Shown here: piece after piece, positions 1 to 49,581 of the stretch
Layout of the letters: each line of letters begins with the position of its first letter
Numbering within the stretch: position 1 is the first letter of the stretch
Source of the DNA: a virus
Direction: 5' to 3' (one strand)
Virus record (IMG/VR): IMGVR_UViG_3300037247_002187
Coordinates: 1 to 49,581 of that record
Length of the DNA: 49,581 nucleotides
The notes under the pieces: generated by a model
Database searches by the model: none
The model's input: only the letters and a program-made list of their open reading frames with translations
What the model was told of the DNA's origin: nothing
Program-made: the position numbers and the translations under genes

Positions 1-30
1 CACGTCTTTGACATAGCTCGGGTAGAACAT
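1..30 (-). CDS. Start of an unidentified gene, cut by the window edge
   Basis: An ATG at 30 overlaps the TGA of the upstream gene (TGATG), the coupling seen throughout this operon. Only ten residues, MFYPSYVKDV, lie inside the window before the left edge. It continues the virion operon leftward; no function can be read from so short a piece. Confidence 0.55.
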   Translation of the reverse strand, partial: MFYPSYVKDV

Positions 31-377
31 CAGAGAACGTGCCCATAAGGAGTGCCTACGGGAACGCCCTGATAGATCCCGTGCTGGACCAACTGTGGCG
101 GAGTCTTCTTCATCAGGGCTCCACCAGCAATACCGAGAGAAGCGCCAAGCGCAGCGCCCATGAGGGCTGCCACATGCTTGTTCCTCTCGATCAACATCGC
201 CAATCCCTTTGCCCCAGCAACGCCTGCTCCGCCCCCGAGGAGGCCACCAATCATCAGACCCTTGACCGCATCCTCCCAGTCGGCGGTCTTCTCCATGCCG
301 CCGATCTCGGCCATGCCAGAGGCCAAGCCGAGGACGAGAGCGTTACAGATTGTGGCTTGCGTCGTAGAGCCTGCCAT
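30..377 (-). CDS. Gly/Ala-rich, probably membrane-interacting small virion-cluster protein
   Basis: 115 aa. Two long Gly/Ala/Leu stretches (about residues 40-60 and 68-90) could be membrane helices or a flexible structural segment; between them lies a short charged piece (LIERNKH). EKTADWED near residue 29 resembles the E-K-hydrophobic-A motif repeated in this gene cluster. It overlaps the upstream gene by 35 bases and the next gene by a TGATG. Small virion component or tail-associated protein is a guess from position only. Confidence 0.6.
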   Translation of the reverse strand: MAGSTTQATICNALVLGLASGMAEIGGMEKTADWEDAVKGLMIGGLLGGGAGVAGAKGLAMLIERNKHVAALMGAALGASLGIAGGALMKKTPPQLVQHGIYQGVPVGTPYGHVL

Positions 378-612
378 TTTCGCTGTTTTCTGCCTCAGAA
401 CTCATGTGCTGCGCATTCGCTCCGTCACGCTCATATGGACGGGCAATGTCCGCAGGGTCGTTTTCCACCGAGAAATGCGATCCTGGAGCGTACTTTTTCT
501 TCCCAAGATCGTCCTTTGTTTCTCGCCTCATCAGAGGCATCTTCTTTTTTCGCTTCGCCAATTTACGGAGTTCATCCGTAAAGGCTGCGATGATTATATT
601 ATAGGCCGTCAT
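343..612 (-). CDS. Small basic virion-cluster protein with a DELRKLA motif
   Basis: 89 aa from the ATG at 612, which overlaps the stop of the 31-aa gene upstream (ATGA). The N-terminus reads MTAYNIIIAAFTDELRKLA and is followed by a Lys/Arg-rich segment. The F-x-[DE]-E-x-x-K-[LI]-A pattern recurs in at least four other proteins of this operon, usually in the first 25 residues, and is discussed as a possible targeting or cleavage signal. No family recognised. Confidence 0.6.
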   Translation of the reverse strand: MTAYNIIIAAFTDELRKLAKRKKKMPLMRRETKDDLGKKKYAPGSHFSVENDPADIARPYERDGANAQHMSSEAENSENGRLYDASHNL

Positions 613-704
613 CGAACACAATTTAGATTCGCTGTAAGTCCCGCCGCAATCGTGTTTTCGGCCAGGTTTTCTGCGCTGGCCGAATTTGTGTCAACGAGAG
701 CCAT
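609..704 (-). CDS. 31-aa micro-ORF, translationally coupled
   Basis: ATG at 704 has a strong ribosome binding site (GGAGAAGTC before the ATG). The peptide is Ala/Asn-rich (starts MALVDTNSASAENLAEN) and its TGA overlaps the ATG of the next gene. The strong site and the overlap argue that it is translated, either as a real small protein or as a leader that sets expression of the downstream gene. No homology recognised. Confidence 0.5.
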   Translation of the reverse strand: MALVDTNSASAENLAENTIAAGLTANLNCVR

Positions 705-712
705 GACTTCTC

Positions 713-1069
713 CTATTTCTTCTTCTTGCTGAGGCCATGGAATTCTTCTTTGAATCCCCTGTACATGGCTTCCTGGATTTTCTTCGAGGGACGAGGACCG
801 ACCTTGCCGCCGATAATTCCACCAGGAATTGCCGGTAGCTTGTCGCCGTCACCCCACATGTTCGTTTCGCGAGCCGGGCCCGTCTTGGTCCTTGGCGGGC
901 CGACGTTTGCGCCCGTCAGATCCGATGGCTTCTGCTCGCCATGGAGCTGGAACGGCTGCTCGATGGACCCCACCGGCTGAACCTTTCCCTGCTGGGGAGG
1001 GTTCGGCGGAGTGTGCAGCGGGCCGTAGATGCCGCATTTCTCGAGCAAGCCCATGAGTGGATTGTCCAT
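713..1069 (-). CDS. Pro/Gly-rich virion-cluster protein, unknown
   Basis: 118 aa, low in predicted regular structure: Pro-rich N-terminal third, Gly/Lys-rich middle, and a C-terminus reading MYRGFKEEFHGLSKKKK, a degenerate version of the F-x-E-E-x-x-K-L-A motif seen in neighbours. It starts six bases after the UAG of the gene before it and in the same frame, so UAG read-through would fuse the two. Ends in TAG. Function unknown. Confidence 0.6.
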   Translation of the reverse strand: MDNPLMGLLEKCGIYGPLHTPPNPPQQGKVQPVGSIEQPFQLHGEQKPSDLTGANVGPPRTKTGPARETNMWGDGDKLPAIPGGIIGGKVGPRPSKKIQEAMYRGFKEEFHGLSKKKK

Positions 1070-1072
1070 TTT

Positions 1073-1246
1073 CTACCTCATCCTCGAGGGCGTAGTCGCG
1101 CCGATTTCCGGCTTGATCTTCGGTGCAACTTTACCAACCACCACCTTTTTGCCAGTGATTGCTTTAGTCGTCACAGCCAAACTCTTCGCGAGCGTCGGGC
1201 TTTTCACCAAAGTTCCAATCCTGGCCACTTTCTCGATGAGTCGCAC
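1073..1246 (-). CDS. 57-aa basic protein with N-terminal LIEKVA peptide
   Basis: GTG start at 1246 gives MRLIEKVARIG, matching the M-x-LIEK-[LIV]-A start of six other genes here; this match decides the start. The rest is Lys/Thr/Val-rich and strongly basic, which would suit a DNA-contacting internal head protein. An overlapping ATG at 1248 would give an unrelated frame and is rejected. Ends in TAG, then AAA, then the ATG of the next gene in frame. Confidence 0.6.
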   Translation of the reverse strand: MRLIEKVARIGTLVKSPTLAKSLAVTTKAITGKKVVVGKVAPKIKPEIGATTPSRMR

Positions 1247-1254
1247 ATCCTCTC

Positions 1255-1497
1255 CTAGTACATATGCGGCGGGACAATCATGCCCGCCCCCGGCTGCAGA
1301 GTCCCGGTGTACTTCTTCTTGAGGGCCTTCCGCTTCAGCCTCTCACGCTGACGGAGCTTGTAAGCCCCGTACCCGGCAGCACCTGCCGCCAATGCCGCAG
1401 CGGCTGGAATACCAGCCACAAGGGCAGGAACAGCAAGTTTTTGCGACTCCTCGCTGAATCCTCGAAGGATTTCCGTTCTGCCCATTTTGTCTCTCAC
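1255..1497 (-). CDS. Small protein with EESQKLA motif and hydrophobic Ala/Gly helix
   Basis: 80 aa from the GTG at 1497 (GTGA overlap with the stop upstream), or 76 aa from the ATG at 1485, which begins MGRTEILRGFSEESQKLAV and looks the more natural start. After the motif comes an Ala/Gly/Pro-rich hydrophobic segment (about residues 26-47), then a Lys/Arg-rich tail. The plan of motif, membrane-like helix and basic tail is shared with several neighbours. Unknown function, probably a virion component. Confidence 0.6.
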   Translation of the reverse strand: MRDKMGRTEILRGFSEESQKLAVPALVAGIPAAAALAAGAAGYGAYKLRQRERLKRKALKKKYTGTLQPGAGMIVPPHMY

Positions 1498-1940
1498 GGC
1501 ATCCTGACCGTGTAATTATAATTGGCAAAGCCAATCATTGCACGGTCTATTCCCTGTCTCATGAACTCTTTCGGGGAAATTCCCGGATGCCTCCACCCTC
1601 CTCGTAGAAAACTCTGCAAAGTCGCCTTTCTGAATATCACCTGGCTCTGTCCGAATCGGTAAGTCCTTATAGGGACCACCTTTCCATAGAGATACCACAT
1701 GATATGTGGCGTGACTCCCTTGTCTTGAGCATCCGCATACGGAAGCTCCGAAATTATGTAAATCGACTGGCCGCTCACAAATGCCTGGATGCTATTTGCA
1801 AGCGTTCCAGTCGGATGTTTGAATATTCCGCTGTAGAGCACCTCTTTAATTGAGGTTACCACAGCTTCCTTGACGAACGATGCCTCCGTGAATTCCAGTG
1901 GCTGCCCATCATTGCGATTGAGATCGACAATTCTGAGCAT
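1494..1940 (-). CDS. Putative tail-completion or neck protein (HK97 gp10-like?)
   Basis: 148 aa. The central part (ISELPYADAQDKGVTPHI) followed by a basic stretch and a C-terminal helix (SPKEFMRQGIDRAM) resembles the pattern of HK97-gp10/minor tail completion proteins, in which a substrate-like loop with a Tyr-Ala and His precedes a terminal amphipathic helix. The match is by eye only. An AFSFVKEA-like stretch (EASFVKEAVV) lies near residue 20. The previous gene ends in UAG nine bases upstream in the same frame. Confidence 0.45.
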   Translation of the reverse strand: MLRIVDLNRNDGQPLEFTEASFVKEAVVTSIKEVLYSGIFKHPTGTLANSIQAFVSGQSIYIISELPYADAQDKGVTPHIMWYLYGKVVPIRTYRFGQSQVIFRKATLQSFLRGGWRHPGISPKEFMRQGIDRAMIGFANYNYTVRMP

Positions 1941-1946
1941 AGTCCA

Positions 1947-2141
1947 CTATTGTTCCTTCTTCACTTGCTGCGCAATTTTGATCTTCGCGTGGACCTGATC
2001 GAATTCCCTTTTTGTCAACTTCCGCCCTCCAGTAGCCCGGTCGATACTGCGGAGCAGACTCTCATTCTGGATCGACTTCTTCCCGTGGTTTTTCTCACAG
2101 ACTTGCCGGTACTCGCGAACGTCCATTGTTCGTTCAGACAC
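1947..2141 (-). CDS. 64-aa basic protein, unknown
   Basis: The GTG at 2141 follows an almost perfect Shine-Dalgarno sequence (AAGGAGGTGATCCA), which decides the start. The product is charged and helical (KLTKREFDQVHAKIKIAQQ near the C-terminus). It ends in UAG, after which TGG ACT ATG continues in frame into the next gene. No family recognised. Confidence 0.6.
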   Translation of the reverse strand: MSERTMDVREYRQVCEKNHGKKSIQNESLLRSIDRATGGRKLTKREFDQVHAKIKIAQQVKKEQ

Positions 2142-2145
2142 TGGA

Positions 2146-2454
2146 TCACCTCCTTCTTTTTCTGGTTGCCGCATATTCAAATGGAACGGGTGATTGATCA
2201 TTGGGCTGTTTGGGGGATGCCGCCCACTGGTCCTGGGTCTTCTTACGATTGTCTTCTGCCCTACGACGGAAGAACTCGTCCAATGCTCCAGTTACAGATC
2301 CTAAGGCGGCTCCAAGCAAAGCGGCCTGGCGACTTCTTCCCAAAACCTCGCCGACAAACAGACCCTCGACTCCGCGCGTGAGGATGCTCACAGCAGCGCG
2401 CCTGGCCTTGTCTCTGGCTGATAGTTCCTGGGCTAGTTTTTCAATCAAGATCAT
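2146..2454 (-). CDS. LIEKLA-leader protein with glycine-zipper-like helix
   Basis: 102 aa beginning MILIEKLAQELSARDKARR. After the leader come an Arg/Ala-rich helix, a hydrophobic small-residue segment (AALLGAALGSVTGALDEF, about residues 44-61) that could be membrane-inserting, and a Lys/Arg-rich tail. Such a plan would fit a small ejection or internal head protein, but that is inference from the leader and position. The ATG has an acceptable upstream purine-rich site. Confidence 0.65.
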   Translation of the reverse strand: MILIEKLAQELSARDKARRAAVSILTRGVEGLFVGEVLGRSRQAALLGAALGSVTGALDEFFRRRAEDNRKKTQDQWAASPKQPNDQSPVPFEYAATRKRRR

Positions 2455-2457
2455 GAT

Positions 2458-2946
2458 TCACCTCAAACTTGGCGTGCTTCCACCTCTGACTGACGAGCTT
2501 ATAAATTCGCCACCTGAATGGAGGCTTCCCATCATGCTTCCGTATCCCACAGCCTCAGAGTCTATCTGCTTGTTCCCGAGCGAGCTATTTGGAAACATAC
2601 TCCCGTCTCGTGGGTTTTCGTCATACCCGCCATACGAGGTTTTCTTTTTCCCGATGGCCTTGATCCGCTTGTCCTGCACTTTTTTCAGCCGGACAACTGC
2701 AGCCAATTTGCTCATTCGAGACTGCCGCTTGTGATAGTAGGCCACAACATCTTTGACCTTCTTGTTCATGAACTTCTTCTTGAGCGGTACGACCACTTCA
2801 GGTCCATTCTCGCCCAGAAGAGCATTCACGGGGCCTTTTACCACGCCGCCTGCACCATATTGACCCATCGCATCCCGGCCCGGATTGTGGGCCAGGAAGT
2901 CGTTCACGTGAATTGTGCGCGCTGCCAGTTTCTCGATCAGCATCAT
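2458..2946 (-). CDS. LIEKLA-leader protein with a tape-measure-type GENGPEVVVPL motif
   Basis: 162 aa. Starts MMLIEKLAARTI. Residues about 28-56 read GQYGAGGVVKGPVNALLG followed by ENGPEVVVPL, the signature G-[GI]-V-x-x-P-x-x-A-L-x-G-E-x-G-P-E-x-V-x-P-L found near the C-terminus of many phage tape measure proteins. Here it sits in a small protein followed by a Lys-rich middle (KKKFMNKKVKDVV) and a Gly/Ser-rich C-terminus. It overlaps the next upstream gene by ATGA. It may be a tail-tip or tail-length accessory protein; not itself a tape measure, which would be far longer. Confidence 0.65.
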   Translation of the reverse strand: MMLIEKLAARTIHVNDFLAHNPGRDAMGQYGAGGVVKGPVNALLGENGPEVVVPLKKKFMNKKVKDVVAYYHKRQSRMSKLAAVVRLKKVQDKRIKAIGKKKTSYGGYDENPRDGSMFPNSSLGNKQIDSEAVGYGSMMGSLHSGGEFISSSVRGGSTPSLR

Positions 2947-3188
2947 TTGTAGACCATGCCGCCCTTTTTCATTTTTGTCTTCTTCTTTTCCATGCGCTCC
3001 CGCAAGCGACCCTTATGATACCCAAGGGCTCCGCCAGCGATTGTTCCAGCGGCAGTAATGGCGGCTGCTGGCGCAACTTCACCAAGGGGAGTTTCGGCAA
3101 ACTCCTTTAGTCCCTTCCTGGCGCGTCTCAATATCTCGAGCAAGCGTTTTGCCTTACCGCGCGCGGCTATCTTTTCGATCATAATCAT
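2943..3188 (-). CDS. LIEK-leader basic protein with glycine-rich hydrophobic segment
   Basis: 81 aa, MIMIEKIAARGKAKRLLEI at the N-terminus, an Ala/Gly/Thr hydrophobic stretch (APAAAITAAGTIAGGALGY, about residues 37-56), then KKKTKMKKGGMVYK at the end. The C-terminal GGMVY also ends the neighbouring 62-aa protein. Coupled on both sides by ATGA overlaps. Unknown function; probably packaged in the virion like its neighbours. Confidence 0.65.
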   Translation of the reverse strand: MIMIEKIAARGKAKRLLEILRRARKGLKEFAETPLGEVAPAAAITAAGTIAGGALGYHKGRLRERMEKKKTKMKKGGMVYK

Positions 3189-3373
3189 CTAGTAGACCCA
3201 CCTTTGCCGTAGACCATGCCGCCTCCCCGCATTTTCACCTGCTTGCCGGAAGCCTGGGATACACGTTGAAGGATCGACCTGGCCTTTCCTGCCTGGCCCT
3301 TCTTGGCGTAGTGCCGAGCCGCATGGCGAGCCATCGCGAGACCATCAGCAGCCACTTTTTCGATCAGTTGCAT
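3185..3373 (-). CDS. 62-aa LIEKVA-leader basic protein
   Basis: MQLIEKVAADGLAMARHAAR at the N-terminus, then a Lys/Arg/Gln helix and a Gly-rich tail containing GGGMVYGKGG. Small, strongly basic, with a leader matching the group. The start is fixed by the leader and by the close junction with the TAA of the upstream gene at 3375. No family recognised. Confidence 0.65.
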   Translation of the reverse strand: MQLIEKVAADGLAMARHAARHYAKKGQAGKARSILQRVSQASGKQVKMRGGGMVYGKGGSTR

Positions 3374-3374
3374 T

Positions 3375-3836
3375 TTAGTACCTCTTCTTGGATTTGGAGC
3401 TCACGATTCGAATACGAGGCCCGAGACTTTTCTTGTTCTTCGAGGTCACCACGCCGCCTCTGCGAAAACCTATACCACCAGGCATGCTGCCAGCCCTTCC
3501 GCCTGCGGCACCCATCCGGCCAGCCATTCCGCCCGCCATCCTGCCTCCGCCTCCGCCTCCGAAGCCCAACATTCCGCCGCCCCCTACTCCCATGCCATTG
3601 AAGCCGAGCTTTTGAAGCTCTTCGGAGAATCCTTTTAGCAGAGAAGCTTTCTTTGCCATCATTAGGCCCTTTCGCTTCTTCTTTTCTTTGACTCTGGCAG
3701 CAGTGCTCGATTCCCATCTGCTGGTCGGAAGCGGCACAGCTCCGGGATCAAGCCCCTGGTTGCTCAAGATCGAGTAATGGCGGCTCTGATCCGCTTTTGC
3801 CCCCACGTCTTCATTGTAAAAGGCATCCTTCCTCAT
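3375..3836 (-). CDS. Gly/Met-rich protein with EELQKLG motif; possible internal start
   Basis: 153 aa from the ATG at 3836 (ATGA overlap). The first ~60 residues are soluble-looking and basic; an internal MMAKKASLLKGFSEELQKLG (ATGs at 3662 and 3659) then begins the motif-bearing part, followed by an extreme Gly/Met/Ala-rich segment (about residues 80-125) and a basic tail. The arrangement parallels the gene at 12446-13084, where a motif also follows an internal Met. Either one long protein or two in-frame products. Function unknown. Confidence 0.6.
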   Translation of the reverse strand: MRKDAFYNEDVGAKADQSRHYSILSNQGLDPGAVPLPTSRWESSTAARVKEKKKRKGLMMAKKASLLKGFSEELQKLGFNGMGVGGGGMLGFGGGGGGRMAGGMAGRMGAAGGRAGSMPGGIGFRRGGVVTSKNKKSLGPRIRIVSSKSKKRY

Positions 3837-4066
3837 GTTCTTGGCCTGTATCCGCCGCCCTGCTGCTCGTATGTGATCCCGCCTGTATTCTCGCCCATGC
3901 GCTCCCCGAAGCCGCCGCCCTTGCCCTCGAACCCCCGCCGACTCTGGCCATCTGGGTCAATCTGGTGATCCTTGTCCTTGCCCTGATCCAGCCAGCGACG
4001 GGCCTTCTTCATTTTCTTGCCCTGCTTATAATAACTGGGTTGGGCCAATTTCTCAATTAACATCAT
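3833..4066 (-). CDS. 77-aa LIEKLA-leader protein, Gly-rich tail
   Basis: MMLIEKLAQPSYYKQGKKM at the N-terminus, a Lys/Arg/Asp-rich middle and a Gly-rich C-terminus (GGGFGERMGENTGGITYEQQ region). ATGA overlaps link it to genes on both sides. It belongs to the leader-bearing group; the rest looks disordered. Function unknown. Confidence 0.65.
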   Translation of the reverse strand: MMLIEKLAQPSYYKQGKKMKKARRWLDQGKDKDHQIDPDGQSRRGFEGKGGGFGERMGENTGGITYEQQGGGYRPRT

Positions 4067-4920
4067 GGGAAATCCCCAGCCAAGGTATGTCTTTGGGTGA
4101 GGAATTGTCCTTGTGTGTCGAAAGGCGGTAGTCTGTCCAAACCGTCAACGTTGATTTTCCACTCCACGTCTGCCCGATTTATTTCGGTCAGCAGGAGATT
4201 CTGGTGGATGATAGCTCTGCGTTTTCTGGTCGGCACCATATTCGAAACGCGCCACCGCTTTCCGTCGTGCTCCTCGATCAGAATATCCCTCGGCTTGAGT
4301 TCCGGGAAATTGCTCATCCAAGCAGGGGTCTGATTCGGCGTCAATTCCCCGAAATTCATTTTTTGTACCTGTTTGGCCGACGGGGATAAATTAACGAGTG
4401 CCGGGATTGGTTCGAAGAACCCACCCAGGAATCCCGTGTCGAAGCAAATGGTGCAGTTGGAAAGTTTCCGGCGCTGCTTGATATTGTCCCAGCAGTTGTT
4501 GCATCGCTGCCCGAAAGTTCGTTCCTGAAGAATGAAGCACTTCACCCCGACGAACCTTCGTAAAGCCAGTTCATTCCTGCGGATAATAGAAAGCCCGATG
4601 CGGTCCGGTTTCTCTTGATTGCTGGCAGTCGGGGATTCAGTGAAAGTTTTCGAGGAGACTTCTACTGCCCGGACTTTGTAGTACCACTGTCTCCAGCGAG
4701 CCTTCTGGCTCGAGTTGGGATCGTGAAATGTAAAACCCGTTATATCTTCCTGAATAACCCGGAAGTCTGTGTCTTCTTGGGATTGGCTGCGAAGTACGGT
4801 GAAGCTGAAATCGCTTATGGGCCGATTCGTCGGCTTAATGCGCCAGTCTACCGTAAGAAAGTTCAAGGAGAACGATCTCACGTTGACCTTGTCGATCTGT
4901 ATCAGTTCCGTGGTCGGCAC
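4063..4920 (-). CDS. Putative neck/tail-junction protein: Ig/FN3-like N-terminus plus zinc-binding domain
   Basis: 285 aa from a GTG at 4920 (AGAGG eight bases upstream). The first ~100 residues look like a beta-sandwich of the Ig/fibronectin-III kind (YYKVRAVEVSS near residue 80). Cys140, Cys143, Cys156 and Cys159 form a C-N-N-C ... C-T-I-C zinc site followed by FDTGFLGGF; I associate this C-x-x-C-[WY]-D ... C-x-x-C-[FY]-x-T-G-F-x-G-G pattern with large-phage connector-region proteins. Position after capsid and connector genes supports a neck or baseplate-proximal role. The exact role is unproven. Confidence 0.55.
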   Translation of the reverse strand: MPTTELIQIDKVNVRSFSLNFLTVDWRIKPTNRPISDFSFTVLRSQSQEDTDFRVIQEDITGFTFHDPNSSQKARWRQWYYKVRAVEVSSKTFTESPTASNQEKPDRIGLSIIRRNELALRRFVGVKCFILQERTFGQRCNNCWDNIKQRRKLSNCTICFDTGFLGGFFEPIPALVNLSPSAKQVQKMNFGELTPNQTPAWMSNFPELKPRDILIEEHDGKRWRVSNMVPTRKRRAIIHQNLLLTEINRADVEWKINVDGLDRLPPFDTQGQFLTQRHTLAGDFP

Positions 4921-4938
4921 TTGCCATACCTCTACTCA

Positions 4939-5436
4939 CTACCGGTTCACGGCTGGATCTAGATCCGTGTTGATTCCGGAGTACTCGGACGGGACTGATC
5001 CGAAACCGGCGGCGATGTTAAGAGTCTTTTTGAGAGCGACCTTCTTGGCTTCGTATCCTCTTGGCCCGTCGCTCAGAGCGGCAATCTTGGCGTGAAAGAG
5101 CGGCATCTTGTTCTTGTCGTCTACGCTGATCCCTCCATCTGAATACGGGAGTTGGTTCCTGGCGTAATAAATAGCTGCCGAATCGAGGATCTCGATTGCG
5201 GCTCCTCGGATCAGCAGTCTTGGCGATGGATGGGATGCAATGTCAATGACACCTAAAGGCGGCTGCGTGGTATTCCAGTCCTCGATAGCGTCGAAGATAG
5301 CCTGCTTCATTTGACCATCTGTGCTCTCTTTTCCCTCCAGCAATTCATTGAGCACAGGATCGTCCCGAAGAAAAGATCGAAGTTCCTCCGTGCGTTGCTT
5401 GAGTAGGCGCTCGTTTCTTTCTTTAGGTGGAGGCAT
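4939..5436 (-). CDS. Putative head-tail connector (adaptor) protein
   Basis: 165 aa, mostly helical. A central AIYYARNQLPYSDGGISVDD reads like the loop of phage head-completion or neck proteins, in which a helix ends at an aromatic-Arg-Asn and is followed by a Gly-Gly turn. It follows the capsid genes and precedes the zinc-binding neck candidate, which supports the call. Ends in TAG immediately followed by TGA, so amber suppression could not extend it. Confidence 0.45.
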   Translation of the reverse strand: MPPPKERNERLLKQRTEELRSFLRDDPVLNELLEGKESTDGQMKQAIFDAIEDWNTTQPPLGVIDIASHPSPRLLIRGAAIEILDSAAIYYARNQLPYSDGGISVDDKNKMPLFHAKIAALSDGPRGYEAKKVALKKTLNIAAGFGSVPSEYSGINTDLDPAVNR

Positions 5437-6151
5437 CCTCGGCTCCCTGGCTCTCCTGGTGCTCTATGATCGCTTGAGCGAGAACGTCTTTTTGGGTGCT
5501 CTTCGCTTCGATCTTCTTGGACTCTACCACGCGCCTAACGTCGCTCATTTTCATTCCGTCTAGTTCTTCACGAGCATAGATCACGCCAGGATCGGGTAAT
5601 GGGGTATTCATCTCTTCGGTAAGGGTCGGCGGAACCACATCATCGTCATCGTCGTCTGCATCCGAAGCATTTTTCTCGGAATCCGCCGTAGTGGGTTGGC
5701 CATCGAATCCGGAGGCCACGGTTCCATCCGTGGGTGCCGGAGGATTTTCGGCCATTACGTCGGCTTTATCAGTCGGCTTCGGGGCCTTATCCGTGATGTT
5801 CAGATCGAGATTCGGTGGATCGTCCTTGGACAAATTCTCGAATCCAGGCTTTTGGGGATCGCCCTTTAGACCTTCCGCAGGACTCTTCTTCGTGTCCTTC
5901 TTCGTGACTGTTGTGGCAGCTTTTGCCGTCTTCTCCTTCGGTTTGAAGGGCTCGATCTTAAGGAGTCCGTCCGCTTCCCATTGCCGCATGTTTGCGTCAA
6001 CTTGGTCATCGTAAATGACCTTCGTGCACAGGCGAGGTTCGAAATTCAGTTGCTCTCCTCGAAGCAGAAATTTCAGCGGACTTTTGAATCCAAGATTTTG
6101 ATTGGAGATATTCGTTAGCCGAACGAGCTGGCGGGTTGCCGTTGTAGCCAT
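5423..6151 (-). CDS. Head-region protein with disordered acidic middle and SAP/HeH-like C-terminal module
   Basis: 242 aa, with AGGAGG well placed before the ATG at 6151. Residues 1-70 are a folded-looking basic domain; 75-180 is Lys/Pro/Asp-rich and probably disordered, with a run of seven Asp; residues about 198-233 form a small helical module (LDGMKMSDVRRVVESKK then AQAIIEHQ). About half of this module is identical to the C-terminus of the plus-strand protein at 16279. SAP, HeH and Rho-N modules have this size and bind nucleic acid or proteins. Overlaps the next gene by 14 bases. Confidence 0.55.
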   Translation of the reverse strand: MATTATRQLVRLTNISNQNLGFKSPLKFLLRGEQLNFEPRLCTKVIYDDQVDANMRQWEADGLLKIEPFKPKEKTAKAATTVTKKDTKKSPAEGLKGDPQKPGFENLSKDDPPNLDLNITDKAPKPTDKADVMAENPPAPTDGTVASGFDGQPTTADSEKNASDADDDDDDVVPPTLTEEMNTPLPDPGVIYAREELDGMKMSDVRRVVESKKIEAKSTQKDVLAQAIIEHQESQGAEDAST

Positions 6152-6202
6152 TTTCTTCGCCTCCTGAAGTTTCCGACACCCACATGGGTTTCGCCGAGTC
6201 GG

Positions 6203-6343
6203 TTAAGTGACAGCCGATAAAATCGCTGGTGGTGGTTTTCGCTTCCCTCCTACGAGCCTCGCTGCACGCGCAGCACCATAAGAACTCTTTTGCACTTTTG
6301 CCGTAGGAATTACTGCTACTTGAGCCAACTTCTCGATCAGCAT
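6203..6343 (-). CDS. 46-aa LIEKLA-leader protein
   Basis: ATG at 6343, close behind AAGGATC. Begins MLIEKLAQVAVIPTAKVQKS and continues basic (Arg/Lys/Pro). The overlapping longer frame that starts at 6371 lacks any such match and is rejected. It lies between the capsid gene and the connector genes, so a leader-bearing protein is encoded even inside the capsid block. Confidence 0.6.
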   Translation of the reverse strand: MLIEKLAQVAVIPTAKVQKSSYGAARAARLVGGKRKPPPAILSAVT

Positions 6344-6382
6344 GATCCTTGGCCGAGGCATGAGCATCCAATCTAGGCGTCG

Positions 6383-6414
6383 GTGGGGAGCGGGAATATA
6401 AACCCGCCCCCCAC
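6383..6414 (-). terminator. Strong GC hairpin after the capsid gene
   Basis: Twelve-position stem (11 pairs) GTGGGGGGCGGG / CCCGCTCCCCAC on the minus strand around the 8-base loop TTTATATT. It lies 25-56 bases past the capsid stop and has no U-run, so it may act as a 3' stabiliser or partial terminator that sets capsid mRNA apart from downstream genes. Confidence 0.5.
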
Positions 6415-6438
6415 TTCAGCCCGCGCAGCGGAATGCTA

Positions 6439-7344
6439 CTAGCTCAGTTCGATGCGAGCAACGCCGTTCACGTTGGCGATCCCAACGGCAATGTCTTCCC
6501 AAGAACGCCACTCGACCAGATTGGCGCGCTTGTTGATCCAGAACTTCGTCTGGTTCAGGATGAAGAAGTTGCCGAGGAACTGAGGCGCGGCGAACCCGTA
6601 GATGAATCCCGGCAGAACAATGTCGTTCTTGATGGTGGTCACAAGCTTGTACCCCAGCAGGGTGTTATACTTGTAACCATCAACCGTGATCTCGGACGCC
6701 ACGCGGTCGCCCACGTCGGTGGCATCGAAGGACAGAACGTCGGCGAAGTCTTCCTGAGTCAACAAAATCAGGTCGAGCTTCAGACGCTTGGCCACGATGA
6801 GCTTCACCAACTGGGTGAGCGCGTTCCGGGTAACCGTGGGATCACTCACCAGCGCCGTGTTGCCACTGAAGGTCAGGGCAGCGTCGGCATGCGCCAAGAA
6901 GGTGCGGTCTTCAACTTCCTGAATGTCCTTCACCGAGTTTTCCTCGATGATCTTCGTGATCGGAGACTCATAGGCGAGCAGTTCCTGCTCAGTCTTCTCG
7001 AACAGATCCGAGGAGACCGTGAAGAAACCAATCTCGTAACGAGGCCCCGACACGTAGCGGGCATCCGGCTCACCGCGCCACGTCAGCGGCACAGCCGTGG
7101 AATCAGGCTCAATGTCCACGACCTTGGTGAGACCGTCGTGCTGGGTGCTCCGCTGGGTGTCCTGCTTGGTGACCATCACCGGAGGGATGATCTTCCGCAG
7201 AAAACTCAGCTCACGAAGCTTCTGGCGGATAAACGCTCCACCAGCTTCTGCCAGCTTCGTGATTTCGCTGGGGTCGTTGATCGACTCCGCGAAAAGCGCG
7301 TTAATCGTGCTGGCATTTGCAGCGATTGCAGTCGCGTCTGGCAT
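6439..7344 (-). CDS. Major capsid protein (HK97-fold type)
   Basis: 301 aa. N-terminal helix, then an extended arm region (FIRQKLRELSFLRKIIPPV), a beta-rich P-domain-like part (GPRYEIGFFTVSSDLFEKTE) and a long helix (ENSVKDIQEVEDRTFLAH) as in HK97-type capsid proteins; the C-terminus (WRSWEDIAVGIANVNGVARI) matches the closing strand and helix typical of such proteins. Residues 28-32 read ITKLA, then EAGG, a likely protease cleavage site. It sits downstream of the protease, scaffold-like and decoration genes. It ends in tandem UAG UAG, unlike its neighbours. Family by structure-type pattern, not by search. Confidence 0.8.
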   Translation of the reverse strand: MPDATAIAANASTINALFAESINDPSEITKLAEAGGAFIRQKLRELSFLRKIIPPVMVTKQDTQRSTQHDGLTKVVDIEPDSTAVPLTWRGEPDARYVSGPRYEIGFFTVSSDLFEKTEQELLAYESPITKIIEENSVKDIQEVEDRTFLAHADAALTFSGNTALVSDPTVTRNALTQLVKLIVAKRLKLDLILLTQEDFADVLSFDATDVGDRVASEITVDGYKYNTLLGYKLVTTIKNDIVLPGFIYGFAAPQFLGNFFILNQTKFWINKRANLVEWRSWEDIAVGIANVNGVARIELS

Positions 7345-7380
7345 TTTCAGCTCTCCTTTCCAGATTCTTGCTGGCTCAGA

Positions 7381-7839
7381 CTACGTTGTCTGGAATGCCA
7401 GTCGATTATCGGGGCTGACCGGCTGCTCCACGAAAGCAACCACAGGTTCCGACGCTGTCAGCGAGTCGAGCTGACCACCGTTCACGCGCAGAGGCTCGTC
7501 TGCCGTAAACGGACCCGATGCAACGACGAACCCCGTCGCATCCACGTCAGCCCGGTAGTCGCCTCGAATGCCGGTCACGCCACCCGTCGAGATCTCAACC
7601 GGTGTGCCAACCCCGGTAATGGGATCACTCTGGGTGTTCCTCGAGTCCGGGCGATCTGTGCCCGCGAAGGCCAGAAAGGCCAGCCGAATGTCAGTGGCGG
7701 CGGTTTTGCTCGCTTCGCCTTGAGCATTCAGACCGAACCATTCGCCCTCTACCACGTCCTCGCCAGTCGCGATGGGGACGTTGAAGCGCTCAAGCATATC
7801 CAGCTTGGTCTTCAGATTGAGTGCGCCACTGTCAGCCAT
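7381..7839 (-). CDS. Putative capsid decoration (head-stabilising) protein
   Basis: 152 aa, beta-rich, Gly/Thr/Asp-rich, few Lys; GEDVVEGEWFGLNAQGE and DRPDSRNTQSDPITGVGT are typical of small trimeric decoration proteins encoded just upstream of the capsid gene. Contains no K-[LIV]-A motif, as expected for a protein added after proteolytic maturation. Its UAG is followed by twelve sense codons and then the capsid ATG in the same frame, so UAG read-through would give a decoration-capsid fusion of about 466 residues. Confidence 0.6.
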   Translation of the reverse strand: MADSGALNLKTKLDMLERFNVPIATGEDVVEGEWFGLNAQGEASKTAATDIRLAFLAFAGTDRPDSRNTQSDPITGVGTPVEISTGGVTGIRGDYRADVDATGFVVASGPFTADEPLRVNGGQLDSLTASEPVVAFVEQPVSPDNRLAFQTT

Positions 7840-7860
7840 GGGTCGTCCTCCTTACCTTTT

Positions 7861-8238
7861 TTATGCTTTACCCATCAGGTATGAAGTCAAAGCATCCACT
7901 TCGCCTCCCACCGCGACGAGATCATCGCTGGAGTGGACCCTTCCGATGCCAACAGAGGCACCGTTTCTAGAACCTGAAGCAATCTTGATCGGCTCGTCGG
8001 AGTTTCGCAGCTCTGCCAACTTTTCCTCTGCGTCATCCGGATCAATCTGTCCTGAACTGATCCCTTCGAAAACCGCCTGATAAGCGGCAATTTCCTTCTC
8101 GAGTTCTTCTTTGCCTTTTTCGGCCGACGCGAGTTTTGTCGTCAGCTCTTCGTTCGTGTCCTTCATGGCGCGATATTGACGGAAGCATCCCGCCAACTTT
8201 CGAGCAAGTTCTGGTGACAGTTCTTTTGCGCTCATCAT
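7861..8238 (-). CDS. Coiled-coil protein upstream of capsid genes (scaffold candidate)
   Basis: 125 aa. Residues about 20-65 form a coiled coil (ASAEKGKEELEKEIAAYQAV), then an acidic Asp/Glu segment (IDPDDAEEKLAELRNSDEP) and a Gly/Ser-rich tail. EEKLA occurs near residue 72, matching the K-L-A motif. Small acidic coiled-coil proteins next to the capsid gene are often scaffolds or assembly factors. The upstream gene ends in UAG nine bases before this ATG in the same frame. Confidence 0.5.
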   Translation of the reverse strand: MMSAKELSPELARKLAGCFRQYRAMKDTNEELTTKLASAEKGKEELEKEIAAYQAVFEGISSGQIDPDDAEEKLAELRNSDEPIKIASGSRNGASVGIGRVHSSDDLVAVGGEVDALTSYLMGKA

Positions 8239-8244
8239 AGACCC

Positions 8245-9027
8245 CTAAGCGTATCTACGAGCTTGCCGTTGTCGTTCCTGTTTGCGTCCAGCGCCATACG
8301 CCAGTCCGGCTCCGGCCAAACCAGCCGCTCCAGCTCCGCCCGCGACAAGAGCCATTCTCTTCCTGCCAACTTCAGCAGCTTCGCGGGCCCTCGTCGCTTC
8401 GGCCACCTGCTTCGCGGCTGTCGCCTTTGCCGCCGTTGTTGCACGGCGAGCTTGTGCGGCCTGCTGTCGGCTCTTCGCGAGAGCTACCTCGGCCCGTCCT
8501 CTGATAGTCGCAGGTCTGCGTTCCGCAATCGCTGCACCCGCTGCGGCCATCCGTTTCTGCTGCCTAGCCACAGCCCTCGTTTTGGCCACACCAGTCAAGG
8601 GGGGCCTTCCTGCGATAGCCTTCGCTGCTTCACGAACTTTCGAAGGTTTGGCCACGACGGCACCGAGTCCCCTGCGGGCGCGACCGATCAGCCATTTCCC
8701 GACCTGGGCGTTCTTTTCGACCAGGGTATCGAGTTGGCCGTTTTCTTCGAGAGACTTCAAGGTACGATAAGCCGTACCGACCATGGCCAACTTCAGCATT
8801 CGCTGGCGAGCACTCTCATACTTTTCAGCGCTTGCGACTTTGACCTGCTCCTGGTCTTCTGACTCGATTCCGTCGGCCCAACTCTCAAGTTTGGAAGCCA
8901 CCTTTTCCATTTCGTCGATCTTCTCGGACTCATCTCGTGCAGCCGCAACTTTCTGCTGTTCGAGGACTGGACTGTCCGCGTTCAGCGCGCTGTCAATGAG
9001 TTGATCGACTGTTGGGATCGAGATCAT
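8245..9027 (-). CDS. Ala/Arg-rich virion protein with many K-x-A sites and glycine-rich helix
   Basis: 260 aa. N-terminal third acidic with repeated Q-K-V-A, E-K-V-A, V-K-V-A and L-K-L-A; middle third extremely Ala/Arg/Lys-rich and helical; residues about 227-247 a Gly/Ala hydrophobic segment (LVAGGAGAAGLAGAGLAYGA); basic tail. The composition suggests an internal head protein or scaffold cut by the phage protease, with the basic part contacting DNA. Ends in UAG, followed in frame by GGG TCT and the ATG of the next gene. Confidence 0.55.
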   Translation of the reverse strand: MISIPTVDQLIDSALNADSPVLEQQKVAAARDESEKIDEMEKVASKLESWADGIESEDQEQVKVASAEKYESARQRMLKLAMVGTAYRTLKSLEENGQLDTLVEKNAQVGKWLIGRARRGLGAVVAKPSKVREAAKAIAGRPPLTGVAKTRAVARQQKRMAAAGAAIAERRPATIRGRAEVALAKSRQQAAQARRATTAAKATAAKQVAEATRAREAAEVGRKRMALVAGGAGAAGLAGAGLAYGAGRKQERQRQARRYA

Positions 9028-9320
9028 CCCTGCTTCCTGACTTGAGTCATCATCTGTCCCAATCGAGCGCGAAGCATTTGGTTTTGCCTGCCCAATTGTC
9101 GGTTCTGCACGTAAAAGGCGCGAAGTGCTCGTTCCCTAACTTTCGCACCTGCCCGGCCATAAGCAACTCCTGCCCTGACCGCCTTGCGGATATTCTCCGC
9201 TTTTTCTTTCTTTTTGACGCGCTTGCCGCCCTTATAACCAGCTAACGCGCCCACGCCGCCGCCTGCAAGGGCCGTGGCAGCGTAAGGTAACACTTTACGT
9301 ATGAGTGACTGTTTCGCCAT
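9024..9320 (-). CDS. Basic protein with one hydrophobic helix
   Basis: 98 aa from the ATG at 9320 (MAKQSLIRKVLPYAATALAG). A Gly/Ala hydrophobic segment (residues ~12-28) is followed by Lys/Arg-rich helices (KKKEKAENIRKAVRAG) and a C-terminal coiled-coil-like part. Overlaps the next gene by ATGA. The ATG is only ten bases from a 13-bp hairpin, which could control its translation. Function unknown. Confidence 0.55.
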   Translation of the reverse strand: MAKQSLIRKVLPYAATALAGGGVGALAGYKGGKRVKKKEKAENIRKAVRAGVAYGRAGAKVRERALRAFYVQNRQLGRQNQMLRARLGQMMTQVRKQG

Positions 9321-9329
9321 CAGAGTTTC

Positions 9330-9360
9330 GGGAGGTGGGAGGAGTGACCTCCCACCTCCC
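9330..9360 (-). terminator. Perfect 13-bp inverted repeat between virion genes
   Basis: GGGAGGTGGGAGG, loop of five, CCTCCCACCTCCC: a perfect, very stable hairpin ten bases downstream of the TAG of one gene and nine bases upstream of the ATG of the next. No U-run on either side. It may be a partial terminator, an RNA processing or stability element, or a translation block for the gene at 9320. Confidence 0.5.
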
Positions 9361-9369
9361 AAATCCACT

Positions 9370-9795
9370 CTACTTCAGCGCAGCAGCGACTCGGTCGGCA
9401 AAGTTCGGGGTCTCGGACCCGCCGTTCTGGCCAGCCAGCTTCTTCGACTCGTCGTGAAACGCTTGGGCCATGATTCGGCCAGCGGCGTCGTATTCGGCAG
9501 CCAGCTTCTCGGCGTCCTCAGCGGGAGCCTCTCCGCCTTCGCCGTCATCGGTCACTTCCTTCGTGAAGTGATCGACGATATTCGCCGCCTGCGCGATCTT
9601 CGTCGGGCCATTCTCGGCCTCGATTCCGAACGCATCGAGAAGATCGGACGCGGCTCCGAGCTTTGCGCAGTCCTGCTCGCTGAATCCGGCGAGCATCTCC
9701 TCGACCTTCTTTTCCTCGGCGGTCTTCTCGTTCTCACCGCCACCGGCACTTCCACCACTCGCGTACTTGTCCGCGTATACGTCTGCCAAGCTCAT
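9370..9795 (-). CDS. Acidic scaffold-like protein
   Basis: 141 aa, rich in Ala, Glu and Asp, predicted helical with disordered Gly/Glu segments. Contains several motif copies: CAKLGAA, TKIAQAA, EKLAAEY and AFHDESKKLA. Encoded between the protease and the capsid protein, the usual place for a scaffold; the many K-[LI]-A sites would allow proteolytic clearance during maturation, as with T4 gp22. Shotgun similarity to a known scaffold was not seen; the role is inferred. Confidence 0.55.
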   Translation of the reverse strand: MSLADVYADKYASGGSAGGGENEKTAEEKKVEEMLAGFSEQDCAKLGAASDLLDAFGIEAENGPTKIAQAANIVDHFTKEVTDDGEGGEAPAEDAEKLAAEYDAAGRIMAQAFHDESKKLAGQNGGSETPNFADRVAAALK

Positions 9796-9846
9796 GGGAG
9801 CCTCCTTCTTGTTTCCCTTACAGGTTTAGACCAGTGAAGCAACCGC

Positions 9847-10464
9847 TTACGTGAGGTTGCTCGGAACCTCCGAAGCGTGCTGCTTGGTCCGCTGCTGCTT
9901 GGCAGCGTCCACAATCTTTTTCAGCACGCCCATGCCATCCTGAGTCTTCGTGGGGCTCTCAGGCTGGTGGACCTTATCGTAGGCGCCCTGGATTTTCGCC
10001 AAGACGCTTCCGCCGTCTTGCGGAGTCGTGTGGGACTGCCCAGCCGGGTCGCCCGACTTTGGCCCAGGCTCCGCGCCGCCGCCCCCCGGAGAGGTATCGC
10101 CGCCCTTGGCGATGGTTTTGTTCCCCGGAGCCCCAGGGTGTTGGTAGGCGCTGCCGGTCATACCCAACATGTCGCCCTGGGTCTTCGTGCTGCCGTAGCC
10201 AGCGTTGTCGCCTGCGGCCTGCTTCTGCAGATCGCCGAGACCATCCCAAAGGCCCTTGGCCATGATCTTGCCAAGGTTGTAATAGTCGTCGGCCAACTTC
10301 TCTTCCTCGTGGGAGGCGAGCATCTGCTCGGCTTCGGCAATGTCATTGTCATCCAGTTCCGCAGCGATCTTTTCGATCAGAGCGTCCGGATTGCCAGCCG
10401 AAGCGACTTTTTCGGAATCGTCCCCGAAAATCTCTTCGAACAACTCGTCCATATTAGCCATCAT
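9847..10464 (-). CDS. Acidic scaffold or internal head protein
   Basis: 205 aa from ATG at 10464 behind AAAGGAGAA. N-terminal 85 residues acidic and helical with SEKVASAG, ALIEKIAAEL and EEKLADDYY; the remainder is Gly/Pro/Lys-rich and disordered with short helices (VLAKIQGAYDKVHQ, VLKKIVDAAKQQR). Internal LIEKIA matches the leader of the small proteins. Placement next to the protease and the clustering of K-[LI]-A motifs suggest a processed scaffold or core protein. Confidence 0.55.
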   Translation of the reverse strand: MMANMDELFEEIFGDDSEKVASAGNPDALIEKIAAELDDNDIAEAEQMLASHEEEKLADDYYNLGKIMAKGLWDGLGDLQKQAAGDNAGYGSTKTQGDMLGMTGSAYQHPGAPGNKTIAKGGDTSPGGGGAEPGPKSGDPAGQSHTTPQDGGSVLAKIQGAYDKVHQPESPTKTQDGMGVLKKIVDAAKQQRTKQHASEVPSNLT

Positions 10465-10472
10465 TTTCTCCT

Positions 10473-12446
10473 TTAGGCCGGTTGCTTCGTGGCCTCGATT
10501 ATACGTGCTGCAATTTTGGCCAGCCCTGCAGCAATCGCACGATCAATGACCTCAATCTCGCTGGCGTAAGCTAGTATATCGTGGTTTGAAATGGTAGCGC
10601 AAGCTTTTTTAACCAAGGGGCGGCGTTTCTTGGCAATTTCTTTTGCCCCACCCTTCTTGCCTGCAACCAGCGACTTTAATCGCCGTCCAATCGCACCACG
10701 CTTCAAATACGCCGCTAAACCAGCGATTCCTAATGTTCCGGGATGCCGTGCGGCAGCAGCTTCGTACTTGCCGATTGGCTCTCCCTTCAGGGCTTTTTGC
10801 TGCACATAACCCGAGTACAGGTAAGGAGCTGCAAAAATCCCAGCGGCGGCGGCAATTCCCTTTTTCGATGCTTGTTTGGGAATTCCAGCGCCAAATCCCT
10901 GAATAAGGGCCTGCCCCGCAAGGCCAAATGCGCCGCCAATTCCAGCCCCAACAATTGCCGCAGGCAATTCGGGAATGGACCTGAATGCCTTCTCGAGGAA
11001 TTCAGGCAAGGCAGCCCTTTTGATATTCTTGCGGTACAGTGTATAGAGGGCGGCAGACAATGCTGCCAAGGGCGCTGCTTTTTCAAGCACACCTGGTTCC
11101 GTTGCTCCAATAGCTTCCAGGCCACGCATCGCCTCCTCGTTGGCTGCGAGTTTGTCCAGAAGCTGCTCTGCATTTAGGCAAAGCAGATCCTGAACTCGGC
11201 GGCGTAGTGGATTTCTAAAGGATGAACGTTTCTCCAGTTGTGATTTCAGCAGTTGAGCCAGCGAAGGCCGAATATGTTGAGCGTCCACTTTGGGAGCACC
11301 AATATCATCCGGCTTCGCACCACCCTGAATCTTAATTACGATAATTCTCCGCATTTCCTGCGGATGTAGCAGCATTCCCATTCCCGTCATCGTGCTGCAG
11401 ATTTCCGGTAGGCCATAACCGGCCATCCTGGTCAGCATGGTGCCCGGCAAATGGGGCTCGAGACTGCGGAGTAGCGGAACCACAAAATCCCCAGAATCCC
11501 TTACGGGTATTGAGTCTGCAGGAACTTTCTTCGTGATCGCCGCTGTTTTGCCTTGGTTAGCGTCCTGCGCCGATTTGACCATTTCGGCATAATAGGCAGA
11601 CGGGAGCGAGTATTCACGATTTTCGGAAGCAGCCTTTTCGAGCCCTTCGGCCACCCAGATATATGCTTTGTTCGACGCTTCTTTTTTCACTTCCCTGGCG
11701 TTCATCGAAAGATTCTTCAGAACCTTAGCAGTCTTTTCAGCGCCACGGAGAACATATGAAATGTCGAAGAATCTTGGATGCGGGTTGATCGCGCAGATCT
11801 GCGTTCCATCAGCTAGAACCTGATTCATCGCATATTTGAGATGATCGCAGTAGAAGCTGACATTTTTGGCTTGGTGATGGCATTTGCTGCAAATATCGTA
11901 GGGAACTTTGCAGCCCATGCTGACAGAGACTTCGTCACCCTGCTCAACACTCCGGACAAGGTCAGGAGCGCCAACTTTAATTACGTCCCCGAAATCGTCA
12001 AATTCGCTATCGCGACGAAGGAAGTGGATCAATTCCACTCGCTTCATGGCGTCGTTCCATACCGCGATCTTCACGATCTCGCCAATGCTCTTCTTCGGAT
12101 CTTTGTTGAGATGATGGCGATATGGATATGCATACTTCTCGAAAGTCTTGTGTCCGTAGTCTTTCAGCCTCGGACAGCCCAACTGCATATCAGCAGCGAA
12201 TTTCAGTGATTCCTCGGAGAAGTAATCGCCGTTGGTATTTGGGCCCCAATATTCGCCACCGCTAACTGCATTGACGAGAACCCAAATTCCGTCTGTTCTT
12301 AGGGGCAGTTCAGCCGCCGCCTGCTTAATCAGCGGATGGCCATGGGATGCGATTTTCTCCATGGTATCCGGATGCAACAACTGAACGGTGGGAGTCCCGT
12401 CAGGGTGCCGTACGGCGAGCTGGATGAATTTGGTGATTCCGTCCAC
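10473..12446 (-). CDS. Prohead protease-like protein with C-terminal extension
   Basis: 657 aa from a GTG at 12446. Residues ~50-210 carry the pattern of a phage prohead protease: WVLVNAVSGGEYWGPNTNGD, His99 in KDYGHKTFE, and Ser176 (or Ser174) in EVSVSMGCKV, the Ser followed by M-G as the L-S-x-G of HK97-type proteases. A zinc-binding insert follows (Cys186, Cys189, Cys200, His202). The remaining ~440 residues are a helical region with Gly-rich hydrophobic stretches (AAIVGAGIGGAFGLAGQALI), probably a core-scaffold-like tail. It would cleave scaffold, capsid protein and internal proteins after DNA-free prohead assembly. His/Ser assignment is by position, not alignment. Confidence 0.65.
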   Translation of the reverse strand: MDGITKFIQLAVRHPDGTPTVQLLHPDTMEKIASHGHPLIKQAAAELPLRTDGIWVLVNAVSGGEYWGPNTNGDYFSEESLKFAADMQLGCPRLKDYGHKTFEKYAYPYRHHLNKDPKKSIGEIVKIAVWNDAMKRVELIHFLRRDSEFDDFGDVIKVGAPDLVRSVEQGDEVSVSMGCKVPYDICSKCHHQAKNVSFYCDHLKYAMNQVLADGTQICAINPHPRFFDISYVLRGAEKTAKVLKNLSMNAREVKKEASNKAYIWVAEGLEKAASENREYSLPSAYYAEMVKSAQDANQGKTAAITKKVPADSIPVRDSGDFVVPLLRSLEPHLPGTMLTRMAGYGLPEICSTMTGMGMLLHPQEMRRIIVIKIQGGAKPDDIGAPKVDAQHIRPSLAQLLKSQLEKRSSFRNPLRRRVQDLLCLNAEQLLDKLAANEEAMRGLEAIGATEPGVLEKAAPLAALSAALYTLYRKNIKRAALPEFLEKAFRSIPELPAAIVGAGIGGAFGLAGQALIQGFGAGIPKQASKKGIAAAAGIFAAPYLYSGYVQQKALKGEPIGKYEAAAARHPGTLGIAGLAAYLKRGAIGRRLKSLVAGKKGGAKEIAKKRRPLVKKACATISNHDILAYASEIEVIDRAIAAGLAKIAARIIEATKQPA

Positions 12447-13084
12447 TATCTTCCTGCCATATACCCAGCGCCAAGAGCACCGCCGCCTGCGAGTGTTGCC
12501 GCTTGTCCAGGCGTCAGTTTCTTGCCGAATTGCTTCGCGCCCGTTACGCCAGCCTTGGCATATCGTGAAAAGACTCCACGCTTGCCTGCAGCCGTTGTCG
12601 CCCTCAAGGACCGTTTTCCAGCGGAAACGCCTGCTTTTCCGGCAGCGCCAATTCCCTTTATCAGTCCCTTGATGGCCGCGCCCACTTGAGCGCCTTTCTC
12701 CGCTTCGGCAATTTTCCTCAGTTCGTCATGAAATGCCTCAGCGATAACCTGCCCAGCATTTTCCATGTCCTGGCTCATCTGGGATTCCTCCGTAGTGCTG
12801 TGTGCATTATTATCCACAAGTTGTGGTATGTTTCCAGTAGCTTTTTTGAGTAAATAGGAAGGTTTCTGCCCCTTCCTCCTTCTCTTGAATGAATTTACCT
12901 GCGTTCTCTCCTTGCCCACAGATCGAGTTCGGGTTCCACCAAGGGCTCCTGGATGACCAGTAATTCCCTCCTGACCACCAGAAACGATGGACCCAACGCC
13001 AAGGTAGTATTCCTGCGCACCTGCCCCCCTGTCTGGATGGATCGCAGAGAATACATCATGAGTTTGGTACGCCTTTTTTCTCAT
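12446..13084 (-). CDS. Virion-cluster protein with FHDELRKIA motif; internal start likely
   Basis: 212 aa from ATG at 13084 (ATGA overlap). The first ~100 residues are a Gly/Arg-rich domain without known relatives. At 12779 an internal ATG has a strong site (GGAGGAATCCCAG), giving a 110-residue product that begins MSQDMENAGQVIAEAFHDEL and contains RKIA, then Ala/Gly/Lys-rich helices and a small-residue hydrophobic end (AATLAGGGALGAGYMAG). Both the long and the short protein may be made. The TAG overlaps the protease GTG (TAGTG). Confidence 0.6.
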   Translation of the reverse strand: MRKKAYQTHDVFSAIHPDRGAGAQEYYLGVGSIVSGGQEGITGHPGALGGTRTRSVGKERTQVNSFKRRRKGQKPSYLLKKATGNIPQLVDNNAHSTTEESQMSQDMENAGQVIAEAFHDELRKIAEAEKGAQVGAAIKGLIKGIGAAGKAGVSAGKRSLRATTAAGKRGVFSRYAKAGVTGAKQFGKKLTPGQAATLAGGGALGAGYMAGR

Positions 13085-13416
13085 TTCACCAGGAGCGCCT
13101 CGATTTCCAAAATACCCATTTTCTCTTGGTATTTCGGAAGTTCGAGAGTCATATTTTTAGGACCGACCCAATACGGGCTGTGAATTCTGTTTCGGATCGC
13201 ATGAAAGATATGCTCTTCTACTGTTGCTGCTTTCCTCTTTCGGACCCGACCCTCCAGCCTCTCCCGGATCATCGATGGGATTTTCAGGACCGCCTTGATG
13301 ATTCCGAGAATAGTCTTCTCATCGGCGGATATGGTGATTTCTCCGGCCTCGTGATCGACATTTGCGATAGCCTTTGCCGTGCCCATCTGCATGCTTTTGT
13401 AGATAGTCAGTTTCAC
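13081..13416 (-). CDS. Conserved-looking protein of unknown function
   Basis: 111 aa, GTG start with GTGA overlap. N-terminal half alternates strands (MKLTIYKSMQMGTAKAI, EAGEITISADEKTI) and the C-terminal half is basic and helical (MIRERLEGRVRKRKAATVEE) ending in strands. No motif recognised. It lies among virion genes but lacks the K-[LIV]-A signal. Confidence 0.55.
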   Translation of the reverse strand: MKLTIYKSMQMGTAKAIANVDHEAGEITISADEKTILGIIKAVLKIPSMIRERLEGRVRKRKAATVEEHIFHAIRNRIHSPYWVGPKNMTLELPKYQEKMGILEIEALLVK

Positions 13417-14099
13417 GTACGGACTTCCGTACCAATCAAGGGAACATCAGCGACCATGCGCTGGAACGAAGTCATCGCGCGAATCGTATCTCCGAATCCT
13501 GTCGAAGGTCTGCGCGTTTCGGCCAGATTTTTCTCCATCGTGATGAGATCCTGCACCGTCTTGTGGTCTATCGCCCCCCACTGCTTCATTTTGAGAAGCA
13601 GGTTTGCTGACACAACGGCGTTCTTGGCAAGGCTCGGGGAGAAACTTGTGAGCACCTCGTAGTGCTGATCCGTCATTGGATCGCGGCGCAGTTCGGGATG
13701 CTGCTTCTTGATCTGACTCAGAACACTCTTGAATGCTTTGCGGGTACTGATTTCAGAATAAAGCTTTTCCCCGCCAAGCGCCAAGAGCATTCCCGTGCCA
13801 AGCAGAGGACCCGCAATTCCGGCGAGTCTGCCGAGGGTCGTCTTGGGTAGTCTGATCTTCGCGGTCTTCTCCGACTCATCGTCTTCGATCCCAAGAGATT
13901 CGAGATAACGAGCCGCTTTATCGTAATCGGCCTGATCGAAGCCTTCTTTCGCAAAATGATCTGCGAGAACTCCCAGAACAGACCCTCCACTCTTCATCGA
14001 AGCCTCGATAATATCGGCTTCAAACTGGGCAAGTTTGTCCATGTCTTCGTCTTGAAGAACTCCATTCTCATGCAGTTCAAGAACGTCATTGTCCAGCAT
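13413..14099 (-). CDS. Virion-cluster protein with one hydrophobic segment
   Basis: 228 aa. Acidic N-terminus with DEDMDKLAQFEAD (a K-L-A motif near residue 23) and DESEKTAKIR; a hydrophobic Gly-rich segment at about residues 90-112 (LAGIAGPLLGTGMLLALGG); then a soluble helical domain (DQHYEVLTSFSPSLAKNAVV). Could be a membrane-interacting virion protein such as an ejection protein. Overlaps neighbours at both ends. No family recognised. Confidence 0.6.
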   Translation of the reverse strand: MLDNDVLELHENGVLQDEDMDKLAQFEADIIEASMKSGGSVLGVLADHFAKEGFDQADYDKAARYLESLGIEDDESEKTAKIRLPKTTLGRLAGIAGPLLGTGMLLALGGEKLYSEISTRKAFKSVLSQIKKQHPELRRDPMTDQHYEVLTSFSPSLAKNAVVSANLLLKMKQWGAIDHKTVQDLITMEKNLAETRRPSTGFGDTIRAMTSFQRMVADVPLIGTEVRT

Positions 14100-14280
14100 C
14101 TGTCACCTCCGGATTCATCGGGGCGTGCGTGCTGATATGCCTTTGGAACTGCGGCATGCGCACGTGCTCCGGCTCTTTCTTGAGATCGATGACAGGAGGC
14201 TTGAAATTCCTCCTGCGCGACAAATATTCACGGGCAACTCTTTGCGCCTGACGTGGGGTCACATTGAATGATCCCATCAC
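14086..14280 (-). CDS. Small basic protein
   Basis: 64 aa from GTG at 14280 (GTGA overlap) or 63 from ATG at 14277. Reads MGSFNVTPRQAQRVAREYLS then a Pro/Lys/His-rich tail. Overlaps the next gene by 14 bases. Unknown function. Confidence 0.5.
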   Translation of the reverse strand: MMGSFNVTPRQAQRVAREYLSRRRNFKPPVIDLKKEPEHVRMPQFQRHISTHAPMNPEVTDAGQ

Positions 14281-14813
14281 CCCATCCTCGTCCCACGAGC
14301 GTAGTATTGCGCTGTAGGCCTGTAGGTGTGCGGAGTTACAGCCGCTTTCCTGCCTGCCGCGATGGCCTCCAAACCAATCGGTATTCCGAATAGACCCGTC
14401 ATCAATGTTCTACCTGGAGAGAATTTCCACGCCTTTCCGAATCCCGTCCCGGTTAAGCGCCTCAGTATGCCCCCGCCCACTGCGCCTGCAGCGCGAGCGC
14501 CACCACGAACGACAGGTGCGGCAACGGCTCCAACGGCTCTACCAGCCCTTGGAATTGTAGCCTTGGCTGCTCCGCCGACGAGCCCCCCAGCAGCGCGAGG
14601 AGTGGCTCTCAGGGCTCGAGCTCCTGCTCCAACGCCGCGAGCCCCACCCAACACACCTCTTCCGACCATAGCAGCGCCTCTTGCGAGAGCGCCCAAAACG
14701 GCCTGCTTCTCCTCCTCGGTTCCGAATTCGAGGATGAGAGTGCGCGCTACAGCTTGCTTTTCCTGCTCATCAGAAATACCGATGAGGCAGCGAACCAAAG
14801 CCGCTTGATCCAT
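14277..14813 (-). CDS. Ala/Gly/Arg-rich virion-cluster protein
   Basis: 178 aa. Residues 1-45 acidic and helical with EQEKQAVAR and EEEKQAVLG; residues 46-130 almost entirely Ala/Gly/Arg/Val (GARGVGAGARALRATPRAAG), then a short folded-looking end with TLMTGLFGIPIGLEAIAAG. Composition like that of the 260-aa gene at 8245. Possibly DNA-associated internal protein. Unknown family. Confidence 0.55.
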   Translation of the reverse strand: MDQAALVRCLIGISDEQEKQAVARTLILEFGTEEEKQAVLGALARGAAMVGRGVLGGARGVGAGARALRATPRAAGGLVGGAAKATIPRAGRAVGAVAAPVVRGGARAAGAVGGGILRRLTGTGFGKAWKFSPGRTLMTGLFGIPIGLEAIAAGRKAAVTPHTYRPTAQYYARGTRMG

Positions 14814-15935
14814 TTAGTAGACCCCGGCCTGGAACCTTCTCAACTTCGTTCCCGGCTCATCGGGGATCTGAGGTCTGTCGCCGGTTTCGTCCTGGACGTA
14901 CTTGTCCGTGGTCTGCGTCGTGTTAATGTCCGAAATCTTCTTCACGACGTAACCGGCCTTGTCTTCCAGAAGATTCAAACCTTGCTTCAGGCGATCCTCT
15001 TCGGAGACCTGATTTACCAGTGTGTTGATTTCCATGATCATCGGGTGGTTGCCATTCACGACGACAACTTTGTCCATCGGAGATGCCGAACCTGTCAGCA
15101 TCGTCTTGGAAATCAGATCGTCCTGAACTTTCTCGGCAGTCTTCTCGATGAATTCCACCACAATTGCCGAGCGGCCTGTGGAATTGATATTCCCATGGGC
15201 CTCTTTTTTCAGTTCCCGCTGGTAGCCGATTCGAAGATCTTTTCTGCGATTGGCCTCCCCGAACATGCCCTGTTCAGCGAATTTAGAGGCGATCTTGTGG
15301 ATTTCGATAAGCGCGAGTCCGAGGCGATCAGAGGCCACACCGTGCCAAACAACCTTCGCCACTTTTTGAAGACCAGCAAGTCTTCCGTCGTCGTCGGAGA
15401 GAATTACCTGCCTCATTTCATGAGCGACTTTCTCTCGGATCTGCTCGGCGACATGGTGATTGTCGATGATCTGCCTCTCGATCTCGTCCCTGGCAGATTC
15501 AATATTCACGCGCAGTTTTTTGGCCTGGGCGACCTTCTCGTGGACTTGCGGTTCGTTGGACATTTCGGTAACGCCGAAGGCCCGCATGTAATCTTCTGTG
15601 GTCTTGGCAACTTTCACGGCTGGCGGGTCAGTCAGGTAATCGATCAATTCATTGGCAGGCGTGACGGTTTCCGTCTCCGGCGTGAGCTGTTCGACTACCT
15701 TCTTGGAATCGGCCAGCGGGAACTGGAAAGTCTTATCCTCAGCCGTCTTAAACAGATGCTCATAAGTCAGGACGTTTGCCTGCTGACAGACCTGCCCAAT
15801 TTGACCAGGCGTGAGACTATTCAATTCGGCTATTTTGACGATGCTGTCGGTCAGGTCCGTGCCCTTCTCGAGAAACTCCTGACTCGCTTGGGACGCAAGT
15901 TCGGTGAATTTCGATGGGTGTATAAGTTTGGACAC
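14814..15935 (-). CDS. First gene of the virion operon; processed core-protein candidate
   Basis: 373 aa behind AGGAGGTG and a good promoter. Predominantly helical and charged. I count seven K-[LIVT]-A sites: VKIAELN, FKTAEDK, EKVAQAK, EKVAHEM, QKVAKVV, HKIASKF, EKTAEKV, spread along the chain, which would make it an excellent substrate of the phage protease and suggests a prohead core or internal virion protein. It does not look like a portal protein (too short, no clip/wing pattern), and no portal was found in this window. Confidence 0.55.
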   Translation of the reverse strand: MSKLIHPSKFTELASQASQEFLEKGTDLTDSIVKIAELNSLTPGQIGQVCQQANVLTYEHLFKTAEDKTFQFPLADSKKVVEQLTPETETVTPANELIDYLTDPPAVKVAKTTEDYMRAFGVTEMSNEPQVHEKVAQAKKLRVNIESARDEIERQIIDNHHVAEQIREKVAHEMRQVILSDDDGRLAGLQKVAKVVWHGVASDRLGLALIEIHKIASKFAEQGMFGEANRRKDLRIGYQRELKKEAHGNINSTGRSAIVVEFIEKTAEKVQDDLISKTMLTGSASPMDKVVVVNGNHPMIMEINTLVNQVSEEDRLKQGLNLLEDKAGYVVKKISDINTTQTTDKYVQDETGDRPQIPDEPGTKLRRFQAGVY

Positions 15936-15963
15936 AGCACACCTCCTCTTCGGATTTCAACTG

Positions 15964-15992
15964 ATTATAGGCCGTCGGGAAATTAGAGTCAA
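15964..15992 (-). promoter_or_regulatory. sigma70-type promoter of the virion operon
   Basis: On the minus strand TTGACT (15987-15992) and TATAAT (15964-15969) are separated by exactly 17 bases, 28 bases upstream of the ATG at 15935. It is the best host-type promoter in the window and indicates that host RNA polymerase with the housekeeping sigma factor transcribes the virion genes, at least in part. Confidence 0.7.
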
Positions 15993-16278
15993 CATGAAGG
16001 ATGCTCAGATGAAGACAATATGCCTCGGACAATGAGAATGTATCCAATATGTTATACGAATGATTTTGCCTTATAAATTCAGGTTAGAAAAACGGTATAA
16101 TCATTATAAACAAAGTAACTACCTATAGATAGAAAAACCTCAAAAGCGAATATCCATTTATTTTAGCAAAACTCTACGTGGTAAATATAAGTCCTTTTCA
16201 GGTATAAGATGAATACAGGCAGGAATACCGGATTTCTGCCATACGGCTGGCCGCACACAAATGGGAGAACACAAAAAC
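15993..16278. promoter_or_regulatory. Divergent intergenic region with two GGTATAA elements
   Basis: AT-rich gap between the leftward virion operon and the rightward accessory operons. On the plus strand GGTATAAT lies at 16094-16101 and GGTATAAG at 16201-16208, the latter 71 bases before the ATG at 16279. No conventional -35 box is seen at the right distance. No gene, tRNA or strong hairpin recognised in it. Confidence 0.5.
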
Positions 16279-16818
16279 ATGACTACCAGCCAGCAAGAAG
16301 AAGCAAGGGTGACTCTGGAATGTCGCCATTGCCAACAAACGTTCAGCTGTCCTGAGCGCATCATCAATCGGTGCAAGAAGAACAATTGGCCCATGCCCAA
16401 CTGCCTCTCGTGTCGGAAGAAAAGGGATACCCATTACAACTTCCGCACCAAGCTCTTTCAGCTCCGTGAGTTGATCGACCAGAACGGAGGCGAAGTTCCG
16501 GACTGCATCACGGTGGTTGTGGCGGAACACCAGGAGTTTCCGCCCACGGCAGATAAGCACATGTCGCTCATCTACGCCAAGGTTCTGGAGGTAATCTCCT
16601 TCGCTGAGAAGACGGAGTTCCTCCGGCCAGTCAAGGTCGAGCCGGTCAAAAAGAAGGCCGAAAAGTCCCCGAGGCATAGTCTCGAGGATCTTCAGGGCAT
16701 GCACGTCAGCGAAGTGCGCGCCGTCATCGCCAAGGAAGGGATCGAGTTCAAATCCCGATACAAGGTTCATCTGATCGGTGCCATTCTGGAGCACCAGACG
16801 ACGACAGCCAACTCGTAG
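16279..16818 (+). CDS. Zinc-finger protein with SAP/HeH-like C-terminal module
   Basis: 179 aa from ATG 16279, behind GGGAGAAC; an upstream in-frame ATG at 16261 has no ribosome site. Four cysteines in C-x-x-C ... C-x-x-C form (VTLECRHCQQTF; NCLSCRKKRD) make an N-terminal zinc finger like those of transcription or DNA-binding factors. The last ~36 residues (LQGMHVSEVRAVIAKEG then GAILEHQ) are about half identical to the C-terminus of the virion-region protein at 5423-6151. Possibly a regulator or DNA-binding protein at the head of the accessory region. Confidence 0.6.
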   Translation: MTTSQQEEARVTLECRHCQQTFSCPERIINRCKKNNWPMPNCLSCRKKRDTHYNFRTKLFQLRELIDQNGGEVPDCITVVVAEHQEFPPTADKHMSLIYAKVLEVISFAEKTEFLRPVKVEPVKKKAEKSPRHSLEDLQGMHVSEVRAVIAKEGIEFKSRYKVHLIGAILEHQTTTANS

Positions 16819-16911
16819 GTCTTGTGATCTGCGGGGTTGTGGGGGAGGACAAGGCAAGCAATATGAACTGCCTTACTCCCCCATTTTTTTCATCTCGATG
16901 GAGGAAGTTGG

Positions 16912-17697
16912 ATGGCAAAGAACAACGGTGGGAAACAGGCAACGGCAGAAAAACCGGAGTCTACCGCCAAGAAAAAGGTAGCGAGTGGGATCACGAAAGA
17001 ATCCATTCTCGAAGGTACGGAACTGTACAAGAAGTACAGAATCCGCTGCTACTTCCCCGGCCCGGTCAAGGACAAGAACGGGCGAATTCTCGGCGGAACA
17101 CCCAAGCACCCGGACTTGCTCCGGGCGTGGCTCGCAACAAAGGGTCACAGCAAAGACGAGAAGAAGGCCATGGACGACATGGGCCTTTCCGATGAGGAGC
17201 AGCAGGACGTTGAGAAGAAGCAGTGGTGTGGCTTCAGATTCAACGACAGCGGCGTCTTCATCGAAGGTCGCCAAATCAAGGCGTGCCTGAAAACGGGCGC
17301 GGTCAATCTCGGATACGGCGACAATCGCAAGGGTTACCGCCAAGTAATCGATCACGGCTTCGTCGTCGAGCCGGATCAGGTCCATCTCATGCGAGAGAAC
17401 GGCAATGGGGGATTGTCCCCCATCAAAGATCCCGACGGCACCGAAGAGCGCGTCCAGCATATCTCGGACGCTCGCGGGAAGCGCTCGTGCCTCACCAAGT
17501 ACGACTTCATGGACGACTGCTTCATCGAATTCGAAATCGAGATTCTCTCCCGCAAGAAGCGCGGGGCCCAAAAAGAACTGCTGCTCGGAGAAAAGCAGAT
17601 TGAGGAAATGCTCTACCATGCAGAGCGCGACGGCCTCGGTGCCTGCCGCTCGCAGTCGTTCGGTCGCTTCAACGTCGTGGCGTTCGAAGAAGTCTGA
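16912..17697 (+). CDS. Conserved phage protein with RAMP-like glycine loop
   Basis: 261 aa behind GGAGG. Basic disordered N-terminus, then an alpha/beta domain with strands (YRIRCYFPGPV; WCGFRFNDSGVFIEGRQIKA) and a C-terminal GLGACRSQSFGRFNVV. That last stretch resembles the G-x-G-x-x-R-S-x-x-F-G-x-x loop of RAMP/Cas-type ferredoxin-like RNA-binding proteins. Whether it binds nucleic acid is unknown; no CRISPR gene or array is nearby. It may be an early DNA or RNA metabolism protein. Confidence 0.5.
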   Translation: MAKNNGGKQATAEKPESTAKKKVASGITKESILEGTELYKKYRIRCYFPGPVKDKNGRILGGTPKHPDLLRAWLATKGHSKDEKKAMDDMGLSDEEQQDVEKKQWCGFRFNDSGVFIEGRQIKACLKTGAVNLGYGDNRKGYRQVIDHGFVVEPDQVHLMRENGNGGLSPIKDPDGTEERVQHISDARGKRSCLTKYDFMDDCFIEFEIEILSRKKRGAQKELLLGEKQIEEMLYHAERDGLGACRSQSFGRFNVVAFEEV

Positions 17698-17698
17698 A

Positions 17699-17971
17699 GT
17701 GGCCCATCATCGTCTGAGTATCGCTAGAATTCGGCATGCGATCCAGCGATGCAGAGAGCGCTACCAGATAGATTTGACGGACCGGGAATATATTAAACTG
17801 GTCCGGCAAATCGAAATGGGAAAAGCCAGGTATCTTACTACCGGGCGCGTCCTTTGGAAGTCATTGTATGAAGTTGTGTGCCGAGGTAGGAATCTTATGG
17901 CGGTTTACGACGAATCGCCTGGGATTATTGTGACGTTCCTGCCGCCTGTGGGGGAAGCACACTACCATTAA
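17699..17971 (+). CDS. Small conserved phage protein, possibly RelE/DUF4258-like fold
   Basis: 90 aa from GTG 17699. An N-terminal helix (IARIRHAIQRCRERYQIDLT) is followed by strands RVLWKSLYEVVCRGRNLMAV and a C-terminal YDESPGIIVTFLPP. The layout (R-C-x-E-R-Y helix, then Y-D-x-x-x-G-x-I-V-T-F-L-P) recurs in phage proteins and recalls small RelE-like or DUF4258 domains, but no catalytic residues can be assigned. A terminator follows directly. Confidence 0.5.
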   Translation: MAHHRLSIARIRHAIQRCRERYQIDLTDREYIKLVRQIEMGKARYLTTGRVLWKSLYEVVCRGRNLMAVYDESPGIIVTFLPPVGEAHYH

Positions 17972-17974
17972 AAA

Positions 17975-18343
17975 TTAAGAGGCGGAATCACCAACCGCCT
18001 CTTTTTTAGCCCGCCTGGATTCTATGAGCCCGGCGAGCATCTGGGCCTTTTCCAAATGGTAGTCCCGCAGCTTTTTGACTTCCTCGGGATCAAACATAAA
18101 ACCGTCTTCGATGCAGGACTCCATCAAACGAGTGGCTTCGTTGTAGAAGTCGATGTGTTTTTTGTTCCAATCTACCAGGGTCTCTATGCTGACTTTCTTC
18201 AGATCGAACCCAAGTTGATCATTTCCATATAGTTCAGCGAAATAATCCCGCATAGAGCGGAGCGTATCGACCCGAGCAGACACACTCAGTTCGATTGCCA
18301 TGCTTCCGTCAACGATTTCGGCACGTGGGTCTTTGCGCTTCAC
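17975..18343 (-). CDS. Lone minus-strand gene, helical protein of unknown function
   Basis: 122 aa from GTG 18343; a later ATG at 18301 behind GACGGAAGC would give 108 aa and is also reasonable. The product is helical and charged (VDWNKKHIDFYNEATRLMES; EEVKKLRDYHLEKAQMLAGL). It converges with the upstream plus-strand operon on a shared terminator and is divergent from the next operon. Such an isolated reverse gene in a lytic accessory region may be a late acquisition (moron). No family recognised. Confidence 0.55.
   Translation of the reverse strand: MKRKDPRAEIVDGSMAIELSVSARVDTLRSMRDYFAELYGNDQLGFDLKKVSIETLVDWNKKHIDFYNEATRLMESCIEDGFMFDPEEVKKLRDYHLEKAQMLAGLIESRRAKKEAVGDSAS
17977..18007. terminator. 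Bidirectional intrinsic terminator
   Basis: AAGAGGCGG, loop AATCACCAA, CCGCCTCTT followed by TTTT; on the minus strand the complementary A-run gives a U-tail too. It ends the rightward unit closing at 17971 and overlaps the last codons of the leftward gene 17975-18343. Confidence 0.8.
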
Positions 18344-18359
18344 GTTTTACACAATAAAT

Positions 18360-18367
18360 GGTATAAG
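18360..18367 (+). promoter_or_regulatory. GGTATAAG element (putative phage promoter)
   Basis: GGTATAAG 45 bases upstream of the ATG at 18405, in a short AT-rich gap at the head of an operon. One of nine copies of the exact octamer in front of operons or RNA regions. Confidence 0.5.
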
Positions 18368-18404
18368 AAATTTAGCAAGAAGATTTCACTTTGAAGGAGT
18401 AGTT

Positions 18405-19037
18405 ATGAGCATTTTCGACCAGATCGACGAACACGGGCATTCATTGGGCAGCAATCCTCATCCACAAGATGGACTTCTTCACAAGCGTGTACTTATCATC
18501 GTTGAAGAAGGAAAGGAAACTCCGGAACACGCGCCCGATGTTTATGTCCTGAAAAGATACGAAAACGTCACGCTGGACATGATCGGTGGCGAATTGCCGA
18601 ACGGCCAGGTCATTATCGAAGACACCTGGGAAACCGTTGAGCGGTACTACAACAAAATGCGCGCTGTATTCCACGGTGCCATGACCCAGGAAGAATTCGA
18701 CGAGGAACTCAAGAGCACCGAGGTCACCGGCAGCGAAGGCGAAGTGATCGGCACGGCTGACGAGGACGAAAAGGCCGAAGACGAAGAGGCGAAAAAGTGT
18801 CCGAAGTGTGGCAAGGAAGAAATTGACGTTCTTGAAGATCAGATCCTGAGCACAAAATATATATGCTATAGCTGCAATCACGAATGGCTCGAACAGAAGA
18901 CCGACGAAACCGATGAGGTCATCGAAGTCTCAGACGAAGACCAGGCCAAGGATTTCGAGGAGATGTTCAGCGAGGCTCGTCAGGAAGCAGCGGATGATAT
19001 TGCTCGCGACAAGGAGAACCAAGGTGGAGATGAATAA
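18405..19037 (+). CDS. Acidic protein with C-terminal zinc ribbon
   Basis: 210 aa behind GAAGGAGTAGTT. N-terminal ~110 residues an alpha/beta domain of unknown family (VLIIVEEGKETPEHAPDVYV); then a Glu/Asp-rich linker and a zinc ribbon (KKCPKCGKEEIDVL ... YICYSCNHEW). First gene after a GGTATAAG element; overlaps the next gene by eight bases. May act as an adaptor in transcription or DNA metabolism; unproven. Confidence 0.55.
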   Translation: MSIFDQIDEHGHSLGSNPHPQDGLLHKRVLIIVEEGKETPEHAPDVYVLKRYENVTLDMIGGELPNGQVIIEDTWETVERYYNKMRAVFHGAMTQEEFDEELKSTEVTGSEGEVIGTADEDEKAEDEEAKKCPKCGKEEIDVLEDQILSTKYICYSCNHEWLEQKTDETDEVIEVSDEDQAKDFEEMFSEARQEAADDIARDKENQGGDE

Positions 19038-19398
19038 GAGTGAGATTGCCTCCCTCGTAGATGCATATATAAGCCTCGGGGGGATTCTATCGAAATCCCT
19101 GGAAGGAATTGACCCCGATGAAGTACACGGCATCAAAGGGAGAATGCACAAACTCACCATACACGCCGACTATTTCCAGCATGTGGCTCGGTCTCTCTAC
19201 CAAAAATTGGATGCTCCTCCTCCGGAAGAACCGGAGGCACCAATAGAAGATCCAGGGGAGGCTAAGATCGATCCCGCCGATTGTGACCATGAGTGGAGTA
19301 TGGGAAAAGGAGCATGTCAAAAATGCGGCATTGAGAAGTTAGAATGGGAGGCTGGCCACACTGGACGCCAGGAGGAAAGCGATGATTCAAGTACATGA
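19030..19398 (+). CDS. Small protein with C-terminal zinc ribbon
   Basis: 122 aa from ATG 19030 behind AAGGTGGAG. N-terminal helical part (NKSEIASLVDAYISLGGILS), a Pro/Glu linker, and CDHEWSMGKGACQKCGIEKL, a four-ligand metal site (Cys, His, Cys, Cys). The motif resembles the 24-aa zinc-ribbon micro-protein at 21267. Overlaps the next gene by 17 bases. Confidence 0.55.
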   Translation: MNKSEIASLVDAYISLGGILSKSLEGIDPDEVHGIKGRMHKLTIHADYFQHVARSLYQKLDAPPPEEPEAPIEDPGEAKIDPADCDHEWSMGKGACQKCGIEKLEWEAGHTGRQEESDDSST

Positions 19399-19723
19399 GT
19401 CGGCCCAGCAGAGGATGGATGACGCAAAGACGTTTGCTGAAAGGCGGGGACTTTCCGATCAGTTCCAGGGCCAACTCGATTATCTGGGCAAATATGCCTG
19501 CGACGAGAACGACCCGGAAAGAACCCGCTGTATCATCACAAATGACCACGCTCCGCATGGATTCAACTTTGTCATGCAGACGCGAAAGACAAAAAATGAG
19601 GAATACCACGGTTGGTTCAACGGCGGCCTGCTATACTATGGAACAGGCGACCAAGGGTTCGGAGCGCCGAACTTCTCTGTCCGTCTCGTGAACAGGGACG
19701 AAGGGTGGGAAGTCCACACATGA
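19382..19723 (+). CDS. DUF4120-like protein
   Basis: 113 aa. The C-terminal half (HAPHGFNFVMQTRK, FNGGLLYYGTGDQGFGAPNF, SVRLVNRDEGWEVHT) matches the pattern A-P-x-x-F-x-F ... G-G-[LI]-x-Y-x-G ... F-S-V-x-L ... G-W-x-[IV]-H-T that I associate with DUF4120, a small family of unknown function from bacteria and phages. Stop overlaps the next ATG. Confidence 0.6.
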   Translation: MIQVHESAQQRMDDAKTFAERRGLSDQFQGQLDYLGKYACDENDPERTRCIITNDHAPHGFNFVMQTRKTKNEEYHGWFNGGLLYYGTGDQGFGAPNFSVRLVNRDEGWEVHT

Positions 19724-20019
19724 GCAGACCTTACATTCTTCCCGTAAACACGGAGCGGGAGGTATACCGTGCGAAGCACATGAAGAAGAATCGACTGACC
19801 AAGGTGGTCAAAGAGCTTCAGCACAAAATCCGCATGGACAACGAGCGAATTCAAAAGTGCATGAAGCGTGGGAATTCCAAGCATTTTCTCAAAATCCGAG
19901 ATCAGCGAGACAGGAACGTCGCTATCTTGCAGATCTACGCCGCAGTGCTCGCCGATAAGTTGGGACAGCAGCCAAGAAGTCAACTCATCACAATGACAGA
20001 TGATGCCCACTTAGCTTAA
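19720..20019 (+). CDS. Basic helical protein, unknown
   Basis: 99 aa, ATGA overlap with the previous gene. Arg/Lys-rich and helical (KNRLTKVVKELQHKIRMDNE). Its last codons overlap the 5' end (acceptor stem) of the tRNA-like element at 20005, so coding sequence and RNA gene share about 15 bases. Confidence 0.5.
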   Translation: MSRPYILPVNTEREVYRAKHMKKNRLTKVVKELQHKIRMDNERIQKCMKRGNSKHFLKIRDQRDRNVAILQIYAAVLADKLGQQPRSQLITMTDDAHLA

Positions 20020-20137
20020 TAAGTGATTCACCGCATTCCGCGTAGTCACTAGAGCACATGAGTTAGGCCCGGCTTCGAGTGAATCCGGATGTTCCTTCCC
20101 ATGACTGATCTAGGTGCAAATCCTAGGGTGGGCACCA
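20005..20137 (+). tRNA. tRNA-like gene with D-loop and anticodon-region insertions
   Basis: Acceptor GCCCACT (20005-20011) pairs with GGTGGGC (20127-20133), followed by A and an encoded CCA. The T-arm is CTAGG-TGCAAAT-CCTAG, directly abutting the acceptor. A D-stem GCTT (20014-20017) pairs with GAGC. The D-loop holds an insertion with a GTGA/TCAC stem and an inner CGC/GCG hairpin; the region that should be the anticodon arm is also too long (CATG...CATG closing a ~39-base loop with a CCGG/CCGG hairpin). The total of 133 bases is far above normal, and no anticodon can be assigned. It could be an interrupted tRNA, a degenerate one or a tRNA-mimic. Confidence 0.5.
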
Positions 20138-20155
20138 ATTCAGAAAGGGTAAAAG

Positions 20156-20455
20156 ATGGCACAGATCAAGATCTTCGGAAGCAGCGATGACCTGATTTGT
20201 ATCGAAGGTGATATTTCCGAAGAGTTCAACCACTATGAACCTGAACATGTATATATCTTTGTCTCCGATGGGACTGTCCTCTCGGCCAGTTATGGGCAAC
20301 GAAATAACGGATTCTGGAGATTTGCCCCCATCCACAAGGGCACAGCGAAATATGAAAAGGAAGAAGCGACCGGAGAAGAAGGCGAATACTCCGATGTTGT
20401 CACGCTCACAGGGGACATTCACTGGGTAGGATTCGGACAGGAGCTGGCCAAGTAA
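20156..20455 (+). CDS. Small beta-rich protein, unknown
   Basis: 99 aa behind AAAGGGTAAAAG. Pattern IKIFGSSDDLICIEGDISEE ... EHVYIFVSDGTVLSASYG ... DVVTLTGDIHWVGFGQELAK, a small beta sheet domain repeatedly seen in phages and some bacteria as an uncharacterised protein. TAATG overlap with the following membrane-protein gene. Confidence 0.55.
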   Translation: MAQIKIFGSSDDLICIEGDISEEFNHYEPEHVYIFVSDGTVLSASYGQRNNGFWRFAPIHKGTAKYEKEEATGEEGEYSDVVTLTGDIHWVGFGQELAK

Positions 20456-20700
20456 TGGAAGAAATCACAGCCTCGTATCTGATGAAGTGGTCGGCAATTG
20501 TAGCAGGAATCGGCATGGCAATCCTTTTCCTTGGCCTACTGCTCGTTGGAATTGGAACAAATTACCTGAAGTGGAAGCGTTTCGATTTCGACACCGTCGG
20601 AATGGCTACGGCATTCACAGGCGGATGTGCTTCCGTCATGTGCTTTTTTGTATTTCTGATCGCCCTGTTCTGGCACATCCTTGCGTGGATGCTGTCCTAA
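20455..20700 (+). CDS. Small membrane protein with two transmembrane helices
   Basis: 81 aa. Two clear hydrophobic helices (about residues 12-34, IVAGIGMAILFLGLLLVGIG, and 49-78, SVMCFFVFLIALFWHILAWM) joined by a short charged loop, so both ends are on the same side. Start overlaps the previous stop (TAATG). Candidates include a holin or an inner-membrane accessory protein, but no lysis gene is adjacent. Confidence 0.55.
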   Translation: MEEITASYLMKWSAIVAGIGMAILFLGLLLVGIGTNYLKWKRFDFDTVGMATAFTGGCASVMCFFVFLIALFWHILAWMLS

Positions 20701-20985
20701 AGCCTAGTATAAACCCGGCTTGTTGAGTGGCCATAGGCAGGTTGGGCGGAGGCGTTTCGTCTCCTAGGGAACAACGACTTCTGCAGATGTGACGCTGTCA
20801 CATCCCCTTTCCTCTGAAAATCGGAGATTTTAAGAGGAGTTGGATTTAATACTGGGACTTAGCTCACTGCGCTCGCAAACTCCCAGGATATAAATGCCAA
20901 CCGGGAATTCATATAAGTAGGCTGAAGATGCTGGCGCATTCGCACGTCATAGGATATACTGTCCGCGTGGCAAATGGACAAAAAT
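20701..20985 (+). other. Gap with several strong hairpins, no gene seen
   Basis: Contains GATGTGAC-GCT-GTCACATC (20785-20804), a long imperfect stem CCTCTGAAAATC / GATTTTAAGAGG (around 20811-20838), and CTGGGA...TCCCAG (around 20852-20886) enclosing a GCTCACTGCGCTCGC stretch. Together with the inserted tRNA-like gene that follows, this looks like transcribed structured RNA. I found no credible reading frame. Confidence 0.4.
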
Positions 20986-21150
20986 GGCCCCGTAGCTCAG
21001 GCGGCGATTCAATGGAGTCCACATCCTCAGTCGGTGTAACCCTCCTTGAACGAGGGAGCGCGTCGATTTACAGGAGTTCCTTCCTAGTCGCTAGAGCGCC
21101 TTTTCTGACAAAAAGGAGGTCGGGGGTAACCAATCCCTCCGGGGCCTCCA
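20986..21150 (+). tRNA. tRNA-Val(GAC)-like gene with an ~86-base D-loop insertion
   Basis: Acceptor GGCCCCG with CGGGGCC, then T and CCA (21148-21150); positions 8-9 TA; D-stem GCTC/GAGC (20995-20998, 21094-21097); anticodon arm CTTTT-CTGACAA-AAAGG, anticodon GAC; T-stem GGGGG/CCCTC with an atypical 8-base loop. The D-loop is about 95 instead of 8-9 bases. The insert begins GCGATTCA and ends TAGTCGC before TAGAGC, the same ends as in the gene at 20005 but with the closing stem changed from GTGA/TCAC to GCGA/TCGC. Inside it a CCCTC-CTTGAAC-GAGGG hairpin looks like an anticodon arm. Confidence 0.55.
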
Positions 21151-21168
21151 TCTTTCATCCATGAATAC

Positions 21169-21270
21169 ATGAATAAATGGGCTCAGGCCATCGAGGACGA
21201 CCGAAACGAGGAGAAATCCTCAAGCCTTGGTATTGTCACGCCTGTCTATCCACCCAGCCCCACGTTATGA
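21169..21270 (+). CDS. 33-aa micro-ORF at the head of a coupled chain
   Basis: ATG 21169, reading MNKWAQAIEDDRNEEKSSSL onward; its TGA overlaps the ATG of the next micro-ORF (ATGA). Ribosome site weak. It lies just behind the tRNA-like gene. The perfect chain of overlaps from here to 21966 is the main evidence that it is translated. Confidence 0.4.
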   Translation: MNKWAQAIEDDRNEEKSSSLGIVTPVYPPSPTL

Positions 21271-21341
21271 ACAGGAAGAAGAAGATCGCGACCTGCCAGA
21301 AATGCGGGCGCGAACTGGAATGGAGTCCACCGAAGAAGTGA
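21267..21341 (+). CDS. 24-aa zinc-ribbon-like micro-protein
   Basis: Reads MNRKKKIATCQKCGRELEWS with four more residues. A single C-x-x-C knuckle with basic N-terminus; similar to the ACQKCGIEKLEWE stretch of the protein at 19030. Starts with ATGA overlap and ends with TGATG overlap into the next gene. Too short to fold alone without a partner or metal-mediated dimer. Confidence 0.45.
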   Translation: MNRKKKIATCQKCGRELEWSPPKK

Positions 21342-21697
21342 TGAACCGATCCGATTACCGCGTCGAAGCGGCATACCACCAAAGACTATGTTTTTATTTA
21401 GTCTATGTCATCCGGATGGATGACTATAAAACGATAGTAAAAAGGGTTTACTCGAAAAAAGAAGTCGTCGGCATTGCAACCACCAGCCTGAGAAAACTTG
21501 GCTACAATGGCCGCGTCACTCCAAAAGATGTTACCTGGAGATTCATTGGAGAATCGAAGAAATCCGAAAAGAAAATCACTGACATTGCTCCATCGTCAGT
21601 GGAAGTGTTGGACGCTCCCGAGAGCAAAGAGTCCGAAATGGAGGAAGAGCTTCAGGGTATAAGTGAAGAACAACTCGAATCTGGAGGGCTCACATGA
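21341..21697 (+). CDS. Unknown protein, acidic C-terminal tail
   Basis: 118 aa starting MNRSDYRVEAAYHQRLCFYL. N-terminal part resembles a small alpha/beta domain (YKTIVKRVYSKKEVVGIATT), followed by a Lys-rich link and a Glu/Ser-rich tail. Coupled to its neighbours by TGATG and ATGA. No family recognised. Confidence 0.5.
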   Translation: MNRSDYRVEAAYHQRLCFYLVYVIRMDDYKTIVKRVYSKKEVVGIATTSLRKLGYNGRVTPKDVTWRFIGESKKSEKKITDIAPSSVEVLDAPESKESEMEEELQGISEEQLESGGLT

Positions 21698-21966
21698 GAG
21701 TCTGGATCATTGTGTACCGAGACAAAGGTACGAAGGACGACTACAAACCCGTTGCGAATCAAGAAGCATATTTAGAAGATGGTCTCGAACGGGCCAAGAA
21801 TGCCACGCGATATTTGGAGAACATGAACAAGATGTACGAGTACAAGATATTGTCCTTCTCTGAGGAACTCTTTACCGAGGACCACGACCAAGATTTCGAC
21901 GAAATCGACTCGGAATCTGGAGGCGAGTACGAAGACGAGCCTGAGGAAGAGCCGCAGCCCGCTTGA
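21694..21966 (+). CDS. Unknown small protein, acidic tail
   Basis: 90 aa: MRVWIIVYRDKGTKDDYKPV is a likely first strand of a small alpha/beta domain; the last 35 residues are nearly all Asp/Glu/Pro/Ser. The preceding gene has a comparable plan, so the two may be a pair. Unknown function; acidic tails in phage accessory proteins sometimes mimic DNA, which is only speculation here. Confidence 0.5.
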   Translation: MRVWIIVYRDKGTKDDYKPVANQEAYLEDGLERAKNATRYLENMNKMYEYKILSFSEELFTEDHDQDFDEIDSESGGEYEDEPEEEPQPA

Positions 21967-22032
21967 CCAACTGGTTTACCGGGAGTAGGCTTACAGTGGT
22001 TCTACATAACCCGTGAATCGGGGGGAATAAAC

Positions 22033-22311
22033 ATGAAAGCTAAAGATCTCATTGAAATCTTGAATGGTTACGACCCTGAAATGGAGGTCATCATTCCGTA
22101 TCGGGAATTCCACGCCGGAGAGCTCATCGACATTAGTTGGACCGAACGTCTTTCCTTTGAGGAGATGGAAAGCAGGGATGTAATCAGCGTGACTCGAGAT
22201 GGCGACCCCATCTTTGCTGAAACAACGATGCTGGTCATCATTCCCGAAGAATACGACATTTTCGAGAGAGCGGAAGAGCCTCCAGAGGAGACCCCGGATG
22301 GCCCACTTTAA
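22033..22311 (+). CDS. Small conserved phage protein (MKAKDLIEIL type)
   Basis: 92 aa with a good start (CGGGGGGAATAAAC before ATG). Begins MKAKDLIEILNGYDPEMEVI and continues with strands, a widespread phage family pattern in which a helix K-x-x-D-L-I-E-x-L precedes P-D/E-x-E-V-x-[IV]. Function of that family unknown to me. C-terminus acidic. Confidence 0.6.
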   Translation: MKAKDLIEILNGYDPEMEVIIPYREFHAGELIDISWTERLSFEEMESRDVISVTRDGDPIFAETTMLVIIPEEYDIFERAEEPPEETPDGPL

Positions 22312-22459
22312 GAGGAAAAAGAATAGAAGAACGGTCCGGTGCAGTTTGTGCACTCCGCACAAATGGAAGGGAAATGTATCGGACCGTTACAAACACCAAG
22401 CGGTAAGAGACAAATTTGCTGCTGACCAGCAGATGGACGAGTATAGGAACGGGGCTTGA
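22298..22459 (+). CDS. 53-aa basic protein with C-x-x-C
   Basis: Starts MAHFKRKKNRRTVRCSLCTP then HKWKGN, a single zinc-knuckle-like C-S-L-C-x-x-H. Overlaps the previous gene by 14 bases and the next by TGATG. Probably a small nucleic-acid-binding protein; unproven. Confidence 0.45.
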   Translation: MAHFKRKKNRRTVRCSLCTPHKWKGNVSDRYKHQAVRDKFAADQQMDEYRNGA

Positions 22460-22773
22460 TGGCCTTCTATACGCTTTTTGCCGGTCTGAAAAACGGCAAG
22501 AACACTGCCCTAGAAAGCAGTTTCGTGTGGGGCCTTGATTATGAGGATGAGATCTTCCTGTCAATTCTCGACTTATCCAAAAAGGATTTACTCACTCTAC
22601 TTTCCGCCAGTGAATCACGTGCCGGAAGCGGAATGGTAGACTGTGGAAGGGCCTCCAAACTTCTTGGAAGAAAGTTTGAATCAGAACCATCAACGCTTGA
22701 AATTTGCATGGCTCTTCAGGTAAATGGACATATGGATTGCTATCCCAAATTCGTCTCGCAGTTCGGGACATAA
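22459..22773 (+). CDS. Unknown protein before the C-rich array
   Basis: 104 aa starting MAFYTLFAGLKNGKNTALES. A globular alpha/beta composition with two Cys. It is the last protein-coding gene before 2.9 kb of repeats, and no terminator is seen between, so transcription of this operon should continue into the array. Confidence 0.5.
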   Translation: MAFYTLFAGLKNGKNTALESSFVWGLDYEDEIFLSILDLSKKDLLTLLSASESRAGSGMVDCGRASKLLGRKFESEPSTLEICMALQVNGHMDCYPKFVSQFGT

Positions 22774-22779
22774 TCGTGC

Positions 22780-25650
22780 AACCCTGGGAGACCCACCCAC
22801 CCGTCCCACTCCACAGAGACTGGCCGAACCTCATCTCGTCGGGCCGTTCCGCTGTGACTCGCCTAGCCTCTCCCAGCCCAGCCGCTGCGACGAGCCCGCA
22901 CTGTACGATACGCGACGTACCAAGCCAACCCAATGTGACGGGCCGTGCCGAGCCGACAAATGCCTATCCGACCCTATGCGACTATCCCAGCCGGTCCGCA
23001 TCTCCTCGAGTCTTCCCGACAAGACGGACCCAGTCACGCCAAGTCTTCCCGTACCGTTGCGACGAGCCGGTCCTTCACCCGACGTGCCTAGCCGCACCAC
23101 CGCGACGGTCCGTGCCGTGCCGATTATTGCCGCAACTACCCACACCACGCCGTCGAGACTACCCTTCACGAACCGCTCCAATCCCCGCCTATCCGCCGCG
23201 ACGAGCCTGGCCCAGACGCGACAACTCTGCTACTTCCCGCGACGGATCGCAACATGCCTTCCCAATGCGACAACTCAGCCCAGCGCATACCAATCCCAGC
23301 CACCGCGACAAGCCCCGACGGCACCCCACAAAACACCACGTTACAACCCGTACCAAACCTCTGCGACAGGCCTCACCAGATCTATACGTGCCCAACCGGT
23401 CCACCGCGACAATCCGAACCAATTCGGGTATAATCATAGTGACGCACCAGTTCAGCCGTCACCGCCCTACTCCGACCATATCGACTCAGCCCGACCCGAC
23501 CCAAAGTGACGGTCCAAGTTGGTCCCCGACAAAACTACCCTGCCCATCGAGACACGCCGGGCCACCACATGCCGGTCCAGGCCATCGCGACTGACCGCAC
23601 CAGATCGGCCCAATCCCACCCATTGTGACTGGTCCAGCCGAGACATTCCTTCACCGCCCTCTCCATTGCGACACGCCTCGCCTACTCGCATCACGCCCAA
23701 CCGACCCATTTCCATGCGACGTGCCGGGCCGGAACACACCCGAACCATCCGCGCCAACCCAACGCGACGACCCACGATCCCTACGCGCCTTTCCATATCC
23801 ATCCAGACCGGAACTTGCCAACCCAACGCGATAAGCCACGCCCTGCCCCAACGACCCATGCCCTCGCGACGAGACATGCCGCCTCGATTCGGAACTTGCC
23901 AACCCACACCTCTGTGACGAGCCGCGACCACAACGGAACCTTCCAGTCCAACCCCAGGTGACTGCCCGAGCTGTTTCGAGCCACGTCCGCACAGACCCAG
24001 TCCATCACGGTCCACTCCCACGCGACTGCCCGAGCCGTCCTCGACCATCACGGGCCACGCCAGCGCGACAACCCCGGTCGCCACAAACCCTGCCATTCCT
24101 TTACGACGAGCCATGCCATTACGCCACCGCACTGCACCCGTCCGAACCAATCCATCTTGACAAACCGTGCCTGACCCTTACACTACCTTCCCAACCAACC
24201 CTACGAGACAATCCGTCCCAATCCCCATCACTCCCGTCCAAACCTCTGCGACACGCCGGACCTGGCCGAATCGAATCGACCCATGCCGGACCTCTCCGGG
24301 CCAATGCGACGATCCACGTCACAACTCACCTTTTCGTACCAAGCCATCGAGACTGGCCGTCCCATAACAATCGCCCCCCGCACCAACGTGACGACCCACA
24401 ACACAGCGCAACTTCTCGTACCAAACCACTGCGACTATCCGTCTCGGCGCGAACCACCTCCGGACCAACTCGAGCCAAGCCAACGTGACACACCCAACCC
24501 ATACTTTACTGTCCTGTCCGTCACAAACCGGCCCATCGCGACGAACCCGACCGTTACTCACCTTATCGCTACCGTTCTAGCCCCTCCGCCCCCGCCCATT
24601 GGGACGCGCCGCCCCCGGACGAAACACACCAATCCATACCAAGCCCATGAGACTAACCGATCCCGGCCCCACCTTTCCTCTGCGACTACCCAATTCATGC
24701 CAAGCCCGGACATTCCCTGCCATCGCGATAAGCCAAGCCATCACCGAACTGGCCAACCCGTGCCGATCCGACTCGACGTGCCGCTACAAGACGAAACGAA
24801 ACAAACCGGTCCAAGCCCCAGCGACTTGCCAAGCCAACTCGTGCCACACCCATCCGAGCCTATGCGACAAGCCAACTCGTGCCACACCCATCCGAGCCTA
24901 TGCGACAAGCCAATTCGTGCCACACCGGCCCGTTCCGGCGCGACATGCCGCTACAAAACGAAACGGAACAAACCGGTCCAAACCCCACCGATGCGACGAC
25001 CCGAGACGGACAAAACCGGCCCAAGCCCCAGCGACAACCCATCACCTGTCGTTTCAGGCCACTCCTATCCGTTGCGACAAGCCGAACCTATGCTACACTA
25101 TCTACGCCACCCCACTCCTAGCCGACGTGACACGACGCCACACACCAAATCGCCCCGTGCCAAAGCGACGAGCCGAAACCAGACGGATCGTTCCGCCGCT
25201 CCCCGAGCCCAAATGACTGGCCTACACCGCCCGCGAAACAGCCGCTACACTCCCCTCCGACCCAACGCGACTCGCCAAAACATGCCGTCCCAATCCGGCG
25301 CGACATGCCGAGCCCGTCCGTAACAACCCGAACCGGCACGACGGGCCGACTCACAAACTTCACACGCCACACCGTTCCAGCGCGACGATCCATACCGAGA
25401 ACCCCCCGACCCTCACCGATGCGACAGGCCACCCCATACCTCTCCGGCCCCCCGCGACTATCCGCCCCGAATTCGATCCATTCCAGACCTATCCATCCCG
25501 ATGCGACTAGCCGTATCTGTCCACCCCGTCGTGACAAGCCGAGCAAAGCCGCTACACCCCTGCCCTCTCCTGAGCGACCATCCTCGTCAGGCCGACCCCG
25601 CCCACACCCATGCGACCATCCGTGCCATCACACGCCCTGCCAATCCTTTC
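22780..25650 (+). repeat. 2.9-kb array of degenerate ~40-bp C-rich repeats, no gene
   Basis: A core of the form [CA][CT]G-[CT or A]-GAC-NNN-CC (for example CTGCGACGAGCC, AATGCGACAACTC, ATTGTGACTGGTCC) recurs, commonly every 37-44 bases, sometimes at 24-33 or 50-60, from about 22,818 to 25,560: some 60-80 copies by eye. Between cores the strand is made mostly of C, A and T; in 24181-24240 I count 30 C and only 4 G. Open frames of up to 346 codons exist but shift between frames along the array and have nonsense Pro/Thr/Arg/Ser composition. A 38-bp unit is tandemly duplicated exactly at 24833-24908. Possible roles: binding-site array, origin or partition region, or a transcribed unstructured C-rich RNA. 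Confidence 0.8.
24833..24908 (+). repeat. Exact tandem duplication of a 38-bp unit in the array
   Basis: The unit beginning GCCAACTCGTGCCACACCCA and ending ATGCGACAA occurs twice head to tail without mismatch, and a third partial copy with differences follows. It gives the register of the array (about 38 bp) and shows recent expansion. Confidence 0.8.
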
Positions 25651-25656
25651 CTTCCC

Positions 25657-25682
25657 GAGGCCTTCACCGGCCTCTCTTTTTT
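25657..25682 (+). terminator. Intrinsic terminator closing the array
   Basis: GAGGCC-TTCACC-GGCCTC followed by TCTTTTTT. It ends any rightward transcript of the C-rich array, immediately before a GGTATAAG element that starts the next unit. Confidence 0.85.
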
Positions 25683-25683
25683 A

Positions 25684-25691
25684 GGTATAAG
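25684..25691 (+). promoter_or_regulatory. GGTATAAG element before the NADAR gene
   Basis: GGTATAAG two bases after a terminator and 28 bases before the ATG at 25719; GAAGGAGAT is the ribosome site between. No -35 box at standard distance. Confidence 0.55.
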
Positions 25692-25718
25692 TAGAATAGG
25701 CAAAGAAGGAGATTTACC

Positions 25719-26357
25719 ATGGAAAAGACAATTCGGTTTTACAAACAGGATCGCAATGAGTTCCCATTCCTCAGCAATTTCTTCGGAGCGGAAGTAAAAA
25801 TAGATGCCTTCACATGGTCCACGACAGAGCACTACTATCAGGCCTGCAAACTGGAAAGCTGGTACGACAATGCAGAAAACGTCAAGGCCTTCGAAGGCAT
25901 TCGCAATGCCCCAACGCCGGGAGCGGCGAAGTCGAAAGGCAAAAGACTCAAGATCAGACCCGACTGGGAAGACAAAAAAGAGTTCTACATGATGAAAGCG
26001 CTGACGGCGAAATTCGGCCAACATCCAAATCTCGCGAAGGCGCTGCTCCACACTGGAAAATCTGAACTCATCGAGGATTCCCCGCGTGACTCCTATTGGG
26101 GCGCGGGAGATGGTGATGGAAAGAATCGACTGGGCGTGCTATTGATGCAGGTTCGGGAGGCACTCAAGAACAGGCAACCACAGACTGGATATGGCACCAT
26201 CAAGTGCCTACGCTGCAATGATATTATTCAGAGCCTGCACAGACACGATTTTAAGTATTGCTTCTGCGGCGCTGTTGCCGTGGATGGTGGAAAAGATTAT
26301 CTCAATATCAGCGGCGAACGAACAGACTGGCTAGTTTTGGTCCCGGCGGGCCGGTGA
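25719..26357 (+). CDS. NADAR (YbiA-like) domain protein with C-terminal zinc ribbon
   Basis: 212 aa. Residues 1-150 match the NADAR/YbiA domain: FPFLSNFF near 15, STTEHYYQACK at 34-44 with the conserved Glu37 and Gln41, and a late D-S-P-R-D-x-Y-W-G at 120-128. NADAR enzymes hydrolyse N-glycosidic bonds of riboflavin intermediates or ADP-ribosylated guanine; in phages they could repair ADP-ribosylation laid on DNA by DarT-type defences. Residues 160-190 add a zinc ribbon (Cys163, Cys166, Cys181, Cys183), not part of the usual domain, perhaps for DNA contact. Own terminator-promoter module suggests separate regulation. Confidence 0.75.
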   Translation: MEKTIRFYKQDRNEFPFLSNFFGAEVKIDAFTWSTTEHYYQACKLESWYDNAENVKAFEGIRNAPTPGAAKSKGKRLKIRPDWEDKKEFYMMKALTAKFGQHPNLAKALLHTGKSELIEDSPRDSYWGAGDGDGKNRLGVLLMQVREALKNRQPQTGYGTIKCLRCNDIIQSLHRHDFKYCFCGAVAVDGGKDYLNISGERTDWLVLVPAGR

Positions 26358-26364
26358 TGGTGAC

Positions 26365-26441
26365 GCACCCGTAGCTCAGTTGGTAGAGCAAGCCGATTCT
26401 AAATTGGCTGGTCGCGGGTTCAATCCCCGCCGGGTGCTCCA
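26365..26441 (+). tRNA. tRNA-Sup(CTA), amber suppressor
   Basis: Acceptor GCACCCG/CGGGTGC, D-arm GCTC-AGTTGGTA-GAGC, anticodon arm GCCGA-TTCTAAA-TTGGC, T-arm GCGGG-TTCAATC-CCCGC, discriminator T and encoded CCA (26439-26441). All stems are fully paired. The 7-base loop has U33 and anticodon CUA, which reads UAG. Two bases rather than one separate the D-stem from the anticodon stem. Shifting the anticodon would break the stem. Amino acid identity cannot be told from this; many phage amber tRNAs carry Gln. Confidence 0.8.
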
Positions 26442-26463
26442 TCATTCTTAGACAGGAGATTAC

Positions 26464-26721
26464 ATGACGACGAAGGAACAGTTAATTGGGGCCGACCAGA
26501 AAACCAAGGATCTGGCGTACTTCGTGGATTGGATCAAGACCGTTCCGCGCGAAGATCTGGAGCGCTCCCTGATCGACGGGTTCTGGAAAGGCCAGCTCGA
26601 CGAATCAGAGCTAAAGCGTTTCTTTGAGTGCGAACGTCGAACGGATGCCAAGATGTTTGTACGGAAGACACTGTCGAAGCAAAATAAACTCTACAAGAAA
26701 TGGAAAGAGGAGCAGGCATGA
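26464..26721 (+). CDS. Helical protein, unknown
   Basis: 85 aa behind CAGGAGATTAC. Charged and helical (KDLAYFVDWIKTVPREDLER; DAKMFVRKTLSKQNKLYKKW). First of four genes linked by ATGA or similar overlaps up to 27360, directly after the amber tRNA. No family recognised. Confidence 0.55.
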   Translation: MTTKEQLIGADQKTKDLAYFVDWIKTVPREDLERSLIDGFWKGQLDESELKRFFECERRTDAKMFVRKTLSKQNKLYKKWKEEQA

Positions 26722-26858
26722 AACTGTCAGAAGCACTGCAGATCGTTCTGGAGCTGGCCAACGAAAACATCATTGACGATCCCGAATATCAGGAAGAGAA
26801 AGAGCGGCAGGAGGAGGCCGTTGAAATTGTGGAGAAGCATCTCGAAGAAATCCGATGA
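26718..26858 (+). CDS. 46-aa helical protein
   Basis: ATGA overlap with both neighbours; GGAGCAGGC before the ATG. Reads MKLSEALQIVLELANENI then a Glu-rich amphipathic helix. This L-S-E-A-L-x-x-V-L-E-L-A pattern is common in small phage proteins of unknown function. Confidence 0.55.
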   Translation: MKLSEALQIVLELANENIIDDPEYQEEKERQEEAVEIVEKHLEEIR

Positions 26859-27115
26859 ACCTCAGCAAAATCGAACTCTACGGGACAACAGGAACAGTCA
26901 TCAGGTATGTTGAAGAAGGAAGCAACCTCATCTTTACTTCACTTGACGCAAGGCAGACGGGAATGGTCGAAAATGTCGCCATCGACGGAAAGCATGCTGC
27001 TGCTGACAGAGTCGCCCGTATTGCAGATAGAGTAGCAAGGCAGGGCCATATTGTTACCTGTGAAAATCTCAAATATCCCCTCAAACTTGGATTCTACGGG
27101 ATGAGGCAACGATGA
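26855..27115 (+). CDS. Unknown small protein
   Basis: 86 aa starting MNLSKIELYGTTGTVIRYVE, beta-rich N-terminus and Ala/Arg helix in the middle (AADRVARIADRVARQGHIVT). Coupled on both sides. No family recognised. Confidence 0.5.
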   Translation: MNLSKIELYGTTGTVIRYVEEGSNLIFTSLDARQTGMVENVAIDGKHAAADRVARIADRVARQGHIVTCENLKYPLKLGFYGMRQR

Positions 27116-27360
27116 AGGTCTGCAAGGTGGTCGTTTTCATAGACGGACACGGCGATGTAACCTTCAAAGGCTTCGTTCCTCCCGGCGGAAGGATATGTGA
27201 CAGGGTCCACGATGGGACCATAATTTTGATCGACGGGGAGCCGGAAGGCGTTACTGAAATCACATACGGCGACATGCCAAGTGGACGACTCATCGCTTTT
27301 CTATCCAATAAGATTCAGGCCAAATTCGAGATGGGAATCTATTGCATAAGAAATGCTTGA
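27112..27360 (+). CDS. Unknown small beta-rich protein
   Basis: 82 aa, ATGA overlap. MKVCKVVVFIDGHGDVTFKG and RICDRVHDGTIILIDGEPEG suggest a small beta domain. Last gene of the unit; tRNA genes follow. Confidence 0.5.
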   Translation: MKVCKVVVFIDGHGDVTFKGFVPPGGRICDRVHDGTIILIDGEPEGVTEITYGDMPSGRLIAFLSNKIQAKFEMGIYCIRNA

Positions 27361-27392
27361 CAGCGCCCCATCTCGGAGTAGCCTGATTGATC

Positions 27393-27463
27393 GCGGGTGG
27401 GAGGTCAGAATCTCGTCCTGGCTCATAACCAGGAGAAAGTCGGTGCGACTCCGGCACTCCGCT
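27393..27463 (+). tRNA. tRNA-Met(CAT)-like gene
   Basis: Anticodon arm CCTGG-CTCATAA-CCAGG gives CAT; the T-arm is GTCGG-TGCGACT-CCGGC. A D-arm GAG-GTCAGAAT-CTC lacks the usual GG, and the acceptor (GCGGGTG with ACTCCGC) pairs only in part or with a bulge; no CCA is encoded. An alternative 5' end (TCGGAGT at about 27373) pairs better with the 3' acceptor but would need an insertion before the anticodon. Either degenerate or unusual. Confidence 0.45.
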
Positions 27464-27477
27464 ATTCTCTCCCAAAA

Positions 27478-27553
27478 TCCTCGGTAGCACAACCGGTAGT
27501 GCGCGTGACTGTTAATCACGAGGTTCCTGGTTCGAACCCAGGCCGGGGAGCCA
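27478..27553 (+). tRNA. tRNA-Asn(GTT)
   Basis: Acceptor TCCTCGG/CCGGGGA (one G-U), anticodon arm CGTGA-CTGTTAA-TCACG with anticodon GTT, T-arm CCTGG-TTCGAAC-CCAGG, discriminator G and encoded CCA (27551-27553). Regular cloverleaf; the clearest canonical tRNA here. Confidence 0.85.
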
Positions 27554-27556
27554 TAT

Positions 27557-27635
27557 GCCCGAGTATGCCAGGGGTGAGCAGCCGAGCCTGAAAAACGGCA
27601 AGGTGGTTGTGCGGGTTCGACTCCCGTCTCGGGCA
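27557..27635 (+). tRNA. Atypical tRNA-like gene, possibly Ser(TGA)
   Basis: Acceptor GCCCGAG/CTCGGGC, positions 8-9 TA, D-stem TGC/GCA with loop containing GG, T-arm GCGGG-TTCGACT-CCCGT. The anticodon arm is poor: CCG/CGG pairs enclose mismatched A-A and G-A, centring on TGA with C instead of U33. A short variable arm (CAA-GGTGG-TTG) suggests class II. Ends ACTA rather than ACCA. Three bases after the Asn CCA. Function uncertain. Confidence 0.4.
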
Positions 27636-27659
27636 CTAACCGCTTTATGGAGGAATCGT

Positions 27660-28031
27660 ATGAGCGCCAAGGTGGATTCGTGGGCTAAGAAGAATGCACG
27701 TCGCGTTGCTCTTATACACAAAGAGATCGCGGGCAAATTGAGTAAGGACGAGGAGCGGGAATTGCGAGAGCTTCAGGATCTTGCAGACGCGCGAGTTGAA
27801 GCAGTTCTTGATCGAATGAAAATTAAACAAAAGTTCCCGCTCGGTGATCATGTTGAACTTGATGGTTCCTTCGGAGCACTATCCGGGCTGAAAGGTACTG
27901 TCGATAAGGTCTATCGGCATCCGATTGATCAAAAACCAACCTATGAGATCATCCTAGATCGAGGTGGCATAGTGGCCGCGTCACAGGTAAACTTGATTCG
28001 TAATAGGAGACCACATGCTCATCATCTCTAA
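27660..28031 (+). CDS. Coiled-coil plus small beta-barrel (KOW/SH3-like) protein
   Basis: 123 aa behind ATGGAGGAATCGT. Helical N-terminus (IHKEIAGKLSKDEERELREL) then KFPLGDHVELDGSFGALSGL, KGTVDKVYRH and YEIILDRGGIVAASQVNLI, a pattern of a small SH3/KOW-like barrel as seen in phage proteins that end with Y-x-[IV]-x-[LF]-D-x-G x 4-V. Overlaps the next gene by 17 bases. Confidence 0.5.
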   Translation: MSAKVDSWAKKNARRVALIHKEIAGKLSKDEERELRELQDLADARVEAVLDRMKIKQKFPLGDHVELDGSFGALSGLKGTVDKVYRHPIDQKPTYEIILDRGGIVAASQVNLIRNRRPHAHHL

Positions 28032-28731
28032 GTTCCACGACTACTACGACACCGCCCTGGCGCATGGCATCGACAAAACATGCGTCTATAACCGCACGAC
28101 CGAGGAAATACCTGGAACGAAAGAAGATGCAGACAGCCTCGAATCTCTAGGATGGTGCAAAAGAGCCGAGGATGCCAGGTGGGGCAAGGAGTACGAATTC
28201 CTGTTCCAGTGCGTAGTAGGATTCGCCGGAAATCTTTATCCGATGATGTACCACGCATTCAGTCGGATCGATCCAGACATAGATGGAACTCCCACTTTCA
28301 TGTACGACCCGGAATCCTGCATGGCATTCCTCGACGAGCACTTTCCCGAGACCAGAGCACATGACAATAGCAAGAAATCCACATGGAGATGGAAACTCGA
28401 TATGGCTGATGGGGCTATCGAGGAGTTCTTCCAGCCGCAGGGGCACAAAAAGTTCGAGCGAATCTTCATGGAGAAAAAGGTTCCGATCTTCATTGTCAGA
28501 ACGAGGAGACCAGGGGTCGTCATAGAAACAAATCCGCTCCTAAAAAAGTACAGATTCATGAAGGCCAAAGACCCCTACTCAGCGATGCAGGAAGTTCACA
28601 TGTATCTGTCTGGCGTCATCGGAATGGCCGACAGAGACATGACCGAAATTGGGAATGATGACAGAATCAAGCAGCGGGGATTCGATAAGTGGAGCTTCAG
28701 GAAAGAGCCCACGAAGAAGAAGCGGAAATGA
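28015..28731 (+). CDS. Conserved phage protein (KFHDYYD / GFDKWSFRK type)
   Basis: 238 aa. N-terminus MLIISKFHDYYDTALAHGID, and C-terminus DDRIKQRGFDKWSFRKEPTK, both patterns of a widespread uncharacterised phage family; a basic KKKRK tail ends it. No catalytic motif identified. Overlaps upstream gene by 17 bases and the next by ATGA. Confidence 0.6.
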   Translation: MLIISKFHDYYDTALAHGIDKTCVYNRTTEEIPGTKEDADSLESLGWCKRAEDARWGKEYEFLFQCVVGFAGNLYPMMYHAFSRIDPDIDGTPTFMYDPESCMAFLDEHFPETRAHDNSKKSTWRWKLDMADGAIEEFFQPQGHKKFERIFMEKKVPIFIVRTRRPGVVIETNPLLKKYRFMKAKDPYSAMQEVHMYLSGVIGMADRDMTEIGNDDRIKQRGFDKWSFRKEPTKKKRK

Positions 28732-29033
28732 CCGGCCTGGGTATTACCTTTCAACATGAACCGCCAGCCGATGCAAGCATGAATCGTATCGACGGGCTGT
28801 CTTCAGTCGTAGATTATTTCCAAGAAACCAAACGGGTTCACGACTTTCCATGCCATCATTGTGGACATGTAACCGTAGATGTTAAGGCGAGGAACTCGGA
28901 TCTCAAAGGAGCCGTCATTATTACATGCAGGAAGTGCGGCAAAAATAACCTTTGGGACTTGACCGCAGCCATCCCCCTTGACATACAGAAAAAGATCACT
29001 ACCCTTCACTTTTACTGCGTTCGTAAGGTATAA
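28728..29033 (+). CDS. Zinc-ribbon protein
   Basis: 101 aa. Central CHHCGHVTVDVKARNSD ... IITCRKCGKNN forms a four-Cys zinc ribbon with a beta hairpin. Overlaps the previous gene by ATGA. The GGTATAAG element at 29027 lies over its last codons. Confidence 0.55.
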   Translation: MTGLGITFQHEPPADASMNRIDGLSSVVDYFQETKRVHDFPCHHCGHVTVDVKARNSDLKGAVIITCRKCGKNNLWDLTAAIPLDIQKKITTLHFYCVRKV

Positions 29034-29034
29034 G
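29027..29034 (+). promoter_or_regulatory. GGTATAAG element at the start of an RNA region
   Basis: GGTATAAG overlapping the stop codon of the preceding gene; the next gene begins 307 bases further on, so the intervening sequence would be a long leader or a separate RNA. Confidence 0.5.
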
Positions 29035-29035
29035 A

Positions 29036-29340
29036 AAGATGCTGGCGGGATGTGCCCTGTGCTGGTTGGGGTGGCGATATTTTGAAGGCCAAACAGTTCT
29101 GTTGTCACCTTTGCTCGGGATAGCGCATCCAGTGGTAATTTCGCCGATAGGCGGAGGTTGCACTGTAGGCTTGAAGAACCTGACGCCAGCGCTTTCTAAT
29201 GGCCAGGCCGCAAGGCACGAGCGCCCGTCCGTGAAGGCATATAGCGGGTCCAAACCGCACCATGCAGGTCCGGAGGCTGGGGAACCCGCCCGAGAGGAAG
29301 TATCCGGTAAGATCGGCTGGCCACCAGCAAGGAGGACGAG
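29036..29340 (+). ncRNA. Candidate structured RNA between promoter element and HicB-like gene
   Basis: About 300 bases with many helices: GCTGGCG (29041) pairs with CGCCAGC near 29182; CGCC-GATA-GGCG and GCC-GCAA-GGC hairpins have GNRA or similar tetraloops; AGGTT/AACCT; GCGG-GTCCAAA-CCGC; and GCTGG-CCA-CCAGC next to the ribosome site of the next gene. An open frame runs through it out of frame with the next gene but encodes an implausible protein. No match to RNase P, tmRNA, SRP or group I introns by eye. Confidence 0.45.
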
Positions 29341-29619
29341 ATGGATGTTGTTTATGGGAAGCCGCGCCGCTGGGCAGTCTGTCTCTATCGCGACCCCGAG
29401 GAGACAGAACAGATTTTGACGGCTGTAGTCATCGGTCTTCCGGGGGTTGCATCAGAGGGCGCTTCAAAAGAAGAAGCGATCAGCAATGTGAAAGAAGCCA
29501 TAAACCTGCGTTTTGAGGGCGAGAACGAAGTGGAGGTCATGAAGGACTTGCGGCACGACTACGTGATTCCAGTCGGCGGGGAATTGATTTACGTAGAACA
29601 GGGAGAACAAGATGCATGA
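29341..29619 (+). CDS. HicB-like antitoxin-fold protein
   Basis: 92 aa behind CAAGGAGGACGAG. RRWAVCLYRDPEETEQILTA then VVIGLPGVASEGASKEEAIS-NVKEAINL is the HicB/RNase H-like pattern (P-G-x-x-[ST]-x-G-x-[ST]-x-E-E-A). No HicA toxin gene adjoins, so it may be a solitary antitoxin-like protein, perhaps neutralising a host toxin, or a regulator. Overlaps the next gene by ATGA. Confidence 0.6.
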   Translation: MDVVYGKPRRWAVCLYRDPEETEQILTAVVIGLPGVASEGASKEEAISNVKEAINLRFEGENEVEVMKDLRHDYVIPVGGELIYVEQGEQDA

Positions 29620-30149
29620 AGGATAACGGTTCTTCTCTTTTCCCCGACTTAAGCCACGATGGTATCAGACGAACAGCCGTATTCAGTCCCTGCCGCATCT
29701 GGCGATATACTCTCGAACGCCGCTGGGATGACTTACTCCCGATAATCTGCTTCCTGCTGCTCAATCCAGCCACGGCAGACGAAAATGTGGATGACAACAC
29801 CAATCGTCGTGGACTTAGATTCGCGCGCAAGTGGGGCTTCGGAACCTGTATATTCATAAATCTATTCGCGTTCAGGACGAAGAAGCCAGCAGTGATGAAG
29901 GCGGCGGCAGATCCAATTGGACCCGAGAATGACGAGTACATTCTCCAGTGGGCCAAGGACGCAGACAAATTGGTATTTGCCTGGGGCACTCACGGGACAT
30001 TCAACAATCGGGACAAGCAAGTGCTCGAGCTCCTGCAGGGCTACGAGTGTTACCACCTTGGCCTCACCAAGGATGGGCACCCCAAGCATCCGCTGTACTT
30101 GAAGGCCAACACCAAGTTGGAGAAATGGGAATGGCAACGAGCAAAATGA
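29616..30149 (+). CDS. DUF1643 family protein
   Basis: 177 aa. RIWRYTLERRWDDLLPIICF, LLLNPATADENVDDNTNRRG, FINLFAFRT, DPIGPENDEYI, VFAWGTHG and CYHLGLTKDGHPKHPLYLK follow the whole DUF1643 pattern (Y-R-Y-x-L x-R-x-W ... L-N-P-S/A-T-A-D ... N-L-F-A ... D-P-[IV]-G-P-x-N-D ... L-G-x-T-x-x-G-x-P-x-H-P-L-Y). Function of this family, frequent in phages and mobile elements, is not established. Confidence 0.8.
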   Translation: MKDNGSSLFPDLSHDGIRRTAVFSPCRIWRYTLERRWDDLLPIICFLLLNPATADENVDDNTNRRGLRFARKWGFGTCIFINLFAFRTKKPAVMKAAADPIGPENDEYILQWAKDADKLVFAWGTHGTFNNRDKQVLELLQGYECYHLGLTKDGHPKHPLYLKANTKLEKWEWQRAK

Positions 30150-30499
30150 ACCCCAAGATCAAAAGGAAATGGCTGAAGGGGCTGAGAAGCGGCCAGTACT
30201 CCCAAACCAAAGATGTTCTGTGCAAGGAAACCAAGACTGGAAAGTGTTCGTTCTGCTGTCTCGGAGTCCTCTGCAATATCCACGCCGAACAGACCGGTGG
30301 GCACTGGACGGAGCGAGATCGCAAAAAAGGCGACATATGGCCAGGAATCTTAGTCTACGGGAAGCGCGACACGATGCCACCCAAGATCGTCACGGAATGG
30401 GCTGGGTTGACAAACGATGAGGCCACTGTGCTTGCAAATATGAACGATGCAGGGAGCAGATTCAATCAGATCGCCAACTACATCGAGAAGAACCTGTGA
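30146..30499 (+). CDS. Conserved phage protein (KWLKGLRSGQY / CCLGVLC type)
   Basis: 117 aa from the ATG at 30146, which overlaps the previous stop and gives the family-typical start MNPKIKRKWLKGLRSGQYSQ; an ATG at 30131 would add five residues. CSFCCLGVLCN lies near residue 36. The C-terminus has a helix (ATVLANMNDAGSRFNQIANY). Common phage family of unknown function. Confidence 0.65.
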   Translation: MNPKIKRKWLKGLRSGQYSQTKDVLCKETKTGKCSFCCLGVLCNIHAEQTGGHWTERDRKKGDIWPGILVYGKRDTMPPKIVTEWAGLTNDEATVLANMNDAGSRFNQIANYIEKNL

Positions 30500-30936
30500 A
30501 AATGTTGACAATGGTCCGTCAACCAGAAGGGAGCTCCCTGTGCGGCCAGGCCGTGGTCGCAACTGCGTGTGGAGTTACTATCGAGACGGCCACGGGGTGG
30601 TGCGGAAAGAAGGGATTGACGAACACGCGCCGCGTGAAGACAGCCCTGGAAGAGAGGTTTGTCGTCGATGACCTGGTTGTGCTGAAGCCCAGTCTCCGGA
30701 AGAGCCTGATAGTGGGGGCCAATAACACATCCTGGCGCAAGCGCATGGTCAGCTTGTTGCCGGAGACGTGTGTAGTGCGGCTCCGTCAGAAGGGGCAGAG
30801 TATCTCACACTGGATAATACTGTGGGACGGTCATACGTATGATCCGGATGCTGGTGTTGACGTATCTCCGGTCCCTGGTTGGTATCCGTCCAGCTACCTC
30901 AAACTAAGCGAACGACCGGGATGGGAGATCCGATGA
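30496..30936 (+). CDS. Papain-like-fold candidate (C39-like cysteine peptidase)
   Basis: 146 aa from GTG 30496 (GTGA overlap) or ATG 30502. QPEGSSLCGQAVVATACG places a Cys (residue 16) at the start of a helix preceded by a Gln-like oxyanion position, and ISHWIILWDGHTYDPD places His105 before a strand and an Asp. This Cys ... His ... Asp order is that of C39-like and related papain-fold proteins. Peptidase activity or substrate cannot be inferred further. Confidence 0.5.
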   Translation: MKMLTMVRQPEGSSLCGQAVVATACGVTIETATGWCGKKGLTNTRRVKTALEERFVVDDLVVLKPSLRKSLIVGANNTSWRKRMVSLLPETCVVRLRQKGQSISHWIILWDGHTYDPDAGVDVSPVPGWYPSSYLKLSERPGWEIR

Positions 30937-31118
30937 CCTTGTACATGGCTTACGACAGAATGAGGGATCGTGCCTATCTGTGGTCCATGCCGACTCAAGA
31001 TGATATGGCGGCGATCCTGAAGGCAAAAGGGCTTTTGAGAGGGTCGCTCGGAAGTCTGTTCCGAGGACCGACCGGCGTTGATGAAATGAAACACGTGTGG
31101 TCTGGCGAAGGAGAATAA
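30933..31118 (+). CDS. 61-aa protein, unknown
   Basis: ATGA overlap with the previous gene. MTLYMAYDRMRDRAYLWSMP and a Gly/Arg-rich C-terminal half. No family recognised. Confidence 0.45.
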   Translation: MTLYMAYDRMRDRAYLWSMPTQDDMAAILKAKGLLRGSLGSLFRGPTGVDEMKHVWSGEGE

Positions 31119-31119
31119 G

Positions 31120-31650
31120 ATGAAGATCCCTGAAGAATTATCACAAAGGATCAAGACGTTCCTGAAGGAACGCCGCGAATCCGACGGTGGATGGGCACCT
31201 GTTACTGACGAGGACATGGAGCAGTTTCACGCAGTCATATATGCTCTGATCGAAGCAAAGTGGGGCGCAGATCCAGACGGAGATCGTCCTATCGACTACA
31301 TTCTGATCGACCGAACCAAATATCGGCCAATGGATTTCTTTCCCCTCCCTTACGGACACAGAACTGGAAAGCGGGAAGAAGAATTCGATAATGCGATGAC
31401 GAACCTATCGATGGCGATGGAGGCCATTAGAACGACAGACGTGATGGTCGAACGGCATGTGGAGCGCTCTGCGAAGATTCCAGTGAAGGAATACAAAATT
31501 GACCAACTGACCGAGATATGGAACAAGTTGGACGCAATTATTATCCGGTGTACTGAGGGCGATCCACGAAGTGACTGGTTGCCGGTCATTGAGCGTCTTG
31601 CCCGCGAAGCCATCGCGAATATTCCACTAAAGGGGCCTCAAAATGGGTAG
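31120..31650 (+). CDS. Unknown helical protein
   Basis: 176 aa behind GGAGAATAAG. Helical N-terminus (IPEELSQRIKTFLKERRESD), a loop with DYILIDRTKYRPMDFFPLPY and C-terminal helices. Ends in TAG. Overlaps the next gene by eight bases. No family recognised. Confidence 0.5.
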   Translation: MKIPEELSQRIKTFLKERRESDGGWAPVTDEDMEQFHAVIYALIEAKWGADPDGDRPIDYILIDRTKYRPMDFFPLPYGHRTGKREEEFDNAMTNLSMAMEAIRTTDVMVERHVERSAKIPVKEYKIDQLTEIWNKLDAIIIRCTEGDPRSDWLPVIERLAREAIANIPLKGPQNG

Positions 31651-32050
31651 CGGAAAATGCATACACTGCAACAAACGCCTATCACACGACGAGACTTTCT
31701 ACTGGGTGGACGAGGTGAACGGCGGTGGCATCTGTGCAGACTGCAAGGTCAAGAAGATCGAAAACGAGCGGGATGCTCTGGCCCTAACGGTGGGCACTCT
31801 CAGGGCACGTATCGACGCTGAGGCGGGAAACTACTGGTCCTGGCAGGGCGATGGTGAGGACCACCTGGAAAGTCTCACGTGTCCTGTGGTCATCCAACCA
31901 CATATCCTGAAAGCCATCACCGACGACCTGGACCAGAAACGGGAAGCCCTGCAGCGTATTGGCCCGATGCCAACTTTACATGAGGGCAACCGGGCGAGCA
32001 TCGAGTTGAGGCGAGAAGACTACGAATTCATCCAAGCCGCCCGCAAATGA
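31643..32050 (+). CDS. Zinc-finger protein with coiled coil
   Basis: 135 aa. GSGKCIHCNKRLSHDETFYW ... GGICADCKVKK is a four-Cys treble-clef-like finger; a coiled coil follows (NERDALALTVGTLRARIDAE). Overlaps the next gene by ATGA. Confidence 0.5.
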   Translation: MGSGKCIHCNKRLSHDETFYWVDEVNGGGICADCKVKKIENERDALALTVGTLRARIDAEAGNYWSWQGDGEDHLESLTCPVVIQPHILKAITDDLDQKREALQRIGPMPTLHEGNRASIELRREDYEFIQAARK

Positions 32051-32331
32051 TCTCCATGGCGAAAAGGAAGAAGAAGCACAAGGAACTGCCCACCTGTAAA
32101 TATCAGTGCTACAAATGCAAATTTACTTGGTCCGGGTATCGTCTGCTTCCCGTCTTTGACAAGGCTGACCCATACAAGATTATCGGGTATAAGAAACTGA
32201 CAGGACCAGGAGAGACCCTGTGCCCTGAATGCAAACATGAGTATGTTCACTGGGTCAATTACGAATCCTTTGCCAAATGGTACAGGAAACACATTGGAGA
32301 TGGAGGATGTGGAGGTGGACCGCGCAGATGA
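32047..32331 (+). CDS. Zinc-ribbon protein, basic
   Basis: 94 aa. N-terminal Lys-rich segment, CKYQCYKCKFTWSGY and CPECKHEYVHW give a four-ligand zinc ribbon like those of ribosomal or transcription-associated small proteins. C-terminus rich in Gly and Cys. An internal GGGTATAAG at 32188 matches the promoter element but lies in coding sequence. Confidence 0.5.
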   Translation: MISMAKRKKKHKELPTCKYQCYKCKFTWSGYRLLPVFDKADPYKIIGYKKLTGPGETLCPECKHEYVHWVNYESFAKWYRKHIGDGGCGGGPRR

Positions 32332-32735
32332 CTAATGCCCAAGCAGTCAAATTGTTCAAAAATCGAAAAAGGGTTGAGGCTGAGTACAAGAAGGCCAGAG
32401 AAGCATTGCGAAAAGCCGACGGGAAACTGAACAAGGCGGAGAAGGCATTCGGGAAATCCCGTGAAATCACAGAAATCTTCGAGGGAAAAGCCCTGGTAGT
32501 TCTCCTTTTTCATCATGGAGCGGGCATTTCGGCACCGTGGACAGACCGCTCTGCCGAACTGTACAAAAGCGTCAAGAGTGCCCGAGCGTGGGGACTACGG
32601 ACCTATAATAATAAGGGAAAAGAAGCCTGGTATGGCGCGGATTGGAAAAAGCAGTCGGCGGTCGAAGCCGCGAAACGCTGGGTAGCTTTCGGGAAAAAGC
32701 CGTGGTTTAACGGGAAGCCGGGAGTTCGGACGTGA
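32328..32735 (+). CDS. Unknown protein with N-terminal coiled coil
   Basis: 135 aa, ATGA overlap. Lys/Ala/Glu coiled coil at residues ~5-45 (EYKKAREALRKADGKLNKAE), then an alpha/beta part with FEGKALVVLLFHHGAGISAP. No family recognised. Confidence 0.5.
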   Translation: MTNAQAVKLFKNRKRVEAEYKKAREALRKADGKLNKAEKAFGKSREITEIFEGKALVVLLFHHGAGISAPWTDRSAELYKSVKSARAWGLRTYNNKGKEAWYGADWKKQSAVEAAKRWVAFGKKPWFNGKPGVRT

Positions 32736-32908
32736 ATCAAACCATCAAAAAGAGGGATTTGACAAAGAGCTTTGGGCCTCTACCGAAACAGACTGCCAGA
32801 ACTTCCTGGAAAGACACGGCTGCCCAAGAAGGCTCGTGCAGTGCCTGTTCAAAATGGCAGATGACGAAAAGGGGAGCGAGGTCAATCTCGCCCAGCCAAC
32901 GGAGGTGA
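32732..32908 (+). CDS. 58-aa basic protein with C-x-x-C
   Basis: GTG start overlapping the previous stop (GTGA). Basic, with GSCSACSKWQMTKRGARS near the middle. Its stop lies in the ribosome site of the next gene. Supported by coupling only. Confidence 0.35.
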   Translation: MNQTIKKRDLTKSFGPLPKQTARTSWKDTAAQEGSCSACSKWQMTKRGARSISPSQRR

Positions 32909-32911
32909 TCG

Positions 32912-33094
32912 ATGGCCGCGAAAAAGAAGAAACATAAAAAAAGGGAATTGAAGATCACCGTTGATCTGGAGACTGGAGCATCCTATATTCGCATCAAGGA
33001 AGGCAAAATAGCGGAAACCCAAACTATAGACGAGGTTGTCAATGCCGATGTGGATAGGTACGGAAACGTACTGGGAATAGAGATTCTCAAATAG
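32912..33094 (+). CDS. DUF2283 family protein
   Basis: 60 aa behind GGAGGTGATCG. Lys-rich start, then ITVDLETGASYIRIKEGKIA-ETQTIDEVVNADVDRYG-NVLGIEIL: the DUF2283 pattern (Y-[IV]-x-[IL]-x-x-x-x-[IV]-x-x-T-x-x-[VI]-x-x-x-[VI]-x-x-D-x-D-x-x-G-x-[VL]-[VL]-G-I-E-[IV]-L). Short, widespread, unknown function. Ends in TAG. Confidence 0.75.
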   Translation: MAAKKKKHKKRELKITVDLETGASYIRIKEGKIAETQTIDEVVNADVDRYGNVLGIEILK

Positions 33095-33272
33095 ATGGTT
33101 GACAGATTGTAAGGCACCAGGTACAAGATAGGTGCGCACGACTTATTGGCTCACCGGCAATGGGTCGGTGGTCTACACAACGAGGACTCAGGCTTCTCCG
33201 ATTCTAACTGCGTTGTAGGAGCGTAGCTAGTCGGGCGATGATCAAGGCCTGAACAGCAGCAGGAGAAACATC
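33095..33272 (+). other. Gap with hairpins, no gene seen
   Basis: Contains CACCG-GCAATGGGT-CGGTG (around 33163-33181) and a longer stem CTACACAACG with CGTTGTAG (around 33184-33224) that encloses GATTCTAACTG, similar to the anticodon loop of the amber tRNA. No acceptor or T-arm is visible. AGCAGGAGAAACATC at the end is the ribosome site of the next gene. Confidence 0.35.
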
Positions 33273-33611
33273 ATGAATGATCCATAGATCCACAAGCATT
33301 TTTATGTGCTGGTCCGTACTGATTTACCTCTCGAGCAACAGATAGTCCAAGCAGTCCACGCCGCCCACGAGTCCGGACGGCATCTTGCCCCGCAGCGCGA
33401 ATCAATAGACTCCGTAGTTGTTTGCCGTGTCGATTCTGAGCAGAAGCTCATGCGGGCTCATGATCGACTCGAACGTCAGGGTATCCGTACCGTGCTGTTC
33501 CGCGAGCCGGACATTGGCAATCAGGCCACGGCCCTTGCCACTGAGCCGGTGAACGGATCGGTGCGGAAATCCCTGTCCAAGTATCCTCTTTGGAAAGGCA
33601 ATGGGAAATGA
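33273..33611 (+). CDS. PTH2-like protein with an in-frame amber at codon 5
   Basis: ATG 33273 is preceded by an excellent site (AGCAGGAGAAACATC) and reads M-N-D-P-UAG-I-H-K-H-F-Y-V-L-V-R-T-D. The fold needs the first strand HKHFYVLVRTDL, which lies behind the UAG (33285-33287). The next usable start, GTG 33306, would begin inside that strand and has no ribosome site. The rest (QQIVQAVHAAHESGRH; FREPDIGNQATALATEPV) matches peptidyl-tRNA hydrolase 2-like phage proteins. With the amber suppressor tRNA encoded 6.9 kb upstream, read-through would give a 112-residue protein. Role: perhaps peptidyl-tRNA recycling. Confidence 0.65.
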
Positions 33612-33883
33612 GCAGAAAGATCCAGATCGAGGTCAATGGGTGTTACGATTGCCCATTCCAACATTTCGAGTCTGGTGAGGGCACTAATAAAGGAAACGCT
33701 TATTACTGCTGGCATGCAGGTGTGCCGTATCCTGATAGCCTTATCGCCAGCGAAAGCGACATGAACAAAGCTCGAAAAAAAGGACTGAAGAGTCCGCTCG
33801 ATGGATTCCCTGACTGGTGTCCTTTGACGGAGGGAAAGCCGGGAATCTACTCAGTCGAAATCCCCACAGAGGAGCTCAGATAA
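33608..33883 (+). CDS. Cys-rich phage protein (CYDCPF / WCPL type)
   Basis: 91 aa, ATGA overlap. NGCYDCPFQHFESGEG, YYCWHAGV and DGFPDWCPL give five Cys and a His in the order seen in many small phage proteins of unknown function that probably bind one metal ion. Confidence 0.6.
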   Translation: MSRKIQIEVNGCYDCPFQHFESGEGTNKGNAYYCWHAGVPYPDSLIASESDMNKARKKGLKSPLDGFPDWCPLTEGKPGIYSVEIPTEELR

Positions 33884-33884
33884 G

Positions 33885-33965
33885 ATGGACTACGGATAGG
33901 CACGTGGACCACCTCGCTTCTGGTTAGAACTGTTTCGTTTCTTTCTACCAGGAAAAGAGGTATGA
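33885..33965 (+). CDS. 26-codon ORF with an in-frame amber at codon 5
   Basis: ATG 33885 behind GAGGAGCTCAGATAAG; reads M-D-Y-G-UAG-A-R-G-P-P-R-F-W-L-E-L and continues to a TGA that overlaps the ATG of the next gene (ATGA). UAG is at 33897-33899, again the fifth codon, as in the PTH2-like gene. Without suppression it makes a four-residue peptide. It could be a UAG-sensing leader that couples translation of the next gene to suppressor activity. Confidence 0.35.
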
Positions 33966-34327
33966 CTACCATGACTACTGTTGAAGCGAAGATGATCTGG
34001 CGCGAGGCCAGGCGGAAGGTGAAGGCCAGGATCAAGGAGCTGGCTGTCACCCAGCGAGAGGTGAAGCGCGCTCGCAAGAGCACGTACGGACAGAACAGGA
34101 GGATGGCTCTTGCCAAAAAGCTGGGGTCCACCCATCCTGAATGGTTCAGCCCGCAGTCGGACGTGATCACTCGGAAGACGACGATCACGGCTACGCTGAA
34201 CTACTACAACGAACTTCGGGGGAAATCGTACCGCCACAAGATCAAGAACCAGTGGTATTATGACAAGAAGTTCGCGGCGCTCGTGAAAGAGTTCGGTGAT
34301 CTTGAAGCCCTGACAAATCGGGTATAA
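33962..34327 (+). CDS. Basic helical protein, unknown
   Basis: 121 aa behind AGGAAAAGAGGT; a second ATG at 33971 is possible. Lys/Arg-rich helices (EAKMIWREARRKVKARIKEL; RARKSTYGQNRRMALAKKLG) and a C-terminal YYNELRGKSYRHKIKN. Likely nucleic-acid-associated; no family recognised. GGTATAAG lies over its last codons. Confidence 0.5.
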   Translation: MTTMTTVEAKMIWREARRKVKARIKELAVTQREVKRARKSTYGQNRRMALAKKLGSTHPEWFSPQSDVITRKTTITATLNYYNELRGKSYRHKIKNQWYYDKKFAALVKEFGDLEALTNRV

Positions 34328-34328
34328 G
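34321..34328 (+). promoter_or_regulatory. GGTATAAG element before the hairpin-RNA region
   Basis: GGTATAAG overlapping the stop region of the previous gene and preceding 570 bases without a gene. It would start a transcript covering the repeated-hairpin RNA. Confidence 0.5.
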
Positions 34329-34895
34329 ATAAGTAACGGCGTCGGCTCCACCCGCCTCCAATGCGTGTGCGGTCTGGCAAGTCCTGCGCCATGTGATTTT
34401 TCCGGTCGCATGGCGTAGGCGCGACAGGCAATGCTGCAGCTAATCATGGAGCCGATTTAAGGCAGGCAGAGCGCATTCTTCCCGTGTGCCTATCCTATCG
34501 AAAGATAGCGGTCGTAGGTGCGCAAAGCGGGATGTGTGGGCTGAAAAGGAGGTGGGTGGCCCGAGATTTTTCCAGTCTCGTGGCGTTACCGCCCATCTCC
34601 GTCCCTGTCTACTCAAGTGCAAGAGTAATAGACAGGCAGTACACATACTTCCTAGGATATGCGTGCTGAAAAGGGGGTGCAGATGACCAGGAGATTTTTC
34701 CAGTCTCGTGGCAGAACTCATCCGCCTTCGTCCCTGTCTACCGAATTCGCTGCATCCTAGTCCCTGACTAGAACGGGCACGGGAGATTTCGATTTTAACT
34801 AACGTTCCCCACGATGGTGGTCGAGATTACACCCGAATTCAGGAACTGGCTAGATGCCTGGTTGATGCAGCGTTTTCTTTTTTAAGGAGTCGCGA
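34329..34895 (+). ncRNA. Structured RNA with three hairpins sharing a UUUUUCC[AG]G loop
   Basis: Domain 1 is closed by TCGGCTCCA (34342) with TGGAGCCGA (34446) and holds GCCATGTGA-TTTTTCCGG-TCGCATGGC. Domains 2 and 3 are tandem ~130-base repeats: GCTGAAAAGG[AG]GGTG, then GAGA-TTTTTCCAG-TCTCGTGGC, then CGTCCCTGTCTAC (34538-34613 and 34667-34741). Domain 2 also has a 12-bp stem GGAGGTGGGTGG / CCGCCCATCTCC. Between them: CCTGTCTACTC...GAGTAATAGACAGG and CAGTACACATA...TATGCGTGCTG. A CTAGTC-CCT-GACTAG hairpin follows at 34777. No reading frame is credible. No known RNA family recognised. Confidence 0.6.
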
Positions 34896-34899
34896 GTGA

Positions 34900-35217
34900 A
34901 TGATTATCTTCACAGGCGTAGTCACCAGAGCAGAGTCTGTCCTTGTATGTACGGCTTGCTACATGCAGCAGCCAGTCGCTCTACACGAAATCTTTTTCTC
35001 TAACAACTATGGAGGAAAATGCGAGATCTGCTCGGGCCAAGATACAAAACTTCGAAACATAATCGCTTATGTTTCAGCCCATTCACCGGATGGGAGGACT
35101 ATTAAAGGGCGCTACCATTATATTCTGTCGGACATAGGATTCTACAGGGTCATCCTGATAGACAGGCACAAGGAGACTGGGCATGTTGTTAAGTCTCGTA
35201 GTTCAACTCAGCCGTGA
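34900..35217 (+). CDS. Zinc-ribbon protein ending in a GFYR segment
   Basis: 105 aa behind TAAGGAGTCGCGAGTG. Two Cys pairs (VCTACYMQQP; KCEICSGQDT) make a zinc site. The C-terminal YHYILSDIGFYRVILIDRHK carries the G-F-Y-R motif of the family clustered at 38-44 kb. Overlaps the next gene by 35 bases. Confidence 0.55.
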   Translation: MIIFTGVVTRAESVLVCTACYMQQPVALHEIFFSNNYGGKCEICSGQDTKLRNIIAYVSAHSPDGRTIKGRYHYILSDIGFYRVILIDRHKETGHVVKSRSSTQP

Positions 35218-35593
35218 AGAAAGCCAAATCATCAAGCGGGCCAGCAATCATATCGGAATCATCAATCCGACCGAGGACGAGGCCAAGACTGTTGGCGGCG
35301 TTCTCGACGCCGGGAACCTGATCCGGGAAGAGCATATTGTCCGGGCCATCGTGACATTCGAGCACTTGCTACGGAAGTGCAAGGAAGATCAACTCATGGA
35401 GCCAGATCCAGAGTGGATCAAGCGGAACATAAAAGCGCTTGAAGAAGGGAAAGTCACCCTGGTAAAAGATCCAGTCGAAGCCGTGGGCGTCATAAAAGAA
35501 TCCAGGGCCACGCAAGAAAAGCACGTCCAAGAGGCCCTGGATCTACTGCATAAAGTCGGGGGAGCAATGAATGGCGACTTCGATCTCGTCTGA
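35183..35593 (+). CDS. Helical protein, unknown
   Basis: 136 aa behind AAGGAGACTGGGC. Helical and charged (LSREESQIIKRASNHIGIIN; EEHIVRAIVTFEHLLRKCKE). Overlaps the GNAT-like gene by 23 bases. No family recognised. Confidence 0.5.
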   Translation: MLLSLVVQLSREESQIIKRASNHIGIINPTEDEAKTVGGVLDAGNLIREEHIVRAIVTFEHLLRKCKEDQLMEPDPEWIKRNIKALEEGKVTLVKDPVEAVGVIKESRATQEKHVQEALDLLHKVGGAMNGDFDLV

Positions 35594-35960
35594 TCCTGGG
35601 AAGGATATGGAAAAAGAGTGGCGCTCAATCACCACGCAGCACAAATTCCCGGTCTACAGAACATATCAAGACCTAGGATTCGCCAGCGTGGCTCGGACCA
35701 AAGAGCCGAATATAATGCTGCTCGTCTTCATCATGGCTTTCACGCAGGGCGAGGGTAAGGGCACCAAACTGCTCAAGATCATCACGGATCTGGCCGACAA
35801 GCACGGCGTCACACTGGAGACATGTCCCTCTCCAACTACATATGATTCCACCCCAGTAGACTCAGGCCCCAAGGCTGAGGATCTGGACAAATGGTATCGC
35901 AAGCACGGATTCACGGAGATGACGACTGATGGATACGCCTTGGCGAGGAAGCCAAAATGA
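35571..35960 (+). CDS. GNAT-type acetyltransferase
   Basis: 129 aa. LVFIMAFTQGEGKGTKLLKI is a strand followed by the acetyl-CoA pyrophosphate loop (Q/T-x-x-G-x-G/K) and helix; LETCPSPTTYDSTP and DLDKWYRKHGFTEMTTDGYA match the later strand and the terminal Y-x-K-x-G-F motif. Substrate unknown; in phages such enzymes may modify host proteins or small molecules. Confidence 0.65.
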   Translation: MATSISSDPGKDMEKEWRSITTQHKFPVYRTYQDLGFASVARTKEPNIMLLVFIMAFTQGEGKGTKLLKIITDLADKHGVTLETCPSPTTYDSTPVDSGPKAEDLDKWYRKHGFTEMTTDGYALARKPK

Positions 35961-36232
35961 AAGGATCTATGCGGGGCGGGGACTTCATGGGAAGGAACTT
36001 GATCGACGCGCAGCCATTTCTAATCATCGCAGAGCTCGAACATGGATTCCTGTACTGTCTTCAGGCATCGGAAGAGAATTCGGTTGCACCAGACATTGGA
36101 ATCATGCCAGAAGAGGACAGCCGAAGGATTATCAATCCTCCTGACGGCCTGAATATATTTAACGAGGATTCGGGATACATAGAGGTTTACCATAAGGACC
36201 GAGACGAATGGCTTGAAATGCACGCCCGGTGA
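35957..36232 (+). CDS. Unknown small protein
   Basis: 91 aa, ATGA overlap. DAQPFLIIAELEHGFLYCLQ and a C-terminal SGYIEVYHKDRDEWLEM. No family recognised. Confidence 0.45.
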   Translation: MKGSMRGGDFMGRNLIDAQPFLIIAELEHGFLYCLQASEENSVAPDIGIMPEEDSRRIINPPDGLNIFNEDSGYIEVYHKDRDEWLEMHAR

Positions 36233-36248
36233 ATAATAGGAGAATCGC

Positions 36249-36755
36249 ATGAAGCACATCGTATGCCCGGAGACAATCGGGTATGACCATACATACGGTC
36301 CGTATGTTTTTATGTGCGGAGGCATCACAGGATGCAAGAACTGGCAGCAAGATTTCCGCCAACTCATGGAGAACACGAAGCAGGGCATTCTACTCAATCC
36401 GAGGCGGGACAAGTTCGACGTAAATGATCCCAGCGCTGCCAGGGAGCAAATCACGTGGGAATTCAACGCCCTATGGAATAACGCAGACGCCTATATTTTC
36501 TGGTTCACCAACGACACCATTCAACCGATTGTTCTTTTTGAACTTGGGGCTTGTCTGGCGGGCGCAAAGATTTCCAGGCAGGCGAAAGTGCGTATTCCCA
36601 TCTTTATCGGAATCGAGCCAGGATACACGCGGGGAGAAGACGTAAGGATTCAGACCGAATTGTTCGCTCCGGAGATCCCCATTGTCGATAAGTTGGAAGA
36701 TCTGGCTGATCTTCTCAAAGGGTATCTCAAGGGATGGGAACATGCCGGAAAGTGA
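36249..36755 (+). CDS. Nucleoside 2-deoxyribosyltransferase-like protein
   Basis: 168 aa. VFMCGGITGCKNWQQDF (residues 20-36), LLNPRRDKFDVNDPSAAREQ and ITWEFNALWNNADAYIFWF, then PIVLFELGACLAGA with the conserved nucleophile-type Glu98: the order and motifs of the Nuc_deoxyrib_tr family (Rossmann-like). Such enzymes exchange or hydrolyse the base of deoxynucleosides; in a phage this may serve nucleotide salvage, base modification or nucleotide-signal hydrolysis. Confidence 0.65.
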   Translation: MKHIVCPETIGYDHTYGPYVFMCGGITGCKNWQQDFRQLMENTKQGILLNPRRDKFDVNDPSAAREQITWEFNALWNNADAYIFWFTNDTIQPIVLFELGACLAGAKISRQAKVRIPIFIGIEPGYTRGEDVRIQTELFAPEIPIVDKLEDLADLLKGYLKGWEHAGK

Positions 36756-37230
36756 AGCCTGCACTGGAATCAAAGAATTCCTGGAGATGCAGGTCAATCA
36801 TCTGAAGACCGGCAACTTCCCGAAAATCGGACATTACTTCGGATGGAGCGACTTCATCCTTCAGCATGGGATTTCGTTCGATGCGACTGATCTGCCTGAG
36901 CAATACGAGCGAGGAGCGCCAAAAGAGTGCTTCGCCAATGCGTACCAGGCGGCAGGCGACCATTGGAATCTCGTTTATTGTGAGGGTTACGCCTGTGGAT
37001 TGATCCCCGTCCACCATGCGTGGTGCGTCGATCAGGAGACCAGGAGCGTTGTAGAGGTAACCTGGACGCGGGACAACACCTTCGAGTATTTAGGCATCCC
37101 GATGAACTTCCACTACGTCACGCAAGCCATAGCCAGAAAAGGAACCCACGGAGTCATCGATGACTGGAAAAACGAATGGCCAATGCTAAAGGACGACAGA
37201 TCACAGTGGCTACACCCAAACTTTCGGTAG
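36742..37230 (+). CDS. Papain-like-fold or transglutaminase-like phage protein
   Basis: 162 aa from ATG 36742. PKECFANAYQAAGD (Cys63 at a helix start), VYCEGYACGLIPVHHAWCVD (His91/92 before a strand) and VVEVTWTR give the Cys ... His-A-W-x-V-D ... V-[VD]-x-T-W pattern of a common phage family that I take as papain-like. No signal peptide. Ends in TAG. Overlaps the next gene by 55 bases. Confidence 0.55.
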   Translation: MPESEACTGIKEFLEMQVNHLKTGNFPKIGHYFGWSDFILQHGISFDATDLPEQYERGAPKECFANAYQAAGDHWNLVYCEGYACGLIPVHHAWCVDQETRSVVEVTWTRDNTFEYLGIPMNFHYVTQAIARKGTHGVIDDWKNEWPMLKDDRSQWLHPNFR

Positions 37231-37664
37231 TTTTAGACGAGAAAACGCAATGGGAATGGTATACCCCATCTGGAGTTTTTCGCCATCTGGTCCTCGCCCT
37301 ACACAGGTGCCATATAGAGCAGATCAGGATCAAACTTCAATACGGAAGCTATGTGACGGGCAGGCCCTGGGGCGATAAAGATGACTGGGAGCACGGGTAC
37401 ATCAGAATGTCCACGGGCCGCAAGAAGATTCTGCTCCTGGTCCACAACCAACGAAGCATGGGGGGGGGCGCAATCCTCATTCAGAACATAGTGAAAATTG
37501 ATTACAGCAATAAGGAGCGCGGAAATGTTATCTGGGTTCACCCGCTGTACCCATTTCTTGAATGGGATTTCCTGCATACCTATTTGATCCACCTGAGATT
37601 CCACTCTGTCAGATTCGAGCTCCCTCGGATGTATCGAATGCCCAAACCTGTGGCATATATCTAA
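37176..37664 (+). CDS. Unknown protein
   Basis: 162 aa from ATG 37176, inside the end of the previous gene; a later start is possible. Alternating strands (QIRIKLQYGSYVTGRPWGDK; MGGGAILIQNIVKIDYSNKE) and a Tyr/His/Arg-rich end. Its start overlaps the upstream gene unusually deeply. Terminator follows. No family recognised. Confidence 0.5.
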   Translation: MANAKGRQITVATPKLSVVLDEKTQWEWYTPSGVFRHLVLALHRCHIEQIRIKLQYGSYVTGRPWGDKDDWEHGYIRMSTGRKKILLLVHNQRSMGGGAILIQNIVKIDYSNKERGNVIWVHPLYPFLEWDFLHTYLIHLRFHSVRFELPRMYRMPKPVAYI

Positions 37665-37665
37665 G

Positions 37666-37691
37666 TAGAGGCTTTCCCGAGCCTCTATTTT
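37666..37691 (+). terminator. Intrinsic terminator
   Basis: TAGAGGCT-TTCCCG-AGCCTCTA followed by TTTT, directly after the stop of the gene at 37176 and 15 bases before a GGTATAAG element. Confidence 0.8.
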
Positions 37692-37705
37692 GGCTTTCCT
37701 TTTCC

Positions 37706-37713
37706 GGTATAAG
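37706..37713 (+). promoter_or_regulatory. GGTATAAG element
   Basis: GGTATAAG in a T-rich gap after a terminator and 54 bases before the ATG at 37768. Confidence 0.55.
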
Positions 37714-37767
37714 TCTAATAACAGGAAGGTTTAGTGGGGGTTACCTTTTGCACAAGAGGAGGAGGCG

Positions 37768-38025
37768 ATGCTGAACACCAAACTTCAGTTCCGCGCGATC
37801 AAATCATTCGACGGCGTCGAGAAAGATGACGTAGTGATAATTCACTGCATCAGCAATGGAAGAGTATATGGCTTGTCGAATTATCGGCCATTCAACACAT
37901 CCCTGGCTAATTTGAACTGGGCGGTCCAGAATGCGAATCTGCGCCTGGAATCCCTGGATCAGCCTAAAACAACGATCAAGGAGCTGGAGAACGAAATGGC
38001 CCTGGAAAGAGTGAGCGGTTCTTGA
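37768..38025 (+). CDS. Unknown small protein, single-gene unit
   Basis: 85 aa behind AGGAGGAGGCG. Strands at the start (KLQFRAIKSFDGVEKDDVVI) and a helical end (LDQPKTTIKELENEMALERV). It is enclosed by its own promoter element and terminator, so it is expressed as a separate unit. No family recognised. Confidence 0.55.
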   Translation: MLNTKLQFRAIKSFDGVEKDDVVIIHCISNGRVYGLSNYRPFNTSLANLNWAVQNANLRLESLDQPKTTIKELENEMALERVSGS

Positions 38026-38032
38026 TACAACT

Positions 38033-38058
38033 AACCCGTCATCCATGGCGGGTTTTTT
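38033..38058 (+). terminator. Intrinsic terminator
   Basis: AACCCG ... CGGGTT with a loop of ten (itself partly paired) and TTTTTT, eight bases past the stop at 38025. Confidence 0.75.
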
Positions 38059-38082
38059 ACTTCAGAAGGAGAAAGGTGGTGG

Positions 38083-38397
38083 ATGATGCCTCTACTACTG
38101 CCTCTGGTCTTCTGTTCTTTCGCGCTGATCGTGCAGAGCGTCTTCATGATCGTCATGGCTATGCGATACCGACGGTGGGCCAGACACGTGATCGAGCATA
38201 ATCGCGATTACGCAAAAAACATCATCGACTCGAATGACAGGCTCATGCGTGAGACCATCAAACTGCTCCCCAAAGAGCATGCCGACGCTATCCTGGGAAA
38301 CTGGGAACTGGGGCGGGCGGCAGCCCAAATGAAAATCGACAGGATAGGCAAAGATGTTCATAAACGAAGCGACGACTTTCCCACTAATCCTGTTTAA
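38083..38397 (+). CDS. Protein with N-terminal membrane anchor
   Basis: 104 aa. Residues ~3-26 are a transmembrane helix (LLLPLVFCSFALIVQSVFMI) followed by a charged helical domain (NIIDSNDRLMRETIKLLPKE), i.e. N-in, C-out or the reverse with a soluble domain. An i-spanin would look similar, but no partner or endolysin is adjacent. Overlaps the next gene by 44 bases. Confidence 0.5.
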   Translation: MMPLLLPLVFCSFALIVQSVFMIVMAMRYRRWARHVIEHNRDYAKNIIDSNDRLMRETIKLLPKEHADAILGNWELGRAAAQMKIDRIGKDVHKRSDDFPTNPV

Positions 38398-38575
38398 CAG
38401 GCCCTACTATCACATGGAAACCCATTATTTCGCGCGAAGAGAATGGACCTCAATCTGGTCACTCGCCAAACTCTATAGCCTGTCTTTCTACATATCCGTC
38501 ATTGTTCTGGATCAGCGGGGCCACAAGATGGTATCCAATGCGATAGTCAATATTCTAACCCCTGAGAAGGAGTAG
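38354..38575 (+). CDS. GFY-family-like small protein
   Basis: 73 aa. The C-terminal half, AKLYSLSFYISVIVLDQRGH then KMVSNAIVNIL, parallels the MGFYGISVHLDSSGEDMVQI of the protein at 43415, with S replacing G in the GFY motif. Ends in TAG, and the reading frame continues into an eight-residue ORF. Confidence 0.5.
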   Translation: MFINEATTFPLILFNRPYYHMETHYFARREWTSIWSLAKLYSLSFYISVIVLDQRGHKMVSNAIVNILTPEKE

Positions 38576-38607
38576 GAGCTAGATATGCAAGAAATCGGAA
38601 CAAGCCG

Positions 38608-38751
38608 ATGAAATGCTATTATTGCGAAAGGCGCGAAACGGAACGCCAGATCGCGGGATTCTGGTTTTGTTTCCGGTGTTTGCCACGAGCCAACGAAAAG
38701 GGTGCCAGTTACTGGCGGAGATTGTACCATGCACTCTACCCGTGGAGATAA
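38608..38751 (+). CDS. 47-aa zinc-finger micro-protein with short leader ORF
   Basis: MKCYYCERRETERQIAGFWF then CFRCLP and a basic aromatic tail: two C-x-x-C pairs. The AGGAGTAGGAG site upstream serves an eight-codon ORF at 38585 (M-Q-E-I-G-T-S-R) whose TGA overlaps this ATG, so translation is probably coupled through the leader. Confidence 0.5.
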   Translation: MKCYYCERRETERQIAGFWFCFRCLPRANEKGASYWRRLYHALYPWR

Positions 38752-38804
38752 CCGATATTCACCGCTTGCTTAAAAGTCGGGCTCATTCCAAGGGAGGGCG
38801 AGAA

Positions 38805-39356
38805 ATGAATAAACGGGAGAAAGTCGCGTATTGGCGGGCATTTAGGCGCGTGGACAATGACGTGTTGCTCTGTGCGCCTTGCGCGGAAGACGCTAAAGAA
38901 GAAGGCCACAAGATCGAGCCGGTTACGTTCGAACAGATTCAAGACAGGTTCACGGTGCCGATCACCAATGAGTCTCCGGCGCACTGCTCCAACTGCTGTG
39001 AGCCGATTGCCGGAAGGGACAAGGTGCGCATCGCGGAGTCGGCGGCGAGCGAAGGGGAAAAGATTGCAGCCCGAACGGGGTTGAACATCGAGATCGTTCC
39101 AGATGCGGAGAACCAACCAATGATTTGCCCACTTTGTAGAAAGTCCGTAAACCTGGTCGAATCCGATCTGTTCGTCTGCCAATCCGATTTGAAGGGATCG
39201 GATACAGTTGAGATCGCTCGCATTTGCTTCGACGAGCCAGTACACCAGTTCGCGTGCGAAGCCGGACACGTGTTTTATGCGAAGAGCGAGTCCGAGATTC
39301 GGCGCGAGGCCGAAGAGATGGGTCGCCGGTATTCTCAGTCCCGGAAAGGAGTATAG
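38805..39356 (+). CDS. Multi-zinc protein
   Basis: 183 aa behind AGGGAGGGCGAGAA. Cysteine pairs in LLCAPCAEDA, HCSNCCEPIA and ICPLCRKSVN, plus FVCQSD and FACEAGHVF, suggest two or three zinc sites. Its UAG is followed directly by the ATG of the next gene in the same frame (GTA TAG ATG), so amber suppression would yield a fusion of about 304 residues. Confidence 0.55.
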   Translation: MNKREKVAYWRAFRRVDNDVLLCAPCAEDAKEEGHKIEPVTFEQIQDRFTVPITNESPAHCSNCCEPIAGRDKVRIAESAASEGEKIAARTGLNIEIVPDAENQPMICPLCRKSVNLVESDLFVCQSDLKGSDTVEIARICFDEPVHQFACEAGHVFYAKSESEIRREAEEMGRRYSQSRKGV

Positions 39357-39719
39357 ATGGAAATCAACGCGAAAGTTCCCGTCAAGAAGTTGCTTGCCAA
39401 GATTAAGGCAAACGCCAAAAAGCACGAATCGGAACACATGAAGGCCATGAAGGGATGGCACCGCAAGATCGGCAAGGAGGCTGCGGCCATCGCCAAGAGG
39501 GCCAAGAGCGGGAAGCTGGGCAGCGCTCCCTGGAAAAAGCTCGCTCACTTCCCAAAGCCGGTCAGCCACATTGCGGATTACAGGCGCGTCATTTCCATTC
39601 TCGAGATGACGGACGAGACAGAGATCGCCATCTCCTCGTGGGAATTCGACCAGATGTTCAACGACAACTGGGAGTGGAAGCCTGACTGGACGGCATCGAA
39701 CGTCCAATACTCGCGATGA
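39357..39719 (+). CDS. Conserved phage protein (KPVSHIADYRRVI type)
   Basis: 120 aa. N-terminal half basic and helical; C-terminal half HFPKPVSHIADYRRVISILE, EIAISSWEFDQMFNDNWEWK, DWTASNVQY matches a widespread phage family (P-x-S-[HY]-x-x-x-Y-x-x-x-I-x-[ML]-L ... E-F-x-x-[FY]-x-x-D-x-W-x-W). Function unknown. ATGA overlap with the next gene. Confidence 0.65.
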   Translation: MEINAKVPVKKLLAKIKANAKKHESEHMKAMKGWHRKIGKEAAAIAKRAKSGKLGSAPWKKLAHFPKPVSHIADYRRVISILEMTDETEIAISSWEFDQMFNDNWEWKPDWTASNVQYSR

Positions 39720-40027
39720 GCGTTCGACCCGCTGTAGAAGCTGACAAAAACAAGATCAAGCGGATGCGGGTCCGGGACCGTATCGACAAATACGGTATCG
39801 ATGGTGACCTCCAGGGCCCCGTTAAAGACGTTCTGGAGAATATCACCAAACTCCATATGGATGCCGCCACCAAAGGGTGGAAAGAGATCCGGCTTGTCCA
39901 CGAAGGCGATTACGATGGTTCCTGGTACGAGCTCCACGGCACCCGCCTGGAAACAGACAAGGAGATGCGCAGACGCTTCGCCAAGATCCGAAAGCAACGG
40001 GCCAAGACCCCGAAAAAAAAGAAATAA
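39716..40027 (+). CDS. Basic protein, unknown
   Basis: 103 aa. Charged helices and a C-terminal Lys/Arg run (RRRFAKIRKQRAKTPKKKK). DYDGSWYELHGTRLETDKEM near residue 65 looks like a small beta hairpin followed by a helix. Terminator follows at once. Confidence 0.5.
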   Translation: MSVRPAVEADKNKIKRMRVRDRIDKYGIDGDLQGPVKDVLENITKLHMDAATKGWKEIRLVHEGDYDGSWYELHGTRLETDKEMRRRFAKIRKQRAKTPKKKK

Positions 40028-40030
40028 TAC

Positions 40031-40054
40031 AAAAGGGCCTTAGCGCCCTTTTTT
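40031..40054 (+). terminator. Intrinsic terminator
   Basis: AAAAGGGC-CTTAGC-GCCCTTTT with T-run; symmetric A/T flanks make it potentially bidirectional. A GGTATAAG element begins two bases further on. Confidence 0.8.
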
Positions 40055-40055
40055 A

Positions 40056-40063
40056 GGTATAAG
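40056..40063 (+). promoter_or_regulatory. GGTATAAG element before the GFY cluster
   Basis: GGTATAAG 23 bases before the ATG at 40086; the following AAGGAGGTC is the ribosome site. It drives the first five GFY-family genes as one unit. Confidence 0.55.
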
Positions 40064-40085
40064 GAGGTCAAGGAGGTCGTTATCC

Positions 40086-40712
40086 ATGAAACTACTTGAG
40101 ATCGAAAATACCGCCACAAACATAAAGTTCTTCGGCTCGCGCCTCATAACGGGAACCGCGCTTGTCCGGAACATGGGCATCTACAGGGCCGAGGTCAGAA
40201 TGACTCAGCTTACCCAGTTCGGTTTGTACTCCAGGATGCTGGGCAAGATCAAAGGCTGCAATGCGATGAAGGCATCGAAATACGCGGGGCTGAGAATGCG
40301 CGGTCCGGGTGAGAGTCCCAAGATTGGGCACTTTCAGCTCGAAATTCAAGTGCCGGTGTCCGGCGAAATGAGCATGTGGCCAGACGAAGTAACGATGGGA
40401 TTCTACCGAATCTCATTTCCTGCAAGTGAACGTATTCAAGAAGACTTCATATCTCACGGATTCGACGTACTATTCGATCTGCAGAAGGCGATCCCGCCCG
40501 ACTGCTTGAAACAAGGCTGCATGGTCATGGCCAGTCACATGCGCGGCGAGCAACTAGCTATCGGTACTCAACTGCCCTGCGGCTGTACACACCACTCGAT
40601 ACCGCCAGCCGTGCTCGTCGGATTCTACAGAACGGTGAGCATCATCAGGCCAGGTGACTACAATTATGAACTTGACTGCTACTGCGAATTCCACCACGGA
40701 GAGCGAAAGTGA
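40086..40712 (+). CDS. GFY-family protein with two GFYR motifs
   Basis: 208 aa, the longest of the family. EVTMGFYRISFPASERIQED (about residue 97) and AVLVGFYRTVSIIRPGDYNY (about 178) each place the motif near the end of a domain of roughly 100 residues, so the protein looks like two fused family domains. Cys in QGCMVMASHMR and LPCGCTHHS may bind metal. Overlaps the next gene by ATGA. Function unknown. Confidence 0.55.
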   Translation: MKLLEIENTATNIKFFGSRLITGTALVRNMGIYRAEVRMTQLTQFGLYSRMLGKIKGCNAMKASKYAGLRMRGPGESPKIGHFQLEIQVPVSGEMSMWPDEVTMGFYRISFPASERIQEDFISHGFDVLFDLQKAIPPDCLKQGCMVMASHMRGEQLAIGTQLPCGCTHHSIPPAVLVGFYRTVSIIRPGDYNYELDCYCEFHHGERK

Positions 40713-40975
40713 TTGAGATCAGTAGATACAACGCTGAAAAACATGGATGGGAAAAGTGGTCTGGTACGACATTGGAGATGCGCCTAACTTGTGGCGGGTC
40801 GTTTATGATGTTCCCTCCCATTATGAAAATGGGATTCTATCTCGCCTGGACTCAAAATGTGTCCGATACCGATCAAGAGTTCATTGTCTTCCTGCTCGAA
40901 AGAGCGACGAAGGAAAAAAATCCACGAGTCCACGAAACGGTGAGCAAGCACGGAACGCTGGTAAAGCCGTTATGA
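40709..40975 (+). CDS. GFY-family small protein
   Basis: 88 aa. PPIMKMGFYLAWTQNVSDTD then QEFIVFLLERATK: the motif followed by a strand, a polar turn and a helix, the common C-terminal plan. N-terminal part with MIEISRYNAEKHGWEKWSGT. ATGA overlaps at both ends. Confidence 0.5.
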   Translation: MIEISRYNAEKHGWEKWSGTTLEMRLTCGGSFMMFPPIMKMGFYLAWTQNVSDTDQEFIVFLLERATKEKNPRVHETVSKHGTLVKPL

Positions 40976-41181
40976 TGATCCAACAGCAACACCTCTATGG
41001 AAAAGACGAGAAACCGGATATTGAGGTGAAAATCCGATTCGGCCCCGCCAGCCCTGATCGTATTACATTCGCCCCAGAGTATATTTACATTGGATTCTAC
41101 CGGGTCGAAATCATGTCAGAGCGCGTGGCGGAAATCGTATGGAATGCAACCTATTTCCACTGGAGGCGAGTGTTGGGATGA
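40972..41181 (+). CDS. GFY-family small protein
   Basis: 69 aa starting MMIQQQHLYGKDEKPDIEVK. RITFAPEYIYIGFYRVEIMS followed by ERVAEIVWNA: F-x-P-x-x-x-x-x-G-F-Y-R-V pattern, as in the family. ATGA overlaps at both ends. Confidence 0.5.
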   Translation: MMIQQQHLYGKDEKPDIEVKIRFGPASPDRITFAPEYIYIGFYRVEIMSERVAEIVWNATYFHWRRVLG

Positions 41182-41399
41182 ATGCACACGACTGCTACAA
41201 AGGGATGTACTGGAACGCAACAGCGAAGAAAAAATGGTCTACTGAGAATCACTTCTACATCCGTCTCACCAGCGACACGGACATAGCGGTATCGCCATGG
41301 GAGTACTTCCTGGGATTCTACAGGATGTATCACGTGTCCGGAAGTCAGGTCGAGGACCGAGTCCTGCATCATCTGATACCGAGCTTCGACGACCTATGA
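41178..41399 (+). CDS. GFY-family small protein
   Basis: 73 aa starting MNAHDCYKGMYWNATAKKKW. DIAVSPWEYFLGFYRMYHVS then GSQVEDRVLHHLIP. Same plan as its neighbours; WNAT also occurs at the end of the preceding protein. ATGA overlaps at both ends. Confidence 0.5.
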   Translation: MNAHDCYKGMYWNATAKKKWSTENHFYIRLTSDTDIAVSPWEYFLGFYRMYHVSGSQVEDRVLHHLIPSFDDL

Positions 41400-41650
41400 C
41401 TGATCGTTTTCAGAAGCACATAAATCTCGGTGAACGAATCGTAACTATATTTCCAGTTGGATACACTGAATTCTATACTCATTTGCCGGTTGCCCATCCG
41501 ATGCTCTTTGGCCAGTTTCCCTATCCCGGCTTCAGCGCTGGCGGAGTTTTTGCCGCGAGGGTAGGATTCTATGCAGTCGCTATCTTCATATCGGTTTCAG
41601 CCCAGGACGAACTTGATGTTCTTTTGGGGACAAAGATCCTCCGCAAGTAA
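41396..41650 (+). CDS. GFY-family small protein (PMLFGQ subtype)
   Basis: 84 aa. AHPMLFGQFPYPGFSAGGVF then RVGFYAVAIFISVSAQDELD. It shares P-M-L-F-G-Q and G-F-Y-A-x-x-x-x-x-S-V-[ST]-A-x-[DQ]-E-L with the protein at 42364, so these two are clear paralogs. Last gene of this unit, ends with TAA. Confidence 0.55.
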   Translation: MTDRFQKHINLGERIVTIFPVGYTEFYTHLPVAHPMLFGQFPYPGFSAGGVFAARVGFYAVAIFISVSAQDELDVLLGTKILRK

Positions 41651-41653
41651 TGC

Positions 41654-41661
41654 GGTATAAG
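41654..41661 (+). promoter_or_regulatory. GGTATAAG element
   Basis: GGTATAAG four bases after the stop at 41650 and 41 bases before the GTG at 41702; AAAGGAGAAGTT is the ribosome site. No clear terminator precedes this copy. Confidence 0.55.
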
Positions 41662-41701
41662 ATTGTAGTATGATGTAGTCTATCATTGTAAAGGAGAAGT
41701 T

Positions 41702-42367
41702 GTGACACACGGAACGATTCTAGTAAAAGGAGAGAATGGCAACCAAGATTGGTGGATTCATGCATACCATGATGGCCATATGTGGGAGGCCATCCAAATG
41801 CTCATTCTCTTGCCATGGAAAATATTCGAATGCTCAAAAGAGCCCAAATTCGGGATGTGGTTCTACGATCAGTATGTGCGCGATCCCGCCTCGCCCAGGA
41901 ATGATTCGTACGCAAACCTAAGAGATGCATATCTCACAATGATCCCTCTGCAAACATGCGGCATGAGCATTGCCAATTGGATTGTATGGCAACAATTCAA
42001 CCACTGGAACATCATCGAGCGCAAGAATCTGCCGTACTTGCAAGACCCCGATGTAATTGTCGAGGTGAAGGGAAGTCGAAACGTAAGCTACAGAGTATTG
42101 GTCGCCGATTGGCTCAAGGGTGAAATCAAAGACGACGGCATGGACTATTGGGAGGAAAGCCTGACAGAAGTCGGCGAACTCATAGCAAAGCAAAACGGCG
42201 AACTGAGCGTCCCCCAGTCAAAGCTTTACGCCGCCGAAGACGGTGGAGTAGTTGTCCGGTTCGATGAAATCATGATCGACCTGCTCTGGCAGGATTGCAA
42301 GGTGTATTCGGAAAAAGACGATCTATACTCACTCGCCAAACGGTTTCCAAAAAAGGAAGAGGAATGA
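41702..42367 (+). CDS. Unknown protein
   Basis: 221 aa from GTG 41702. Aromatic-rich N-terminal half (NQDWWIHAYHDGHMWEAIQM; MSIANWIVWQQFNHWNIIER), then an alpha/beta part (DVIVEVKGSRNVSYRVLVAD). Could be a larger relative of the small proteins around it, but without the GFY motif. ATGA overlap with the next gene. Confidence 0.5.
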   Translation: MTHGTILVKGENGNQDWWIHAYHDGHMWEAIQMLILLPWKIFECSKEPKFGMWFYDQYVRDPASPRNDSYANLRDAYLTMIPLQTCGMSIANWIVWQQFNHWNIIERKNLPYLQDPDVIVEVKGSRNVSYRVLVADWLKGEIKDDGMDYWEESLTEVGELIAKQNGELSVPQSKLYAAEDGGVVVRFDEIMIDLLWQDCKVYSEKDDLYSLAKRFPKKEEE

Positions 42368-42603
42368 GCCACAACGTCTGGTTCGGATACAGATTCCCTA
42401 TTGGCTACAGGCCACATGGTCGTGGTCTAATCGCTCGACCGATGTTATTCGGCCAGCCACGAGCTCCTGTCATCCGTATAGGAATGTGGACACTCAGAAT
42501 TGGATTCTACGCATGCGTTTGCATGCTATCTGTCACAGCGGGCCAGGAGCTCCAAGCGACAATGATGGATAAACTGGAGGGTAAAGATGGCTTCCCATGG
42601 TGA
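42364..42603 (+). CDS. GFY-family small protein (PMLFGQ subtype)
   Basis: 79 aa. ARPMLFGQPRAPVIRIGMWT then LRIGFYACVCMLSVTAGQEL, paralogous to the protein at 41396. N-terminus MSHNVWFGYRFPIGYRPHGR. Overlaps the next gene by 17 bases. Confidence 0.55.
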   Translation: MSHNVWFGYRFPIGYRPHGRGLIARPMLFGQPRAPVIRIGMWTLRIGFYACVCMLSVTAGQELQATMMDKLEGKDGFPW

Positions 42604-43177
42604 AAACGATGAACTATTCGCCCAATTCAAAGACTACACAGTCGATTACCACGAACTGAAACTCTTCGAGCGCGAGGCCTGGGCAGTCAAATTCAGAAAT
42701 CCAGACGGAAGCTCGATCAACCTGGTTGACTTCCTGTGTGACCGTGGAATGGTCTACGTGGGCGGCGACTTGGGCAGCGCCACATACTGGTGGGGAACAA
42801 GCCTACAGCTAGGATTCTTCAGGGAAATCAGCCTCCACTACTTCCACTCAAAATGCGTGGCCAGCGAATTGGGCAAACTCCCTTATGACTGGTCAGAAGA
42901 GAAGGCGAAAACGAGATTCAAGGAGATGTTCGAGGATCACGACGTAAAAGAGGATCTGTACCCACCAGATCTCTCCAGCCAATTCGAATGGAACATATGG
43001 CTCCAGGAGAATGGCTGGGAGACCTTCAGCGATTCTTACGTCGAGTACAGCGGGATCGGCGAAGTGATCTCGCACAGAACCAAACTCCACTGGGCCATCA
43101 TCCAGCTTTGCGCGCGAGCTATCCGCGATGGCGTGGGCACCGTCAAGATAGAGCAGCCCGTACACCAAGGAGATTGA
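42587..43177 (+). CDS. Larger protein with degenerate GFF motif
   Basis: 196 aa. GDLGSATYWWGTSLQLGFFR then EISLHYFHSK keeps the family core as G-F-F-R at about residue 81, followed by an extra ~100-residue acidic helical domain. Start overlaps the previous gene; GGAGGGTAAAG is a good site. Function unknown. Confidence 0.5.
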   Translation: MASHGENDELFAQFKDYTVDYHELKLFEREAWAVKFRNPDGSSINLVDFLCDRGMVYVGGDLGSATYWWGTSLQLGFFREISLHYFHSKCVASELGKLPYDWSEEKAKTRFKEMFEDHDVKEDLYPPDLSSQFEWNIWLQENGWETFSDSYVEYSGIGEVISHRTKLHWAIIQLCARAIRDGVGTVKIEQPVHQGD

Positions 43178-43178
43178 C

Positions 43179-43415
43179 ATGATAGTTGTCGTTACCGAAC
43201 AGGCTGATGGAAGCGGCATTGATGTAGACGCAGTCTTCGTGGTGAACACGGAGAAGTTGCCACAGCGTGAGTATGCCCGACAATTGGAGGGCGGTCCCGG
43301 ATTCATCCAGGTTGCCTATGAGGATTCGATCCGTTTTGGCAAGCACCATTGCATTGACGCATTAGTGGACTTGCCCGCGATGGTAGAACGGGCTCATGTA
43401 GTGTGGGTTGAGTAA
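43179..43415 (+). CDS. Unknown small protein
   Basis: 78 aa behind CAAGGAGATTGAC. MIVVVTEQADGSGIDVDAVF, then Asp/Val-rich strands; no GFY motif. Overlaps the following GFY gene (TAATG). Confidence 0.45.
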   Translation: MIVVVTEQADGSGIDVDAVFVVNTEKLPQREYARQLEGGPGFIQVAYEDSIRFGKHHCIDALVDLPAMVERAHVVWVE

Positions 43416-43669
43416 TGCCCCAGCACGTCTTGAACTGGATCTTCCCAGCGGGAGTTTCAGTCAGAGAAATAGGCGTTTCGTGGGGCACACAATTGCCCTT
43501 ACCCATGCTCTTCTGCCGCAGGATATGGAAAGTGGGATGCTTCCCTCACAGAATGGGGTTCTATGGGATCAGCGTTCACCTTGACAGTAGCGGAGAAGAC
43601 ATGGTCCAAATCTTCCTGCGTGCGGCTCTCGACGGAGTGTCGTACGAGGAACACAATGTTACGTCTTGA
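43415..43669 (+). CDS. GFY-family small protein
   Basis: 84 aa starting MPQHVLNWIFPAGVSVREIG. LPLPMLFCRRIWKVGCFPHR then MGFYGISVHLDSSGEDMVQI: intermediate between the PMLFGQ subtype and the others. TAATG overlap upstream, 14-base overlap downstream. Confidence 0.55.
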   Translation: MPQHVLNWIFPAGVSVREIGVSWGTQLPLPMLFCRRIWKVGCFPHRMGFYGISVHLDSSGEDMVQIFLRAALDGVSYEEHNVTS

Positions 43670-43859
43670 AGAGTTTGGCTTCGGCAACTACAAAATGAAG
43701 ATTCACTTCACGTGGCCCGCGTGGACCGGGGATACACGCTGGCTGGTCTATCTGGATGTGATCGGATTCTATCACGTACAAATCTCGATAAGTGTTGGGG
43801 CGTCCATCGATCTCGGGAGCCGTCTCGCAGCCAAGATCAAAAAACATGCTGCACCTTGA
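43656..43859 (+). CDS. GFY-family small protein
   Basis: 67 aa starting MLRLEEFGFGNYKMKIHFTW. LVYLDVIGFYHVQISISVGA then SIDLGSRLAAKIKKHAAP, the motif followed by a strand and basic helix. A 15-codon ORF (43859-43906, ending in UAG) overlaps its stop and may be a remnant. Confidence 0.5.
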   Translation: MLRLEEFGFGNYKMKIHFTWPAWTGDTRWLVYLDVIGFYHVQISISVGASIDLGSRLAAKIKKHAAP

Positions 43860-43914
43860 TGCCAGATACAATGAGAGGACGTATTCCTCCGAGAAGGAAA
43901 AAGTAGATTAAGCC

Positions 43915-44214
43915 ATGGCAACCAGCAGACAAAAATCCGAAGATGAGAAGTGGGATCGCGAGAATGCAAAAAGGTCTTCAATGCGCACCTGTCCCGAATG
44001 CGAGCGCAAGGTTGATTTGGTGCCGCGCCAATACGTCTTCCTTGTGCTTAATGAGGGCCAGGCCAGGCTATACTTCTGCTCCCAGGAATGCAAGCAAAGC
44101 TACCTGGACAAACTCGAAGAAGTTGTCGAGGATGAAATGGGAAAGAATGTTGGCGACATGCTCGACGATGGCTTCGCGATGCTCGAGAACGATGAAGATG
44201 ACGATTGGAAATGA
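43915..44214 (+). CDS. Zinc-finger protein (MYM/FCS-like)
   Basis: 99 aa. MRTCPECERKVDLVP and LYFCSQECKQSYLDKLEEVV form C-P-x-C ... F-C-S-x-E-C-K-x-x-Y, a treble-clef finger of the FCS/MYM kind, then an acidic tail. No GFY motif. Possibly protein-protein or nucleic acid binding. Confidence 0.55.
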   Translation: MATSRQKSEDEKWDRENAKRSSMRTCPECERKVDLVPRQYVFLVLNEGQARLYFCSQECKQSYLDKLEEVVEDEMGKNVGDMLDDGFAMLENDEDDDWK

Positions 44215-44225
44215 GGAGACCATAG

Positions 44226-44471
44226 ATGGCCAAGTATCCTGAATCCGAAAAACTCCGCAGCCCAGACGTAGGTATCCTGAGACAATTCATGGAATGGCTC
44301 ACCGAAGAGCGCGATAAGCCCATCGAGCTTTACTTCTGGGAGTCGCCCGACGACAACCACCCCAGCATCTGTTTCGACAAGCCCGAAGACCTCATCATGG
44401 AGTACCTGGGTATCGACCAGAAAAAACTTGAGCACGAGCGTCGTGCCATGGTGGAAGAGATGAGGAGTTAG
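44226..44471 (+). CDS. Acidic helical protein, unknown
   Basis: 81 aa behind GAGGAGACCATAG. LRQFMEWLTEERDKPIELYF and DDNHPSICFDKPEDLIMEYL; a small conserved-looking phage protein. Ends in TAG. A terminator follows 59 bases later. Confidence 0.5.
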   Translation: MAKYPESEKLRSPDVGILRQFMEWLTEERDKPIELYFWESPDDNHPSICFDKPEDLIMEYLGIDQKKLEHERRAMVEEMRS

Positions 44472-44529
44472 GAATGAAAATCCCACAGAAGATGGGGAAG
44501 AAAAATAAGGAGGAACATCCGTCAGTACT

Positions 44530-44553
44530 GAGAGGGACCGCCACCTCTCTTTT
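44530..44553 (+). terminator. Intrinsic terminator
   Basis: GAGAGG-GACCGCCA-CCTCTC followed by TTTT; directly upstream of a GGTATAAG element. Confidence 0.7.
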
Positions 44554-44555
44554 AC

Positions 44556-44563
44556 GGTATAAG
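44556..44563 (+). promoter_or_regulatory. GGTATAAG element
   Basis: GGTATAAG two bases after the terminator T-run and 36 bases before the ATG at 44599; ribosome site GGAAAGGAGATTT between. Confidence 0.55.
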
Positions 44564-44598
44564 GAGAATATGGGAAACTTTTCGCGGAAAGGAGATTT

Positions 44599-44958
44599 AT
44601 GATGAATAATGATGCGCCGAAAGCGCACCCTGAGCTAGATCAATTTCTAGCGGCTGTGGACGTAGATATGAGGGGCTTTGAACTCTATGACGTAGCAGAC
44701 GAGTGGATGCCTTCACGCGAGGAGGATGCCACGCCAGTGGAAATCTTTAAGCGAGGCTTTGATTTGGGCAGAAAGGCTGGCGAAAGAGAAGTCTACTCCG
44801 TGGATTCTCACGAAGTTCGATGTTATTTCATCGGGACAGTAAACGAAATTCTAGGACGGATGGCGCTGCATCTCTTCCGCACAGAGATTGACAATGTGAA
44901 AATCAAGACCGTAGCACCGTGTTCGACAGACGAAAATCAAACCATGGAGAGGGATTGA
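44599..44958 (+). CDS. Unknown protein, last gene of the plus-strand region
   Basis: 119 aa (a second ATG follows at once). Acidic, with EEDATPVEIFKRGFDLGRKA and a C-terminal EILGRMALHLFRTEIDNVKI. Expressed as a single-gene unit between its own promoter element and terminator. No family recognised. Confidence 0.55.
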   Translation: MMNNDAPKAHPELDQFLAAVDVDMRGFELYDVADEWMPSREEDATPVEIFKRGFDLGRKAGEREVYSVDSHEVRCYFIGTVNEILGRMALHLFRTEIDNVKIKTVAPCSTDENQTMERD

Positions 44959-44970
44959 ACCCTCTCTTTT
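44947..44970 (+). terminator. Intrinsic terminator at the strand switch
   Basis: GAGAGGG-ATTGAA-CCCTCTC then TTTT; overlaps the end of the last plus-strand gene. The minus-strand packaging operon ends about 66 bases further on, so this lies between converging units. Confidence 0.75.
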
Positions 44971-45036
44971 AGCTATCGCGTCGGTCAGCAGTCTTTCAGG
45001 TTCCTACTCGGTTCCCGTCCGGCCTGCCTTCACCGG

Positions 45037-45402
45037 CTACGTCTCTGACGGGACAGCCACCGGGTTTGGCTCTTCCCACGGAAACCGCCAGTAGTGACCG
45101 TGCGTGGGCATATTCAACCTATGCACCTGTGACGTTTCTCGCACAATCTGGCGTCCGTAGGAGTCGTCCCTCGCCTCGTCATCAGTGACATACACGATGT
45201 TGAGGCACGGCAGGTCGGTCAAATCGTCTTCGGCGGACTTTGGCCGGGTAACATAATGGCCGTCCTCCTCGACGAGATTCCCTTCCGCATCCAGCACGTC
45301 CTCGTGCTGGTCGAACACACAAGTGACCAGTGCGTCGTGCGGGTTGCCATGCTCATCGTGATAAATCACGTGATCACGGACTCTGGGTCTCCGCTTCTCC
45401 AA
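45037..45402 (-). CDS. Unknown conserved-looking protein, end of packaging operon
   Basis: 121 aa if started at the TTG at 45402, eight bases after AGGAGG; the upstream GTG at 45411 directly abuts that site and would be poorly placed. RPRVRDHVIYHDEHGNPHDA, a beta-rich start typical of small barrels, then an acidic middle and a C-terminal THGHYWRFPWEEPNPVAVPS that looks like a family signature. Function unknown. Confidence 0.5.
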   Translation of the reverse strand: MEKRRPRVRDHVIYHDEHGNPHDALVTCVFDQHEDVLDAEGNLVEEDGHYVTRPKSAEDDLTDLPCLNIVYVTDDEARDDSYGRQIVRETSQVHRLNMPTHGHYWRFPWEEPNPVAVPSET

Positions 45403-45443
45403 TTTCCTCACCTCCTTTCGTTTTTCAAGGGTTACTTTATAGT

Positions 45444-46076
45444 CTACGATTCCGCCTTGGACTGAGCAAGCATTTCTTTGAATCTTCTATGTTCTTCCGA
45501 TCCGTATCCCCCACCAGTCATCCAGGCATAGTCGGCTTCACGAAGCATGTTCTGTGGAGATTGGTTGAACTCGACCGGGGACAGATGCTCAGTCCCAACG
45601 ATGTAATTGTCACGGTTCCCGCAATTGCGCTGCGTCTTCATCTCGTCGAACTTCTTTCGTGTTATTTCTCCAAGCACTTCCACCCACAAGCACTCATCGA
45701 CGAATTTCTCCGGGTCTTGAACATCCGGCACGCGACAGAGCACGTATCTCCCCGGCTTCTTGAAATTCCACTCCTTGACCGAAATCTTCAGGTGAATGTC
45801 ATCGCCTTGCCAGCATGCGGCTTTCACTTCGACTCGGCTGAAATCTTCCTTATCCCCGAAAGGCCTGGCACTCGTATCTACGGCCACGCCCTTCATGCGG
45901 GCATAGGCAATTTCCGCAGCGGCTCCAAGGTAGTGGGGAAGAACGTGGCTTTTCCCATTGACTCCGTTTTTGTAAATGTAGTCGTTGTCCATCAACTGTT
46001 TTGGTTTCGTCCAACAGCGGAACTCTCCGATCCATTTGGCGTTGATCCGCTGATACCGCGTCAATCTGATCTTCAT
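45444..46076 (-). CDS. PD-(D/E)XK-type nuclease-like protein
   Basis: 210 aa, ATGA overlap. GAAAEIAYARMKGVAVD then DFSRVEVKAACWQGDDIHLK gives a Glu in a first helix, a beta hairpin with E-V-K (E-x-K of the PD-(D/E)XK core) and a following strand. Related phage proteins near terminases may be endonucleases of the recombination or packaging step. The first catalytic Asp is not certain (Asp119-region). Ends in TAG. Confidence 0.5.
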   Translation of the reverse strand: MKIRLTRYQRINAKWIGEFRCWTKPKQLMDNDYIYKNGVNGKSHVLPHYLGAAAEIAYARMKGVAVDTSARPFGDKEDFSRVEVKAACWQGDDIHLKISVKEWNFKKPGRYVLCRVPDVQDPEKFVDECLWVEVLGEITRKKFDEMKTQRNCGNRDNYIVGTEHLSPVEFNQSPQNMLREADYAWMTGGGYGSEEHRRFKEMLAQSKAES

Positions 46077-46315
46077 TCAGAACTCCCGTCGGATTTGCCA
46101 TCGTCTTGATTATTTTCAGGCGTCTCATCGATCTCTTCCAGCATCTTTTTCCAGTTGCCGTATGGAAACTCCTTGTTTGGATCTAGCCCAAATCGATACG
46201 GTTTCTTTGCCGTGATTATGTATAGGCACCCGTCAATGATTTTCAATGTGTCGCCGACGAAGATCCTCACGCCTTCAACCATGACGGTTTTAGTGGATCG
46301 ATACACTTTGGCCAT
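46073..46315 (-). CDS. Small protein after the terminase
   Basis: 80 aa from ATG 46315, two bases from the terminase stop. MAKVYRSTKTVMVEGVRIFV and GDTLKIIDGCLYIITAKKPY suggest a small beta barrel; acidic tail. An upstream start at 46360 would lie inside the terminase gene and is unlikely. Function unknown. Confidence 0.55.
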   Translation of the reverse strand: MAKVYRSTKTVMVEGVRIFVGDTLKIIDGCLYIITAKKPYRFGLDPNKEFPYGNWKKMLEEIDETPENNQDDGKSDGSSE

Positions 46316-46316
46316 T

Positions 46317-48008
46317 TTACCTGTATCGTCCAAAATAGAATCCAGCTGCCAAATCAGCATAAATTATGGAATGCGCCACATCGTCCGGTTTGTCCGGGGC
46401 GTGGCTATATGTAATTAGCTGCCGGGCGTCGTTATATTCCACGTTGATATTCAGTACGTCCCGCCCAAATACCTCGAATTCATCCCAATTGAAAAAGGCG
46501 AATTCCTTCTTCTGAATTCGGCGGAAGAATTCGGTCATCACTTGAGTGCGCGCGACAATGTATCTAAATGTCTCTTTGTCGTACTTGATGGGCCTTCTTT
46601 GCTGGGAGACATATTGGAATTCCATTACCCGCTGGACTCCCCACGTCTCTCTGAGAATGGCATTCTGAGCGGCACCAAAGCCCCAGTCAGATCCAATAAG
46701 CTGGACATTATACTGACTGCAAATTTGGCTGATCAGTCTGGGCTGCAAAGCCAAGTTGGCTTCAGGCCCCTCGAACCGCTTGCAGAAGAATATGCTGAAC
46801 CTGTTGGGATGCAAGAAGGCCCCAATGGTCAAGATCGTGTACGCGGCCACCTCTCCCACGCCTGTGCCCCAGTCGATACCGGCAAAGCATGGGAAGGTCT
46901 TAATCCACGGCTCAGGCGTCGTGATATTGCCGCAGGCCTGTCGGGTGGTTGGATGCTTCAAATCGCAGCAGGCGCGAACCTCAGCCTCTGTGAGGGGCTT
47001 CTGGCCGAGGTCGTAGGAAAGACCCAGCACTTCGTTGTGAAAGCGGGCTCCTGAATACCGGTTCCTCTTATCGATGACCGATTCTTCTGCCCCGGTCGGA
47101 TCATGGATCTTGACCCACGGAACCATGAGCTGGGAAATGCGATACCCTTCCCAAGTTCCCTTTTTGTTGAAAATTACCCACTCTCCATCGGTCGGATAAA
47201 TCACTTTTCTGCATTTCTTGCAAATTAGCGTCTTATCGCCAATTGAATTCTCGTCCAAATAGTTCCAATTGGCACAATGTCGGCATTTTACCATCCATTC
47301 TCGCTGCGTACTTAACCTCCAATAGAACTCAATTGAATTATCAGAAGTCTTTGGTGTGCCTGAGTATAGGAAGATCTTATAATCGGAGTGAGATAGACAT
47401 TCCTCAATTACCGGAATATTCTCGGGCAAAATGTCCTGAATCTCGTCAATATTCAATTGGTCGGCAGAAATACCACGACAGGCGTCCGGAGTCAGGTACG
47501 CCGAGCGGTAATACTGGCTCGACCCGTTGTTGAACGTCTTGTCGAAAACCTGATCAATACAAGACCTGTCCACGAACGTAGATACGTATGGCGAGTACCT
47601 TATAACCGGTCTGACGCGGTCGTTGCTGAACTGGCTGGCCTGCTTGCTCCGTGGCCCTACATACAGGGCAGCGAAGTTGGCTCTACGGCAGCAGTTAGTA
47701 ATGATCTTGTTGGCGAGCGTAGTGCTCTTCTCGACCTGACGGCCAGCCTTAAGAAGTACACGGTGATGACGACCCGCAAGTCGGTCATAAATTGGCCGTA
47801 AGTACTTTCTTTGATTCAAAGAGAACTTTCGGCCCTTCAAAACAAGATATTTCTCGCACCACTCGGAATGCAACATCCTAAGTTGCGCCAGGTCGGCGTC
47901 GTCCGCAGGGTCCGAGCCAGTAACTTCTGCCGGTGGCCTGCTATCTTCCTCTGTTTCCAGAGACGTGCAAGCCGAGTTAACCACTTGACTTGAGGTCTTC
48001 AATCTCAT
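46317..48008 (-). CDS. terL: Terminase large subunit
   Basis: 563 aa. ATPase: Walker A GRQVEKST (residues 89-96, with Glu in the place of the usual Gly before Lys-Ser), Walker B LNIDEIQD (185-192) and coupling motif LYSGTPKT (214-221). A zinc ribbon (Cys242, Cys245, Cys263, Cys266) is inserted, as in a subset of phage terminases. RNase H-like nuclease: GIDWGTG with Asp379, GSDWGFG with Asp441, and a late DDVAHS with Asp542/543. It translocates and cuts DNA at the portal. Its start overlaps the preceding gene by 32 bases. Confidence 0.9.
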   Translation of the reverse strand: MRLKTSSQVVNSACTSLETEEDSRPPAEVTGSDPADDADLAQLRMLHSEWCEKYLVLKGRKFSLNQRKYLRPIYDRLAGRHHRVLLKAGRQVEKSTTLANKIITNCCRRANFAALYVGPRSKQASQFSNDRVRPVIRYSPYVSTFVDRSCIDQVFDKTFNNGSSQYYRSAYLTPDACRGISADQLNIDEIQDILPENIPVIEECLSHSDYKIFLYSGTPKTSDNSIEFYWRLSTQREWMVKCRHCANWNYLDENSIGDKTLICKKCRKVIYPTDGEWVIFNKKGTWEGYRISQLMVPWVKIHDPTGAEESVIDKRNRYSGARFHNEVLGLSYDLGQKPLTEAEVRACCDLKHPTTRQACGNITTPEPWIKTFPCFAGIDWGTGVGEVAAYTILTIGAFLHPNRFSIFFCKRFEGPEANLALQPRLISQICSQYNVQLIGSDWGFGAAQNAILRETWGVQRVMEFQYVSQQRRPIKYDKETFRYIVARTQVMTEFFRRIQKKEFAFFNWDEFEVFGRDVLNINVEYNDARQLITYSHAPDKPDDVAHSIIYADLAAGFYFGRYR

Positions 48009-49149
48009 CCTCCGCTACAATATCCTCGAGCATTTTGTCATTATCTTCCGCCGAAACTTCCTGTACGTCCGGCATTTGCTTTTCTCCGGTAGCCAATTTC
48101 CTCCGTTCATCAATCTTGGCTTTCGCTTCCTCCTCCCTCTTCCTCTTGGCATCCTCATGCGCCCTGAACATATCGTCAGCCAGCTTCATACCTCGGAGCT
48201 GATGGACGCTGGCGGAGAGATATTCAATGTCGTCGCGTTCGAGCAACTTGTTGTATGCCCACTTGGACTTGTACCAGGCATCGTCCAGTTCGTCCATTTT
48301 GCTGAGCTTGCCCTTGAGCATTAACTCTTTATAGACATTGAGCTTACTGTCTACGCAGTTGCCTCTGACCATAGCCTTGCTGGTACTGGTCTTCGCACCT
48401 ATATCATCGAGATATGCTTCCCAGTCTTCATTCCGGAGGTGCCGGATGTAGTGGAAGATCAGCACGTAATTGCGAATGACACTCGGATCTATCCTCAGAT
48501 CCCTTGCTTCCTCAATGGCGTTTGCAGCCTCGTATGGCTTGAAGTTGGCGGTGGACATGATCTCTATCATGAACCGCATCCCGGTGTCTCCCATGACGGC
48601 GTACGGGACGTAGCCATACAGATCCTCGTACAGCTCGTTGAACTCGAGCCACTTGATCCAACCATCGAAGTCCCTGCACAGGGCATGGTCCCTGCCGAGC
48701 CGCATTCGCCTCTGGACCATCGGGGGAGCTGTCAGGTATATCGCTTGGTACATCTCTTCCAATTCGTGCTGAGGAGGGATTATCAGGTCCAGGCGGTTGA
48801 GATCTTTCTTCACCGCATCGTAGTCCTGCCCCAGCGATGCAAACAGAAAGAATAGGTAAAATTGATGCGGGTACTCCCGCCCGATATATGGAATGTTAGG
48901 ACCGGTATTGGTGAGCAGTATCCGCCTAAGTTCACCAATAGGTATTACTCTACGGGTTAGGCTGGTCGGATGTGGCTCCGTCCGGATCTGCCCTTTCTTC
49001 ATCTTATTGGTAATACTTTTCCGCGTCTCGTTTACATGCTCAGCGAATTCGGTAGGTGTCACGAAGGTACGGAACGGGGGAATTCCCTTGACCTCCCCTT
49101 CCTTCGGAGGACGTAATATCCGCTTGGCGCTTATCTTTCCGTTTCCCAT
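47977..49149 (-). CDS. Terminase-associated DNA-binding protein (small-subunit candidate)
   Basis: 390 aa, directly upstream of and overlapping the terminase. An N-terminal helix-turn-helix-like part (TPTEFAEHVNETRKSITNKM) is followed by a helical domain and a Glu/Lys-rich coiled coil at the end (DAKRKREEEAKAKIDERRKL). Position and layout (DNA-binding start, oligomerising end) fit a terminase small subunit, though it is two to three times the usual length. The assignment is by context only. Confidence 0.45.
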   Translation of the reverse strand: MGNGKISAKRILRPPKEGEVKGIPPFRTFVTPTEFAEHVNETRKSITNKMKKGQIRTEPHPTSLTRRVIPIGELRRILLTNTGPNIPYIGREYPHQFYLFFLFASLGQDYDAVKKDLNRLDLIIPPQHELEEMYQAIYLTAPPMVQRRMRLGRDHALCRDFDGWIKWLEFNELYEDLYGYVPYAVMGDTGMRFMIEIMSTANFKPYEAANAIEEARDLRIDPSVIRNYVLIFHYIRHLRNEDWEAYLDDIGAKTSTSKAMVRGNCVDSKLNVYKELMLKGKLSKMDELDDAWYKSKWAYNKLLERDDIEYLSASVHQLRGMKLADDMFRAHEDAKRKREEEAKAKIDERRKLATGEKQMPDVQEVSAEDNDKMLEDIVAEDEIEDLKSSG

Positions 49150-49188
49150 TTGGTCCCGCTCATACCGAATAAAGTATTCGCATCATAC

Positions 49189-49216
49189 ACGATAGCACTT
49201 TACGACGAGTTGTCAA
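49189..49216 (-). promoter_or_regulatory. Promoter of the packaging operon
   Basis: Minus strand TTGACA (49211-49216), 16 bases, TATCGT (49189-49194) with an upstream TG (extended -10), about 40 bases before the ATG at 49149. Lies in the gap behind a weak terminator. Confidence 0.55.
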
Positions 49217-49232
49217 TAATCGTAAACAATGT

Positions 49233-49285
49233 AAAAAAGAAAGCAGAGTAACTCCTGCCTTCTTCTTCTGTCGCGAGTTCGCGAC
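49233..49285 (-). terminator. Weak terminator and perfect palindrome in the packaging intergenic region
   Basis: On the minus strand GCAGGAGTTACTCTGC (short hairpin) is followed by TTTCTTTTTT, ending the 78-aa gene upstream. Just before it GTCGCGAGTTCGCGAC (49270-49285) is a perfect 7-bp inverted repeat around GT, a possible operator or second hairpin. Confidence 0.45.
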
Positions 49286-49328
49286 CTGAGAATTGGTATT
49301 CGTATCGATTTCTTCGTAAGCCCTTTAC

Positions 49329-49565
49329 TCAAGCTTCCTTAGACTGTCGCCGTTTGACGACATAGGACCGCCTTCCCTTCTTGAATATATGGGGAATCCG
49401 CTCTGGCTTCTGCTCGATCTGCCTCACGCCAATGAGCTCCATGTGGCAGTCGCCGGGGTGATCGTGTGCGATCCGAGACCGGGCAATCTCCACGCCCTCG
49501 TCATCGACGATGCGCCACTGCCACAATCCGTCCTTCTGATTCTGGTAGATCTCATACTTGTACAT
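49329..49565 (-). CDS. DUF1508/YegP-like protein
   Basis: 78 aa, ATG 49565 behind AGGAGAAGGAGTCCAG. MYKYEIYQNQKDGLWQWRIV then DDEGVEIARSRIAHDHPGDC matches the DUF1508 repeat ([YF]-x-[IV]-Y-x-D-x-x-G-x-[WY]-R-W-R-x-x-x-x-N/D-G-x-x-I-A-x-S), single copy, with a basic C-terminal tail. Small beta-sheet protein of unknown function, here at the head of the packaging module. Confidence 0.65.
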   Translation of the reverse strand: MYKYEIYQNQKDGLWQWRIVDDEGVEIARSRIAHDHPGDCHMELIGVRQIEQKPERIPHIFKKGRRSYVVKRRQSKEA

Positions 49566-49581
49566 CTGGACTCCTTCTCCT

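Follow-up and report, generated by a model that had tools for sequence, protein, structure and literature searches.

What is the role of a gene-free, C-rich stretch of 2.9 kb in a viral genome? The question is raised by IMG/VR record IMGVR_UViG_3300037247_002187, from which 49,581 nucleotides were analysed here and are referred to as the window. The initial annotation described this stretch as an array of degenerate ~40-bp repeats and considered that its transcript might trap the termination factor Rho or act as a decoy for another RNA-binding protein, or that the DNA itself might be an array of binding sites. Our analysis points to a different answer. With a probability of about 0.88, the array encodes a set of VIPR-type guide RNAs that are used together with a RAMP protein of the phage itself.

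Architecture of the array

A strict 5-nt grid of the form NNN(C/A/T)C underlies positions 22788-25656 (Table 1), with C in the fifth position of 97% of the pentamers. The entropies of the five positions were 1.90, 1.95, 1.98, 1.25, and 0.20 bits; the first three bases of a pentamer are nearly free, the fourth can be C, A, or T but not G, and the fifth is C. About 77 cores of the GCGAC type (GHGAC) are distributed over the array. Each of them shifts the grid by 3 nt, and the distances between cores are therefore of the form 5n+3. This was the case for 36 of the 44 strict core spacings from 13 to 70 (3 modulo 5; binomial p ~2e-18), among which 43 (13 times), 38 (6 times), 33 (5 times), 53 (4 times), and 28 (3 times) were the most common. 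Unit listing resulted in the grammar GCGAC(NNNHC)n + 3 nt, in which the 3-nt spacer is NNY and the number of pentamers per core is mostly about 4-11. Split at its core, one unit for example reads GCGAC GAGCC GGTCC TTCAC ..., followed by three bases and the next GCGAC. It is this grammar that gives the impression of a degenerate ~40-bp repeat. Recurrence of the core had thus been recognized correctly in the initial annotation, while the 5-nt grid beneath it had been missed.

Autocorrelation within the array peaked at lags of 5, 10, 15, 33, 38, 43, 48, and 53, with no peak at 3. The motif GCGACNNNCC was counted 36 times, compared to 1.5 occurrences expected under a dinucleotide model. A repeat HMM assigned 1003 nats to the array in its own flanks and at most 65 nats to order-1 to order-3 Markov shuffles, which preserve 2-, 3-, or 4-mer statistics. 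It delineated 77 cores, in agreement with the 60 to 80 reported before. The array is confined to one strand. Across its length, 8-11 stops per frame were found in the plus frames and 22-27 in the minus frames. Stops in all frames and the absent 3-nt period rule out frameshifted protein coding, and the stretch is indeed non-coding. Hence, neither of the two outcomes that the initial annotation had named as counter-evidence, conserved coding with frameshifts and periodicity no higher than background, was observed. Searches of the array against Rfam, including the hammerhead families, and BLAST searches of the array or of window positions 1-25000 against phages gave no match. A recent 38-nt tandem copy of one unit is an example of the unit duplication by which the array appears to grow.

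Table 1. Features of the window discussed in the text, with positions counted from its first nucleotide
Feature	Position	Strand	Basis or remark
Short tandem repeats (6-bp CCGCCT; 12-bp)	3533..3561 and 7135..7171		unrelated to the array
vipr-like gene, 261 aa, single RAMP protein (predicted), C-terminal G-loop GLGACRSQSFGRF	16912..17697	+	profile match, alignment, AF2 model, Foldseek
Small gene immediately following vipr, 88 aa	17705..17971	+	putative accessory gene (vap)
Hairpin followed by T-run, closing the vipr unit (AGGCGG...CCGCCTCTTTTTT)	17978..18007	+	by eye; absent from consensus scan
Last gene of the operon upstream of the array	22456..22773	+	stop 14 nt before the first core
Guide-RNA array (candidate)	22788..25656	+	autocorrelation, unit listing, HMM delineation and controls, position-specific composition
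Unit with ten NN dinucleotides matching a viral gene in L144	24248..24302	+	20/20, 1-nt skip
Recent tandem duplication of one unit (38 nt)	24830..24926	+	98% matches
Intrinsic terminator	25657..25674	+	abuts the last pentamer of the array
NADAR-domain protein fused to DUF7695	25719..26357	+	
tRNA gene, anticodon CUA	26365..26441	+	ARAGORN call tRNA-Pyl
tRNA-Asn (GTT)	27478..27553		
tRNA-Ser (TGA)	27557..27636		
DUF1643 protein	29616..30149	+	E 2.8e-45

Transcription and genomic surroundings

Transcription of the plus strand is suggested by two features of the flanks, the short distance between the stop of the upstream operon and the first core and the terminator that touches the last pentamer. 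A terminator scan of the window gave none at the entrance of the array, as had been stated before. The array should therefore be a 3' extension of the operon ending at 22773, and the earlier proposal that it is transcribed with this operon is probably right.

The composition of the region (1236 C, 676 A, 564 G, and 411 T in 22774-25660, i.e. 43% C and 20% G) agrees with the initial annotation, as do its count of 30 C and 4 G in 24181-24240, the coordinates, the strand, and the core. This extreme bias of C over G in a presumably untranslated RNA is the basis for the idea of a Rho trap or rut array, in which a C-rich and G-poor transcript captures or diverts Rho. Rut sites resemble the array in this composition, but they neither have nor require a 5-nt register or a GCGAC core and they are not linked to a RAMP protein. 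There would be no reason for such an array to accompany the phage RAMP gene described below, and the intrinsic terminator past the array would be idle if transcripts never arrived there. Taken together with a guide-like turnover of the units that also goes unexplained, capture of Rho appears hardly credible to us.

Directly past the array terminator, the window encodes a NADAR-domain protein fused to DUF7695. NADAR enzymes belong to NAD/ADP-ribose metabolism, a recurrent theme in phage-host conflict. As a route to relatives of the window, this neighbor led to no close relative in IMG/VR. It is followed by a gene for a tRNA with anticodon CUA, which is as likely to be an amber-suppressor tRNA as the tRNA-Pyl called by ARAGORN. 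Amber recoding, which this tRNA might suggest, was not supported by a simple check of stop usage, in which TAG was found to end 12 of 70 likely genes. Two more tRNA genes are present in the window. A homologue of the DUF1643 protein encoded further downstream was also found in another array-bearing phage (L114), at a distance of a few kb from its array.

Occurrence of the array in other genomes

Exact grid-pattern scans of IMG/VR, with candidates checked by HMM and reversed-sequence controls, and the further searches described below showed the same array in 28 records other than the window, nearly all of them phage contigs. In addition to the window, the total of 29 array records comprises 26 IMG/VR contigs, a single phage from GenBank, and the contig L098 (3.6 kb), which had been binned into a MAG. 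Some of the weaker arrays (L015 and L038) are less certain, and L014/L016, L013/L118, and L133/L134 are pairs of near-copies. The number of cores in the other arrays was for example 58 in L017, 35 in L019, 31 in L014, and 30 and 21 in L023. L098 was the only clear array among 71 matches of the pattern scan in 84,980 bacterial and archaeal genomes. The others have the appearance of random matches and stem mainly from high-GC genomes. Pattern matches in L113 and L119 were rejected, as the reversed control scored high as well.

In several loci the array forms an untranslated region within an operon and extends up to the ribosome-binding site of the next gene or up to a terminator. The ends of the arrays vary among loci; some close with a core and one further pentamer, others with a run of pentamers.

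Linkage of the array to a RAMP protein

An all-against-all comparison of flanking ORFs and inspection of the array neighbors detected a shared protein, whose gene is named vipr here. Searches of the whole records found this RAMP homologue encoded in 25 of the 29 array records. In the remaining four (L009, L012, L038, and L098), the contig is incomplete and the array is located at one of its ends or close to it. Starting from the protein, a tblastn search of 50,697 phage records with the window protein resulted in a single match, to a protein of Microcystis phage Mae-JY09 that carries no annotation (E 4e-21 at 27% identity). Right past its stop and on the same strand, a C-rich array with 10 cores starts (lags 33, 5, 10, and 28). 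Eleven loci were obtained when IMG/VR was searched with the profile, and in each of them an array is located near vipr and in the same orientation. Since six of these were the profile's own seeds and three were known from the pattern scans, the independent protein-first cases are Mae-JY09 and the two new loci L133/L134. Among 397 genomes from the phylum to which the L098 MAG belongs and 193 genomes from the class of the L068 MAG, none contained a vipr homologue; a control with phage records was positive. The fetched sequence of Mae-JY09 (L123, PP395641.1) looks very GC-rich and is a poor fit to Microcystis; its recorded host may therefore be wrong.

The core array was never found on the strand opposite to vipr. 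This bears on the possibility that the array acts at the DNA level, as a binding array for replication origin, partition, or packaging functions. A long tandem array on one strand with a 5-bp step, which corresponds to half a helical turn, could serve such a purpose, and the cumulative GC skew falls at the array. However, the location inside operons on the vipr strand and the linkage to a protein with a predicted RNA-binding RAMP fold argue for a function of the RNA, and the grid, the core, and the turnover of the units go unexplained by a DNA array. We consider it very unlikely.

Properties of the vipr-like protein

The family comprises proteins of ~215-270 aa with a glycine-rich loop, GLGADRSQGxGKF, near the end. 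A profile of five sequences matched the window at 16867-17694 (E 7.6e-46), with a likely start codon at 16912. Pfam, PHROGs, and NCBIfam yielded no confident family for the protein; weak NCBIfam/Pfam matches include Csm4 and Cas6. The AlphaFold2 model of the window protein had a mean pLDDT of 76.8. In a Foldseek search of the PDB with this model, all 50 matches listed were CRISPR RAMP complexes (type VII Cas7, Csm, Cmr, Cas7-11, and Csf). The best E-value was 5.6e-7 at TM scores of only about 0.3-0.5, probably because of a low-confidence N-terminus and an insert in the model. As modeled, the protein is a RAMP with a Cas7/Csm3 fold and the glycine-rich loop. A search of the PDB with the family profile gave 36pp_D, the 'SUSP1 Vipr protein', as best match with a weak E-value of 0.014, followed by Csm4. 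Phmmer with the window protein alone gave no match. Near the window array, no Cas families, including Cas10 and multiple RAMPs, were detected among the proteins scanned.

In most other loci the array is close to vipr, whereas the vipr gene of the window is located 5 kb upstream of the array in a separate unit. For the small gene that follows it neither a Pfam match nor a homologue in the fetched loci was found.

Relation to VIPR and type III CRISPR systems

VIPR systems have been described in a 2026 preprint as phage-encoded ancestral RAMPs that bind vrRNAs composed of YNNGG repeats (PMC13142463). According to its main text, they are defined by a RAMP and a pentanucleotide guide RNA and occur mostly in phages. 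The NN bases of the vrRNA recognize double-stranded DNA with one skipped base between dinucleotides, and competing phages are repressed (PMC13142463). Four vrRNAs were reported there for the type II VIPR of Escherichia phage SUSP1 (PMC13142463; PDB 36pp). The statement of the initial annotation that no phage element like this array had been described does not hold in view of these systems.

With the SUSP1 system, as described in the main text, the window shares a phage-encoded single RAMP and an untranslated pentanucleotide-repeat array that flanks the gene or comes after it on its strand and in which fixed and variable bases alternate. In contrast, the guides of SUSP1 are G-rich (GGY/NN) with 9-16 repeats, a structured 3' tail, and four guides in all, whereas the window contains ~77 units of C-rich NNN(C/A/T)C pentamers, mostly 4-11 per unit, with GCGAC cores. 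On the sequence level, a tandem pentanucleotide repeat is present in the window. The GGY/NN motif is not found on the vipr strand, which carries NNN(C/A/T)C instead. Nor was a structured invariable 3' tail, a feature of type II VIPR, found in the array, in which only the GCGAC core and the 3-nt spacer recur.

A G-rich grid (GGYNN) is located on the vipr strand in the SUSP1 locus and in its Gordonia and Mycobacterium relatives. The 17 C-grid and 7 G-grid Vipr proteins were split into two groups with 100/100 support in a tree that was unrooted, had long branches between the groups, and contained no CRISPR RAMPs. This suggests that the code follows the protein lineage. The preprint mentions 'staggered arrays with overlapping vrRNAs' and a 'related consensus', which may be the C-rich form found here (PMC13142463); in such a staggered array, a core would be common to adjacent guides. 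Hence, this kind of system has been known since 2026, and by the main-text description of the preprint the C-based, core-delimited array with tens of units would be a variant of it. In the Gordonia phages MakoManhole, Trine, UmaThurman, and ODay and the Mycobacterium phages LittleE and Mattes (L126-L131), deposited 'hypothetical proteins' look like Vipr and are adjoined by G-rich pentanucleotide arrays. About 30 Mycobacterium phage records match Vipr, mostly weakly, and such loci may thus be common in well-studied phages without having been annotated.

Units of 33-43 nt have the size of crRNAs. Type III CRISPR-Cas systems (Csm/Cmr) share the Cas7-fold RAMP with the window, and in Thermus the 8-nt 5' handle of the type III crRNAs, AUUGCGAC, ends in a sequence similar to the YGCGAC core (PMC8157118). 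Unlike these systems, the array has no conserved direct repeat alternating with a free spacer. Only ~5-8 nt per unit are constant and the 'spacer' itself lies on the 5-nt grid. Neither Cas6 nor Cas10 was seen among the proteins scanned.

Turnover of the array units

Pairs of related loci were informative on the stability of the units. In L014 and L018, the vipr genes are 91% identical (96% at the protein level), and only one of 31 units is identical and one more is close. L141 and L142, whose vipr genes are also 91% identical, have no identical unit in common. L139 and L140 carry identical vipr genes with arrays of 23 and 15 units, respectively, that differ by an internal block. Judged from these sequences, the units turn over far faster than the vipr gene. 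Quick gain and loss of units is as expected for conflicts between mobile elements.

This turnover also helps to assess another role for the RNA, in which the array transcript is a RAMP-coated decoy or scaffold without guide function that soaks up host CRISPR subunits, as an RNA anti-CRISPR, or titrates Vipr. The similarity of a pyrimidine followed by GCGAC to the Thermus handle would suit such a molecule, as would arrays far larger than the four vrRNAs reported in the main text for SUSP1. However, the phage has its own RAMP, to which the array is linked in most records, and triplets that are almost unconstrained (1.9-1.98 bits) and change rapidly fit guides, not a fixed decoy. A decoy is therefore unlikely in our opinion. 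Of the earlier proposal, binding of the RNA by a protein is probably right. A Rho decoy or a sponge for a host factor found no support.

Search for targets

A local search of ~0.5 Mb of phage DNA combined skips of 0-3 nt with three alternative sets of guide bases. Under no skip rule did the matches exceed those of the reversed guides that served as controls. Two perfect matches obtained with three bases and a skip of 2 showed the array's own spacing and were interpreted as array copies that had escaped masking. Under the 1-nt-skip rule, a scan of IMG/VR with three long window guides gave one match for each. Two of these look like chance, lacking full extension and wobble phase. In the third, to the viral gene in L144 (Table 1), one dinucleotide outside the search pattern also matches, and every skip base is a wobble position. 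The match is located in an open frame of 87 codons on a 22-kb viral contig, which by ORF reading probably encodes terminase- and portal-like proteins. Given one 18-base match per guide, the chance of a match of this type is roughly 1/16 x 1/6 per guide, or ~3% over three guides. L144 is a candidate target of the unit at 24248, and this match is suggestive only. The other window guides gave no match to the L144 contig, and self-targeting in the window was not above control.

Proposed function and implications

From the anatomy of the array and the VIPR precedent the following mechanism can be envisaged. Plus-strand transcription would place the array at the 3' end of the operon transcript and give rise to short RNAs bounded by GCGAC cores, the core being the boundary between one guide and the next. 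Each RNA would be covered by a row of Vipr subunits, with one subunit for every 5 nt that holds the near-constant (C/A/T)C and keeps NN or NNN free to pair. Such a complex would find DNA by non-contiguous pairing and repress competing phages or other mobile elements at the level of transcription. Because the array ends differ among loci, the GCGAC core may be a 5' handle, a 3' tail, or a sequence shared by overlapping guides.

It is possible, and we suggest it tentatively, that these loci represent a second, C-based code beyond the GGY/NN types, formed by a separate Vipr lineage with NNN(C/A/T)C guides, a handle-like GCGAC, and tens of guides per phage. In this arrangement of handle and spacer, with the repeat reduced to the handle, it would be an intermediate between VIPR and CRISPR.

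VIPR has been proposed as the phage-borne ancestor of CRISPR. If our reading is true, long arrays of short units with handle-like cores would be the nearest approach to a CRISPR array known so far, and the discontinuous code would not be tied to GGY. With about 77 guides, one phage would then preserve a rich account of its competitors. Owing to the 5-nt grid, such arrays can easily be recognized in phage DNA without annotation, and the question of how the CRISPR repeat arose would become directly testable.
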